Part shown: positions 1 through 40,024 of the stretch, piece by piece | How the letters are laid out: every line of letters starts with the position of its first letter | Numbering within the stretch: the first letter of the stretch is position 1 | Assembly: GCA_015711855.1 (NCBI GenBank) | Contig: JACVJF010000015.1 | Location: 1 to 40,024, forward strand | Direction of reading: 5' to 3' | DNA length: 40,024 nt | Origin: Candidatus Solincola quzhuomuensis | Lineage (GTDB): Bacteria > Actinomycetota > Geothermincolia > Geothermincolales > RBG-13-55-18 | The notes under the pieces: generated by a model | The model's input: only the letters and a program-made list of their open reading frames with translations | Told to the model about the DNA's origin: nothing | Database searches by the model: none | Translations under genes and position numbers: made by a program

Positions 1-301
1 CAAATGGCGCGGTATGCAGGTCTGACTATCGGTTACGATGGCTACGCTCACGATCTACCGCCTTTCGGCATGTCCGCGGATTAAAATCTATATTAGATTA
101 TCAAACCGGGCATCGGCTTTGAAGAAAGCGTTGATGAATTGGAGGAGAAAGACAAGATTTCGTGCCAACCTAAGATACGCCGAAAACATGGTCAATCAGG
201 GGCGGGGGCGTGTCGATTAAATTCATGAAGAAGCGGAGAGGCGGGAAAGGCACGGATCGGAGAGGATGCGGACTGAGCGGGGATTACCGGGAGGGCGAGA
301 G
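1..301. other. Leading stretch with no supported gene
   Basis: I see no convincing coding region here. A 60-codon frame at 38-220 has no Shine-Dalgarno site and a low-complexity, Arg-rich product. An AT-rich patch around 80-105 could hold promoter elements for the gene starting at 302, but no paired -35/-10 stands out. The window may cut an upstream gene whose end I cannot identify. Confidence 0.5.
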
Positions 302-1366
302 ATGAGAAGGTGTCGCAACTGCGGAGTACCCGTATATGTCTCCAGGGGGCTCATCTGGCACGAGAACGGCGTGGTTGTGCAGAGGAGAGACCCCGACCAT
401 CGTATGCTCTTCAACGAGTCGGAGAACCTGGACCACCTTTTCGCCGGGATTGAGGAGATAATCGGCCTCCCCTTGGAGCACATAGTCATAGAGAGCAAGC
501 GCCGAGAGACCAGGGAATACGTGGAAAAGCTCCTTCCCTACCCGGCCAGAAGGGTCGCCCGTTACGTGGGTCTGCGGGCCATGATCGGCTATCTGGGCAC
601 CACGGCGCGGGCATACGGCTTCGGGGAGATAAGGCTCCTGGAAAAGAGGGTACGTTTCCGCGAGGACGATTACGTGACCATGACGGTAAAGAACCCCCAC
701 TGCCTGTCCTTCTACTGCGGGGAGAACCTCGGGGCCTGGGAAGCCATCGACGGGCGGGAAAGCCGGGTGGAGTACGAGGAGGTACCCCCGGGATCCCGTA
801 ATTATCGGGTGACCAACCGCATAGGCCCCCATCCGGTGGAATTGAGCGACCGGCTGGCCCCCCCGCGTTACTCGTACAAGCCGGCCATGCTGGATTTGGA
901 GAGGTGTCCGACCTGCGGGATCCCGCGACGGGTCGCTTCCTGCCGTTGGGACTTGGACTCGGGAATCATCACGGATCCGGAGACCGGAAGGAGGATGGCC
1001 ATCTACGGCCCTTCCGGACTGGAGGCGGTCCTCATGGATCTGGAGACGGAACTCGGGGAGACCATACCGGAAGCGGTAGTCGAGTCCCAGAGGAGATATA
1101 CGCGACGTACGTTCCGCCGTGAGGAGCTGGAAGGGGGTCGGGAAGCGGTCCGCGAGATGCTGGCCGTGAGAGGCCTGGGGTTCCTTTCGGATTGGGAAAA
1201 CGGGGAGAAAAGGTTACGGTTGGTCCTGCAGAACGCCTGCCTCCCCCTGATCATGGTGGGGTTTTTCCGAGGAGCATACGAGATAATGACCGGGCGTGAG
1301 GAGAGCGGCGCCGAATGGGAGTTCCGGCCCGACGGGGACCTCGTGGTGGAGGTAACCGGGCGATAA
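302..1366 (+). CDS. Two-module CxxC protein, V4R-like fold suspected (unknown function)
   Basis: I do not recognise this 354-aa protein as a named family. The sequence shows an internal duplication. Each half opens with a CxxC-G-(V/I)-P motif (Cys4/Cys7 and Cys202/Cys205), followed by a Trp and a short hairpin, a helical stretch, and a beta-rich end. The first half ends in a NPHC.SFYCGENLG segment and then strands. The two CxxC pairs could together hold one zinc ion. The helix-then-hairpin ending loosely resembles V4R (4-vinyl reductase) small-molecule-binding domains; that is inference from pattern only. A paralogue with the same layout lies at 20546-21682. I chose ATG 302 because GGGAGG lies 7 nt upstream and the CxxC follows at once; the frame is open back to 266. 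The product is predicted soluble, with no signal peptide or membrane segment. Confidence 0.85.
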   Translation: MRRCRNCGVPVYVSRGLIWHENGVVVQRRDPDHRMLFNESENLDHLFAGIEEIIGLPLEHIVIESKRRETREYVEKLLPYPARRVARYVGLRAMIGYLGTTARAYGFGEIRLLEKRVRFREDDYVTMTVKNPHCLSFYCGENLGAWEAIDGRESRVEYEEVPPGSRNYRVTNRIGPHPVELSDRLAPPRYSYKPAMLDLERCPTCGIPRRVASCRWDLDSGIITDPETGRRMAIYGPSGLEAVLMDLETELGETIPEAVVESQRRYTRRTFRREELEGGREAVREMLAVRGLGFLSDWENGEKRLRLVLQNACLPLIMVGFFRGAYEIMTGREESGAEWEFRPDGDLVVEVTGR

Positions 1367-1400
1367 GGACCGGAGAGGTGCTTTCCATCACGTAGGGGAA

Positions 1401-1406
1401 TATAAT
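1401..1406 (+). promoter_or_regulatory. -10 box TATAAT, leaderless arrangement
   Basis: A perfect TATAAT ends 6 nt before ATG 1413, so transcription would begin at or next to the start codon. No clear -35 hexamer is visible 16-18 nt upstream, and no Shine-Dalgarno site lies between box and ATG. This suggests a leaderless mRNA for the histidine-rich protein. Confidence 0.5.
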
Positions 1407-1412
1407 CTTACC

Positions 1413-1808
1413 ATGAGCGGACACGAGGACCGATCTCCACTGGTCGTGAAGATCGCCCTGCGTCAGGCATTGGGGCGCCTGCGGGGTGAGGACGCCTCCT
1501 TGGCCCAGATGGAGGCCTTGGCCGGCAACTTGGGCTGGGAAGAAGTGGCAAAAAAGCTGGCCGAGGCGAGAGAGGATCTGGAGAAGGTCCAGCGGGATCT
1601 CCAGGAGGCCGTGGAGGAAGCGGCCAGACGGCAAGAAGCCTCCTCCCACGCTCACTCCCATGCACATCCGCATGCCCATGCCCACGCTCATCCCCACGCT
1701 CATCCCCATGATCACGAACATCCCGGGGCGGTGGAAGGCGAGCACACCCATGAGCACACCCACGTGCATGAACACCTGCACGAACATCCCCACGAGCACG
1801 AGCACTGA
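1413..1808 (+). CDS. Histidine-rich C-terminal tail protein, probable metal binder
   Basis: This is a 131-aa protein. Residues 1-75 form a charged, helical, coiled-coil-like segment rich in Ala, Glu, Leu and Arg. Residues 78 to the end are an almost strictly alternating His-X tail with about 24 histidines in two blocks, separated by a short Pro-Gly-Ala-Val-Glu-Gly-Glu linker. Such tails bind Ni, Zn, Cu or Co in metallochaperones and metal-storage proteins, but none of the usual partner domains (HypB/UreE GTPase or fold, CDF transporter) is present. The start is ATG 1413, just after a TATAAT box. No metal enzyme operon adjoins it: the downstream gene is convergent. The role could be metal buffering or storage. 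The family is not recognised; metal binding is inferred from composition alone. Confidence 0.8.
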   Translation: MSGHEDRSPLVVKIALRQALGRLRGEDASLAQMEALAGNLGWEEVAKKLAEAREDLEKVQRDLQEAVEEAARRQEASSHAHSHAHPHAHAHAHPHAHPHDHEHPGAVEGEHTHEHTHVHEHLHEHPHEHEH

Positions 1809-1850
1809 GGGGTTTCGTAATCCCGCCTCTTCCGGATAGCGTTCCCGTTA

Positions 1851-4244
1851 TCAGCCGGCGGAGGAGCCCCCTCCTCCGAACCCGCCGCCGGAAAAACCGC
1901 CTCCGAATCCCCCTCCGCTGCCGGTGAATTTCGAGGATGACGAGGAAGGAGCGCTGGTCAGGACGGGGATCAGGCTTCGGTTCAAAGACTGGAGGGAAGC
2001 CCCCAGCCCGGCCATGGTAAAGGGAGAGGCGTCGGTAACAAACCAAGAAGGCGGGGAGGAATAGAGTTGCTCGAACCAGCCGAACCAGCGTTCCGCCATG
2101 CCCAGCACTAGGGCATAGGGGAGGCTCTTTTCGAAATACTCCGGGGTCATATGATCGAGCTCCGGTCCTTCCGCTGTACAGAGGTAATCCTTGAACCCCA
2201 AGACCTGTCCGTAAGCCCGTGAACCCTCCCTCGAGCGCCGGGGCATGAACCAGCCCAAGCCACCTACTATTGATCCTGCGGGTATCAGGGCGAGTATGGG
2301 CGCCTGGAGCCAACCGAGGTCGAACCAGGTGGGCAGGATGAAGAACAGGGCTAAAGAGGTGACCACCATGGCGGCGGACAAATAGACGTAGCATCGGCGG
2401 ACTCGAGCGGGGTCCCGGTCGAAGAGACGCCTCTTCAGGGCCTCGTCCCCGATCTCCTTGAGGATAGAGGGAACGTGCTCGTAAAAAACATACTTGAGGT
2501 CCTCCTCGGTCACCCGGTGGCCATTCTCGAAAAGGGCATCCAGTATACGTTTTTCGTAAGCCAGAAGTCCGGATGGATCCTTGGAGGTCTTCTCGAAACC
2601 GTATACTTTCTTCCGAATAAAGTCCCGGCTGTCGTCCTCGAAGATCTTGAGATAACCGCGACAGGCCAGGTCGACTATGGTGACCGTTATGTCCTGCGCA
2701 TGGGCCTTCTGCCGAACCAGGTAGCCAACAAGGGCGGGGGTGAGACCCTGCGGGGGACGGTAGCGGACCAGCCGGTCACGCCGGCTGACGACATCCCTGC
2801 CCTTTCTCCACCAGGTAAAAACCATGAGAAATAAGGTTAAAGCGATCAAGGCGGAGGCAGAGCCCAGGCTGATTTTTCCGGCCGTCCATCCGTATAGCGC
2901 GGGTATGCGGATCAGCCCCTTGGGGAGGGAAACGTCGATGGTAAAAGTGGTATAGGGAGGTATGTCTTTGGCCGTCCACCAGAGGGTCCGGTCGTCGGTT
3001 CCTTCCTGGTATTCCCGGGGGGGCGCGAAGGAGTCGGCGTACGAAGACATCTTCACCAGCTCCATATTCGTCTCCGCGGGCAAGTTAACGGTTACCTTGG
3101 AAGACCTGATGTAAACGCCTCGGTCCTCGGGTACCGCATCCCAATAGAGTCGGTCGTAATCCGCGGCGAAGATTAACGCCCCCGTGATGCGATATTCGAT
3201 GATCCAACCCCTGGTCTCGTCCGCGGCCGTGAATTCCAGATGCACCCTTTTGCTCCCGTTTTTGTTTTCCACTCTCCAGAGCGCACCGTCGTACGGTTGG
3301 CCGTGCAGATCGTAAACCCGGATGTCGCGCACACGGACCCTGCCGTAGGTCCTCCCCTCGGAGAAGGAGGCCTTAGCCGTCGACAAGTCCCGGTTGAGGA
3401 AAGTGAAAGCCCCCTTGAACCTGACCACCTGGGTTTCCCGCACGGTGAGCGAGGAGTCGGTATTAAGGGTAACGTCCACGTCGAAACGCTCGAATTCCCA
3501 GCTTTTCCCATTCTCCTGGGGGGGACCTTCCGCAGGACGGGCAAAACCCGGCCCATTGAGGTCCATGATCTCGGCGGGCCAGGAGGCCTCGATATCCAGG
3601 GAAGCGTCGGCGGGAAGACCCTCCAGCTCCGCCACCGCCCTACGGTCTCCGACCAATCGCTTCTGTATCTGACCACGGTAGTTCCTGGTGTGGATACGGA
3701 AATCGAAGCTCTCCGGCGGGACGGGGGAGGGTAGATCCACGATTACCGAACACTGCCCTATGGGAGAACTCCTTCCCTCGGGTACCGGGTTCCACTTCAA
3801 ATGCACCCGGTCTCCCGAGGGCAAGAGGGCACCGGTTATGGCGAACCGGTAGATGACCGTGAAGGTCTTCGGGGATCCCGCGCTCCGGAACCAGAGCGAG
3901 CAACCCTCTTCGTCCCTTTTCATTTCCCAGGAATCCGGCGGAAGCGTCTCTCCTCCTCCGCTGAGGACCTGAGCGTCGGACACGTATCCCAGAGTGGAAG
4001 GGACATAAATGCCCACCCAACCGGAGGTCTCCGTGAAAAGGTAGGTGACCCGATCGGTAAGGATCAGGGTACCATCCGGTTGAACCAGGAACTCGGCGTG
4101 AAAGGCGTCGTAGCGGAAAACGGGCTGGGATAAGGAGGGCTGCGGAAGGAGGAGGGCGATGCCGAGGAAGAAAAGGATGAAAAAAGACGAAAGTAGAGGC
4201 TTTGCCCCGGCGTCGGCGAGACGGACCCGATGTCGGCCGTTCAT
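1851..4244 (-). CDS. DUF2207 (YciQ-like) membrane protein with duplicated N-terminal domain
   Basis: This 797-aa protein starts with a basic N-terminus and a hydrophobic signal/anchor (about residues 17-38). Two successive extracellular beta domains follow, each opening with an F-(x)-D-(A/V) strand and a 'DGTL..TDRVTY' or 'DSSLTVRETQ' type segment (about 43-225 and 250-440). A membrane segment sits near 455-480, then an 'RYRPP.GLTPALVGYL' region characteristic of DUF2207, then a second hydrophobic pair near 620-665. The C-terminus is a Gly/Ser/Phe repeat (GGGFGGG type), also typical of DUF2207. Family members usually carry one N-terminal domain and are shorter, so the duplication is notable. 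Function is unknown; the topology suggests a large exported part and a cytoplasmic winged-helix-like part. ATG 4244 has GAGGAAAGG just upstream. It is transcribed alone and converges on the His-rich gene. Confidence 0.88.
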   Translation of the reverse strand: MNGRHRVRLADAGAKPLLSSFFILFFLGIALLLPQPSLSQPVFRYDAFHAEFLVQPDGTLILTDRVTYLFTETSGWVGIYVPSTLGYVSDAQVLSGGGETLPPDSWEMKRDEEGCSLWFRSAGSPKTFTVIYRFAITGALLPSGDRVHLKWNPVPEGRSSPIGQCSVIVDLPSPVPPESFDFRIHTRNYRGQIQKRLVGDRRAVAELEGLPADASLDIEASWPAEIMDLNGPGFARPAEGPPQENGKSWEFERFDVDVTLNTDSSLTVRETQVVRFKGAFTFLNRDLSTAKASFSEGRTYGRVRVRDIRVYDLHGQPYDGALWRVENKNGSKRVHLEFTAADETRGWIIEYRITGALIFAADYDRLYWDAVPEDRGVYIRSSKVTVNLPAETNMELVKMSSYADSFAPPREYQEGTDDRTLWWTAKDIPPYTTFTIDVSLPKGLIRIPALYGWTAGKISLGSASALIALTLFLMVFTWWRKGRDVVSRRDRLVRYRPPQGLTPALVGYLVRQKAHAQDITVTIVDLACRGYLKIFEDDSRDFIRKKVYGFEKTSKDPSGLLAYEKRILDALFENGHRVTEEDLKYVFYEHVPSILKEIGDEALKRRLFDRDPARVRRCYVYLSAAMVVTSLALFFILPTWFDLGWLQAPILALIPAGSIVGGLGWFMPRRSREGSRAYGQVLGFKDYLCTAEGPELDHMTPEYFEKSLPYALVLGMAERWFGWFEQLYSSPPSWFVTDASPFTMAGLGASLQSLNRSLIPVLTSAPSSSSSKFTGSGGGFGGGFSGGGFGGGGSSAG

Positions 4245-4411
4245 AAACCTTTCCTCTTTCCCGCTGCAAGCATGATCACTGCGTGAGGCGTTCGTTACCC
4301 TGCCATTAAATCATAAAAGAAGTCCCTTTTCCTCCCCGTCAGACGATCGCCCCGGTGAACCCGATGAATTGTCGCCCGCGAGGTCATGGCTCGAGTAGGA
4401 GGTGCCTGAGG

Positions 4412-4440
4412 TTGCCGGCCTCCCCGCATGAGTTTATAAT
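4412..4440 (+). promoter_or_regulatory. Sigma-70-type promoter for the metallo-hydrolase gene
   Basis: TTGCCG (4412-4417) and TATAAT (4435-4440) are separated by 17 nt, close to consensus. The predicted start near 4447 leaves a leader of about 108 nt before ATG 4555. I recognise no riboswitch in that leader. The rest of the 310-nt gap between the divergent genes (4245-4554) shows no gene. Confidence 0.65.
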
Positions 4441-4554
4441 CCGTTTGCTGTAAAACCACGTTGGATAACGGGTTGTCTTGAGGCGTCGGCGGCTTCTGAA
4501 ACTCGAGGCGGAAAGCAGAGTGCACGGACAGCCTGGCCGTGAAGCGGAAAGGGG

Positions 4555-5412
4555 ATGATGAATTTGCGGGAAGTCAGGATCTGGGTCCTTTCCGACAACA
4601 TCGCCGGAGCCCCGGCCTTCGAGGCCGAACACGGGCTTTCCCTTTTGGTGGAGGTTGACGGCAAGAAGCTGCTTCTGGACACAGGCCAGACCGGAGCGGC
4701 CGTCCGGAACGCCGACCGCCTGGGGCTGGATTGGAGACAAGTGGAGGCGGTGGCCCTTTCGCACGGGCACTACGATCACACCGCCGGACTTCCCTTCGTC
4801 CTGCAGCGGACCGGACCCCGGAAGGTCATCCATCATCCTCACGTCTTCCGTGCCAAGTACTACCAGTTAGGCGAGGTAAAGCGCTATATCGGCATTCCAT
4901 GGAGAAGGGAATTTCTGGAAAGTACCGGAGCGCTTCTCGAGGAGAACGTCGGCCCCGTGCAATTTCTCGACGGAGTATGGATGACGGGTGAGGTGCCACG
5001 GCGCACCGATTACGAGCCGGGAGACCCCAACCTGAAGGCCGACTTGGACGGGGAGGTCGTGGCCGACCCCTTGCTCGACGACCAAGCCATGGTGGTGGAC
5101 ACGGGAAAAGGTCTGGTCGTGGTGCTGGGATGCGCCCACTCCGGGGCCGTCAACACTTGCCTTTACGCCCGGGAGATCACGGGAGTGGAGAGGATACTGG
5201 CGGTCGTGGGCGGATCCCACCTGGCCTTTCTGAGGAGGGAACAGCTGGAGAGGACGATCCAAGCACTACGAGAGATGAACCCGGCCCGGTTGGCCTTTTC
5301 CCACTGCACGGGCCAGGCGGCGGCCCGTGAGCTCTCCGCAGCCTTCGGGGACCGTTTCGTCTACAACCAGACCGGCACCTGCCTGGTCGTGGACGATTCC
5401 ACGGTAGGTTGA
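4555..5412 (+). CDS. Metallo-beta-lactamase-fold hydrolase
   Basis: This 285-aa protein has the metal-binding HxHxDH signature as SHGHYDHTAG (about residues 65-74), preceded by 'LLLDTGQTG'. Later metal ligands fall in 'VLGCAHSGAVNT' and 'FSHCTGQ'. This pattern matches the subgroup annotated as 7,8-dihydropterin-6-yl-methyl-4-(beta-D-ribofuranosyl)aminobenzene-5'-phosphate synthase-like hydrolases, found in methanogens and many anaerobes. The substrate in bacteria is usually unknown. Two ATGs stand in tandem at 4555 and 4558; AAAGGGG lies directly upstream and fits the second one better. A good promoter lies at 4412-4440. The protein is soluble, probably a di-zinc or di-iron enzyme. Its neighbour downstream is an SDR with its own possible promoter, so the two may not share a transcript. 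Confidence 0.88.
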   Translation: MMNLREVRIWVLSDNIAGAPAFEAEHGLSLLVEVDGKKLLLDTGQTGAAVRNADRLGLDWRQVEAVALSHGHYDHTAGLPFVLQRTGPRKVIHHPHVFRAKYYQLGEVKRYIGIPWRREFLESTGALLEENVGPVQFLDGVWMTGEVPRRTDYEPGDPNLKADLDGEVVADPLLDDQAMVVDTGKGLVVVLGCAHSGAVNTCLYAREITGVERILAVVGGSHLAFLRREQLERTIQALREMNPARLAFSHCTGQAAARELSAAFGDRFVYNQTGTCLVVDDSTVG

Positions 5413-5525
5413 CCGGTTGGGGTTTCCCGCCTTCGCCGGGGACGATAGGACCGAAGGGGTATATACTATAACGATTGAGTCCATTTGTCGCCCGCTTCCG
5501 AGATTGGGGGACGAGAAGGAGGTCG

Positions 5526-6302
5526 ATGGGATTGTACCGGGAAAGGTTTTCTCTCCAGGATAAGGTGGCCATCGTTACCGGCGGCAGCCGGGGGATAGGA
5601 AAGGCCATAGCCGAGGGTTTCGCGGAGATGGGCGCCAAGGTAGTCCTGGCCAGCCGCAAAGCGGAGGCCCTCGAGGAGGTGCGCAAAAGTATACAGGAAA
5701 TGGGAGGAGAGGCCCACGTCATACCCACCCATATGGGCGACCTGGCGGGAATTGAGCGACTGGTGGAGGGTACCCTTGAAAAATACGGGACCATAGACAT
5801 CCTGGTCAACAACGCCGCCACCAACCCCGTTTTTTGCAGCACGGCGGAGATCGAGGAACCGGCCTGGGACAAGATCATGGACGTCAACGTCAAAGGGGTG
5901 TTCTTCCTCACCCAGAAGGTGGGCAAGGTCCTGTGCGAGAAGGGCTCGGGATCGGTGATAAACATATCCTCCGAAGCCGCTTTCTGCCCCACTCCTTTCC
6001 TGGGGGTATATTCCATCTCCAAAGCCGCGGTGAACATGCTGACCAAGGTATTCGCCCAGGAATGGGCATCCAAGGGGGTAAGGGTCAACGGGATCGCGCC
6101 AGGACTGGTGAGGACCCACTTCAGTCAGGCCCTGTGGGGAAACGAAGCCATCCTCAAGGCCGCTCTGGCCTCCATTCCCATGGGGAGGATAGCGGAACCG
6201 GAGGAGATCGTGGGCATGGCCATCTACCTGGCCTCGGACGCCTCTAGCTACGTCACCGGCCAGGTGTTCCTCATCGACGGCGGACGGGAGGTCTTCGCCT
6301 GA
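5526..6302 (+). CDS. Short-chain dehydrogenase/reductase (SDR)
   Basis: This is a classical SDR of about 258 aa. The NAD(P)-binding TGGSRGIG motif is near the N-terminus, followed by NNAA, an 'INISSEAA' strand with the catalytic Ser, and the YSISK catalytic Tyr/Lys. The end is 'LASDASSYVTGQVFLIDGG', typical of 3-oxoacyl-ACP reductase or 3-hydroxyacyl-CoA dehydrogenase-like SDRs. It probably oxidises or reduces a hydroxy/keto acyl substrate; the exact substrate cannot be read. The frame is open back to TTG 5475, just after a TATACT/TATAAC box (5462-5471). However, AAGGAGGT at 5516-5523 argues for ATG 5526, or for TTG 5532, which has better spacing. The dienoyl-CoA reductase-like gene follows 42 nt later, so co-transcription is likely. 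Confidence 0.9.
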   Translation: MGLYRERFSLQDKVAIVTGGSRGIGKAIAEGFAEMGAKVVLASRKAEALEEVRKSIQEMGGEAHVIPTHMGDLAGIERLVEGTLEKYGTIDILVNNAATNPVFCSTAEIEEPAWDKIMDVNVKGVFFLTQKVGKVLCEKGSGSVINISSEAAFCPTPFLGVYSISKAAVNMLTKVFAQEWASKGVRVNGIAPGLVRTHFSQALWGNEAILKAALASIPMGRIAEPEEIVGMAIYLASDASSYVTGQVFLIDGGREVFA

Positions 6303-6344
6303 CGATAAATTCCGTCACCTGCAAGGCTTGTCTGAAGGAGGGCC

Positions 6345-8330
6345 ATGGGAGCGGAGGAAGGGCCGGGAAAGTCGATAAAAGGAAGCGGTCCATCCCTATG
6401 GGACCCGGTGGGTATCGGCGGTCTCCGGCTGCGCAACCGGGCGGTGATGCCCGCCATGGGCACCGGGTACGGATCCACCGAGGGACGGGTGACTCCACGG
6501 CTCCTGTCCTACCTTCGCCACAGGGCCGCGGGGGGCGTGGGCCTCGTAGTGAGCGAGGTGATGGCCGTACATCCCGCTGGAAGGGGATTCCAATCCGAAC
6601 TGGGGATATACGACGATTCCTTCCTTCCCGGGCTCGCGGAGCTGGCGGCGACGGTGAAGAAGGAAGGGGCGGCGATCGCGGCGCAACTCCACCACGCCGG
6701 AAGGGAGACCTTTCCCCAGGTCATAGGGGAGCAGCCGGTGGCCCCCTCACCGTTGCCCAGCCGGGCCATGGGACAGACGCCTCGCGCTCTCAGCAAGGAG
6801 GAGATAATCGATCTGGTCGGGTGTTTCGCAAAAGCGGCAAGGAGGGCAAAAGAAGCGGGATTCGATGCCGTGGAGGTGCACGGCGCCCACGGTTATCTGG
6901 TAAACCAATTCATATCCCCTTACTCCAACCGGCGGGACGACATCTACGGTGGAGACCAGGACGGACGCTTTCGCTTCGCTCGGGAGATAGTTCGGGAGAT
7001 AAAAAGGGAAGTGGGGCCCGACTTCCCGGTGATATTCAGGTTTTCCTCCAGCGAGCTGGTGAGAGGGGGATACGACCTGGAATACATCTTGCCCCTGCTG
7101 ACCTTGCTCGAGGAGGACGGCGTGGACGCCTTTCACGTTTCCTGCGGGGTTTACGATTCTCCCGGCAACCCCACCTGCCCTGGATTGCACCACCCGGAGG
7201 GATTCAACGTGGATCGGGCTTCGCGGGTGAGGGAGATCGTGAGCCGCCCGGTTATCGTGGTGGGCAAGCTCCACGACCCCCGACTGGCCGAGAGGGTCAT
7301 CCGAGAGGGCAGGGCTGACCTGGTGGCCTTCGGGAGGCAACATCTCGCCGACCCCCATTTTCTGGCCAAGGCGGCGGAGGGGCGATACGAGGACATCCGA
7401 TTCTGTCTCTCCTGCAACCAGGGATGCATAGAGAGGCTGATGTTCGAATTTCGTCCGGTCACCTGCTCCATCAACCCCCGGTGCGGGGAGGAATGGAAGG
7501 AGAGGGGCGTCAAGCCGCAGAACCGGGGCCCCTTCCTCGTCCTTGGTGGTGGCCCGTCGGGCCTCCAGGCCGCCATGACTTTGGGAGAGGAGGGGGCTGA
7601 GGTGGAGTTGCTGGAAAGGGAGGAAGAACTCGGGGGCCAATTGCGGGCGGCTTCACGGCCTCCTCACAAGGAAACCTATGCCGGCTGGGTGGCGTGGTCC
7701 CGCTCCCGGTTGGAAGTTTTGGGGGTCGAGGTCCGGACGGGTAGCGAGGATTGGAGAAGGGTCCTGGCGGAGAAGGAATGGAAAGGCGTGGTCGTCGCCA
7801 CGGGTTCCCGTCCGGCCATGCCGGATATACCGGGTGCGGAACTCGAGACGAACGGGGAAGCGCGTGAGGTGCTCCTCGGGAAAAAGGACGTCGGGGAAAG
7901 GGTGTTGGTGGTGGGAGCCGGACTGGTGGGCATGGAGACGGCCTGCTACCTGCTGGAAAGAGGTCACCGAGTGACGGTTGTGGAGGAGTCGGAAACGCCC
8001 CCCGTGTCACCCCTGACGTCACATGGATATTACCTCCACCGGCGTTTGCGCGAGGGAGGGCAATTGCGGCTGGGGTGCTCGGTGCGGGAGATAAAGAACG
8101 GAGTGGCCGTGGTCTTCTCCAAGGAAGGAGCGGAGGAGATAGCGGCGGACAGCGTGGTCTGGGCGGTGGGTTCCCTGCCGGACGACGAACCCTTGAGGAC
8201 GGCAAAGGACATGGGCATGACGGCTTATGCGGCGGGAGACGCCGTGGAGCCGCGGCGCCTTCTTGAGGCGGTGCACGAAGGACACGGGACGGCCATGCGC
8301 CTCCTCTTCGAGGAAGAGAATGAGGAGTAA
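6345..8330 (+). CDS. Fe-S/FMN/FAD oxidoreductase, 2,4-dienoyl-CoA reductase/old yellow enzyme type
   Basis: This 661-aa enzyme has the three-part layout of bacterial 2,4-dienoyl-CoA reductase, trimethylamine dehydrogenase and related enzymes. An FMN-binding TIM barrel spans about residues 15-345 ('LRLRNRAVMPAM', 'AAQLHHAGRE', 'VHGAHGYLVNQF'). A 4Fe-4S motif, CLSCNQGC followed 11 residues later by Cys ('PVTCSINPRCG'), sits near 350-375. Then come two nucleotide-binding motifs, 'VLGGGPSGLQAA' and 'VLVVGAGLVGMETACYL', of an FAD/NAD(P)H domain. It would pass electrons from NAD(P)H through FAD and the cluster to FMN for reduction of an unsaturated acyl-CoA or enoate. The downstream genes fit acyl-CoA metabolism, but the substrate is inference. 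The length matches the family. Confidence 0.9.
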   Translation: MGAEEGPGKSIKGSGPSLWDPVGIGGLRLRNRAVMPAMGTGYGSTEGRVTPRLLSYLRHRAAGGVGLVVSEVMAVHPAGRGFQSELGIYDDSFLPGLAELAATVKKEGAAIAAQLHHAGRETFPQVIGEQPVAPSPLPSRAMGQTPRALSKEEIIDLVGCFAKAARRAKEAGFDAVEVHGAHGYLVNQFISPYSNRRDDIYGGDQDGRFRFAREIVREIKREVGPDFPVIFRFSSSELVRGGYDLEYILPLLTLLEEDGVDAFHVSCGVYDSPGNPTCPGLHHPEGFNVDRASRVREIVSRPVIVVGKLHDPRLAERVIREGRADLVAFGRQHLADPHFLAKAAEGRYEDIRFCLSCNQGCIERLMFEFRPVTCSINPRCGEEWKERGVKPQNRGPFLVLGGGPSGLQAAMTLGEEGAEVELLEREEELGGQLRAASRPPHKETYAGWVAWSRSRLEVLGVEVRTGSEDWRRVLAEKEWKGVVVATGSRPAMPDIPGAELETNGEAREVLLGKKDVGERVLVVGAGLVGMETACYLLERGHRVTVVEESETPPVSPLTSHGYYLHRRLREGGQLRLGCSVREIKNGVAVVFSKEGAEEIAADSVVWAVGSLPDDEPLRTAKDMGMTAYAAGDAVEPRRLLEAVHEGHGTAMRLLFEEENEE

Positions 8331-8349
8331 CCGCCTTAGGAGGCAGCGC

Positions 8350-8466
8350 ATGGCGGCGGTACTTGGGGAAGAGCGGAAACGCCCGCGCCGGCGGCTTCGT
8401 GGCCCGATAGGGGTAGAACGCGGATGGCGAAGAACTGGATTCGAGGAAAGGTTACGGGGGAGGTGA
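8350..8466 (+). CDS. Possible small basic protein (38 aa)
   Basis: AGGAGG lies 6 nt before ATG 8350 and opens a 38-codon frame that ends 5 nt before the macrodomain start, fitting tightly between two co-oriented genes. The product is very basic (many Arg, few hydrophobics), and I recognise no domain. It could be a leader frame that couples translation of the macrodomain gene, or chance coding in GC-rich DNA. Evidence is the ribosome site and spacing only. Confidence 0.25.
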
Positions 8467-8471
8467 TCGGA

Positions 8472-9005
8472 ATGCAGGAATACATGGGCGGGAGGGTGAT
8501 CATCACCAAAGGGGACATAACGACTTTCCAGGTGGACGCCATCGTCAACGCCGCCAATAAAAGTCTCTTGGGTGGAGGCGGGGTTGACGGAGCCATACAC
8601 CGGGCGGCGGGTCCCCAACTCCTGGAGGAGTGCCGGACCCTGGGCGGTTGCGAGACGGGTCAGGCCAAGATAACCAAGGGTTACCGGCTCCCCGCTCGGC
8701 ACGTGATCCATACCGTGGGACCCGTATGGCACGGAGGTGACCGCAACGAGGACGCTCTCCTGGCCGACTGCTACCGGAACAGCCTCGCTCTAGCGCTGGA
8801 GCACGGCCTGAAGTCGGTGGCATTTCCCTCCATCTCCACGGGCGCCTACGGGTTCCCCATCAACCGCGCGGCGCCCATCGCCCTGCGCACGGTAAAGGAG
8901 TTCCTGGAGGCCAATCCCCAGATCGAGAAGGTGTACTTCGTCTGCTTCAGCGAGGGCGATCTCCGGGTATACCTGGAGAAGGCCGGGGAGATCTTCGCCT
9001 CCTGA
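8472..9005 (+). CDS. Macrodomain protein (MacroD/YmdB-like ADP-ribose hydrolase)
   Basis: This is a single macrodomain of 177 aa. The ADP-ribose-binding loop '[20 protein letters not shown]' lies near residues 21-40, followed by 'AIHRAAGP', '[10 protein letters not shown]' and '[13 protein letters not shown]'. The Asn-Ala-Ala-Asn and GGGGVD elements match MacroD-type hydrolases, which remove ADP-ribose from acidic side chains or hydrolyse O-acetyl-ADP-ribose. The frame is open to ATG 8424, but GGAGGTGATC at 8459-8468 sets ATG 8472 as start. No ADP-ribosyltransferase, sirtuin or NADAR gene is nearby, so a general NAD-metabolite or protein-repair role is more likely than a toxin-antitoxin pair. 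It is the fourth of a close plus-strand series. Confidence 0.9.
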
Positions 9006-9069
9006 GGGAAACCTTACCGCGGAGACGCCCTAACTAGAGGGAAGCAAGGACAAGAACGCGAGGAAGATA

Positions 9070-9717
9070 GTGGAGATCCTTTTCGTCTGTACCGGTAATG
9101 TCTGCCGTAGCGTCATGGCCGAGGCCTTTCTGAAGGACTTGTTGGCCCTGTCCGGTGATACCCGTAAGGTGCGCGTGAGCTCGGCGGGCCTGGACGCGCG
9201 GGAAGGGGAGACGCCCCCTCTCGAGGTCCTGGAAGTGATGGCGGAGATGGGGTTGGACGTATCCGGGCATCGAGCCCGCCGCTTGGAGGCCAAGGAAGTC
9301 GATCGTGCGGACCTCATCCTCACCATGGCCATGCACAACAGCCAGCGGCTGCTAACCACCTACCAAGAGGCGGTGGACAAGGTATTCACCCTGAAGGAAT
9401 TCGTGCTCCAGGGCAAGGAGAGGGGAAGGGACATGGGGCTGGAGGACCCCGAGGACAGGCTGCGCGAACTGAGGCAATGGATAAGGCACGTGGAAGGCCT
9501 GGAGAGCGGGCCGGGAGAGGGAGAACTAAACGAGAAACTGCGCCTTTTCTTTCTACATTATTTCCATATATATGACCACAGGTTCACCATCGACGACCCC
9601 TTGGGTCAATCCCTGAACTTCATGCGCCGTACGGCCGTGGAGATAAGAGAATGCGTCCGAGAACTTGCCGGATTTGATTTGCTCAGGCTCACCCACGGCG
9701 AGCGGGGCAGGGTCTGA
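9070..9717 (+). CDS. Low-molecular-weight protein tyrosine/arginine phosphatase-like protein, long form
   Basis: The N-terminus carries the phosphatase P-loop CTGNVCRS (Cys7 to Ser14, pattern CX5RS). 'SSAGLDA' and a 'HRARRLEAKEVDRADLILTM' region follow, as in low-molecular-weight phosphatases and YwlE-type arginine phosphatases. In the usual layout a DP loop near the end supplies the acid; here 'EDPEDR' and 'IDDPLGQS' are candidates. At 215 aa it is about 60 residues longer than the family norm, with an added helical C-terminal part. The start is GTG 9070, with GAGGAAG just upstream. Thr rather than an aromatic or Leu residue follows the nucleophile Cys, as in several YwlE-like proteins, so specificity for phospho-arginine is possible but not proven. 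Confidence 0.85.
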   Translation: MEILFVCTGNVCRSVMAEAFLKDLLALSGDTRKVRVSSAGLDAREGETPPLEVLEVMAEMGLDVSGHRARRLEAKEVDRADLILTMAMHNSQRLLTTYQEAVDKVFTLKEFVLQGKERGRDMGLEDPEDRLRELRQWIRHVEGLESGPGEGELNEKLRLFFLHYFHIYDHRFTIDDPLGQSLNFMRRTAVEIRECVRELAGFDLLRLTHGERGRV

Positions 9718-9766
9718 GGAGGCTGGAGCTCCGGAGTCAGGCGTGGAGAGGGCAAAGGAGGTAGGG

Positions 9767-10552
9767 ATGGAAGAGGTGATTTTCCGGCGCGAAGGGGCGG
9801 TGGAGGTCATCACCCTGAACCGCCCCCAGGTGATGAACGCCTTCAACTTCAACATGCTCGAGCAGCTCACGCGGCGTTTCCAGGATTTGGAACAGGATGA
9901 CGAGGTGCGGGCCGTGGTGGTCACCGGTGAGGGACGGGGGTTCTGCACCGGGGCCGACCTCACGGGAGGAGGCTCGCGCAGCGATGGACATACTCCCATG
10001 GGGATGAGGCTCTCCGCGGTCCTGTATTCCCGCTTGATCCGCGCCATGGCCGAGTGCGAGAAACCGATAGTGGGAGCCGTGAACGGAGACGCGGCGGGGG
10101 CCGGTTGCAATTTCGCCCTGGCCTGCGATCTGCTGGTGGCCTCGGAGAACGCCCGCTTTATACAGGTCTTCGTGCGCCGGGGGCTCGTGGCCGACGCTGG
10201 GGGGACTTTCTTCCTCCCCAGGCTGGTCGGACTGGCCAGGGCCAAGGAACTCATGTTCTTCGGAGAAGCCTTGGATGCCAAAAGGGCCTACGAGCTGGGC
10301 CTGGTGAATCGAGTGGTCCCTCCGGAAAGGCTGATGGAGGAGGCCATGGGTATGGCGCAAAGGCTGGCCGAAGGACCCACGCGAGCCATAGGTATGATTA
10401 AACGCATGCTCAACCGGTCATTCGAGTCCGACCTCTCCACATGCCTGGATTTCGAGGCCACCTTCCAGGGAATCGCCGTGAGCACCGCCGACGTGGTGGA
10501 GGGGATAACCTCCTTTCTCGAGAAGCGGAAGCCGGAATTCAAGGGAAGATGA
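9767..10552 (+). CDS. Enoyl-CoA hydratase/isomerase family protein (PaaG-like)
   Basis: This 261-aa crotonase-fold protein shows the oxyanion-hole motifs 'GFCTGADL' and 'NGDAAGAGCNFALACDL'. The second catalytic region reads 'RRGLVADAGGTFFLPRLVG'. This is closer to PaaG-type isomerases (pattern LVPDSGG) than to true enoyl-CoA hydratases, which carry Glu in a PGAGGTQ context. So it may isomerise a ring-epoxide or enoyl-CoA rather than hydrate it. The frame is open upstream to 9665, but AAGGAGGT at 9755-9762 fixes ATG 9767. It overlaps the phosphatase reading region only in the discarded extension; the gap is about 50 nt. The alcohol dehydrogenase gene follows after 83 nt with a possible promoter between. 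Confidence 0.88.
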   Translation: MEEVIFRREGAVEVITLNRPQVMNAFNFNMLEQLTRRFQDLEQDDEVRAVVVTGEGRGFCTGADLTGGGSRSDGHTPMGMRLSAVLYSRLIRAMAECEKPIVGAVNGDAAGAGCNFALACDLLVASENARFIQVFVRRGLVADAGGTFFLPRLVGLARAKELMFFGEALDAKRAYELGLVNRVVPPERLMEEAMGMAQRLAEGPTRAIGMIKRMLNRSFESDLSTCLDFEATFQGIAVSTADVVEGITSFLEKRKPEFKGR

Positions 10553-10635
10553 ACGCCCTGAATACGGCACCGGGTGAGTATTATAAAATGGAGGCGGCGG
10601 TCGAGGCGGTTGCGGCGAGGAGAGGGAGGTCGGGC

Positions 10636-11853
10636 ATGAAGGCGCTGGTTTTCGAGTACAACATACCCAAATACCTGCTGACCGGTTTGCTCGCCAGAAG
10701 GTGGCCTAAGGTGCTTTACAGCAGGCTGGCGCCGGCGGGTATCCGGGAGGTGGAAGAGCCCCGGCTGCCGGGGCCGGAGTGGGTGAAGATAAAGCCGCGC
10801 CTTTCCGGTTTCTGCGGCAGCGATCTGAGTATCGTCCTCTGCCATGAAAGTCTCACCCTGGCCCCCTTCGCTTCCTACCCTTTCGTCATCGGGCACGAGG
10901 TATGCGGGGAGATAGTCGAGGTCGGAGGGGCAGTCGAGGGGTTCGAGCCGGGAGACAGGGTGACGGTCATGCCCATATTGGGTTGCCCTCAGAGGGGTAT
11001 AGATCCACCCTGCCCCATGTGCGCCCGGGGGCGCTACCAGCTGTGCGAGAACTTCACCGAGGGGAACCTGCCGGTGGGGATGTTCGCCGGGAGCACGGCG
11101 GAGATCCCTGGTTACATCAGCGAGATGGGACTGGCCCACGTCTCCCAACTTTATCGGGTACCCGAGAGGGTCAGTGACGAGAACGCCGTGCTAACCGAGC
11201 CCTTTGCCACCACCCTGCACATGGTTTTGGCCAATAGGCTACAGCCAGGGGAGACCGTCCTCGTGTTCGGGTGCGGGGTGATGGGATTGTGCACCATCGC
11301 CGCACTGCGCGCCCTGCATCCGGAAGTGCGCGTGCTGGCCGCGGAGATAGATCCCTTCCACTCCCAGGTGGCCGTGGAGATGGGAGCGGAGGAGGTCCTC
11401 AAACCGGGGGACAAGGCGTTCTACAGGCGGGTGGCCGAGCTGACCGGGGCCAAGATGCACACTCCTCTCCTGGTGAAACCGCTGCTCATCGGAGGGGTGG
11501 ACCGGGTCTTCGATGCTGTAGGGAACACGGAGACGGTACACGCTTCTTTGCGCATCCTGAAAAACGGCGGATGGTACAATATGCTGGGCATCGGGGTGCC
11601 CGGACGTATCGACTGGACGCCGGTCTGGCTCAAGGAGCTGACCATACGCGGCATTTACGGCTACCAGGTGGAGGATGTCGACGGGGAGCCGATGCACACG
11701 TTCTCCTTGGCCTTGCGCCTCTTCGAAGAGGGAGGAGTTGACCTCTCCCGTTTGGTCACCCACCGATTCCCTCTGGACCGATACGAGGAAGCCCTGGAGA
11801 CGGCCATGAACAAGGGAAGACACAAGGCCATTAAGGTGACCTTCACGCCATAA
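10636..11853 (+). CDS. Zinc-dependent alcohol dehydrogenase (MDR superfamily)
   Basis: This 405-aa medium-chain dehydrogenase has the catalytic-zinc motifs 'FCGSDLS' (Cys) and 'GHEVCGEIVEVG' (His-Glu). A four-Cys structural zinc site sits in the stretch from 'LGCP' through 'PPCPMCARGRYQLC', and the Rossmann motif is 'VLVFGCGVMGL'. It is longer than the usual 350 aa, mainly through an N-terminal addition and a loop around the structural zinc. Substrate is unknown; an NAD(P)-linked alcohol, polyol or hydroxyacyl substrate is possible. GGGAGGT at 10624-10630 sets ATG 10636. In-frame ATGs also exist at 10549 (overlapping the previous stop as ATGA) and at 10588 (fused to a TATAAA box). The chosen start has by far the best ribosome site. 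Confidence 0.88.
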   Translation: MKALVFEYNIPKYLLTGLLARRWPKVLYSRLAPAGIREVEEPRLPGPEWVKIKPRLSGFCGSDLSIVLCHESLTLAPFASYPFVIGHEVCGEIVEVGGAVEGFEPGDRVTVMPILGCPQRGIDPPCPMCARGRYQLCENFTEGNLPVGMFAGSTAEIPGYISEMGLAHVSQLYRVPERVSDENAVLTEPFATTLHMVLANRLQPGETVLVFGCGVMGLCTIAALRALHPEVRVLAAEIDPFHSQVAVEMGAEEVLKPGDKAFYRRVAELTGAKMHTPLLVKPLLIGGVDRVFDAVGNTETVHASLRILKNGGWYNMLGIGVPGRIDWTPVWLKELTIRGIYGYQVEDVDGEPMHTFSLALRLFEEGGVDLSRLVTHRFPLDRYEEALETAMNKGRHKAIKVTFTP

Positions 11854-11908
11854 AGGGGGAAGGTCCAAGGGGATGGAGACGACTGGCCGGACATGTTGAT
11901 GGTATAAA

Positions 11909-12655
11909 ATGGAAATAAGCTCCATAGCTTTTTTCGACCTTGACCACACGCTTCTGGACGGAGCCAACGGGAACCTCGTGGTCATGTACATGGTGAAGAA
12001 AGGCCTTTTGGGCTGGGAAGCGATCTGGAAGGCCTTGAAGTTCACCTTCCTCTACCGCCTGAATAAACTCCCCCGGGAAGAGGTATACCGATGGACCTTT
12101 CAGGAATGCGGCAAGTATCCCATCGACGAGCTCATCCGCATGCTGGACGAGGCCTACGAGTCCTGCATAATGCCCAGGCTGTTCCGGGAGGGGGCGGAAT
12201 GTATCGCCGCGCACAGAGCCCGAGGCCACCTCACGGTCATCGCCACCGCCGCCGGCGAGTATATATCCGAAAAGGTGCGGGTACAACTGGGCGCGGACGA
12301 CAAGATAGCCGCGGTGGCCCCGGTGCGTGACGGCTACCTGACCGACGAATTGGAGCGGCCCCTGCCTTATGGGGAGGGCAAGGAGGAATTGGCCCGAGCG
12401 TACGCCGCGGCGCGGGGGTTGGACCTGTCCGCATGCTATTTCTACTCCGACAGCCTGGCCGACCTGCCCCTCCTGGAGGCCGTGGGGCATCCGGTGGCGG
12501 TAAACCCGCAGAGGCGATTGCGCCGGCTGGCGGTAAAGCGAGGGTGGCCGGTGCTCCGCTGGAACACCCCGGCGGGGTTCACACAGCCCAGTCGCGCCGT
12601 GAGATTGACCTTCGACCCCTCTGAGAGACCCGCGCCCGCGGAGGAGAGCGGATAA
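11909..12655 (+). CDS. HAD-superfamily phosphatase, subclass IB (SerB-like)
   Basis: This 248-aa protein begins with the HAD nucleophile motif FFDLDHTLLDG (Asp10, Asp12). It continues through a helical cap, motif II 'VIATAAGEY' and motif III/IV 'YGEGKEEL' and 'YFYSDSLADLPLLEAVG', as in HAD-IB phosphatases such as phosphoserine phosphatase-like and lysolipid-linked enzymes. The substrate is probably a small phosphomonoester. The only plausible start is ATG 11909; an in-frame stop lies 12 nt upstream. No Shine-Dalgarno site is seen, and TATAAA sits immediately before the ATG. The mRNA may be leaderless or the gene may depend on read-through from the alcohol dehydrogenase 55 nt upstream. The dynamin gene downstream has its own promoter. 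Confidence 0.85.
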   Translation: MEISSIAFFDLDHTLLDGANGNLVVMYMVKKGLLGWEAIWKALKFTFLYRLNKLPREEVYRWTFQECGKYPIDELIRMLDEAYESCIMPRLFREGAECIAAHRARGHLTVIATAAGEYISEKVRVQLGADDKIAAVAPVRDGYLTDELERPLPYGEGKEELARAYAAARGLDLSACYFYSDSLADLPLLEAVGHPVAVNPQRRLRRLAVKRGWPVLRWNTPAGFTQPSRAVRLTFDPSERPAPAEESG

Positions 12656-12723
12656 CCGACGGCGTTCCATGATCATAGGGGGCCGTAATCGGGATGAGGT
12701 GAAAAAAATACTCCACCAGCGGC

Positions 12724-12751
12724 TTGACGCCCTACATCGCCGGGATATAAT
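12724..12751 (+). promoter_or_regulatory. Sigma-70-type promoter of the fluoride riboswitch RNA
   Basis: TTGACG (12724-12729) and a perfect TATAAT (12746-12751) are separated by 16 nt. Transcription should start near 12758, about 30 nt before the aptamer. This is one of the best promoter matches in the window, and it belongs to the riboswitch-GTPase unit alone. Confidence 0.8.
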
Positions 12752-12784
12752 CGAAAAGGATGCTGCCTACGGGCGGCTCTAGAC

Positions 12785-12861
12785 AAAGGCGATGAGGCTC
12801 GCCGTTTGCCCGTTGAACAGGGCTGATAGCTTCTACCAGCGAGGTAGGAGCTTTTCTTATT
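12785..12861 (+). ncRNA. Fluoride (crcB-type) riboswitch with overlapping intrinsic terminator
   Basis: The region matches the fluoride aptamer in order. Stem 1 is GGCG (12788-12791)/CGCC (12800-12803) with loop ATGAGGCT. A short linker GTTT follows. Stem 2 is GCCC (12808-12811)/GGGC (12820-12823). Then comes the conserved TGAT (12824-12827) and AGCTTCTACC (12828-12837). AGCTT can pair with AGGCT in the first loop, giving the known pseudoknot. The same AGCTTCTACC also pairs with GGTAGGAGCT (12843-12852) to make a 10-bp hairpin followed by TTTTCTTATT, an intrinsic terminator. Fluoride binding would hold the pseudoknot, block the terminator and switch the gene on, as in known crcB switches. One deviation: the linker is GTTT where AAAC is common. 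The regulated gene starts at 12878. Confidence 0.85.
12828..12861 (+). terminator. Regulated intrinsic terminator of the fluoride riboswitch
   Basis: The stem is AGCTTCTACC (12828-12837)/GGTAGGAGCT (12843-12852), with one G-U pair and a 5-nt loop, followed by a T-rich tract. The 5' arm doubles as the 3' strand of the aptamer pseudoknot, so the two folds exclude each other. Confidence 0.82.
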
Positions 12862-12877
12862 AGGCAGGTGGGAAGGT

Positions 12878-14659
12878 ATGAGTTCCTACAAAGAGATCCG
12901 TGACTCCATCACCGACATTATCCGTGACCTGGAATCGAGCGACGGATACCCCATTTCACGGTCGATCATGGAGGGCCTGGGGGAGGTAAAACGGAAGCTG
13001 GAGACGGAGAATTTCCATGTGGTGGTCATGGGTCAATTCAAGCGGGGTAAGACGACCTTCATCAATGCCCTTCTGGGAGAGGAAATCCTGCCCAGTTCGG
13101 TGGTTCCCCTTACCTCCATCAACACCGTTCTGCGCTATGGGGAGAAAGTGGAAGCCGTCGTCCATTTTCTGGACGGAAACACGAGGGAAATAGGGGTGGC
13201 CGCCTTACCGGATTTCGTGACGGAGAAAGGAAACCCGGAGAACCACCTGAAGGTAAGGTACGTGGAGGTCTTCCACCCCTCCACGTTCTTGAGAGACGGG
13301 GTATGCCTGGTGGACACTCCGGGTACCGGTTCAACCTATCTCCACAATGACGAGATGGCTTATTCCTTCCTGGAACACGCGGATGCGGTCATCTTCATGC
13401 TCTCCGCCGATCCGCCGGTGAGCCGATCGGAACTGGATTTTCTACACCGCATCCGTACCAATGTACGCAAGGTCTTCTTCGTCCAGAACAAGGTCGATTA
13501 CTTGGGAAGCGAGGACCTGGAGGAATCCCTGGCCTTCAACCACAAGGTCATCTCGGATGCCGTGGATCTTCGGGACGTGGTCATTCACCCCCTCTCGGCT
13601 AAGGCCGCTCTCGAGGCGGCGTTGGTGGGGGATGAACTTCGTCTCAAGAGTAGCGGGCTTCCGGAATTCATGGCCGTGCTGGAGCAATTCCTTATGAAGG
13701 AAAAAGGAAAGCTGCTGTTGGAGTCCTGCGCCAGAAAGCTGCGGAGGCTGGTGGAGGAAGAATTTGCCTCTCTGCAGTTGGAGACTGCGCTTCTCGATCA
13801 ACCCTTGGAGGAATTGGAGAGGAAGGTGAGCTCCTTCCGCGAGCAGATGGAATACATACGTAGGGAGCGGGAAGAAGTACGCATGCTCATTCGTGGAGAT
13901 CATGAGCGCCTGGTGAGGGACTTGCTGGACGATGAGGTAGGGCGCTTCAAAAGGGAGCAAACGGGGCCCTTGCTGGGACGCTTCGAGGACTTCTTGGAGG
14001 AGAATGCCACGTTGTCGGCATTTGCTTTGGATGAGGCCTTGTCCGATTTCATACGTACGCAGATAATGGAGACCTTCATCTTATGGAGGCACGTGCAGGA
14101 GGAACGCTTGTCCGAGGCCTTCCGTTCCATGGCCGGTCGGTATATGGAGAAGGCCAATGCCGTAGCCAACCGTATCCTAGAGATAGCCGGGGAACACTTC
14201 GGCCTGACCCTCCCCCGCCTGGAGACGGAAATCGTACTTAGCGACGAGGGGGAGTTCTGGTTCAAGATGGAGGATCCCTTGACGGACCTGGAAGTGGTCA
14301 TGGGGGCGATAACCAAGATGCTGCCCAAAGGCCTCTCCCGACGCCTGATAAGGAAGAAGCGGAGGGAGGAATTGCTGACCCTTTTCGATCGCCATTGCGG
14401 CAGGGTACGCTACGATTTCTTCCTCCGTCTACAGAAGAGCGTGGATGTTCTCTCTTTCCGGGTTGACGAGGTGATCGAGGGAACTCTGCAGGCCATCGAA
14501 GGGGGGATAGAGAAGGCGCTGAGCGAGATCAAGGAAGGCGCGGAGGCGCGCCGAATGGCACGGGATAAACTGGCGAGAAGGCAAATGTGTCTGACGGAGG
14601 CAAGGGAAAAACTGGAAACGGTGATGGGACATATCACAGCCGGTCAAAGCGCGTCCTGA
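12878..14659 (+). CDS. Dynamin-family GTPase under fluoride riboswitch control
   Basis: This 593-aa large GTPase has the P-loop GQFKRGKT (residues 52-59), a G2 Thr in 'PLTS' (about 79), G3 DTPG (146-149) and G4 NKVD (204-207). The GQFKxGK form is typical of bacterial dynamin-like proteins. Residues 300-420 and the C-terminal third are long charged helices, as expected for stalk and bundle domains. No clear transmembrane segment is seen, though a basic amphipathic stretch near 475-500 could touch membranes. The family remodels or protects membranes. It is preceded by a fluoride riboswitch and stands alone: no exporter (crcB/Fluc or EriC) lies in the window. GTPases and phosphoryl-transfer enzymes are sensitive to fluoro-metal complexes, so control may reflect a fluoride-sensitive target or membrane stress; that is inference. 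GGGAAGG lies just before ATG 12878. Confidence 0.9.
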   Translation: MSSYKEIRDSITDIIRDLESSDGYPISRSIMEGLGEVKRKLETENFHVVVMGQFKRGKTTFINALLGEEILPSSVVPLTSINTVLRYGEKVEAVVHFLDGNTREIGVAALPDFVTEKGNPENHLKVRYVEVFHPSTFLRDGVCLVDTPGTGSTYLHNDEMAYSFLEHADAVIFMLSADPPVSRSELDFLHRIRTNVRKVFFVQNKVDYLGSEDLEESLAFNHKVISDAVDLRDVVIHPLSAKAALEAALVGDELRLKSSGLPEFMAVLEQFLMKEKGKLLLESCARKLRRLVEEEFASLQLETALLDQPLEELERKVSSFREQMEYIRREREEVRMLIRGDHERLVRDLLDDEVGRFKREQTGPLLGRFEDFLEENATLSAFALDEALSDFIRTQIMETFILWRHVQEERLSEAFRSMAGRYMEKANAVANRILEIAGEHFGLTLPRLETEIVLSDEGEFWFKMEDPLTDLEVVMGAITKMLPKGLSRRLIRKKRREELLTLFDRHCGRVRYDFFLRLQKSVDVLSFRVDEVIEGTLQAIEGGIEKALSEIKEGAEARRMARDKLARRQMCLTEAREKLETVMGHITAGQSAS

Positions 14660-15151
14660 TTTCCAACGTCCGGTTGACCCCACGATCGCGCGGCCTACTT
14701 CCGGCCCGAAACGGGCGAAACTTTTAAGTTTAGAATAACCGCTATCCAAACGATCCCGATCCGGCAATGACAGGTTTGCGCGAAAACTTATTCCCTATCG
14801 CAAAGATATTTTCAGAAATCGACCTATCGCCGTAGTTTTCAGGATCATTAAAGCCCCGAGCTACCGAATCGGTTGAGACGCTTATTGGGAAGGAACGAAG
14901 CGGGACGGAGATTTTAAGGATCATTAAAGCCCCGAGCTACCGAATCGGTTGTAACTACTTTGGAAGACGAGAGAGGTTACACGACGCTTGAGGAAACCGA
15001 CTTACCCGGAAGCCGTCATGACAGGACTTCCCGCGCGTTAAGAAGAAGCCGGGTTGTACGGCAAAGGATAAAGGCTTAAACTTCGATTGTACGCCGCGAA
15101 ACGTGAAAGCGCGCCCGGGGAGGGGCATGAGGTATTCTGGAGGTGGAAACC
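14660..15151. other. Non-coding stretch with direct repeats
   Basis: About 490 nt with no supported gene. It holds a weak hairpin (GCCCG/CGGGC at 14704-14716) that may end the dynamin transcript. It also holds two identical 35-nt repeats (14841-14875 and 14917-14951), a shorter degenerate echo (CCTATCGC...TTTTCAG) near 14794 and 14823, and a weak possible promoter (TTGTAC 15054, TAAACT 15077). Base composition is more AT-rich than in the flanking genes. Confidence 0.6.
14841..14951. repeat. Two perfect 35-nt direct repeats, 41 nt apart
   Basis: The unit begins AGGATCATTAAAGCCCC and ends CTACCGAATCGGTTG; copies at 14841-14875 and 14917-14951 are identical. Each contains a short inverted repeat ACCGA-A-TCGGT. 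A 35-nt repeat with a 41-nt intervening sequence has CRISPR-like dimensions, but two copies, no cas gene and a weak palindrome make this uncertain. It may instead be a repeated regulatory or extragenic element. Confidence 0.75.
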
Positions 15152-15322
15152 ATGTACCGGGGTTCCGGGACCCGGGGGCGTGCTCCGCTTCTGGCCACCA
15201 CTCTTGCCGCCGGCATCTTCGTGGGTTTCGTGTTATCCTTCAGACTCGACGAGGAGACCCGTCGGAGGCTGCGCAAGACGCTATTCGAGCTGCGGGAACT
15301 GCCCTTCCGGGTTTTTGTATGA
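15152..15322 (+). CDS. Small membrane protein (56 aa), YtxH-like
   Basis: A short gene with a strong ribosome site (GGAGGT 6 nt before ATG 15152). The product has a basic N-terminus, one transmembrane helix (about residues 13-30, 'LLATTLAAGIFVGFVLSF') and then a charged amphipathic helix rich in Arg and Glu. This layout resembles YtxH-type small membrane proteins, which are often of unknown function. It ends 11 nt before the FAD oxidoreductase start, so the two are probably co-translated. A longer overlapping frame at 15103 is the out-of-frame extension of the next gene. Confidence 0.65.
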   Translation: MYRGSGTRGRAPLLATTLAAGIFVGFVLSFRLDEETRRRLRKTLFELRELPFRVFV

Positions 15323-15333
15323 GGGGGTGGGGT

Positions 15334-16881
15334 ATGGCCGAACAATACGACGTCATCGTGGTGGGTGCCGGTGTTAGCGGGCTCACGGCCGCTTGTCTCC
15401 TCTCCAAGCAAGGCCTGCGCGTGGCGGTTACGGAGCGCTTGGATAGGTTGGGGGGTTGCTGCTCCAACTACGACGTGAAAGGTTTCCGCCCCGAGGTGGG
15501 GGCCATTTTCGTCATAGGTCACGAGTTCTACTACAAGCTCTTCGAACTGCTCGACCTCCGCCTGGAGGACTACTTGGATTGGAAGGTCATCGACCCCGTC
15601 TATTACGTGTACTTCGAGGACGGTAGTTCCTATCCCCTTCCCAGGGATATCGACGCCATGGCCGAGGTAGTGAGGAGCATATCTCCGACAGACGTGGATG
15701 GTTATTACCGATACTGTCGGGACATGAACAAGCTGTTCGGCGCTTACCTGGCGTTTCTCCGCCGCCCCCTTCCCGCCCTTCAAAGATTGACCAAGATATC
15801 CAACCTGGTGCGCCTGGCCGCCAATCGGGAGCTGGTATACGCCTTACCGGTGAACCTCAAACTCCTCTTCCGGAACATGGACCGCTGCGTGCGCGGTTAC
15901 TTCCGTCACCCGCGTATTCAACTCATGTTCGGTTGGGAGAACCTCTATGCCGGTCTCCCCGCTCACCGCTGTACGGGGCTTTTCACCATGATGGCCCACA
16001 TGGGGCGCATGGGCTACTACTATCCAAAGGGGGGCATGATAGCCATACCCACGGCGCTGGCCCGCATCGCCCGAGGATTCGGGGCCGACATACGCTTGGG
16101 GGCCGAGGTGAAGAGCCTGATATTGAGGGGAGGGGAAGCTTGCGGAGTGAGGCTTACCGACGGCACCGTTCTAACCTCTCGCGCGGTGATATCCACCGCC
16201 CATTCCAGGGTCACCTACCTCAAGCTGGTGGGAGAGGACAACCTGCCCTCCTGGGCGGTGCGTACCATCCGCAGACAGCCCTGCTCCATCCCCGCCCCCC
16301 TCATACACATGGGACTCTCCAGGAAACTGGAAGGCATCCGAGCCCACATGTCGCTGGTGGCCAACCCTCGGGAACAGGTGGACAACATCTGGGGAGACTA
16401 TTACGACCGGGGACTTCTTTACCGTCCAGCGGACGGTGCCTATCTTTTGGTGTCCCCCACCTTCGACGACCCGGATCTGGCCCCGGAAGGAAAGGACGTA
16501 CTCTCCGTCTTTTACATCGCCCCTTACCGGCTGCGCTATCATGACTGGGACGACGTTGCCGAGGAGTGGTCCTGGGAGGTGATAGATTACCTGGACAAGA
16601 GATGCCTTCCCGGGCTGGCCGGGATGGTTGAGTGGATGGACCCAGTGCCTCCCAAGGAGCTCGAGCGACGTCTCAACGTGGCCGAGGGAGCTTTCTTCGG
16701 CATAGAGATGAGCCTTACCAACCTGGGACCCTTCCGTCCCAACTACCGGTCGCGTCTGATAAGACGCCTCTATCAGGCGGGACAATGCACCAACCCCGGA
16801 TTGGGGGTACCGGGGGCCATGATTTCCGGAATTGCCAACGCCTCCCTGGTCGTCCGGGATTGGAAGGCACTTTCGACTTGA
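15334..16881 (+). CDS. FAD-dependent oxidoreductase, phytoene desaturase (CrtI)-like
   Basis: This 515-aa flavoprotein opens with the dinucleotide-binding motif 'VIVVGAGVSGLTAACLL', followed by 'RLGGCCSNYDVKGFRPEVGA'. It ends with the CrtI-family C-terminal FAD motif 'YQAGQCTNPGLGVPGAMISG'. CrtI-like proteins include carotenoid desaturases, isomerases and many uncharacterised amine or retinol-type oxidoreductases. No phytoene synthase or other carotenoid gene is nearby, so the substrate is open. ATG 15334 is preceded by GAGGGGGTGGGG; an in-frame opening back to 15103 overlaps the small membrane protein gene and is rejected. A central loop region near residues 180-200 is basic and hydrophobic and may touch the membrane. 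Confidence 0.85.
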   Translation: MAEQYDVIVVGAGVSGLTAACLLSKQGLRVAVTERLDRLGGCCSNYDVKGFRPEVGAIFVIGHEFYYKLFELLDLRLEDYLDWKVIDPVYYVYFEDGSSYPLPRDIDAMAEVVRSISPTDVDGYYRYCRDMNKLFGAYLAFLRRPLPALQRLTKISNLVRLAANRELVYALPVNLKLLFRNMDRCVRGYFRHPRIQLMFGWENLYAGLPAHRCTGLFTMMAHMGRMGYYYPKGGMIAIPTALARIARGFGADIRLGAEVKSLILRGGEACGVRLTDGTVLTSRAVISTAHSRVTYLKLVGEDNLPSWAVRTIRRQPCSIPAPLIHMGLSRKLEGIRAHMSLVANPREQVDNIWGDYYDRGLLYRPADGAYLLVSPTFDDPDLAPEGKDVLSVFYIAPYRLRYHDWDDVAEEWSWEVIDYLDKRCLPGLAGMVEWMDPVPPKELERRLNVAEGAFFGIEMSLTNLGPFRPNYRSRLIRRLYQAGQCTNPGLGVPGAMISGIANASLVVRDWKALST

Positions 16882-16933
16882 GGTATGTCCGCCCCGGAGA
16901 AGAACTTATGCGGATTGAGGATGCGGTGGGCGA

Positions 16934-16961
16934 TTGACTTGAGGCCCGCCGGGAATATAAA
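16934..16961 (+). promoter_or_regulatory. Promoter giving a leaderless TetR transcript
   Basis: TTGACT (16934-16939) and TATAAA (16956-16961) are 16 nt apart. The expected transcription start, about 7 nt beyond the -10 box, falls at 16968-16970, on the ATG of the TetR gene. No Shine-Dalgarno site is present, consistent with leaderless translation. Confidence 0.7.
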
Positions 16962-16969
16962 GTAATGAC

Positions 16970-17632
16970 ATGTCAGTACCAAAAAAGAGGATGAAAGCGC
17001 AAGAGCGGCGGGAGCACATCCTACACAGTGCTTGCGCCGTATTTTCCCGCAAGGGATATAGGATGGCCTCGGTCTCCGACATAGTCGAGGAGGCGGCCAT
17101 TGGACGAGGTACTTTCTATCTATATTTTGACTCAAAAAGGGATATATTCAGGGAGCTTATAGAGAACTATTTCCGAGGATATGCGGAGGTCCTCCAGGAG
17201 AATCACAAAAAGCTGGTGGAAGCCTGCTCGGGAAAGGGAAGCATACTGCGAACCTGGAGGGAAAACATGGAGAACGTCCTTCGTTACCACAGCGAAAATC
17301 CCCATTTGACCAGGATAATCTACCGGGAGGCGCTGGGAAAAGACGAGGACTTCTCGGATCGCGTGGAAGAACTTTCCAAATTAGCCAGGGAGATGCTCAA
17401 GGAAGAATTCCGGCTCATGCACGAGAAGGGCATGATGCGCCCTTGCGACATCGAGGTCGTGACCTCTATAGTCATGGGATCCACCATCTACTTGATCATG
17501 GAACACCTGATAGACGAGAAAGGCAAGGAAGTAGAGGAGCTCGCAGACGACATCGTGGAATATCACATCAGGGCGCTTATTCCAGAACAGGGAGATGTTG
17601 CCAGGGCGATCAGAGGCGCTCTGGGAAAATAG
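16970..17632 (+). CDS. TetR/AcrR-family transcriptional regulator
   Basis: This 220-aa regulator has an N-terminal helix-turn-helix domain (about residues 12-58) with the family pattern 'RREHILHSACAVFSRKGY', 'ASVSDIVEEAAIGRGTFYLYF' split over two segments, and 'SKRDIFRELI'. An all-helical ligand-binding domain follows. It lies just upstream of, and in line with, two acyl-CoA dehydrogenase genes. FadR/PaaR-type TetR proteins often sense acyl-CoAs and repress such genes, so it may control the adjacent pair and itself. No clear palindromic operator is identified. The gene has its own promoter with a start on or next to the ATG. Confidence 0.92.
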   Translation: MSVPKKRMKAQERREHILHSACAVFSRKGYRMASVSDIVEEAAIGRGTFYLYFDSKRDIFRELIENYFRGYAEVLQENHKKLVEACSGKGSILRTWRENMENVLRYHSENPHLTRIIYREALGKDEDFSDRVEELSKLAREMLKEEFRLMHEKGMMRPCDIEVVTSIVMGSTIYLIMEHLIDEKGKEVEELADDIVEYHIRALIPEQGDVARAIRGALGK

Positions 17633-17795
17633 ACTGTTTTCCTTTTGGGATTTTTCCGATCGACGGGAGAGGAGGTGGGTGACAGGAAGACGACGTCCGC
17701 CATAACCTGAAGATACTCGGGGTGTGTTTCCCGGTGCACGCCTACGGGTCGGTGAAGCAATGGAGAAAGCCGGAAAGAAGTAAGGGGTGAAGCGC

Positions 17796-18905
17796 ATGGT
17801 TTCTTTTGAGATGGACGACGAACAGAAGATGGTCCAGGAAACCGTCGCTTCCTTTGCGGCCGACCTCATGGAACCGGCCATGCGGGAGAGCGACGAGAAG
17901 GGCGAAGTGCCCGGGGAGGTCATCGCCAAGGGTTGGGAGCTCGGGCTTCTGGGAGGATGCATTCCCGAGGAATACGAGGGTTTCGGCGAGCAACTATCCG
18001 CCCTGACTGGCGTGATCGCCCTCGAGGAACTGGGATGGGGCGATCTTTCCATGGCCATGCACCTCATGGCTCCTTCCGTGTTGGCCATCTCCGTGCTGGA
18101 CCAGGGGACCGAGGAACAGAAGAAGCAGTACCTCCCGGCCTTCTGCAGGGAGGAGTACAAAGCGGCCTCCAGCGCCCTGGTGGAGCCCTATTACAACTTT
18201 TGCCCATCGGCCATGCGTGCGGTGGCGGAAAGAGACGGCGACGAGTACGTGATCAACGGCAAGAAGTGCTTGGTCCCTCTGGCCAAGGAATCCGACCACA
18301 TGCTGGTCTTCGCCGCCACCAATCCGGGGATGGGCTTCTCGGGGGTGGACGCCTTCATCGTCCCCGTGGGCACCAAGGGCGTGGAGATCGGCGACCGGGA
18401 GAAGAACATGGGCATCAAGGCCCTGTCTACCTACCCGGTTAACTTCAAGGACTGTCGCGTGCCCCTGGTATGTCGGCTGGGCGAGGAGAGCGGGTGCGAT
18501 TTCCTGCGCCTGCTTTCCCGTTCCCGTCTGGCGTTGGCCGCACTGGCAGTGGGCATGAGCCGCAGGGCCCTGGAGCATTCGCGGGATTACGCCACCCAAA
18601 GGATCGCTTTCGGCGAGCCCATCGGGTCCCGCCAGGCCATCGCCTTCATGATCGCTGAGATGGCCATAGAGGTGGATGCCACACGCCTACTCGTCTGGGA
18701 GGCCGCCTGGCGGTGCGACAAGAACATGGATTTTGAGAAGGAAGCGGCCCTGGCCAAGAACTACGCGGCGGATATGGCCATGATGGTCTGTGACCGCGGA
18801 GTACAGATCATGGGAGGACACGGATATATCCGGGACAATCCCGTGGAGCTGTGGTTCCGCAACGCGCGTGGTTTCGCCACCTTCGAGGGCATGGTCATGG
18901 TATGA
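17796..18905 (+). CDS. Acyl-CoA dehydrogenase, first of a pair
   Basis: This is a 369-aa acyl-CoA dehydrogenase-fold protein. Typical elements are a helical N-terminus ('FEMDDEQKMVQETV'), 'CIPEEYEGFG', a middle beta domain and a C-terminal helical domain with 'QIMGGHGYIRDNPVELWFRNARG'. The end is abrupt: the polypeptide stops right after 'FATFEGMVMV', where usual members continue 'FEGTxxIQ' plus about 15 residues. FAD, acyl-CoA and catalytic Glu geometry may therefore depend on the partner subunit. The next gene starts 13 nt downstream and encodes a second such protein, as in paired heteromeric acyl-CoA dehydrogenases. ATG 17796 is preferred over GTG 17787 because AAGGGGTG lies 6 nt upstream. 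Substrate chain length cannot be read. Confidence 0.88.
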   Translation: MVSFEMDDEQKMVQETVASFAADLMEPAMRESDEKGEVPGEVIAKGWELGLLGGCIPEEYEGFGEQLSALTGVIALEELGWGDLSMAMHLMAPSVLAISVLDQGTEEQKKQYLPAFCREEYKAASSALVEPYYNFCPSAMRAVAERDGDEYVINGKKCLVPLAKESDHMLVFAATNPGMGFSGVDAFIVPVGTKGVEIGDREKNMGIKALSTYPVNFKDCRVPLVCRLGEESGCDFLRLLSRSRLALAALAVGMSRRALEHSRDYATQRIAFGEPIGSRQAIAFMIAEMAIEVDATRLLVWEAAWRCDKNMDFEKEAALAKNYAADMAMMVCDRGVQIMGGHGYIRDNPVELWFRNARGFATFEGMVMV

Positions 18906-18918
18906 GGAGGTGGGGAAA

Positions 18919-20175
18919 ATGACCATAGATTTCGAGCTTTCGCCGCGGATCAAGGCCACCAAGAACATGATTCACATGTTCGCCGAGTCCGCCATACGGC
19001 CTATCGCCCGTCACTATGACGAGAACGAGCACGAGAAGCCCTGGGACCTCCTGAACATGGTCCAAAAGTTCATGGGTGGCGGCATGGCCGGGGCTTTCGG
19101 ATCGGAAAGCAAGGAGGAGAAGGAGGAAGGCGGCGAGGCTAAGGAGAAGAAGCCCCGAGAGACCAACCTGGCCGGAGCGGTGACCATCGAGGAGATTTTC
19201 TGGGGCGATGCCGGCATCGCCCTTTCCTTCCCCGGGCCGGGTCTGGGGGGGGCCGCTGTGCAGGCCAGCGGCACCCCGGAACAGAAGGAGAAGTTCCTGG
19301 CCCGCTTCTCGGGTGACAAGCCCGTATGGGGGGCCATGGCCATCACCGAGCCCGAAGCTGGTTCGGACACCGCCAACATCAAGACCACCGCGGTCCTGGA
19401 CGGCGACGAGTGGGTGCTTAACGGGGAGAAGATCTTCGTCACCTCGGGGAAAAGCGCCCTGGAGGACTCGGAAGGGTTCGTGGTGGTCTGGGCCACCGTC
19501 GATAGGTCGGCGGGAAGGGCGGGCATCAAGCCCTTCATCGTGGAGCACGGCACGCCGGGGATGCAGATCACCAAGATCGAGGACAAGATGGGCATCCGCT
19601 GCTCGGACACGGTGTCCATCTCCTTCATGGACTGCCGCATCCCCAAGGAGAACATCCTGGGGAGCCCGGAGGTGGTGGACAAGACCAAGACGGAGGGCTT
19701 TAAAAAGGTAATGGCCACCTTCGACGCCACCCGTCCCCTGGTGGCGGCCATGGCCATCGGCGTGGGACGCGCCGCCCTGGATTTCATCAAGGAGACCCTC
19801 AAGGAAGAGGGGGTGGAGCTGCGCTACGGGATCAATCCCCATCGCATGACCTCCCTGGAAAGGGACATCATGCAGATGGAGGCCGACCTCAAGGCGGCCC
19901 GCCTGCTGACCTGGAGGGCGGTGTGGATGCTGGACAACGGACTTCGCAATGACCTGCAGGCCTCCATGGCCAAGGCCAAAGCGGGGTTGGCGGTGACCCG
20001 CATCACCCAGAAGGCGGTGGAGCTCATGGGTCCCCTGGGGTATTCGCGCGAATACCTCCTGGAGAAGTGGATGCGGGATTCCAAGATAAACGACATCTTC
20101 GAGGGCACCGGCCAGATCCAGCTCCTGATCACCGCCAGGCGTATACTCGGTTTCACCCGCGAGCAGCTGAAGTAG
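18919..20175 (+). CDS. Acyl-CoA dehydrogenase, second of a pair, with charged insert
   Basis: This 418-aa protein has the full acyl-CoA dehydrogenase layout. The flavin-contact motif is 'MAITEPEAGSDTANI', followed by 'LNGEKIFVTSG', 'GRAALDFI', and a C-terminal 'INDIFEGTGQIQLLITARRIL' region (shortened here) that includes the FEGT Glu. An unusual Lys/Glu-rich loop near residues 59-80 ('SKEEKEEGGEAKEKK') interrupts the N-terminal helical domain and looks like a disordered insert. ATG 18919 has GAGGAGGTGGGG upstream and follows the first dehydrogenase by 13 nt. An ORF opening back to 18790 is rejected because it runs inside the neighbour. The two probably act as a complex or on related substrates under the TetR regulator upstream. 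Confidence 0.9.
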   Translation: MTIDFELSPRIKATKNMIHMFAESAIRPIARHYDENEHEKPWDLLNMVQKFMGGGMAGAFGSESKEEKEEGGEAKEKKPRETNLAGAVTIEEIFWGDAGIALSFPGPGLGGAAVQASGTPEQKEKFLARFSGDKPVWGAMAITEPEAGSDTANIKTTAVLDGDEWVLNGEKIFVTSGKSALEDSEGFVVVWATVDRSAGRAGIKPFIVEHGTPGMQITKIEDKMGIRCSDTVSISFMDCRIPKENILGSPEVVDKTKTEGFKKVMATFDATRPLVAAMAIGVGRAALDFIKETLKEEGVELRYGINPHRMTSLERDIMQMEADLKAARLLTWRAVWMLDNGLRNDLQASMAKAKAGLAVTRITQKAVELMGPLGYSREYLLEKWMRDSKINDIFEGTGQIQLLITARRILGFTREQLK

Positions 20176-20226
20176 TATCCGCCGCGAGGTGAAGCCACGG
20201 TATTTTCGGTTAACGTATCTAATGCG

Positions 20227-20250
20227 AAGGGGGGACATGGGTCCCCCCTT
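20227..20250 (+). terminator. Perfect 10-bp hairpin after the acyl-CoA dehydrogenases
   Basis: AAGGGGGGAC (20227-20236) pairs perfectly with GTCCCCCCTT (20241-20250) around a 4-nt ATGG loop. There is little T-tract after it (TTCCGTAT), so termination could be partial, but position and strength fit the end of the operon. Confidence 0.6.
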
Positions 20251-20545
20251 CCGTATACAAGGAATCCCTTACTCATTTGGGGTTGTCGGATGTAAGAAAG
20301 GGCACGCCGCTGGTTATCCGAAATAGGGGTGCGGATTTCGCGGTTGTGATAAAATGGCACTGCTTTACGTTATCGAGACCTGCGGTAATTACCCCCGAAT
20401 GGCAACGTTTTGTCGAGGAAGGAGGCGTTGGGTAAAAGAATACGCCGTTTGGACACGCGGCATGCTCTGTCTGATCGAGTAAATTCTCGGTGAACGAAAT
20501 CCTTTGGAACACGCCGGGATGCCGGCAAAGGAAGGAGCTGTGTTT
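20251..20545. other. Leader region of the CxxC paralogue
   Basis: About 295 nt without a supported gene. It contains an inverted repeat CGAAAT/ATTTCG near 20320-20340, a -10-like TGTGATAAAAT at about 20344-20354, and a possible 21-codon frame after AAGGAGG near 20420-20490 that I do not call. The leader is unusually long for this window and may be regulatory. Confidence 0.4.
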
Positions 20546-21682
20546 GTGGTCTGGGAACGGGAAAGTGAGGGGACCGAGAAAAGGCTGACGGCCGGCGGGG
20601 CCTGGAGCACGCGCCTAACCGCGTTCTTTCGCCCTTTCCTTCGTAAATGCAGGGATTGTGGAGTTCCTATTTCCGTATCCCGCAACCATATATGGAAAGA
20701 GAACGGTACGGTACTGAGCCGCGATTCCTCGCAGAGGCTGGTGGTGATGGAAAGGGACGTCATCGACGGGATCCTTCATAAGGCCGAGGAGATCAGCGGT
20801 GAGACGCTGGCCCCGCTTTTCACGCGGGCCAAGTCCATAGATGCACGCGTCTACGTGAATTCCCTCATGGTGGGCTGGAGAAAGGCAGCAGCGGCCTATC
20901 CCCTTCTGCGGCGCCGCTTCTACGAGCTGCTCTGCGATCAGGCCCGAGTGCTGGGGATGGCCGACGCAAGAGTGATCTCCTATCGGCGGGGCAGGGAGAT
21001 CGTGATAGGTTGTACCCATTGCTACAGCGTCCCCTTTTTCGCCGGAGACATCCTGGGAGCGGTGGAGGCCGGCGAGGGTCGGGAAGCTCGGGTCGAATAT
21101 CACGAGGAGAACGGGGAGAAGAGATTCGTGGTGGATATCGGGAGGGGTCGCCCGCCGGACCAGTATGAATTGGAGGAAGAAAGGCCCCTTCCGGGCAAAA
21201 TAGAGTACAGATGCTGTTCCCGTTGTGGAGTACCCTTCCCGATGACCTTTTTCGTCTGGGACACGGAACGGGGGCTGATCGTGGACACCCATAACGGGGA
21301 GACGGTGGCCATTCTCGATATAGCGGGCATGAACTATGCCTACCGCCAGATCAGAGAGAGGCTGGGGGAACACGTGGACCGCCTATTGGCCCTGGAGGTC
21401 AAAGCCATGGTGGACACGGTGCTGCCCCGACTGGAGTTCAAGAGGGAACGTCCCGAGGAAAGGGTGCACGACCTTTTCTTCTTGGCCTATCGCGGAATGG
21501 GCAACCCCATTTTCACCAAGCCCACGGACCAGGGGATAAAAGCCTGGGTGGAGAACCCCTTCAACTATCCCGTAGTGGCCGGGATCACCGCCTCCTTCCT
21601 AGCTCGGGGAAAGCCTTGCGATTTCGATTGGGAGCGCATCTCGCCGGGGAGGATGGAGCTGCGAGTGCGTTTCCTCCGATGA
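20546..21682 (+). CDS. Two-module CxxC protein, paralogue of the 302-1366 gene
   Basis: This 378-aa protein has the same design as the first gene of the window. The first half begins CxxC-G-V-P (Cys35/Cys38), then an 'SRNHIWKENG' segment aligning with 'SRGLIWHENG' of the paralogue. The second half begins CSRCGVP (Cys224/Cys227) followed by 'WDTERGLIVD', aligning with 'WDLDSGIITD'. Both proteins share an internal HC(L/Y)S motif near a Gly-Ala-(W/V)-Glu-Ala turn. It has about 30 extra residues at the N-terminus with a hydrophobic-basic patch. The start is uncertain: GTG 20546 has AAGGAAGGAG 8 nt upstream, while ATG 20519 has no clear ribosome site. The family is not recognised; a metal-stabilised ligand sensor is one possibility, by inference. 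Confidence 0.85.
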   Translation: MVWERESEGTEKRLTAGGAWSTRLTAFFRPFLRKCRDCGVPISVSRNHIWKENGTVLSRDSSQRLVVMERDVIDGILHKAEEISGETLAPLFTRAKSIDARVYVNSLMVGWRKAAAAYPLLRRRFYELLCDQARVLGMADARVISYRRGREIVIGCTHCYSVPFFAGDILGAVEAGEGREARVEYHEENGEKRFVVDIGRGRPPDQYELEEERPLPGKIEYRCCSRCGVPFPMTFFVWDTERGLIVDTHNGETVAILDIAGMNYAYRQIRERLGEHVDRLLALEVKAMVDTVLPRLEFKRERPEERVHDLFFLAYRGMGNPIFTKPTDQGIKAWVENPFNYPVVAGITASFLARGKPCDFDWERISPGRMELRVRFLR

Positions 21683-21708
21683 GCCCGTCGGCCTGGGAAG
21701 AGAAAGGA

Positions 21709-22113
21709 TCAGGTCTGGTTGCCGTCCCCCATCGCTCCGGATGGGAAGCGGTCTCCCCACTCCTCGCGGAGTCGTGACAGTATCTCCCTTACTTCTCCGC
21801 GTATTTCCGATTTCCGTCTTTCCTCTCTCAAGCGACGGCGGGTCATGAAGCGGGAATCGTGGAAAACGCGATGGATGAGTTCCGGAGCGTCTTCTCCGGT
21901 GAACTCGGGCAAAAGGAAAAGGGCTTGGCGGTTCTCCTCGCCTTCGCGGTGCCATTTCTCCACGGCGATTCCGTGATATCTGCAGAGGAGGTTCTTGACC
22001 TTGATGATCTCGAAATCATCCACTCCGAACTCGAAGGCGATGTCCTCGTCGTAGAGATGTCCCCGCTCCAGCAAGAGCAGGGCGATTTTTTCGGCCAGCT
22101 CTCGCGTTTCCAT
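21709..22113 (-). CDS. Hypothetical protein with helix-turn-helix-like N-terminus
   Basis: This 134-aa protein is not recognised. Residues 1-50 ('LAEKIALLLLERGHLYDEDI', 'AFEFGVDDFEIIKVKNLL') look like a winged-helix or helix-turn-helix that counts an N-terminal helix plus a 'DEDIAFEFGVD' recognition-like turn. The C-terminal half is strongly basic then acidic, with several Arg-Arg-Glu repeats. It converges on the CxxC paralogue gene and ends 26 nt past it. GGAGG lies 10 nt before ATG 22113. It may be a small DNA-binding protein. Confidence 0.6.
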   Translation of the reverse strand: METRELAEKIALLLLERGHLYDEDIAFEFGVDDFEIIKVKNLLCRYHGIAVEKWHREGEENRQALFLLPEFTGEDAPELIHRVFHDSRFMTRRRLREERRKSEIRGEVREILSRLREEWGDRFPSGAMGDGNQT

Positions 22114-22131
22114 CTCCTACGGTCCTCCAGA

Positions 22132-22244
22132 GTCCCTACGGTATTAAACCATTTCTTCCATCGGAGATGTACATCCTCGAGGTTGAGTTTTTTACCCTAA
22201 AACGACACAGTCCCTACAGTCTCAGACCAGTTCTTCTATCGGAG
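22132..22244. repeat. Two imperfect 35-nt direct repeats, 43 nt apart
   Basis: Copies at 22132-22166 and 22210-22244 both begin GTCCCTAC and end ATCGGAG; 29 of 35 positions agree by eye. The period of 78 nt nearly equals the 76-nt period of the 35-nt repeats at 14841-14951, although the two repeat sequences differ. The repeats fill the gap upstream of the 134-aa protein gene and may be a promoter-linked element or a decayed array. Confidence 0.6.
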
Positions 22245-22294
22245 GCCGAAAAAGAAAAGTTAAGGGCAGGCGAGTGATGTGAGGCCGGACGGGG

Positions 22295-22696
22295 TCAGTG
22301 CTGGGAGGAGAGATTGGTTATGAAGGATCGGCTTCCGGTCTCGCCCCGCAGGAACTCGTCGAACTCCTCCTCGGAGACCTTGACCCCGGAGTGCAAGAAA
22401 AGGGTGTACAGATAATAGCTCATGTAGGTCCATTCCCGTCGTAGGTCCTCGAGGAGCTTTTCCCGCTTGCTCTTCACCGGTATGAGCTTCTCTCCCTCGT
22501 ATTCCAGCTCGTTTATCTTCCTTCTCAGGTCACGACAAGTGCGTATGGCGTCCCTGGTTTCGTACTCCAGGTCCGACTTGCTCATGTTGTTTATATTGCG
22601 TATCCAAGGAGGGATGCTGTCCGAGGGCTCCCCGTGTTTGAACAGATTATAAAAGCGGGCGAGTTTCCTCAGGACTTCCTCCGGTACTTCCTCCAT
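22295..22696 (-). CDS. Hypothetical helical protein
   Basis: This 133-aa protein is not recognised. It is rich in charged helices ('LEYETRDAIRTCRDLRRKIN', 'SKREKLLEDLRREWTYMSYY') with a Pro-Pro-Trp turn near the front and an acidic 'SEEEFDEFL' near the end. It could be an all-helical scaffold or regulatory protein. ATG 22696 is chosen because AGGGAGG lies 7 nt upstream; the frame is open to 22747. It lies upstream of, and in line with, the 134-aa protein gene, separated by the imperfect repeats. The HCS-family gene is 130 nt further upstream on the same strand. Confidence 0.6.
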   Translation of the reverse strand: MEEVPEEVLRKLARFYNLFKHGEPSDSIPPWIRNINNMSKSDLEYETRDAIRTCRDLRRKINELEYEGEKLIPVKSKREKLLEDLRREWTYMSYYLYTLFLHSGVKVSEEEFDEFLRGETGSRSFITNLSSQH

Positions 22697-22827
22697 CGTA
22701 CGTCCTCCCTTTACCCCTCTTTCGTCCTTGACGTGCAGTCGGCCCAATTAATGTCGTTGACTCCTGCTCCGGATGCCGTCGGTCATCCCGGAAAGGTCTC
22801 CCGCCGCTCGGGTCACCGGAAGACTCC

Positions 22828-24120
22828 TCAATCGCTGGCCACGCCGCCTTTAATTTTGATATGGGAAAGGTCCAGGGTGAGTATCTTGCGGGCCAGATCC
22901 GGGTAGCGAGCGATGAAGAGGAGCTCGTCCTCCACCAGCGGTTTCTGGGTAGTGACGTTGGCGTAGCGCACCAATTCCAGGATGTCCCGAGCCTCCTCTT
23001 CCGACTGGAATTCCACCTCCAGCTTCTCGTACACGTTGCGGAATCCCTTGATTCCCGAATATTCGCCCAGGGTGATGTTGCGGCCCGTCTCGATGATCTC
23101 CGGCTCCCCCCGCCCCAATTCCTCGTAATCGTAGAGCTCGTAGTTGCGGCGGCTCTTGAGGGCTCCGTCGGCATGGATGCCCGATTCGTGGGCGAAGGCA
23201 TTTTCCCCCACGCCTGGCTGGTTGATGGGAATGGGTACACCGAAGGCGTACGAGGCGTATTTGGCCGTCTTCCATGCGGCCATCAGGTTGACGGCGTCGT
23301 CCAGGACGTCCTCCCCGTCGAATAGGGAGGATTTCTTGATGGCCAGGATGACCGATACCAGGTCCGCATTGCCGGCCCTCTCTCCCATGCCGTTTATGGT
23401 GGTGTTTATGTACGCGTTGACCCCTCCGTCCAAGGCTCCCTTTGCACCGGCCACGGAACAAGCCACCGCCATCCCCAGGTCGTTGTGACAGTGCAGTTCG
23501 ATATCCATGCACGTTTCCCGGGCCAGGAGCTTGATGCGGTCGTAGATGGTAAAGGGATCGTTATAGCCCAGAGTATCGCAGTAGCGGATCCGCGCCGCCC
23601 CGTGTTCCTTGGCCGCCATGGTGAATTCCACGAGATTTTCGTCCGATGTGCGGGAGGCGTCCTCTGCGTTGACCCCCACGGACTCGAAACCCAGGTCATG
23701 GGCGCAGTCCAGCGCCTCGCACATCATTTTCACCACGTCTCGGAAATTGTACCGGCCGTGCCACTTCCCCCGAATCATCTGCTCTGATGTGGAAATGGAA
23801 ATGTTTATGTATCTCAGCTTGGGGACCAGCTCCCTCGCCAGCTGCACGTCCTTGGCCACGGCCCGTACCCACCCGGAAAGGCGGGTGTGGTGGATGACCC
23901 CCATTTCCGCCAGCTCCAGGTTGGCCTGCAGGTAGTTCGTCTCGTGACGGGTGGTGGGGAAACCGAACTCGCTCTGCCAGATACCCATCTCGTCCAGGAG
24001 GAGATTGATTATGGTCTTCTCCAACTTGGCCAGGCCCAGCCGCGACGTCTGCACTCCATCCCGGTTGGTGACGTCAACGATGTATATGCGCGGCCCCTGT
24101 CCTTCGGTGTTATCCGGCAT
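22828..24120 (-). CDS. Homocitrate/isopropylmalate synthase family, candidate Re-citrate synthase
   Basis: This 430-aa enzyme of the HMGL-like aldolase family has the motifs 'DVTNRDGVQTSRLG' (catalytic Arg-Asp), 'YINISISTSEQM', 'GVNAEDASRT', 'RYCDTLGY' and the metal-ligand 'ELHCHNDLGMA', then 'HESGIHADG'. The family condenses acetyl-CoA with a 2-oxo acid. The 'NRDGVQ' opening and 'EFGFPTTRHE' region recall the subgroup that includes the Re-citrate synthases of anaerobes such as Clostridium kluyveri, but homocitrate synthase is equally possible from this view. If Re-citrate synthase, it would feed acetyl-CoA into an anaerobic oxidative TCA/glutamate route. No LeuA-type C-terminal regulatory domain is present. 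ATG 24120 is preferred; GTG 24138 overlaps the stop of the aminotransferase gene upstream (GTGA), showing translational coupling. Confidence 0.8.
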   Translation of the reverse strand: MPDNTEGQGPRIYIVDVTNRDGVQTSRLGLAKLEKTIINLLLDEMGIWQSEFGFPTTRHETNYLQANLELAEMGVIHHTRLSGWVRAVAKDVQLARELVPKLRYINISISTSEQMIRGKWHGRYNFRDVVKMMCEALDCAHDLGFESVGVNAEDASRTSDENLVEFTMAAKEHGAARIRYCDTLGYNDPFTIYDRIKLLARETCMDIELHCHNDLGMAVACSVAGAKGALDGGVNAYINTTINGMGERAGNADLVSVILAIKKSSLFDGEDVLDDAVNLMAAWKTAKYASYAFGVPIPINQPGVGENAFAHESGIHADGALKSRRNYELYDYEELGRGEPEIIETGRNITLGEYSGIKGFRNVYEKLEVEFQSEEEARDILELVRYANVTTQKPLVEDELLFIARYPDLARKILTLDLSHIKIKGGVASD

Positions 24121-24134
24121 TCTTATCTCACCGC

Positions 24135-25484
24135 TCACCTTTTCGCCGATTTCTCGCCTTCCAGCTCTCTGACTTCCCGAACGGCATCATAAAGTATAGC
24201 AAAGACATGCTCTATCTGTTCCTTCTCCAGACAGGAGAAGGCGATGCGCAGCTCTCTGGGGCCGGTGGCCACCACCCCCACGCCGTGGTTCTTCAGGAGG
24301 TGCCGCCGCAGCGTCTCGGCGTCGACGTCGTGAAGGCGCAAGCACATAAAGTAGCCGCTGTTGAAGGGGTAAGCCTGGAAAGCGTCTTGATAGCGCGGTT
24401 CGGAGAGCACCCTCTTCACCTCGCGGTACCTCTCCTTCATGATCTGATATTTCTCCTCCTTCTCCTCTCGATACCCCACGGATTTTATGGCCCGGATGAG
24501 GAGGGACTGAGAGGGCGTCGAACATTTGGATATGGTGCCCCTGATGAGCCCGGTCACCTTCTTCTCCAGGGCTTCGTATACGGCCAACCTGTCCCCAGGC
24601 TCGCGATGAGAGAAGGTGATGAAGCCCACCCGAAACCCCCACACGTAATCCTCTTTGGTCGGGCCGTCGATCTTAGCGGCGGTGATACGGGGGTGACAAT
24701 CGGCCAGCAGGGAGAAAAGGGATTCCGGGAAGGCCTCTTCCTCGTAGATGAGGCCGGCGTAGGCGTCGTCCACGGCCACCACCAGATTTAGGCCTCTTTC
24801 GGCGGCCTCCAAAAGAACGGTTATCAGCTCGGCGGACTCCTCTCTGGTGGGTGCGTAACCGGTGGGATTGTGAGGGAAGTTGAGGACGAGAAGCGCCTTG
24901 CCCGGTGCGGGCAGGGATTTGAGCGCCTCGGCCAGGGACTTCGTGTCCAGCCCACCTCGTTGGTCGAAGAAGGGGTATTCCAGGATGCGGGCTCCCCTCC
25001 GTACACCGAATATCATGCGATAATTGCCCCAGGTCATATTCGGAAGCAGGAGAGGGTCTCCCGCGTCGCAGAAGAGGTCGGCGAAGATGCTCAGTCCGTG
25101 GGTGAGACCGCTGGTGACCACGGGGAGAGAGAAGCTCTTGCCCTCCATCCCCGGATTCATCATCAACTGATGCTCCTTCCACAGCTGGCGCAGCGCCGGT
25201 ATGCCCCCGGTGGGTGCGTAGGGGAAGGTCTCCTCCGGGCGTAGGTTCTTTATATATTTACGCAGCGTTCGCAGATACATGGGCTTCCCGTTCAGGGTGG
25301 CGATCCCTATGGTGGCGTTATAGCGGTAAGCCTCGCGTTTGGCCTCCGCCGAATGGGTGAGCAACCCCTTGGGGAAAAAGAGTTCCTTGCCCAGCGAGGA
25401 AAGCGCCTCGAAGAGGTTGGGGGCGTTCTCCTTGATGACCTCGTTCAGCTCCACGGCCAGGGGATTGATCTGCATCACCTCCAT
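24135..25484 (-). CDS. Class I/II (fold type I) PLP aminotransferase
   Basis: This PLP enzyme of about 449 aa shows the fold-type I signatures 'VTSGLTHGLSIFADLFCDAG', 'LNFPHNPTGYAPT' (Asn-Pro), 'VAVDDAYAGL' and a lysine region 'KIDGPTKEDYVWGFRVGF' with the Arg of the G-x-R-x-G motif. It transfers an amino group to or from a 2-oxo acid; the paired HCS-family gene suggests glutamate, aminoadipate or branched-chain chemistry, but this is inference. The frame opens at GTG 25511; ATG 25484 is chosen, and ATG 25475 with an overlapping GGAGGTG is also possible. A GATAAT box lies at about 25501-25506 on this strand, close to the start. Its stop overlaps the next gene, so the two form an operon. Confidence 0.85.
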   Translation of the reverse strand: MEVMQINPLAVELNEVIKENAPNLFEALSSLGKELFFPKGLLTHSAEAKREAYRYNATIGIATLNGKPMYLRTLRKYIKNLRPEETFPYAPTGGIPALRQLWKEHQLMMNPGMEGKSFSLPVVTSGLTHGLSIFADLFCDAGDPLLLPNMTWGNYRMIFGVRRGARILEYPFFDQRGGLDTKSLAEALKSLPAPGKALLVLNFPHNPTGYAPTREESAELITVLLEAAERGLNLVVAVDDAYAGLIYEEEAFPESLFSLLADCHPRITAAKIDGPTKEDYVWGFRVGFITFSHREPGDRLAVYEALEKKVTGLIRGTISKCSTPSQSLLIRAIKSVGYREEKEEKYQIMKERYREVKRVLSEPRYQDAFQAYPFNSGYFMCLRLHDVDAETLRRHLLKNHGVGVVATGPRELRIAFSCLEKEQIEHVFAILYDAVREVRELEGEKSAKR

Positions 25485-25678
25485 TGCCCGCGGCGGGTTA
25501 TTATCGGGCACGCCTTGCGGCCAGGCTTGCCGAGGTCCCGCCGAGAGGAAGATTGCGGCACGGCATCGGCCGAACCGTCGTTCCGTATCCAGGAGCTAGC
25601 TTTTATCCCGATTTCATAAAATTATAAAAGAATGCCCCGTTCATGTATATGCACGACCCCGACGCCTCTCAGGGGGCA

Positions 25679-26341
25679 TCATTGCCTACCCAACCTTATC
25701 TTGGCGATGTCCCAGGCATAATCGTAGAGGTGCATGCCCTTGGACAGGGCGATGGTCTCCCCGGGGTCCACACCGATCTCCTCGGCCATGTACTCCTTGA
25801 GGAGCTGGATACCAGCCAGGTTGGAGGGAAAGCCTGCCCAGAGGTCCCAAGAACGGAAATAGACCACGAAGTGCAACTTCCGCTCGTTTGGGAAAATGCG
25901 GGTGTCGATCTGCCGTAGACAGGGCGGGTCGTCCAGGTAGATGGACTGAGGGTCGCAGACGGCCATGCAGGCTTGGTTGGTCCCGAACCCCTCTTCCCGG
26001 TACATGCGGATTACCTCTTGGATCTGATGTTCCAGATACATCCCGTAAGTATAATCCTCGTTTTCCGCTTTGGAAGAGGAGGAACATAGTTTTTCCAGGT
26101 ACTCGTGCACGTAGTCCATATCCGTGGGCGGAGGGAGCCCGATGCCCGGGGGGATGTCCGGGATGAGGGGCCGGGTCTCGGGGTACCTGACCTTCACCAC
26201 CACGAAATCATATTCCATGCGACGGTTGCCCCTGAAGCTCCCCCGTTCCACGACATATTCCCGGCCTTTTTCGAAGATATTGTAGATGCATTGGAACCAG
26301 GCATCAGGTAGATCACGGGCCTCTATGAAGGTGATGTCCAT
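25679..26341 (-). CDS. Thymidylate synthase, archaeal/short type
   Basis: This 220-aa protein resembles the short thymidylate synthases of archaea. The catalytic Cys is in 'DDPPCLRQID' (Cys141), followed by 'YFRSWDLWAGFPSNLAGIQL' with the Arg-Ser-x-Asp and Asn of the dUMP-binding site, and 'MHLYDYAW' near the end. Classical ThyA has PCH at the nucleophile and is about 264 aa, so the PCLR form and short length are diagnostic. It would make dTMP from dUMP using a methylene-folate-type (or pterin) cofactor. Start ATG 26341 is set by AGGAGG upstream; a longer frame to 26443 is rejected. It lies divergent from the dehydratase activase and is followed by the aminotransferase operon. Confidence 0.82.
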   Translation of the reverse strand: MDITFIEARDLPDAWFQCIYNIFEKGREYVVERGSFRGNRRMEYDFVVVKVRYPETRPLIPDIPPGIGLPPPTDMDYVHEYLEKLCSSSSKAENEDYTYGMYLEHQIQEVIRMYREEGFGTNQACMAVCDPQSIYLDDPPCLRQIDTRIFPNERKLHFVVYFRSWDLWAGFPSNLAGIQLLKEYMAEEIGVDPGETIALSKGMHLYDYAWDIAKIRLGRQ

Positions 26342-26539
26342 CCACCATCTCCTCCTCGTCCGAATGAAGACGTTTCGCTTCCGGTCCGCCATCTGTTTCG
26401 CCGGCGAGCCTTTCACGCCCATATTATCACCCGCCGAGGACAATCGGACGCCGGAACGGATTCGGGCATCTGGTAGAATGAAACCGGAAAAGCGGTCACG
26501 AGCCGAACGGGGTGAAAAAGAGCGGCACTAGGTAGAGGT

Positions 26540-27352
26540 ATGAGTTCTCGGGTGTTGATCGTAGCCGGGTGCGACGTGGGTTCCACCACCGGCAAGGCGC
26601 TTCTCCTGCGAGGGGAGGAGATCCTGGGCTATTCCATCATCCCCTGCGCGGTTCGACCGGAACTCACCGCCGAGCAGGCCTTGGAATTGGCCGTGCGTGA
26701 GGCGGGCTTAGGCTCCCAAAAGGAAATAGCCTACGTAGTGGGGACGGGATACGGGAGGGTGCGCATCCCTTTCGCCGATGAGAACGTCTCCGAGATAACC
26801 TGCCACGGCGTGGGGGCGTTCTTTTTGCGGCCCTCGGAGAGGACCCTCATTGACATCGGAGGACAGGACTGCAAAGTCATCCGCATAAGCTCCCAAGGCA
26901 GGGTGGTCGATTTCGCCATGAACGACAAGTGTGCCGCGGGTACCGGAAGGTTCTTCGAGGCCATGTCCAGGGTCTTGGAGGTTTCTTTGGAGGAACTATC
27001 CCTATTGTCTTTGCGCGCCTTTCGAGCAGCCCAGATAACCAGCCAGTGCAGCGTGTTCGCGGAGTCCGAGGTCATCACCCTCCTCAACGAGGGAGTGGAT
27101 ATCGCGGATATAGCGGCCGGCATCAACGAGGCCATAGCCTCTCGTCTGGCCGCCCTGGTAAGGAAAGTAGGGGTGGAAGGAAGGCTTTCCGTGTCCGGCG
27201 GTTGCGCCAAAAACCAAGGACTCATAATGGCCCTGGAGAGGAAGCTCGGGGTGGAAACGGAAGAACTCGGCGTGGATCCGCAGATCGTGGGGGCCCTGGG
27301 AGCGGCCGTAATCGCGGGTAGGAGGGCGGGCGAGGATAGCGGCGGAAGGTGA
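26540..27352 (+). CDS. 2-hydroxyacyl-CoA dehydratase activase (BadF/HgdC-type ATPase)
   Basis: This 270-aa ASKHA-fold ATPase has the phosphate-binding motif 'CDVGSTTGKALL' near residue 11, 'LIDIGGQDCKVI' and the cluster-bridging cysteines Cys131 in 'NDKCAAGTGRF' and Cys170 in 'SQCSVFAES'. These match the activator (HgdC) of 2-hydroxyglutaryl-CoA dehydratase and the BcrAD/BadFG family of benzoyl-CoA reductase, where a 4Fe-4S cluster bridges the homodimer and ATP drives electron transfer. The partner dehydratase or reductase subunits are not in the window. This places the organism among anaerobes and oxygen-sensitive chemistry. The stop overlaps the GAF gene start (GTGA). ATG 26540 has GAGGT directly before it. 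Confidence 0.9.
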   Translation: MSSRVLIVAGCDVGSTTGKALLLRGEEILGYSIIPCAVRPELTAEQALELAVREAGLGSQKEIAYVVGTGYGRVRIPFADENVSEITCHGVGAFFLRPSERTLIDIGGQDCKVIRISSQGRVVDFAMNDKCAAGTGRFFEAMSRVLEVSLEELSLLSLRAFRAAQITSQCSVFAESEVITLLNEGVDIADIAAGINEAIASRLAALVRKVGVEGRLSVSGGCAKNQGLIMALERKLGVETEELGVDPQIVGALGAAVIAGRRAGEDSGGR

Positions 27353-28056
27353 GTGAAGTGGCGGAGAGGGAAGCACGGGAGATGGGAGAGGAGCGCTATC
27401 TCCGGAAGATAAAGGAGTTGGACATGGTCTGGCGCCTCAACGAGCAGATCATGTCCTTTCGGGATCTGAACAGCCTCCTGCAGAGCATATTGAAAGCGGC
27501 AATCGAGGTCATGGAGGCTACCTCCGGGTCCATAATGCTCATAGATCCGCCGGGGAGCGACACCATGGTCATCAAGGCCTCCCACGGACTCCGTAGGGAT
27601 GTCGTGGAGAGGGCCCGGGTGAGGGTGGGGGAGGGTATTGCCGGCATGGTCGCGGAGAGGAGGGAAGGGATGCTCCTCCTTGACGACCTGATGGATCCCC
27701 GCCTGCGCACCCGCCGTCGGGTCTCGGATGCCCTCAGCGTGCCCATCATAGCCGAGGGCGAGCTCCTGGGAGTCCTCAACCTCAACACCAAGAAGGGTCA
27801 GGCTTTCGGGGAATTCGACCTCTTTCTCATCAACACCCTCATCAAACAGATAGCCTCCGCCATCGAGCGAGGGAAGACCCTGGAGGACCTTAGGGCCAGG
27901 CTGACCAGGTTGGAGGAGGAGGAGAGGCGGATCGTGGAGGAGATACGAAGATTGGATCAGCTCCAGGACGAAAAACGGAGGGAATATCAGAGGATAAGGC
28001 ACGAACACGACAAGCTCCTCCGGGACCTCCAAGGACTTTCCGGCCCGGTGGCCTGA
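27349..28056 (+). CDS. GAF-domain protein with flanking coiled coils
   Basis: This 235-aa protein has an N-terminal helix, a GAF domain (about residues 30-170, with 'ATSGSIMLID', 'RVRVGEGIAGMVAERREGML' split, 'DALSVPIIAEGELLGVLNL') and a C-terminal coiled coil rich in Glu and Arg (about 175-230). GAF domains bind small ligands or cyclic nucleotides, and coiled coils usually join them to partners; no output domain is present. It starts at GTG 27349, overlapping the activase stop; GTG 27358 is an alternative with AAGGTGAG upstream. It may sense a state that the downstream proteins report. Confidence 0.82.
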   Translation: MSEVAEREAREMGEERYLRKIKELDMVWRLNEQIMSFRDLNSLLQSILKAAIEVMEATSGSIMLIDPPGSDTMVIKASHGLRRDVVERARVRVGEGIAGMVAERREGMLLLDDLMDPRLRTRRRVSDALSVPIIAEGELLGVLNLNTKKGQAFGEFDLFLINTLIKQIASAIERGKTLEDLRARLTRLEEEERRIVEEIRRLDQLQDEKRREYQRIRHEHDKLLRDLQGLSGPVA

Positions 28057-28089
28057 GGGAAGGCGAAAAGACCCGAAAGGGGGAAGGGC

Positions 28090-28695
28090 TTGAGGGAGAA
28101 GAGCCGATACCTCCTTGCGTTGTACACCAGCCCGCGGAGGCGGGGCAACACTTCCCTGCTCCTGGACTCGGCATCGGAAGGCGCCCTAGAGGCGAACATC
28201 GACGTGGTTTCCTTCCATACCGCCCGCATGGACATCCGCCCCTGCCGGGCCTGCGAATCCTGCTCCCGCGACGGAGAATGCATACAGAAGGACGACATGC
28301 AGGAGATCTACCCTCATCTCCTGCAAGCCGGTGCGGTGGCCCTGGCAGCTCCCATCTTCTCCATGAACATCTGCGCACAGGCCAAGGCCCTCATCGACCG
28401 GTGTCAGCGATTTTGGGCCATGCGTTACGTGCTGGGGAGGGAACCGGTGGAGGCCGAGCTGGCTGCGGAGAGAAGGGGCTTGTTCATATCCTGCTGCGGT
28501 CGGAACGCCCCGGAGACCTTCGAATGCACGCGACCCACACTTGCCTATTTTTTCCATATAATTGGGATCAAGAACTGGGTGTCGCAGACCTATGCAGGAG
28601 TGGACAAGGCCGGGGAGATACGCGGCGTGGCAGGGGCGCTTTCCACGGCCAGAGAATGGGGAGAGTCCCTGGGGATATGGGCGTCCAAGGCATGA
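28090..28695 (+). CDS. Flavodoxin-like NAD(P)H-dependent FMN reductase / Fe-S flavoprotein-like
   Basis: This 201-aa protein has the flavodoxin-like phosphate loop 'YTSPRRRGNTSLLLDSA' at its N-terminus and 'AAPIFSMNICAQAKALIDR' as the flavin edge. A cysteine-rich segment 'CRACESC', 'DGEC' near residues 50-65 matches the compact cluster motif of iron-sulfur flavoproteins (CX2CX2CX4-7C type), found mostly in anaerobes. It may carry FMN and a 4Fe-4S cluster and move electrons. The start is TTG 28090 behind GGGGGAAGGG. The stop overlaps the ATG of the methyltransferase (ATGA). Confidence 0.8.
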   Translation: MREKSRYLLALYTSPRRRGNTSLLLDSASEGALEANIDVVSFHTARMDIRPCRACESCSRDGECIQKDDMQEIYPHLLQAGAVALAAPIFSMNICAQAKALIDRCQRFWAMRYVLGREPVEAELAAERRGLFISCCGRNAPETFECTRPTLAYFFHIIGIKNWVSQTYAGVDKAGEIRGVAGALSTAREWGESLGIWASKA

Positions 28696-29438
28696 TCCGG
28701 GTTCCGGCCTACCGCGTGACCTCGCTTATCTACGATCGTCTGGTGGGGATCTACGCTCACGAGCAGTGGAGAGAGAACCTCGAACGCCTAGAGAGACGTT
28801 TCGCACTGGATCTCTCGCGGGTGGCGGATGTGGCCTGCGGGACGGGCCTGGCCTCCCTATACTTTGCGGATAGAGGCTGCGAGGTGTTGGCTGTGGATGC
28901 CTCCCCCGACATGCTCCGCGTGGCCGCACGCCGCCTGGAGGGGAGGAAGGGCGTTTGCCTGATCCGGCAGGACATGCGGTACCTACAACTCCCCGCGACG
29001 GTCACCACCCTCGTATGCGCCACGGATTCCCTCAACCATCTACTGAGGGAGAGGGACGTAAAGCGGGTACTGGCCTCATTTCGACGGGCTTTGCCCAGGG
29101 GAGGACATCTACTCCTGGACATGAACACCGCATGGCAGTTGAGGGAGGGCGGGGACGAAGACGACTGGGTGTTCGAGGTCGACGAGTGGAGGCTGAGCTG
29201 GAGGAGCCGATGGGACGAGGCCAGGATGACGGCTACCCTGACCATGGTCCTGGAGGGTAACGGAGCGGGCGGGGGGGAGAGATGGGTGGAGGTGCACCAG
29301 GAAAGGGCCTACCCGCTTGAATGGGTGGCGGGTTGCCTTAAGGAAGTGGGGTTCCGATGGGTGGAGGTACTGGACGCCGCGGGTTTGGGGAAACCGGGGA
29401 CAAGGACGCGTCGCCTTCAGTACGTGGCCCGCGCGTGA
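28692..29438 (+). CDS. Class I SAM-dependent methyltransferase
   Basis: This 248-aa protein has the SAM-binding core 'VADVACGTGLASLYFADRG' (motif I, glycine-rich), 'VLAVDASPDMLRVA' (acidic motif II) and 'VCATDSLNHLL' (motif IV-like) in order. A C-terminal beta region and an aromatic tail follow. The substrate is unknown. ATG 28692 overlaps the stop of the flavodoxin-like gene; the larger frame to 28278 is out of register with that neighbour and is rejected. A short leader with a TATAAT box follows before the thiamine enzyme. Confidence 0.85.
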   Translation: MIRVPAYRVTSLIYDRLVGIYAHEQWRENLERLERRFALDLSRVADVACGTGLASLYFADRGCEVLAVDASPDMLRVAARRLEGRKGVCLIRQDMRYLQLPATVTTLVCATDSLNHLLRERDVKRVLASFRRALPRGGHLLLDMNTAWQLREGGDEDDWVFEVDEWRLSWRSRWDEARMTATLTMVLEGNGAGGGERWVEVHQERAYPLEWVAGCLKEVGFRWVEVLDAAGLGKPGTRTRRLQYVARA

Positions 29439-29518
29439 GGAAAAGAGGAATCTTATGGAAGAAAAAGGAAAACATCTATGCGTGGCGACGTCGTTTTTTC
29501 CGCTTACCGGCTCCGGAA

Positions 29519-29524
29519 TATAAT
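29519..29524 (+). promoter_or_regulatory. -10 box TATAAT before the thiamine-diphosphate enzyme
   Basis: A perfect TATAAT lies at 29519-29524, with no convincing -35 hexamer at 17 nt. The predicted leader is about 120 nt long to ATG 29653 and shows no riboswitch I recognise. Confidence 0.45.
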
Positions 29525-29652
29525 AGAGTGGACCGTCGCCGCGTGGGCCAGGACTCCGTCGGGTGCGCTAGAGGCTGCGAGAAAATTCAAGGTAATCGCA
29601 TATCCGGTATTTTCGTGCGTAAGAGGTCGGCTTGGATGAAGGAGGTAAGAAA

Positions 29653-31389
29653 ATGGCCTTGATGAACGGAGGAGAGGTGCTGGTAAGGGCGCTTCTCAAG
29701 GAGGGCGTGAAGTGGGTCTTCGGAGTGCCCGGTGGGCAGCTGTGCACCTTCACGGATGCCATTGCCCGGGTGGGAAGGCCCAACGGTTTGGACTTCGTCA
29801 TGACCCATCACGAGGCGGTGGCGGCGCACATGGCCGACGCCGTTTCCCGGACCTCGGACATGGTGGGGGTTTGCGTGGGCACGGTGGGGCCGGGAGCGGC
29901 CAACCTGGTGGCCGGGGTATACGTGGCCCACAACGATGGTATCCCCATGGTGGTGATAACCCCGCAGATTCACTCCGATCGCTCCTATCCCTTCAAGGGA
30001 TCCCAGCAGCAGCTGGATCAGATCCATCTGTTCCGGCCCATAACCAAGTGGAACGCCCTGGTGAACCGATGGGATCGCATACCGGACCTGGTCAGGCGGG
30101 CTTTCAGGGAGGCCACCACCGGCCGCCCGGGACCCGTGCACCTGGACTTCAACGTTGACGTCCTCTTCCAGAACGGCGAGATCGACGATTCGGCCTTTTT
30201 ACCTCCCGAGCGATACCGCACCGAGGTCCGTCCCTGCGCCGGGCCGGAGGAGGTGGAGAGGGCGGTGGAGATGCTCCTCTCCGCGGAGAAGCCCCTCATT
30301 CACGCCGGCGGGGGTGTGATGCGCTCCAAGGCCTGGGACGAGGTCCGGGAACTGGCCGAATACCTCCAGATTCCCGTTACCACCAGCGTATCCGGGAGGG
30401 GGACGCTTCCCGAGGACCACCCGCTCCTACTCCTCCCCAAGGGAATGGGGGCCATAATGGCCGAGTCCAGCGCGGACGTCGTCCTCAACGTGGGATGTAC
30501 CATGTCCGAGCTCGATTTCTGGGGCAAGCCCACCATGTGGGGAGACCCTTCCGTCCAGAAGTTCATCTATGTGGACATCGACCCCTCCAACATCGGCCTA
30601 AACCGGGAGTTCGACCTGGGCATCGTGGGCGACGCCAAGGCGGTGCTGCGGCAGATCATCGAGCGGGTGAAGAAAGAGACGGGACCGGCGGAGCCTCGGG
30701 ATTTCATGGCCGCTTACCGGGAGATGGAGGAGCAGGCCTTGGCCGGCTACGAGGAGATGGCGCGATCCGACGCCAAGCCCATACATCCCCTGCGCCTGAT
30801 AACCGAGACCGTCGAATTCCTGGGGCGTGACGGCATATTGGTCATGGACGGAGGCAACACCGCCCTGTGGACCAACATCGCCGGGAGGGTTTACCATCCT
30901 CGCTCCTATTTGTTCGCCGAGGGGACCGGGCAGCTCGGCGTGGGGATCGGTTTCGCCATGGGGGCCAAGCTCACCAACCCCGACCGCCCGGTATATATAA
31001 TCCACGGCGACGGCGCCTTCATGATCAACTGCCAGGACATAGAGACCGCCGTCCGCTACAAGCTTCCCATAGTGGACATCATATCCAACGACAGCGCATG
31101 GGGAATGATCAAAGGGGCCCAACACGCCGCCTTCGGAAAGCGTTATTGCGGCGTGGAGTTCGGGGAGACACGTCACGACCTTTTGGCCCAAGCCATGGGA
31201 GCCAAGGGCATAAGAGTGGAGGACCCCGAGGATATCAGGCCCGCATTGGAGGAAGCGGCCGCGTCCGACCTCCCCACCATAATTGATGCTGTGGTGGACA
31301 AGGAGGCCAACCTGGACGTGCCCATCCTCTTCCAGATGATCGTGCAGCTCTGGCTGCAGGGATGCCCCGAGCCCTATTGCGGGGTCTGA
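29653..31389 (+). CDS. Thiamine-diphosphate enzyme, acetolactate synthase-like
   Basis: This 578-aa protein has the three ThDP-family domains. The catalytic Glu is in 'VMTHHEAVAAHMAD' (about residue 54), a 'PVHLDFN' edge is present, the central domain has 'IYVDIDPSNIG', and the C-terminal ThDP-binding motif 'HGDGAFMINC' is followed about 26 residues later by 'SNDSAWGMIK'. The large acetolactate synthase-like group also includes oxalyl-CoA decarboxylase, 2-hydroxyacyl-CoA lyase and glyoxylate carboligase. The Asn/Gln/Arg residues that decide among them cannot be assigned by eye. No small regulatory subunit gene (IlvN) follows, so it is less likely a biosynthetic acetolactate synthase. A link with the 2-hydroxyacyl-CoA activase upstream would suit a 2-hydroxyacyl-CoA lyase, but this is speculation. 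AAGGAGGT sits before ATG 29653. Confidence 0.82.
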   Translation: MALMNGGEVLVRALLKEGVKWVFGVPGGQLCTFTDAIARVGRPNGLDFVMTHHEAVAAHMADAVSRTSDMVGVCVGTVGPGAANLVAGVYVAHNDGIPMVVITPQIHSDRSYPFKGSQQQLDQIHLFRPITKWNALVNRWDRIPDLVRRAFREATTGRPGPVHLDFNVDVLFQNGEIDDSAFLPPERYRTEVRPCAGPEEVERAVEMLLSAEKPLIHAGGGVMRSKAWDEVRELAEYLQIPVTTSVSGRGTLPEDHPLLLLPKGMGAIMAESSADVVLNVGCTMSELDFWGKPTMWGDPSVQKFIYVDIDPSNIGLNREFDLGIVGDAKAVLRQIIERVKKETGPAEPRDFMAAYREMEEQALAGYEEMARSDAKPIHPLRLITETVEFLGRDGILVMDGGNTALWTNIAGRVYHPRSYLFAEGTGQLGVGIGFAMGAKLTNPDRPVYIIHGDGAFMINCQDIETAVRYKLPIVDIISNDSAWGMIKGAQHAAFGKRYCGVEFGETRHDLLAQAMGAKGIRVEDPEDIRPALEEAAASDLPTIIDAVVDKEANLDVPILFQMIVQLWLQGCPEPYCGV

Positions 31390-31448
31390 CTCGGCACCCG
31401 GGTGCAGTGGGTCCTCCCGACGGGTAGCGATGCGTTGACCGTTAAGTA

Positions 31449-31479
31449 AGGGAGTGGCCTCAGGCGGAGGCTACTCCCT
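31449..31479. terminator. Bidirectional terminator between convergent genes
   Basis: AGGGAGTGGCCTC (31449-31461) pairs with GAGGCTACTCCCT (31467-31479), a 13-bp stem with one G-U pair and a 5-nt loop, followed by ATTCTT on the plus strand. The right arm includes the stop codon of the acyltransferase. It probably serves both the thiamine enzyme gene (plus) and plsC (minus). Confidence 0.7.
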
Positions 31480-32077
31480 ATTCTTCCAGGACCTCCCAAT
31501 CCGGAGGAAGGAGTTCCCTTATCTTGTCCCGGATAAGGCGGGTTATCTCGGGGAGGACCTTGTGCGGCCTGCCCTCCAGGGGAGGGACGTGGAAGGGTTT
31601 GCCTATGTTTATGTGATAGTCCTCCCCCTTTTTCTCGCTGATACCTATGGGGAGAACCGGAACTCCCGTCTTCCAGGCGAAGTAGGCGGCTCCGTGGGTG
31701 AAGGGATGGAGTTTGTTGTCGTCGTGGCGGGTCCCTTCGGGGAATATCCCCACGCAATCGCCTCTTTCCAGGAATTCCATGGTCCGCCTGATGGCCTCCG
31801 GCCCGGGCTTTTCCCTGTCCACGGGATAGGCGAAAAAGATGCGCACCATGAGGTATTCGAAAAGGCTGTTGCGGGGATCGAAGGCCTCCTTTTTGGCCAT
31901 GAACCTAACCGGGCGTCGTAAGGCAAGGTTGACGGCCACGGGGTCCTTGCGGCTGTTGTGATTGGCCACCACTAGTAAAGGACCCTTGCGAGGAACGTTC
32001 TCGTACCCCGAATAGCGGTAGTGGTAGAACAGGGCCACTATCCGGAAGATGAACCACCCGATCCAGAAGCGAATCAA
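31478..32077 (-). CDS. plsC: Lysophospholipid/1-acylglycerol-3-phosphate acyltransferase (PlsC-like)
   Basis: This 199-aa protein has the PlsC acyltransferase blocks: 'VVANHNSRKD' (the NHX4D motif), 'MAKKEAF', 'FPEGTRHDDN' (the EGTR motif) and 'VPVLPIGI'. A single hydrophobic helix at the N-terminus (about residues 3-22) would anchor it to the membrane. It transfers an acyl group to lysophosphatidate to make phosphatidate. The chosen start is TTG 32077 with GAGGAGGTG 7-8 nt upstream. The frame is open to 32227, but that extension is Pro/Arg-rich and lacks a ribosome site. It converges on the thiamine enzyme gene. Confidence 0.88.
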   Translation of the reverse strand: MIRFWIGWFIFRIVALFYHYRYSGYENVPRKGPLLVVANHNSRKDPVAVNLALRRPVRFMAKKEAFDPRNSLFEYLMVRIFFAYPVDREKPGPEAIRRTMEFLERGDCVGIFPEGTRHDDNKLHPFTHGAAYFAWKTGVPVLPIGISEKKGEDYHINIGKPFHVPPLEGRPHKVLPEITRLIRDKIRELLPPDWEVLEE

Positions 32078-32215
32078 GAAAGACACCTCCTCTCGCCCTT
32101 TCGCGCGGGGTGAAGTCCGTGCCGTGTACGGGTTATCATGGATTAAAGGTACCACAGGAAGCAAGACGAAGAATATATATGAGGACCTGCGGTTTCCGGG
32201 TGGGAGGCGGGAAAG

Positions 32216-32890
32216 GTGGTCAGGCACAGGGCCTTCTTCTACAGGTTTGACCGTTCTTTAGGCGTCGGTGTACTGGCCCATCACCACTATGAAGGTTGGC
32301 AGAGGGCCAATCTATACGCCTTCGGCGTGGACATGGACGCTTTCCTGAAGAAACTGGAGGAGCGCGAGGAAGCCCTCATCCAGTCCGGAATCATGGCCTG
32401 CAGGACGGCGCAGTCAAGGGTCGTCGTCGCCGGCGGGGTGGTCTTTAAGGGCATAACTTGCCAGGCTGCGCAGGACGTCGACGCCCAGAAGATGCTTTCC
32501 GCCATGGAAGACGGCGTCGAGGGGTTCAAGGTGGCGGACGCGGGATCCTTTCAGGTGGCAAAGACCATCTCTCCCCTGGAAGTGCAGGGATTTTCCTATG
32601 GGAAAAAGGTCATCGGGATATCCAAGGTGGTCTTCTTCGAATACGCCACCCAGATCTCCCTTGCGGGGATATACCGTGATCAGGACCGCAACCTCATGGA
32701 CGAGTTGCATGCCGGCCTTGCGAGCCTCAACGCCTACATGACCATACCCTCTCCCCTGCTTACCCTGGAGAGGGATCCCCGGGTGGAATTGAACCTCTTC
32801 CTCCTGCGCGTACCCCTCAAGGAGGAGCTCCAATCGGATTTCGTGCGAGCCGTAAGCGAACTTCCCGAGCTGGAGTTCTACGTCCTCTGA
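32216..32890 (+). CDS. Conserved-looking hypothetical protein
   Basis: This 224-aa soluble protein has a well-formed composition (regular alternation of strands and helices, no low complexity) but no domain I recognise. It has a 'DRSLGVGVLAHHHYEGW' start, a central 'VVVAGGVVFKGITC' strand-turn, and a C-terminal 'ELNLFLLRVPLKEEL' strand. The start is GTG 32216 with GGGAGG 9 nt upstream, and it is divergent from plsC across 138 nt. No function is proposed. Confidence 0.6.
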   Translation: MVRHRAFFYRFDRSLGVGVLAHHHYEGWQRANLYAFGVDMDAFLKKLEEREEALIQSGIMACRTAQSRVVVAGGVVFKGITCQAAQDVDAQKMLSAMEDGVEGFKVADAGSFQVAKTISPLEVQGFSYGKKVIGISKVVFFEYATQISLAGIYRDQDRNLMDELHAGLASLNAYMTIPSPLLTLERDPRVELNLFLLRVPLKEELQSDFVRAVSELPELEFYVL

Positions 32891-32973
32891 TTCAAGCCCT
32901 CGAGCCAAGGGCCTCCGCTGCGCGCGAATCGAAAGGCATCGGAAAAGCCGAGGGGAACCCGGCGTGTTGCCTT

Positions 32974-33987
32974 TTATGCCTGTCTCCCGATGGCCGCGGC
33001 CACCTTCCTGATTTTGCCCATGAGGCTGGAAAAGGTCTCGAAGTCCAGGGACTGGGGGCCGTCGCACAAAGCCGAGTTGGGGTTGGGATGTATCTCTATG
33101 AGGAGGCCGTCCGCCCCTGCGGCCACCGCGGCTAAGGACATGGCCGGTACCAGCGAGGCTATGCCCACCGAGTGGCTGGGGTCGACCACCACCGGCAGGT
33201 GGGAGAGCTTCTTCAGGGCAGCCACGGCGGAAAGGTCCAGCGTGTTCCTAGTATAGGTCTCAAAAGTGCTTATACCCCGCTCGCAGAGGATTATGTTGCG
33301 GTTTCCCTCTTTTATGATGTATTCGGCGGCCAGGAGGAGGTCCTCGATCCTGGAGCTGGGGCCCCTTTTCAGCAGGACCGGATGACCACTGCGCCCGATC
33401 TCGGTGAGGAGAACGAAGTTCTGCATGTTGCGGGCTCCCACCTGGATGATGTCCGCGTATTGGCAAAAGACGTCTATCATCCGCGGGTCGGTTAGCTCGG
33501 TGACCACAGGCAGTCCGGTCTCCTCGCGGGCCTCCGCGAGATACCGCAACCCTTCCTCCCCCAAGCCCTGGAAGCTGTAGGGGCTGGTCCGGGGCTTGAA
33601 GGCACCCCCGCGCAATACGGAACCCCCGGCCATCTTGACCAACCTGGCGGTGTTCAGGATCTGCTCCCGGCTTTCCACCGCACAGGGGCCGGCCATTACC
33701 ACCACCTTATCCCCCCCGATGCGCACCCCGGCCACCTCGATTACCGTATCCTGAGGATGGGTCTCCCGGGCGGCGAACTTGTAGGGCTTGAGAATAGGGA
33801 TGATCTGCTCCACTCCAGGGTAGCCGGCCATGGTCTCCACGACCTTGGTCTTGTCGTCGCCGATGACCCCGATGACCGTCTTGCGCACGCCGTGGATGGG
33901 ATGGGTCTTGAGCCCGAACTCCTCGATCTTGCGCATGACCGCTTCGATCTGTTCGCGGCTTGCGCCCTCGGACATGACCACGATCAC
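32974..33987 (-). CDS. aroF: 3-deoxy-7-phosphoheptulonate synthase (DAHP synthase, type I-beta)
   Basis: This 337-aa enzyme catalyses the first step of aromatic amino acid synthesis from PEP and erythrose 4-phosphate. An N-terminal ferredoxin-like regulatory domain (about residues 1-75) precedes the barrel, which carries 'MAGPCAVES', 'LRGGAFKPRTSPYSFQG' (substrate lysine and Arg), 'LKRGPSS' and 'VVVDPSHSVG' (metal His). This is the I-beta form found in many thermophiles and Gram-positive bacteria. The start is GTG 33987 with GAGGTG upstream; the frame is open to 34026. It converges on the hypothetical protein before it. Allosteric control by Phe/Tyr or chorismate through the N-terminal domain is expected for the family. 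Confidence 0.93.
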   Translation of the reverse strand: MIVVMSEGASREQIEAVMRKIEEFGLKTHPIHGVRKTVIGVIGDDKTKVVETMAGYPGVEQIIPILKPYKFAARETHPQDTVIEVAGVRIGGDKVVVMAGPCAVESREQILNTARLVKMAGGSVLRGGAFKPRTSPYSFQGLGEEGLRYLAEAREETGLPVVTELTDPRMIDVFCQYADIIQVGARNMQNFVLLTEIGRSGHPVLLKRGPSSRIEDLLLAAEYIIKEGNRNIILCERGISTFETYTRNTLDLSAVAALKKLSHLPVVVDPSHSVGIASLVPAMSLAAVAAGADGLLIEIHPNPNSALCDGPQSLDFETFSSLMGKIRKVAAAIGRQA

Positions 33988-34070
33988 GGCAATCACCTCG
34001 TGGGGATTTAAGAAGAAAGCTACCACCGGGCCGTTACGGTGTCAACGCGTGATTGCGGAAGAGGGAAGAA

Positions 34071-34490
34071 TCAGTCCTTTTCCTTCTCCAGGAGGTCGAT
34101 CATGGTGCGGATGAGATCGGTCTCGGTGATGATGCCCACCAGGCGGTCGTCCTCCACGACCGGGAGCCCTCCCACTTTGTGCTGGAGGATAAGTCTGGCG
34201 GCCTCCTCGATGGGGGTGTCGGGGGTCACGGTCACGGGGTTGGCGGTCATTATCCCCCGCACCTGAATGCGGTCCAGTATGTATTCGACGTAACGGCGTT
34301 CCTGGACCACGGCCGAACTCATGTCCGCCTGCCGCACGTCGCGGTCGGTGATGATGCCCACCAGTTTGCCGTTCTCGATCACCGGGAAACGCCTAAAGCC
34401 GTGTTTTTTAATCAGCTCACGGGCCTTCCGCAGGGTGTCGTCTGGCGAGAGTACCACGGGATCGCGGCTCATACGCTCTCTGACCAGCAT
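34071..34490 (-). CDS. CBS-domain pair protein (AcuB-like)
   Basis: This 139-aa protein is two CBS motifs in tandem ('MSRDPVVLSPDDTLRKAREL', 'RRFPVIENGKLVGIITDRDV' and 'VRGIMTANPVTVTPDTPIEE', 'GGLPVVEDDRLVGIITETDL'). Such pairs bind adenosine nucleotides. It has no other domain. AcuB of Bacillus is a CBS plus ACT protein next to AcuA, and an AcuA-like acetyltransferase lies at 35615-36355, so an AcuB-like energy-sensor role is possible but the ACT domain is absent. AGGAGGTCCC precedes ATG 34490. On its strand it lies between DAHP synthase (downstream) and the 281-aa unknown gene (upstream). Confidence 0.85.
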   Translation of the reverse strand: MLVRERMSRDPVVLSPDDTLRKARELIKKHGFRRFPVIENGKLVGIITDRDVRQADMSSAVVQERRYVEYILDRIQVRGIMTANPVTVTPDTPIEEAARLILQHKVGGLPVVEDDRLVGIITETDLIRTMIDLLEKEKD

Positions 34491-34537
34491 GACGGGACCT
34501 CCTCGTAAAGGCGCAAACTCCCCGACGTCTATCGGAT

Positions 34538-34543
34538 ATTATA
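34538..34543 (-). promoter_or_regulatory. -10 box for the CBS-pair gene
   Basis: TATAAT is read on the minus strand at 34538-34543, about 48 nt before the start at 34490. The -35 match is poor. This box is between the two minus-strand genes, so the CBS gene probably has its own transcript. Confidence 0.45.
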
Positions 34544-34554
34544 ATCCAGCCATT

Positions 34555-35400
34555 TCAATATACCCACCCGGGGAAGGTGCAAATGTTCGCAGGGCGGTCC
34601 ACGTTGCGGTACATCTCGACGTCCTTCCAAGCTTCTCCCAGGATGCCGTCGTGGATGGCCCAGCTCCTGCCGCGCACCGTCTTCTCCGCCCCCGGCATGC
34701 GGAAAGGGGTGCTTCCGTCCAGCCTGCGGTAAAGCTCGCCGCCGGGCTGGAACTCACGGTGGATCTCCTCCATCTTCTTTCTCCCGCGAATGTAGTTGAA
34801 GCCGTAGTGCTCGAATATGATGGCGTCGTGATAGGCCAGGGGCTCCGCGACCAGCATGTCGTGTCCCATGGCGGACACGAAACCGAGGGCCAAGGGAAGG
34901 AAATCCTTCAACATGCGCAAACCACGTCGTACCTGTCCCGGCGCCAGTCCCGCTTGCATGGCCTTTATCTCCTCGGATATGTTGCGGCGGGCGGTGCCGA
35001 ATTTGGTGCGTCGCCCGGCATCGTCGATATCCGTGTTGAAGCGGGGCGACCTTGGGTCGTTGATGATGAGGAAGGTTATCTCCACTTTGAAGAAGGCGGT
35101 ATCCGCCACCTCCAGGAAGAAGATGCAGTCCCGGTCTTCGGGGTTCTCTCGGACCTCGATTATGGCGAATCCCGCCTGCCGGGGGGCGATGAACTTGACC
35201 ACACGCTCGCCCTGCGGGTTGCGGAAATCAAGCCGGTCTATGGAGAACATCTCGAAGATGCGGTCCGGTATGAGAAGCGAGTAGACCCTTTCCTTCACTT
35301 CGGGATCCAGCTGGTTGAGGGCGTGGATGCTGTGGTGCGGCGCGCTCCCCACTAGGGCAAGCAGCTCCTCGTCGATCTGGCGAACCCTTTCCAGCGGCAT
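34555..35400 (-). CDS. Conserved-looking hypothetical protein next to AcuA/CBS genes
   Basis: This 281-aa protein is not recognised. It has regular alpha-beta composition with 'LLIPDRIFEMFSIDRLDF' and 'ERVVKFIAPRQAGFAIIEVR' early, a helical segment near 140-170, and a 'GHDMLVAEPLAYHDAIIFEH' and 'FPGWVY' ending. No signal peptide or membrane helix is visible. GAGGTG lies upstream of ATG 35400, and a TATAAT box lies at 35446-35451 on this strand. It is divergent from the AcuA-like gene, so it may belong to the same functional unit. Confidence 0.6.
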   Translation of the reverse strand: MPLERVRQIDEELLALVGSAPHHSIHALNQLDPEVKERVYSLLIPDRIFEMFSIDRLDFRNPQGERVVKFIAPRQAGFAIIEVRENPEDRDCIFFLEVADTAFFKVEITFLIINDPRSPRFNTDIDDAGRRTKFGTARRNISEEIKAMQAGLAPGQVRRGLRMLKDFLPLALGFVSAMGHDMLVAEPLAYHDAIIFEHYGFNYIRGRKKMEEIHREFQPGGELYRRLDGSTPFRMPGAEKTVRGRSWAIHDGILGEAWKDVEMYRNVDRPANICTFPGWVY

Positions 35401-35445
35401 ACGATCGTATCACCTCGTCGATGACGATGCCGTTCCGGCGGGTAT

Positions 35446-35451
35446 ATTATA
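35446..35451 (-). promoter_or_regulatory. -10 box for the 281-aa hypothetical gene
   Basis: TATAAT is read on the minus strand at 35446-35451, about 46 nt before ATG 35400, with no strong -35. The divergent gap of 214 nt (35401-35614) also holds a plus-strand AT-rich stretch near 35485-35500 that may serve the acetyltransferase. A 6-codon frame after GAAGGTG near 35565 is not called. Confidence 0.45.
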
Positions 35452-35614
35452 GATTAACCCGGGAAGGACCGCTGACTTGGTAAGAAATTTAATACTCGGG
35501 GAGTGGCTAATCCCAAGGTATTACGTTCTGTGAACTGCATGTCTGCGGGACGGGAGAAGGTGTGATGGCCAAAGCAATGCCCTAGGCCGAAGATCGAAGA
35601 TACGACCCCGGAGT

Positions 35615-36355
35615 ATGGTGGGATTGGGTTTGGAAGAGCGAGAGAGGTTCTACGTGGACACCCCGCGTGGCCGGGTGTGGATAAGGTCCAGGGCGGAACC
35701 AGAATTCATAGCCTCCCTGAGACTGGATGATGGGATGGGTATTTTCGCCGCCCCGCACTATCCGCCTTCCCGGGAGAAGAAGGCGCTGGAAAGGATAGCC
35801 GCCAAGGAGGAGGGGAACGTGATCCTCGCCTATACCGACGACGGTGTGATAGTGGGGTTCGTGGCCATCGCCCCGCCCAGCGCCGCCGAGCGCTGGGGCA
35901 AGCTGTCCGGGCAGGGACTGGTGGAGGCCATGGCCATAGAGGTCAGTCGGAACTGGCGTTCCATGGGTATTGCCGAAAAGATGATGGAGTGCGGGCTCAA
36001 GGACCCCTACTTTCAGGACAAGATCGTTATCTGCACCGGATATACATGGCATTGGGACCTGGAGTCCACGGGCCTGAGCAAAGAAGAGTACCGGGAAATG
36101 CTCCTCCGATACCTGGAGAAGGCGGGTTTTTTGTACTATGAAACGGACGAGCCAAACATAAACCTGGACCGCGCGAATTTCTTCACGGCGCGGATAGGGC
36201 CGATGGTCAGCGAGGAGCTTTACCACCGTTTCGAACAACTGCTCTTTCAGGAGCCCGGTTGGGCGGAATTCCGGGGGCGCCCTCGGACCATAAAGGAGGT
36301 GCTGGAAAGGGGGAGACTGGGAACGGGGGAGAGGGAAGCCGAGCAGTTGCCCTGA
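35615..36355 (+). CDS. acuA: AcuA-like GNAT acetyltransferase
   Basis: This 246-aa protein matches Bacillus AcuA in order: 'DTPRGRVWIRS' at the start, the acetyl-CoA motif region 'AMAIEVSRNWRSMGIAEKMM', then 'TGYTWHWDLESTGLSKEEYR' and 'NFFTARIGPMVSEE'. AcuA acetylates a lysine of AMP-forming acetyl-CoA synthetase and turns it off. Here the only acyl-CoA synthetase in the window is the ADP-forming type at 38239-39729, which is not the known AcuA substrate, so the target is open. The protein is about 35 residues longer than Bacillus AcuA at the C-terminus. ATG 35615 has only a weak ribosome site. A CBS-pair protein with AcuB-like character lies 1.1 kb away on the opposite strand. Confidence 0.83.
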   Translation: MVGLGLEERERFYVDTPRGRVWIRSRAEPEFIASLRLDDGMGIFAAPHYPPSREKKALERIAAKEEGNVILAYTDDGVIVGFVAIAPPSAAERWGKLSGQGLVEAMAIEVSRNWRSMGIAEKMMECGLKDPYFQDKIVICTGYTWHWDLESTGLSKEEYREMLLRYLEKAGFLYYETDEPNINLDRANFFTARIGPMVSEELYHRFEQLLFQEPGWAEFRGRPRTIKEVLERGRLGTGEREAEQLP

Positions 36356-36428
36356 CCCGATCCCTCTCGTGCTATACTTTAGAATGCGTAATACCAGGGC
36401 ACAAACACACCGGGGTTGAAGGAAAGAG

Positions 36429-37298
36429 ATGCGTTATCGTGGAGTGATAATCAGGCCTCCGAGCGAGGCCGAAAGCTACATCCTGCAGGTAACCTACGGA
36501 TGTTCGCACAACGCGTGCACTTTTTGCCCCACCTATAAGGGAACGCACTTTCAACCGCGCCCTCTCCGGGAGATAGAGGAGGACATCCGCATGGCGGCCA
36601 GGATGATGCCGCGAACGCGCCGCGTTTTCCTGGCCGACGGGAATGCCCTCTGCCTCCCTGCCGAAAGCCTCATGTATATACTGGGGCTCCTCAAAGAATC
36701 CTTTCCTTATCTGGAAAGGATTGGCATCTACGCCAACGGGAGGGACATCAACGATAAGTCGGAAAAAGAGCTGCGCAGTCTGGCTGAACTGGGAATGGGC
36801 ATCGTCTACCTGGGGCTGGAGAGCGGCGACGACGATGTCCTCCGAAGGGTCCGAAAGCTCGACAGCAGCGAGGAGATGGTGCGGGCCGTCCTCAAGGCGA
36901 AGCGATGCGGTATTCTGACCTCGGTCATCGTTCTACTCGGGCTGGGCGGAAGGGAAGGTTCCCTGCGTCACGCGGAACTGAGCGCTCGGGCGGTCTCCAT
37001 GATGAACCCGCATTATCTGAGCGCGCTCACCCTTATGCTGGTCCCGGGAACGCCCCTCTACCGGCAGTGGGAGAGGGGGGAATTCCACCTGCCCGATACG
37101 GAGGGCATGCTCCGGGAGCTGCGACACTTCATAGCTTGCTGCCAGCTGGAGAACTGCGTCTTCCGCACCAACCACGCTTCCAATTACCTGCCGTTGAGAG
37201 GTGTGCTCTCCAGGGACCGTGATCGGCTCCTGGAAATAATTGACGAGGCTTCCCACCGGCCGGAAATGCTGCGACCGGAGTACATGAGGGGGCTTTAG
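36429..37298 (+). CDS. Radical SAM protein with CX4CX2C cluster motif
   Basis: This 289-aa radical SAM enzyme has the cluster cysteines as 'YGCSHNACTFC' (Cys25, Cys30, Cys33), a CX4CX2C spacing one residue wider than the classic CX3CX2C. It has barrel elements 'VFLADGNALCLP', 'YLGLESGDDDVLRRV' and 'LMLVPGTPLYRQWERG', as in Elp3/MiaB-like subfamilies and B12-independent radical SAM proteins. No B12 or TRAM domain is seen. The substrate is unknown. The start ATG 36429 has GAAGGAAAGAG upstream. A TATACT box lies at 36373-36378. The response regulator lies about 125 nt downstream. Confidence 0.88.
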   Translation: MRYRGVIIRPPSEAESYILQVTYGCSHNACTFCPTYKGTHFQPRPLREIEEDIRMAARMMPRTRRVFLADGNALCLPAESLMYILGLLKESFPYLERIGIYANGRDINDKSEKELRSLAELGMGIVYLGLESGDDDVLRRVRKLDSSEEMVRAVLKAKRCGILTSVIVLLGLGGREGSLRHAELSARAVSMMNPHYLSALTLMLVPGTPLYRQWERGEFHLPDTEGMLRELRHFIACCQLENCVFRTNHASNYLPLRGVLSRDRDRLLEIIDEASHRPEMLRPEYMRGL

Positions 37299-37422
37299 GG
37301 TTTTGAACGTCGGACGTACGCTTTCAGCCGCTGTAATTATTTTCCTTCCGGGCTCAAGGCCTTGTGGTACAACGGTCGATAAATAATTTGAGGCCGTGGG
37401 AGGCAAAAGAGGTGCGTACGAG

Positions 37423-37797
37423 ATGAAGACGGTGGCCTATATCGAGGATGACCCGGACATGATCGACCTGGTCTCCTTGATACTGAACAAGCACGGCTAC
37501 CGCGTGGCCGGGTTCACCGAGAGCCGGGGGATCGTCTCCAAGCTCGAGGAACTGAAGCCCGAACTCATCCTCCTCGACCTCATGATGCCCCACGTTGACG
37601 GGATCGAGGTCTACAAGGAAATAAAGAGCCGGGAAGGGATATCCGGGATTCCGGTGATCATCATCTCGGCCATGAAAAGGGCGGTCGAGGAGATAGAGAG
37701 GGAAGGAGAAGTCAAGGTAGAGGCCTGCTTGATCAAACCCTTCACCATAAGCGAGTTGCTGGACACCGTGACCCGCGTCGTGGGCCGGGGAGATTGA
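37423..37797 (+). CDS. Single-domain response regulator (CheY-like)
   Basis: This 124-aa receiver domain shows the acidic pair 'IEDD' (residues 8-10), the phosphoacceptor 'LLDLMMP' (Asp52), the switch residue in 'IIISAMK' (Ser81) and 'LIKPF' (Lys104). It has no output domain and no histidine kinase nearby, so its partner must lie elsewhere. The start ATG 37423 has AAGAGGTG upstream; the frame is open to GTG 37396. It could act as a phosphate relay or as a partner for a flagellar or kinase protein. Confidence 0.9.
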   Translation: MKTVAYIEDDPDMIDLVSLILNKHGYRVAGFTESRGIVSKLEELKPELILLDLMMPHVDGIEVYKEIKSREGISGIPVIIISAMKRAVEEIEREGEVKVEACLIKPFTISELLDTVTRVVGRGD

Positions 37798-37912
37798 CAG
37801 AGGTCGGATATTCGTGATTGACTTTGGAGAGCGGTGAAAGGACAAAGCCGCTTGGCCCGAGCCCTCCGAGCCCGGGCGCTTACCGTCAATTTGAAGTACG
37901 GAGGTGAACCAG

Positions 37913-38101
37913 ATGACGGAGCATGATGAGGTACTGACGACGGGTGAGAAGGCTCCGGCCGGAAAGTACTATTGCGACAAGTGCGGGTACGAATACGAGC
38001 ATAAGGACGAGAACGAACCGCTTCCCAATTGTCCGGCGGAGGGCATCTACACCGTCTGGAACACGACGCGCCTCAAGCCCCGATTCGTGGAGAGCATCTG
38101 A
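37913..38101 (+). CDS. Small Cys-containing protein, partial zinc-ribbon/rubredoxin-like (62 aa)
   Basis: A 62-aa protein with 'YYCDKCGYEYEH' (CxxC-G-Y) and a third Cys in 'PNCPAEG'. The CxxCGY knuckle resembles rubredoxin or zinc-ribbon metal sites, but the fourth Cys is missing, so metal binding may be incomplete or use a His. It has an acidic N-terminus and a 'WNTTRLKPRF' end. GGAGGTGA lies 6 nt before ATG 37913. It is followed by a terminator hairpin. Confidence 0.75.
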   Translation: MTEHDEVLTTGEKAPAGKYYCDKCGYEYEHKDENEPLPNCPAEGIYTVWNTTRLKPRFVESI

Positions 38102-38128
38102 CCGGGGCCTAAAAGAGACCCGGAGCGG

Positions 38129-38155
38129 AAAGGCCCCTGCGGGGGCTTTCCTTAT
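38129..38155 (+). terminator. Intrinsic terminator after the small Cys protein
   Basis: AAAGGCCCC and GGGGGCTTT (38129-38149) pair around a 3-nt loop with one mismatch, followed by CCTTAT. It fits the end of the plus-strand series and separates it from the convergent ADP-forming synthetase gene. Confidence 0.65.
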
Positions 38156-38238
38156 GTCCGTTGATAACTTGCATCGCGAAGGAGGGTTTGCCTTTAGGCC
38201 TCGAAAGAGCGGGGTTCCCTCACAGGCGCTTGGAGCGG

Positions 38239-39729
38239 TCAAGCCAGATAGGACCAGTCCCGATCCACGCCTTTGCGTTGCAGGTAGCGGCGGTAGGAGT
38301 GCATCTTGGAGAGGATCGCGGCCGCCTTTTCCGGGGCGGTGAAGATGACCGTCTCTCCCGCCTCCAGATCCCGCAGGTTCTCCTCCCCGATGAACTGCAT
38401 CTCCACGAAGACGATGGGTTTACGGTATTGGCGCATGAGTTCCTTGGCCCTGGTCAGCAACCTGACGTTGCGGTCCTTGAGTTCCGTGAAGAAGCTCTTC
38501 AGGGAGTCCTCGCTCATCTCCATGATCAGGTTTTGGGATACCAGGACGTTGAGCCCGATGATGGTCCCGGTACCCAGGGAACCCAGCATGACCATGGCGT
38601 CCACCTCCGGCGAGGCGGCCATAGCCTCGAGGATGGCCAGGTGGGTTTCCATGTAGATATTACCCACGAGGTCCACCGGGTTCCCGTGGCTCCAGAAGGG
38701 CGGCAGGAGGCGATCGCAGACCTCGACCACCTTCTCGTCAAGCTTGGCCAGACGTAGCCCGGCCATGGCCGTGGCGTCGGTCGCCAGAACCCCCCATCCC
38801 CCGCCCAGGGTGATGATGCCCAGGCGGTCACCGGCCGGAAGGGGCAGCCTTTCAAAGGATTTGGCTAGATCGAGCATCTCCTGAGAGGTGTCCGCCCTAA
38901 CGGCTCCGCACTGACGGAAGGCGGCATCGTAGATATCATCGGATCCGGCCAGGGATCCCGTATGGGACATGGCCGCCTTGCTTCCTTCCTCGGTACGGCC
39001 GGACTTAATGATGATTACCGGTTTTCGCTGCGTGGTGCGGGAGAGCACCTCCATGAGACTCCTGCCGTCGTCCACTCCCTCCAAGTAGGCCAAAATGAGG
39101 TAAGTATCCGAGTCCTCGCCGAAATAATCGATGTAATGGGAAGCGGAGAGTAGGGCTTCGTTGCCGCTCCCCACGAATTTTCCGAAACCTATGCCCTGAT
39201 TCATGGTCCAACCCAGGAGGTTGGCGCCCACGTTGCCGCTCTGGGAGACGAAGGAGATGTTCCCCGGCCGGAGCATGACGGGTGCCCCTACCGCATAAAA
39301 GCGGTGGGCGGCATTGACCACGCCCATGGTGTTGGGTCCCACCACGGTGAGAGCGTGACGGCGGGCCACCTCCACCAGCTCTCTTTCCAGGCGGGCCCCC
39401 TCCTCTCCCACCTCGGAGAAGTTGGAGGATATGACCACCGCGTGGGTGATACCACGTCGGGCGCAGTCCTCGAGTACCCCACATACCGTGTGTGCCGGAG
39501 TGGTGATGATGGCTAAGTCCGGCGCCTCCGGGAGGGCCTCCACGGAGGGATAGGCCGTAAGCCCGTGTATTTCTTTCTCCCGCGGGTTGACCGGGAAGAT
39601 GCGGTCTCGGGGATAACCTCCGGCCATGAGGTTTACCAGGAGAAACGACCCCCACTTGGAGGGCACGTTGGAGGCCCCCACCATGGCCACGGAACGGGGC
39701 TTGAAGATCTTGTCCAGATTTTGCGCCAT
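38239..39729 (-). CDS. ADP-forming acetyl/acyl-CoA synthetase, alpha-type subunit
   Basis: This 496-aa protein has the CoA-binding Rossmann domain ('AMVGASNVPSKWG', 'PVNPR', 'GPNTMG') and succinyl-CoA ligase-like domains ('SFVSQSGNVGANL', 'SHTGSLAGSD' with the phosphohistidine His256). This is the alpha subunit design of NDP-forming acetate-CoA ligase, which makes ATP from acetyl-CoA. The ATP-grasp beta part is not in the protein, and no beta gene lies in the window. The usual Cys of GPNC is Thr here. The start ATG 39729 has AGAGAGGTC upstream; a longer frame to 39912 is rejected. It is transcribed from its own promoter at 39757-39785. Confidence 0.88.
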   Translation of the reverse strand: MAQNLDKIFKPRSVAMVGASNVPSKWGSFLLVNLMAGGYPRDRIFPVNPREKEIHGLTAYPSVEALPEAPDLAIITTPAHTVCGVLEDCARRGITHAVVISSNFSEVGEEGARLERELVEVARRHALTVVGPNTMGVVNAAHRFYAVGAPVMLRPGNISFVSQSGNVGANLLGWTMNQGIGFGKFVGSGNEALLSASHYIDYFGEDSDTYLILAYLEGVDDGRSLMEVLSRTTQRKPVIIIKSGRTEEGSKAAMSHTGSLAGSDDIYDAAFRQCGAVRADTSQEMLDLAKSFERLPLPAGDRLGIITLGGGWGVLATDATAMAGLRLAKLDEKVVEVCDRLLPPFWSHGNPVDLVGNIYMETHLAILEAMAASPEVDAMVMLGSLGTGTIIGLNVLVSQNLIMEMSEDSLKSFFTELKDRNVRLLTRAKELMRQYRKPIVFVEMQFIGEENLRDLEAGETVIFTAPEKAAAILSKMHSYRRYLQRKGVDRDWSYLA

Positions 39730-39756
39730 ATCTGACCTCTCTTCCGGAACGCGAAG

Positions 39757-39785
39757 ATTATAGAGGAAAGAGAGGAAGACAACAA
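39757..39785 (-). promoter_or_regulatory. Sigma-70-type promoter for the ADP-forming synthetase
   Basis: Read on the minus strand, TTGTTG (39780-39785) and TATAAT (39757-39762) are 17 nt apart. The start of transcription would be near 39750, about 20 nt before ATG 39729. This is a near-consensus promoter. Confidence 0.7.
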
Positions 39786-40024
39786 CCCGTTCCCTTACGC
39801 CCGCCCCGGAAGGGACGCCGATCACGACATCGTAATTGGGCGAAGAAAGGAAACCGAGGCTTTGCCCTAAAGGGCTATACGTACGCGGACGTTGGACGCC
39901 TAACGATTCCACCCTAAAATAAGTCCGTGATGCATCATAAATAAATGTACTCCTAACATGTTCGATGACTCATAAATAAATGTACTCCAAGCTTCCTTTA
40001 TCTTGATCTGCTTCTGAACACATT
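39786..40024. other. AT-richer right edge without a gene
   Basis: No coding region is supported here. From about 39905 the sequence becomes clearly more AT-rich than the rest of the window and contains two direct repeats (39935-39953 and 39970-39988). It may be the start of a different genomic segment or of a regulatory region of a gene beyond the edge. Confidence 0.5.
39935..39988. repeat. Two perfect 19-nt direct repeats, 35 nt period
   Basis: The unit TCATAAATAAATGTACTCC is present at 39935-39953 and 39970-39988. The AT-rich core and short period suit tandem operators or iteron-like sites rather than a CRISPR array. The gene they may serve would lie past the end of the window. Confidence 0.7.

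Follow-up and report, generated by a model that had tools for sequence, protein, structure and literature searches.

A fluoride-type riboswitch in front of a clade of actinobacterial dynamin-like GTPase genes

Fluoride riboswitches (crcB motif, RF01734) are found in the 5' UTR of the genes that they control and share the 3' strand of their aptamer with a terminator, and an ON logic has been described for them (PMC2864571). Among the genes described under their control are crcB/Fluc, eriC/CLC-F, enolase, pyrophosphatase, Na+/H+ antiporter, mutS, formate hydrogen lyase and HAD-type genes (PMC2864571, PMC11139923, PMC7266159). Among the bacterial dynamin-like proteins (DLPs), BDLP of Nostoc (2j68/2j69/2w6d) is built from a GTPase, a neck and a trunk. 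Another example is the mycobacterial IniA (6j72/6j73), an actinobacterial stress-induced DLP with a lipid loop at its trunk tip, which is induced by cell-wall drugs, carries out GTP-dependent membrane fission and has been proposed to maintain membrane integrity under these drugs (PMC6715688). In Bacillus subtilis, the two-headed fusion DynA acts in membrane surveillance, answering membrane damage and gathering at the damaged membrane (PMC8844932). No fluoride riboswitch has been described for IniA, and no riboswitch for DynA. The locus reported here has the aptamer architecture, leader position and shared terminator strand of the fluoride riboswitch, but its target is a DLP gene and its aptamer scores slightly under the curated cut-off. 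Both the riboswitch class and the protein fold are known; the new element is their pairing, which was not found in the searched literature on the fluoride riboswitch, crcB and fluoride resistance, in agreement with a first-pass annotation of this DNA that held dynamins not to be a described target (the supplementary gene table of Baker et al., 2012, was outside the scope of that search, and an earlier listing there is possible). A fluoride riboswitch is a genetic label, marking a gene that matters when fluoride is high. A switch-bearing clade provides a bacterial DLP family, for which few roles in the cell are established, with a defined inducer and a testable phenotype in a reporter-ready system, and points to membrane maintenance in fluoride resistance, beyond export and enzyme compensation.

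The window, a stretch of 40,024 nucleotides from Candidatus Solincola quzhuomuensis (Actinomycetota, class Geothermincolia; assembly of 2.69 Mb in 187 contigs), contains a promoter, a fluoride-type aptamer, an overlapping terminator and the DLP gene in series (Table 1), and this arrangement is conserved across the whole clade of the DLP. The promoter, described as near-consensus in the first-pass annotation and found to be so, is the only one between 12600 and 13000, where 0.3 would be expected from shuffled sequences; some orthologous leaders are also preceded by visible promoter-like sequences. The DLP gene seems to stand alone in the window, the next large open reading frame on the + strand being an amine oxidase that starts at 15103. 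The switch is immediately preceded by a HAD-family hydrolase gene (11909-12655), which has the same orientation but is outside its control; since HAD genes are among the reported targets of fluoride switches, this adjacency may or may not be meaningful.

Table 1. Features of the fluoride-type leader and the DLP gene (positions in the window)
Feature	Position	Strand	Details
Sigma-70-type promoter, TTGACG-16-TATAAT	12724..12751	+	11/12 consensus positions matched
Fluoride riboswitch aptamer (RF01734)	12779..12842	+	match over all 64 model positions, 31.8 bits
Aptamer stem P1	GGCG 12788-12791 / CGCC 12800-12803	+	loop ATGAGGCT 12792-12799
Aptamer pseudoknot	GAGGCT 12794-12799 with AGCTTC 12828-12833	+	pair census of 29 leaders
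Aptamer second stem P2	GCCC 12808-12811 / GGGC 12820-12823 (12808..12823)	+	
Aptamer TGAT segment	12824-12827	+	
Aptamer 3' strand, AGCTTCTACC	12828-12837	+	
Intrinsic terminator, AGCTTCTACC-AGCGA-GGTAGGAGCT with T-rich tail	12828..12861	+	5' arm is the aptamer pseudoknot strand
DLP gene (ATG at 12878)	12878..14659	+	593 aa; Pfam Dynamin_N PF00350, E 5e-28

Among named records, the nearest to have the gene are two metagenome-assembled genomes, those of Candidatus Solincola tengchongensis (with 78% identity) and of Candidatus Geothermincola primus (with 60%). In a census of 397 genomes of the phylum, centred on the relatives of the source genome, a profile search recovered a DLP at E <= 1e-40 in 45 genomes, and the scores split in two groups, the upper of which (29 genomes at E <= 1e-88) is taken here as the clade. 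In 28 of these 29 genomes an RF01734 match lies on the coding strand and ends 19-100 nt before the start of the DLP match, and in the remaining member (G150) an aptamer-like sequence, judged by eye and unscored, is found at a contig end. At least 27 actinobacterial genomes besides that of the window therefore share the pairing of switch and DLP. This is the opposite of the outcome that the first-pass annotation had named as refuting, namely relatives that never carry the motif. By contrast, no RF01734 match was obtained at E <= 1 in the DNA around the 18 other DLPs found in the phylum (those at E 1e-76 to 1e-41 and one from a separate search), a difference with a Fisher p of 4e-12 in a statistic that takes no account of relatedness. 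A quickly built tree places the switch-bearing DLPs in one group (95% SH-aLRT) in which 28 of 29 rows have the switch. The lone switch-less member (G085, locus L107, G085:C28) is on a long branch; the open reading frame directly upstream of it resembles, by eye, a membrane subunit of the hydrogenase-4 or NuoL type, and its genome has two fluoride switches, both on a contig other than that of the DLP. Several close relatives (G003, G004, G006, G008, and G010) have lost the DLP gene or retain it in decayed form or not at all, so that in some habitats it is dispensable. Two of them were set aside from the census as remnants: G006, in which a weak C-terminal match on G006:C2 is all that is left of the DLP, and G010, in which the 5' half of the aptamer is fused to a C-terminal fragment of the DLP (L074, G010:C78, about 15978-16400) and the crcB gene downstream on the same strand is still intact. 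The clade was not found on phage or plasmid records, where 1 unannotated phage-labelled and 58 plasmid records contained distant dynamins whose matches all fell short of 80% coverage of the query, and a scan of IMG/VR gave no relative.

The stems, loop, TGAT segment and 3' strand of the aptamer can be read in the raw sequence with the place and shape given by the first-pass annotation. The covariance-model search that it had proposed gave a divided answer. The score of the window copy is 2.2 bits below the curated (gathering) cut-off of 34 bits, and a scan of the whole window against Rfam at the gathering threshold reported nothing, RF01734 being recovered by a relaxed scan. On the other hand, the match has an E-value of 2e-7 in a local stretch of 201 bases and of 6.5e-7 in the whole genome, where the runner-up reaches 14.8 bits and the window aptamer is the only convincing match. 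Orthologous leaders of close relatives exceed the cut-off (L013 with 34.8 bits; L014 and L031, the same record twice, with 36.5 bits), which is passed by 17 clade members in all, the highest being G218 with 51.4 bits. A score under the threshold is formally one of the outcomes that the first-pass annotation had named as refuting, but here it is outweighed by this E-value and these orthologous leaders. Other weak Rfam matches in the leader (rli30, cow-rumen-1 and sR19; E 0.35-1.8) were rejected as chance. The low score, together with a linker that reads GTTT before the second stem instead of the usual AAC, would also agree with a degenerate or retuned aptamer which has lost fluoride binding or senses another ion, the DLP then belonging to another stress response. 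This is very improbable, considering that the conserved ATG, TGAT and CTAC segments are all intact, that variation of this linker is frequent across the clade, whose members reach 51.4 bits, and that crcB and antiporter genes in the same genomes use the same motif.

With regard to the expression platform, the terminator hairpin (12828-12852) has a stem of 10 pairs, an energy of -14.7 kcal/mol (z -4.1) and is followed by TTTCTTATTA. As the first-pass annotation had pointed out, the last segment of the aptamer (12828-12837) is common to this hairpin. Its 5' arm includes the pseudoknot strand, so that the aptamer and terminator folds are mutually exclusive, and this gives an ON layout as described for the crcB motif (PMC2864571). 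Alternative hairpins are found in most of the 29 leaders: in about 20 the pseudoknot strand folds into a hairpin followed by a T-run, and in five (G037, G218, G286, G150, and G190) the hairpin abuts the start codon or ribosome site and lacks a T-run. The type is ambiguous in G382, G233 and G152, and in G009 the terminator arms are present, yet the lowest-energy fold of the stretch differs. A platform that switches between terminator and start-blocking while its logic is unchanged is difficult to account for unless control of the DLP gene by fluoride has been under selection. The platform is predicted to provide ON control. In a hand-parsed alignment of the 29 leaders, all 174 cells of the six pseudoknot pairs contain a standard pair; one of these pairs covaries, with an exchange of A-T to G-C (15 versus 14 sequences), and the neighbouring pair occurs as G-T, A-T and G-C. 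For P1, 114 of 116 cells are paired, and for the second stem 108 of 116, the latter count being biased towards pairing because its 5' strand was picked to maximise it. Chance resemblance, or an aptamer hitch-hiking beside an unrelated gene, would be in keeping with the sub-cut-off score and with nothing further; it is contradicted by the clade-wide conservation, that is, by 28-29 of 29 orthologues from different families of the phylum with the motif 19-100 nt from the gene, and by the covariation and the two kinds of platform, and its probability is close to negligible. Fluoride-responsive control of the DLP gene is, in our opinion, very likely.

The target is a dynamin-family GTPase, as had been proposed from its sequence. 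Its GTPase motifs are intact (G1 GQFKRGKT at 52, PLTS at 77, G3 DTPG at 146, and G4 NKVD at 204), and the Pfam helical domain PF21808 matches with 23.6 bits, below its cut-off of 28.3. In profile comparisons the nearest solved relatives are Nostoc BDLP (E 2e-47), the GTP-binding protein 5owv from a bacterial dynamin pair, and IniA (E 8e-26). An AlphaFold2 model built on 11 homologous sequences (pLDDT 81.7) shows a helical neck and trunk resembling BDLP, and Foldseek ranks BDLP (2j69) first with a TM of 0.74, followed by IniA with about 0.59. The GTPase, neck and trunk layout is common to BDLP and this DLP; however, identity in the fold alignment is about 20% (about 19% for IniA), and the DLP is devoid of a strongly hydrophobic segment. 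Judged by profile and model, the protein is a bacterial dynamin-like GTPase of the BDLP/IniA kind, and there is good reason to predict that it remodels membranes. The tip of the trunk (residues 454-479) is at the position expected for a membrane paddle or lipid loop, but its pLDDT is <50. A search of the protein found no transmembrane-like 19-mer, and the tip has no strong hydrophobicity. Membrane contact is therefore assumed from the homologues.

Putting the leader and the protein together, a rise in cytoplasmic fluoride would lead to an aptamer bound to Mg-fluoride, as in other members of the riboswitch class, which would keep the 3' strand (AGCTTCT) in the pseudoknot, block the terminator arm from forming and let RNA polymerase read into the DLP gene; with fluoride absent, transcription would end near 12861. 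Going by its fold, the DLP would bind GTP, attach to the inner membrane via the helical trunk tip and oligomerise to tether, fuse or cut membrane, and in genomes that also have Fluc or Na+/H+ antiporters it would work together with them. Fluoride control is the well supported, and the best supported, step of this mechanism. Its most likely purpose would be to preserve a tight, energised membrane during fluoride stress, while HF leaks in and any export depends on the proton-motive force. This purpose fits the fold, the precedents of IniA and of DynA, to which the DLP is likened by description, the membrane-protein neighbours, and the way in which fluoride enters as HF and its export leans on the proton-motive force (PMC11139923); we would give it an even chance. 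The recurrence of the pairing in so many other genomes suggests that membrane work is part of the answer to fluoride poisoning, and the explanation as a whole, a fluoride-switched membrane-remodelling DLP with this purpose, is considered likely.

The main rival to membrane maintenance is dose compensation, according to which the GTPase would be inhibited by complexes of fluoro-metals (the mimics AlF4-, BeF3- and MgF3-) with GDP and the switch would raise its level to offset the loss, an idea already put forward for enolase and pyrophosphatase. Fluoro-metal complexes mimic the transition state of GTPases, which counts for such an effect, as do the intact G1, G3 and G4 motifs of the DLP. Moreover, it is accepted that fluoride riboswitches control both of these enzymes, enolase and pyrophosphatase (PMC11139923). 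However, the 18 other DLPs of the phylum have no switch, the targets that were inspected included no housekeeping GTPase, and the clade bears the switch as a whole, a pattern that fits a dedicated stress protein. Of the two roles suggested in the first-pass annotation, membrane repair is favoured by the clade specificity and by the membrane-protein genes in the neighbourhood over an offset of GTPase inhibition, which we regard as unlikely.

Regarding exporters, none was seen in the examined part of the window. As a statement on the organism, the claim of the first-pass annotation that no fluoride exporter is present does not hold, since one Fluc/CrcB gene is found on another contig (G000:C50:16043-16381; PF02537, 108.8 bits). 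It is followed by an open reading frame that by inspection is DUF190-like, and the genome-wide search gave no RF01734 match near it. The claim may be true for eight of the 29 DLP genomes (G001, G012, G016, G094, G108, G138, G150, and G218), in which neither Fluc nor CLC was detected and a relaxed Fluc search again found none, the only match being one of 15.8 bits in G150; these are drafts of 95-99% estimated completeness (84% for G218), so that absence is likely but not certain. Such genomes make the switch-DLP a lead on how cells might withstand fluoride when no Fluc or CLC gene can be detected in them. Fluc is found in 13 of the 29 DLP genomes versus 212 of 397 overall, that is, with no enrichment, and a CLC-family gene, of the fluoride type or another, also in 13 of 29. 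In several lineages the DLP adjoins a transporter gene: crcB follows the DLP in the same orientation in G007, G009 and G005, crcB and DLP carry separate aptamers at a distance of about 0.9 kb in G291 and G357, a Na+/H+ exchanger (PF00999) with its own switch adjoins the DLP in G076, and an antiporter-like open reading frame does so in G094. These neighbours could mean that the DLP serves the exporter specifically, for instance by placing or clustering Fluc or an antiporter, rather than the bilayer as such. Against this stand the eight switch-DLP genomes with neither Fluc nor CLC detected, though some of them have an antiporter-like gene (G094), and we hold such a service to be decidedly improbable. 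Returning to membrane maintenance, a broader proposal, which we put forward tentatively and consider rather doubtful, is that this actinobacterial dynamin clade is a dedicated fluoride-resistance factor, that membrane remodelling is a defence working without a known exporter in some lineages, and that the DLP belongs to a wider switch-controlled set with an uncharacterised cysteine-motif protein and MutS-like ATPases.

Other genes behind fluoride switches were observed in these genomes. A small cysteine-motif protein with no Pfam match (L061:5857-6582, that is, G012:C15:22856-23581; L069:9944-10315 in G016; L072:4290-4841 in G017) comes immediately after the switch-DLP in G016 and G017, and in G012 it has a fluoride switch of its own. 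Within the class it occurs only in these three genomes, all of them with a switch-DLP, and it is a candidate for a second new member of the fluoride regulon; an uncertain relative in G085 is also behind a fluoride switch. Another example is an ATPase of 523 aa with a MutS domain V (L061:3486-5054 on G012:C15; PF00488, E 1.6e-17) behind a fluoride switch, in line with an association of the motif with mutS that was published in 2010 (PMC2864571), and a similar-looking MutS-like protein is found behind a switch in G071. Finally, six fluoride aptamer matches are clustered within 11 kb in G071 (L066, G071:C89:30476-41685) and another six within about 18 kb in G122 (G122:C39:2396-20684), apparently forming fluoride-regulon islands.

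Follow-up and report, generated by a model that had tools for sequence, protein, structure and literature searches.

What does a conserved protein of an undescribed family do between the genes of a CBS-pair protein and an AcuA-type acetyltransferase? This question is raised by the window analysed here, the whole of a 40,024-nt stretch of DNA from Candidatus Solincola quzhuomuensis, in which a 281-aa protein (hereafter U281) occupies that place. In Bacillus, AcuA is reported to inactivate AcsA at K549 and AcuC to reactivate it, whilst AMP-bound AcuB is reported to inhibit AcuC (PMC13121692, PMC11910552). A previous sequence-only reading had proposed that U281 is a missing regulator or a target, making a variant lysine-acetylation system.

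The AcuA, U281 and CBS genes

Open reading frames for all three genes were found where that reading had placed them (Table 1). The CBS and U281 genes share a strand and are separated by 64 nt, whilst the 214 nt between the divergent U281 and AcuA genes likely harbour their putative promoters. Start codons of neighbouring genes were called by script, and small overlaps between neighbours are unsure.

Table 1. Features of the window at and around the trio
Feature	Position	Strand	Evidence
DAHP synthase, housekeeping neighbour directly downstream of CBS gene	32974-34026	-	TIGR01361 above cut-off; cluster c5, 12 loci
CBS-pair (Bateman) protein, 139 aa	34071-34490	-	ORF; PF00571 E 7.2e-39, two copies
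U281, 281-aa protein of undescribed family, GNAT-like predicted fold	34555-35400	-	AlphaFold2 pLDDT 95.1; contexts
Divergent intergenic stretch between U281 and AcuA genes, 214 nt	35401-35614		Coordinates
AcuA-type GNAT lysine acetyltransferase (predicted), 246 aa	35615-36355	+	AcuA matches, P-loop, Glu
Radical SAM protein, downstream of AcuA	36429-37298	+	PF04055 E 5.3e-22; cluster c9, 11 loci
Single-domain response regulator	37396-37797	+	PF00072 E 1.8e-22; cluster c16, 9 loci
ADP-forming acyl-CoA synthetase alpha-type protein, 557 aa	38239-39912	-	PF13607, PF13380; cluster c14, 9 loci

The AcuA-like identity of the first partner was borne out, with full-length homology to AcuA proteins of solved structure (2q04, E 1.4e-31; 9g7f, E 5.9e-29). 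Its E109 aligns with the catalytic Glu of Bacillus subtilis AcuA, E102, and is invariant in 12/12 AcuA rows; the GNAT P-loop Q/RxxGxG/A reads R115-SMG-IA120 and lies at the same place in all 12. An E102Q variant of the B. subtilis enzyme is described in PMC11910552. Judged by these residues, the window's protein is a genuine and apparently competent AcuA. The CBS-pair neighbour is a further likeness to the Bacillus system. Two CBS domains are present, the best solved match being 5awe, a 'putative acetoin utilization protein' (E 5.2e-35), with AcuB itself also matched (9s4w, E 6.6e-19). However, the protein stops after the second CBS and Pfam gives no ACT match, whereas CBS relatives of 212-219 aa elsewhere do score ACT. 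AcuB proper, a CBS-CBS-ACT adaptor, was ruled out for lack of the ACT domain, through which AcuB is reported to contact AcuC (PMC13039410). The window's protein is probably an adenylate sensor that, to go by its sequence, would be AcuB-like without AcuB's effector domain.

The trio is conserved. Thirteen genomes of the window's order carry what we term a type-A locus, in which U281 stands beside AcuA/CBS. In the 12 whose contigs permit the test, AcuA is always the divergent neighbour of U281; in the thirteenth (G010) a contig break divides U281, and AcuA comes after the piece that lies on the other contig. The CBS gene lies downstream of U281 in 12/13. Since the arrangement is conserved across the order, it exceeds chance. 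Moreover, an AcuA gene is present in 13/13 type-A genomes versus 0/4 of those with only other U281 copies, 3 of these 4 being <85% complete. The genes around the trio (DAHP synthase, radical SAM, response regulator and acyltransferase) are conserved as well, as would be expected of an ordinary neighbourhood kept in one order by descent without functional coupling. We regard this as very improbable, given that AcuA and U281 are fused in Methylomirabilota (see below) and that the divergent AcuA-CBS pair is retained, with different neighbours, in 6/6 examined same-class loci lacking U281. AcuA without U281 was found in 11 same-class genomes.

Synthetases and deacetylases of the genome

Unlike the Bacillus acuABC genes, the window's locus contains no deacetylase gene and is therefore not a single acuA-acuB-acuC operon; it also has an extra conserved protein, U281, between CBS and AcuA. 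No HDAC-family gene adjoins the U281 locus anywhere in the window's order. A search of the window's genome for an AMP-forming synthetase and an AcuC-type deacetylase, which the earlier reading had suggested, found the former and two genes of the HDAC family. AcsA is encoded (TIGR02188, 823.7 bits against a cut-off of 724.95) and has the C-terminal sequence PKTRSGKIMRR with the AcuA target motif (RSGK), as in the Bacillus system. Two HDAC-family (PF00850) genes lie on contigs other than the window's. Predicted writer, eraser and ANL target genes, namely AcuA, the two PF00850 genes, and AcsA with other AMP-binding enzymes, are encoded in one genome.

The earlier reading saw only an ADP-forming synthetase, which is correct for the window but not for the genome. 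With AcsA and its AcuA motif and two HDAC-family genes at hand, the ADP-forming enzyme is unnecessary as a target, and we dropped the proposal that it must serve for want of an AMP-forming one. The alpha-type protein itself scores 430 bits to TIGR02717, below the cut-off of 567, and its gene is found near the trio in 9 loci. It has no Pfam match to a GNAT domain and is the only ADP-forming protein of the window, which differs in this from Pat/PatZ proteins, where a GNAT is joined to an ADP-forming synthetase-like part. It is possible that this protein is a further acetylation target.

Predicted fold and motifs of U281

The 281-aa protein is indeed unnamed: at E 0.1 neither Pfam nor NCBIfam gave a match. 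The closest 80 of 349 relatives were retained for analysis. Matches to EutL (E 0.0068) and to a Mg transporter (E 0.024) were treated as chance. A phage-borne origin was rejected, as 15 pattern matches in viral contigs included no confirmed relative and PHROG returned one chance-level match (E 0.093).

The AlphaFold2 model is confident, and all 50 listed rows of a VIA fold search were GNATs, including Elp3 and FdhC, which we take to be such. Their Z was at most 7.1, a range that according to the tool possibly reflects just a common arrangement. Foldseek gave a best E of 0.061, with ubiquitin-conjugating enzymes and a resolvase among the top 50. The predicted topology, the VIA matches and a motif-B-like [Y/F]E..GF point to a likeness to GNAT lysine acetyltransferases; the lack of a family match, the weak fold score and the lack of a canonical P-loop set U281 apart from the GNAT superfamily. 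Q/RxxGxG/A was found in 0/52 U281 rows before helix 164-177, between strand 4 and helix 3, where loop 150-162 reads GLxPxQxRxGL or similar; L118 alone has RSMGAG, at 146-151, just before the loop (region 115-164). Profile-profile comparison detected no similarity between U281 and AcuA (prob 0.4, 10 columns, at motif B). From the model we infer a kinship of U281 with GNATs, and the protein probably binds acyl-CoA.

Tyr is described as a general acid in GNATs (PMC8556138). By its spacing to GF, position 196 of U281 would be the general-acid position; it is Phe196 in the window and, across the family, Tyr in 38/52, Phe in 12, Leu in 1 and Trp in 1. The exact spacing of the general-acid Tyr in GNAT motif B is presumably YxxxGF. 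Across the 52 sequences, which span several phyla, 31 columns are invariant, roughly twelve with polar or charged residues, suggesting a ligand or active site. The same columns speak against U281 being a degenerate GNAT-like scaffold without CoA binding that bridges AcuA or a deacetylase to an acyl-CoA synthetase substrate. The non-canonical P-loop and the missing profile similarity to AcuA would fit such a scaffold, as would contexts in which writer, eraser and substrate each turn up on their own, yet we consider it unlikely.

Contexts in other phyla and the probable role of U281

We searched 95 Methylomirabilota genomes, viewing 30 of the 32 matches with 1.5-kb flanks. An AcuA::U281 fusion, seen in 4 loci before this wider search, occurs in 8/28 U281-bearing genomes and resembles a two-GNAT protein. 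The N-terminal half of the L088 fusion superimposes on solved AcuA with Z 24.6 and rmsd 2.4 over 198 aligned residues. CBS-type genes lie directly beside the fusion in 4/8, the CBS-ACT form adjoining it at L088 and L180. Directly downstream of the fusion in 2/8 genomes is an ADP-forming-type protein with a Pat/PatZ-like layout, whose GNAT part was found by Pfam in L136/L176 and deduced from length in L177. A model of the fusion reached a pTM of 0.63 with no confident domain arrangement, from an alignment flawed by 73-83 residues of each of 7 single AcuA rows being aligned to the U281 half; at this pTM no AcuA:U281 interface can be read from it.

The 19 stand-alone Methylomirabilota loci, in which U281 has no known acetylation gene at its side, have a MobA-like gene (19/19), ThiI (16/19) and Sua5 (13/19). 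These genes were named by Pfam at L188 and, at the other loci, by blastp matches to the L188 genes. An ANL acyl-CoA synthetase is downstream of U281 in 3 of these 19. In the 59 non-actinobacterial loci such a gene is found upstream of U281 in 7, within 10 nt in six cases and 429 nt away in the seventh, and 5/59 have no known acetylation gene alongside. The AcuA search in the genomes of these 59 loci covered 50, leaving out those of L102, L104, L108, L113, L124, L126, L127, L135 and L137.

In Desulfuromonadia, the name used here for the class of G066 after the named locus around which its genomes were drawn, U281 is present in 57/98 genomes. An HDAC-family gene accompanies it in 57/57, compared with 15/41 genomes without U281 (Fisher p 1.7e-13, relatedness ignored), and adjoins U281 on the same strand in 50/57. 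This partner belongs to PF00850 and, among solved chains, comes closest to class I HDACs (for L089, RPD3 at E 2.2e-71 and HDAC2 at 3.4e-69). AcuA was found in 0/98 Desulfuromonadia genomes searched. The contexts cluster on the tree, with 7 label changes where the least possible is 5.

These pairings are hard to account for if U281 is a GNAT-like enzyme that acts on something other than protein (tRNA, a nucleotide or a cofactor) and its gene travels with acyl-CoA metabolism genes, with acetylation genes nearby for metabolic reasons; the same is true of the AcuA fusion. The MobA-like, ThiI and Sua5 neighbours are compatible with such an enzyme, as is a U281 paralogue in the window's own genome that shares an operon with a GMC oxidoreductase and has no known acetylation gene beside it. 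Weak structural matches to the tRNA-acting GNATs Elp3, AtaT and TacT point the same way, but any GNAT would match these. Overall, we think a non-protein substrate rather unlikely.

The AcuA fusion, the HDAC-family pairing and the acyl-CoA synthetase neighbours, alongside the conserved trio, make the proposal of a missing regulator in a variant acetylation system a reasonable one, although the ADP-forming target once attached to it is unsupported. We moderately favour the locus being a variant form of the Acu system for reversible acetylation, with U281 as a GNAT-like component, undescribed before. Evidence that tells against this includes the weak fold match, AcuA genes in genomes that lack U281, U281 copies with no acetylation gene at their side and HDAC-family genes that lie away from the locus in the window's order. 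U281 is best read as acting in Acu-type reversible protein acylation, either as an additional acyltransferase or as a regulator that senses acyl-CoA. Both the target of acetylation and its regulation at the trio locus are deduced from these comparisons. U281 would be a divergent GNAT-like protein, probably acyl-CoA-binding, the CBS-only protein would likely supply an adenylate signal and an HDAC-family enzyme encoded elsewhere in the genome would remove the acetyl tag. In the window's lineage, with Phe at the putative general-acid position of U281 and an apparently competent AcuA alongside, a role as AcuA's partner in regulation or substrate choice is the more likely one. In Desulfuromonadia it would most likely be an acyltransferase opposing the class-I-HDAC-like deacetylase, or an acyl-CoA-dependent regulator of it.

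A bolder and tentative extension, which we hold to be possible but doubtful, is that U281 is the founding member of a new family of protein lysine acyltransferases, or of subunits gated by acyl-CoA, GNAT-like without the canonical P-loop. It would stand in for AcuA as the constant opponent of the class-I-HDAC-like deacetylase in Desulfuromonadia. In Methylomirabilota it would work with AcuA in cis, and in the window's lineage in trans, together with AcuA and a sensor of the CBS-only type. We found no paper on the U281 family in the open-access literature; subscription literature was outside the scope of the search and such absence is unproven.

Taken together, these data offer a concrete hypothesis for a family unmatched in Pfam and NCBIfam, in which U281 is probably an unrecognised part of a switch controlling acyl-CoA synthesis. 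If so, reversible acetylation would gain a layer of control or a new writer, in the form of a component that occurs in several phyla and has a separate tie to each of writer, eraser and substrate. Moreover, it would name the counterpart of the HDAC-like deacetylase in Geobacter-type bacteria, a genetically tractable group in which acetylation control of acyl-CoA metabolism would be testable.

The locus and the acetylation genes of its genome

Open frames place the CBS-pair protein, U281 (the 281-aa protein without a named family, and its relatives elsewhere) and the divergent AcuA-like GNAT where the sequence-only reading had put them. The CBS and U281 genes share a strand and are 64 nt apart, whilst 214 nt separate U281 from acuA. 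The window is the entire contig C14 of a 2.69 Mb genome (187 contigs, 96% complete). A 224-aa protein that matches neither Pfam nor NCBIfam stays in the neighbourhood in 12 loci.

Coordinates of the features discussed
Feature	Location	Coordinates	Strand
CBS-pair protein, 139 aa	window	34071-34490	-
U281, 281 aa	window	34555-35400	-
AcuA-like GNAT	window	35615-36355	+
224-aa protein	window	32216-32890	+
Second U281 copy	L031 (own genome, contig C4)	8353-9195	-
372-aa protein	L031	13640-14758	+
AcuA-like stretch	G015, contig C165	253-942	
HDAC-family and AcuA domains	G057, contig C239	5097-6848	
TPR protein (example)	L123	5710-6678	

A sequence search at E 0.001 recovered only two solved AcuA relatives, 2q04 (E 1.4e-31) and 9g7f (E 5.9e-29), the latter being B. 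subtilis AcuA. E109 of the window protein aligns with B. subtilis E102, whose E102Q variant is described in a passage of PMC11910552, and is invariant in 12/12 AcuA rows, fusions included. Moreover, the P-loop (R115-SMG-IA) is canonical in all 12 rows. Among solved chains, 5awe, an acetoin-utilisation CBS protein, comes nearest to the window's CBS protein, which is a Bateman pair. It has a CBS pair like AcuB, but Pfam finds no ACT domain, the part of AcuB reported to interact with AcuC (an excerpt of PMC13039410). Therefore, we reject its identification as AcuB proper.

The ADP-forming synthetase had been raised as a possible acetylation target. However, the genome encodes AcsA (TIGR02188, 823.7 bits against a cut-off of 724.95), the AMP-forming synthetase sought, whose C-terminal PKTRSGKIMRR agrees with RSG(K)IMR, the target context that part of PMC11532494 gives. 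AMP-binding matches number 36, some partial. As candidates for an AcuC deacetylase, two HDAC-family genes lie on contigs other than the window, one a whole-domain and the other only a part-domain match. Judged by sequence, writer, candidate eraser and classical target are thus all encoded in the genome, and the ADP-forming protein is not required as the target. Its gene does persist near the trio in 9 loci.

Conservation in the order and class

U281 was found in 17/59 relatives' genomes searched, all within the window's order and mostly in two copies. The type A copy, with the window's context, occurs in 13 genomes; AcuA adjoins it in 12/12 testable cases and the CBS gene in 12/13, and the proposed trio is thus conserved. 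AcuA is present in all 13 type-A genomes and in 0/4 with only other U281 copies, three of these four being <85% complete.

The type B copy mostly shares its operon with a GMC oxidoreductase and with no known acetylation gene. The second copy in the window's own genome (69% identical) overlaps the end of the GMC oxidoreductase gene; the operon includes a 146-aa conserved protein of no known family, and divergent alpha/beta hydrolase, TetR and pentapeptide genes lie nearby. A 372-aa protein with no Pfam match is conserved near type-B U281 in 10 loci.

AcuA occurs without U281 in eleven genomes of the same class, and in 6/6 such genomes examined a divergent CBS gene (136-153 aa) adjoins it; one of these, at L170, is CBS-only by Pfam. 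The simplest reading is that AcuA-CBS is an old pair to which U281 was added in the window's order. At L167-L172, in the wider class, such divergent pairs adjoin small lipoprotein-like genes. G015, of the same order and with no U281 found, carries an AcuA-like stretch with five in-frame stops, perhaps a decayed gene. In G057, HDAC-family and AcuA domains lie on one strand within ~250 nt, both matches falling in an 806-aa open frame with one TGA inside the AcuA match; this is perhaps an HDAC-AcuA fusion.

The predicted fold of U281

U281 matches nothing in Pfam or NCBIfam and nothing convincingly in PHROG, and we did not find the family described in the open-access literature. For its predicted model, a confident one (pLDDT 95.1, pTM 0.90), all 50 VIA matches listed are GNATs, the best being 4ua3 (Z 7.1, rmsd 3.9, 141 aligned). 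Foldseek reached a best E of only 0.061, with some unrelated rows, such as ubiquitin-conjugating enzymes, in the top 50, so GNAT kinship is no more than likely. Profile comparison of U281 with AcuA gave no link. After the presumed strand 5 comes [Y/F]E..GF, which resembles motif B. Four residues ahead of its Gly stands Tyr in 38/52 rows, Phe in 12 (the window's row among them), Leu in one and Trp in one; according to a section of PMC8556138, an active-site Tyr probably serves as general acid in a number of GNAT lysine acetyltransferases. The canonical P-loop, as described in passages of PMC8556138 and PMC11254643, is absent from the loop preceding the long helix in 52/52 rows; L118 alone carries RSMGAG, immediately ahead of that loop.

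Contexts outside the order and the probable role of U281

A genome-contig scan kept the best 80 of 349 U281 relatives; a scan of viral contigs confirmed no relative. The nearest named organisms by U281 are Candidatus Solincola tengchongensis and further MAGs of the Actinomycetota. Of the 59 kept loci that lie outside Actinomycetota, 43 have U281 abutting or overlapping an HDAC-family gene at that gene's end, and 7 carry an AMP-forming acyl-CoA synthetase gene upstream of U281, at a distance of up to 10 nt in six and of 429 nt in one. In 4 loci U281 forms the rear part of a fusion with AcuA, and the other 5 show none of these neighbours. Pfam on representatives gave PF00850 (E 2.8e-84) for the HDAC partner and PF00501 for the synthetase. 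For the partner at L089 the nearest solved chains are class I HDACs (RPD3, E 2.2e-71); part of PMC11532494 assigns Bacillus AcuC to class I. On a tree of 81 sequences the contexts cluster, with 7 label changes (minimum possible 5, shuffled mean 36.1). At Desulfuromonadia loci such as L123 the gene after U281 encodes a TPR protein, perhaps the operon's third component; this holds for 33 of the 43 loci with an HDAC-family partner.

An even sample of 98 genomes came from the class to which G066 belongs, kin of Geobacteraceae that we take to be Desulfuromonadia. U281 is present in 57 and an HDAC-family gene in 72, including 57/57 with U281 (in 50 of which the two genes are same-strand neighbours) and 15/41 without (co-occurrence p 1.7e-13, a value that ignores kinship). 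A profile search found AcuA in 0/98; elsewhere the profile was positive in 27/59 relatives and in 4/50 genomes of the non-Actinomycetota loci, all four Methylomirabilota.

Among 95 Methylomirabilota genomes, 28 bear U281, eight of them as an AcuA::U281 fusion. In 4/8 the fusion has CBS genes as immediate neighbours, and Pfam shows ACT in every one that was tested (both at L088, and L180). An ADP-forming-type gene lies downstream in 2/8, with a GNAT part by Pfam in one. Against solved AcuA structures, the AcuA portion of the fusion at L088 scores Z 24.6 and 22.5; the fusion model (pTM 0.63) has two halves without confident arrangement. At 19 stand-alone loci (within L178-L199) the row is Sua5/YrdC, MobA-like transferase, U281, ThiI, with MobA-like beside U281 in 19/19, ThiI in 16/19 and Sua5 in 13/19. 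The three without ThiI have an AMP-binding synthetase gene in its place, the only acetylation-related genes that profiles found in the 1.5-kb flanks. These contexts, together with the GMC operons, leave room for U281 acting on a different substrate, which we consider unlikely.

We lean towards U281 being part of Acu-type reversible acylation. In Desulfuromonadia it would most simply act as writer or else regulate the paired HDAC-family deacetylase under acyl-CoA control, because AcuA was not found and an HDAC gene is paired with it. In the window's lineage a regulatory or target-choosing partner beside AcuA is likelier, given an apparently competent AcuA and Phe196 in U281. The CBS-only protein would give an adenylate signal, as a passage of PMC13121692 has it for AcuB in Bacillus. 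As read from sequence, this would be a known Acu system with one undescribed component, U281.
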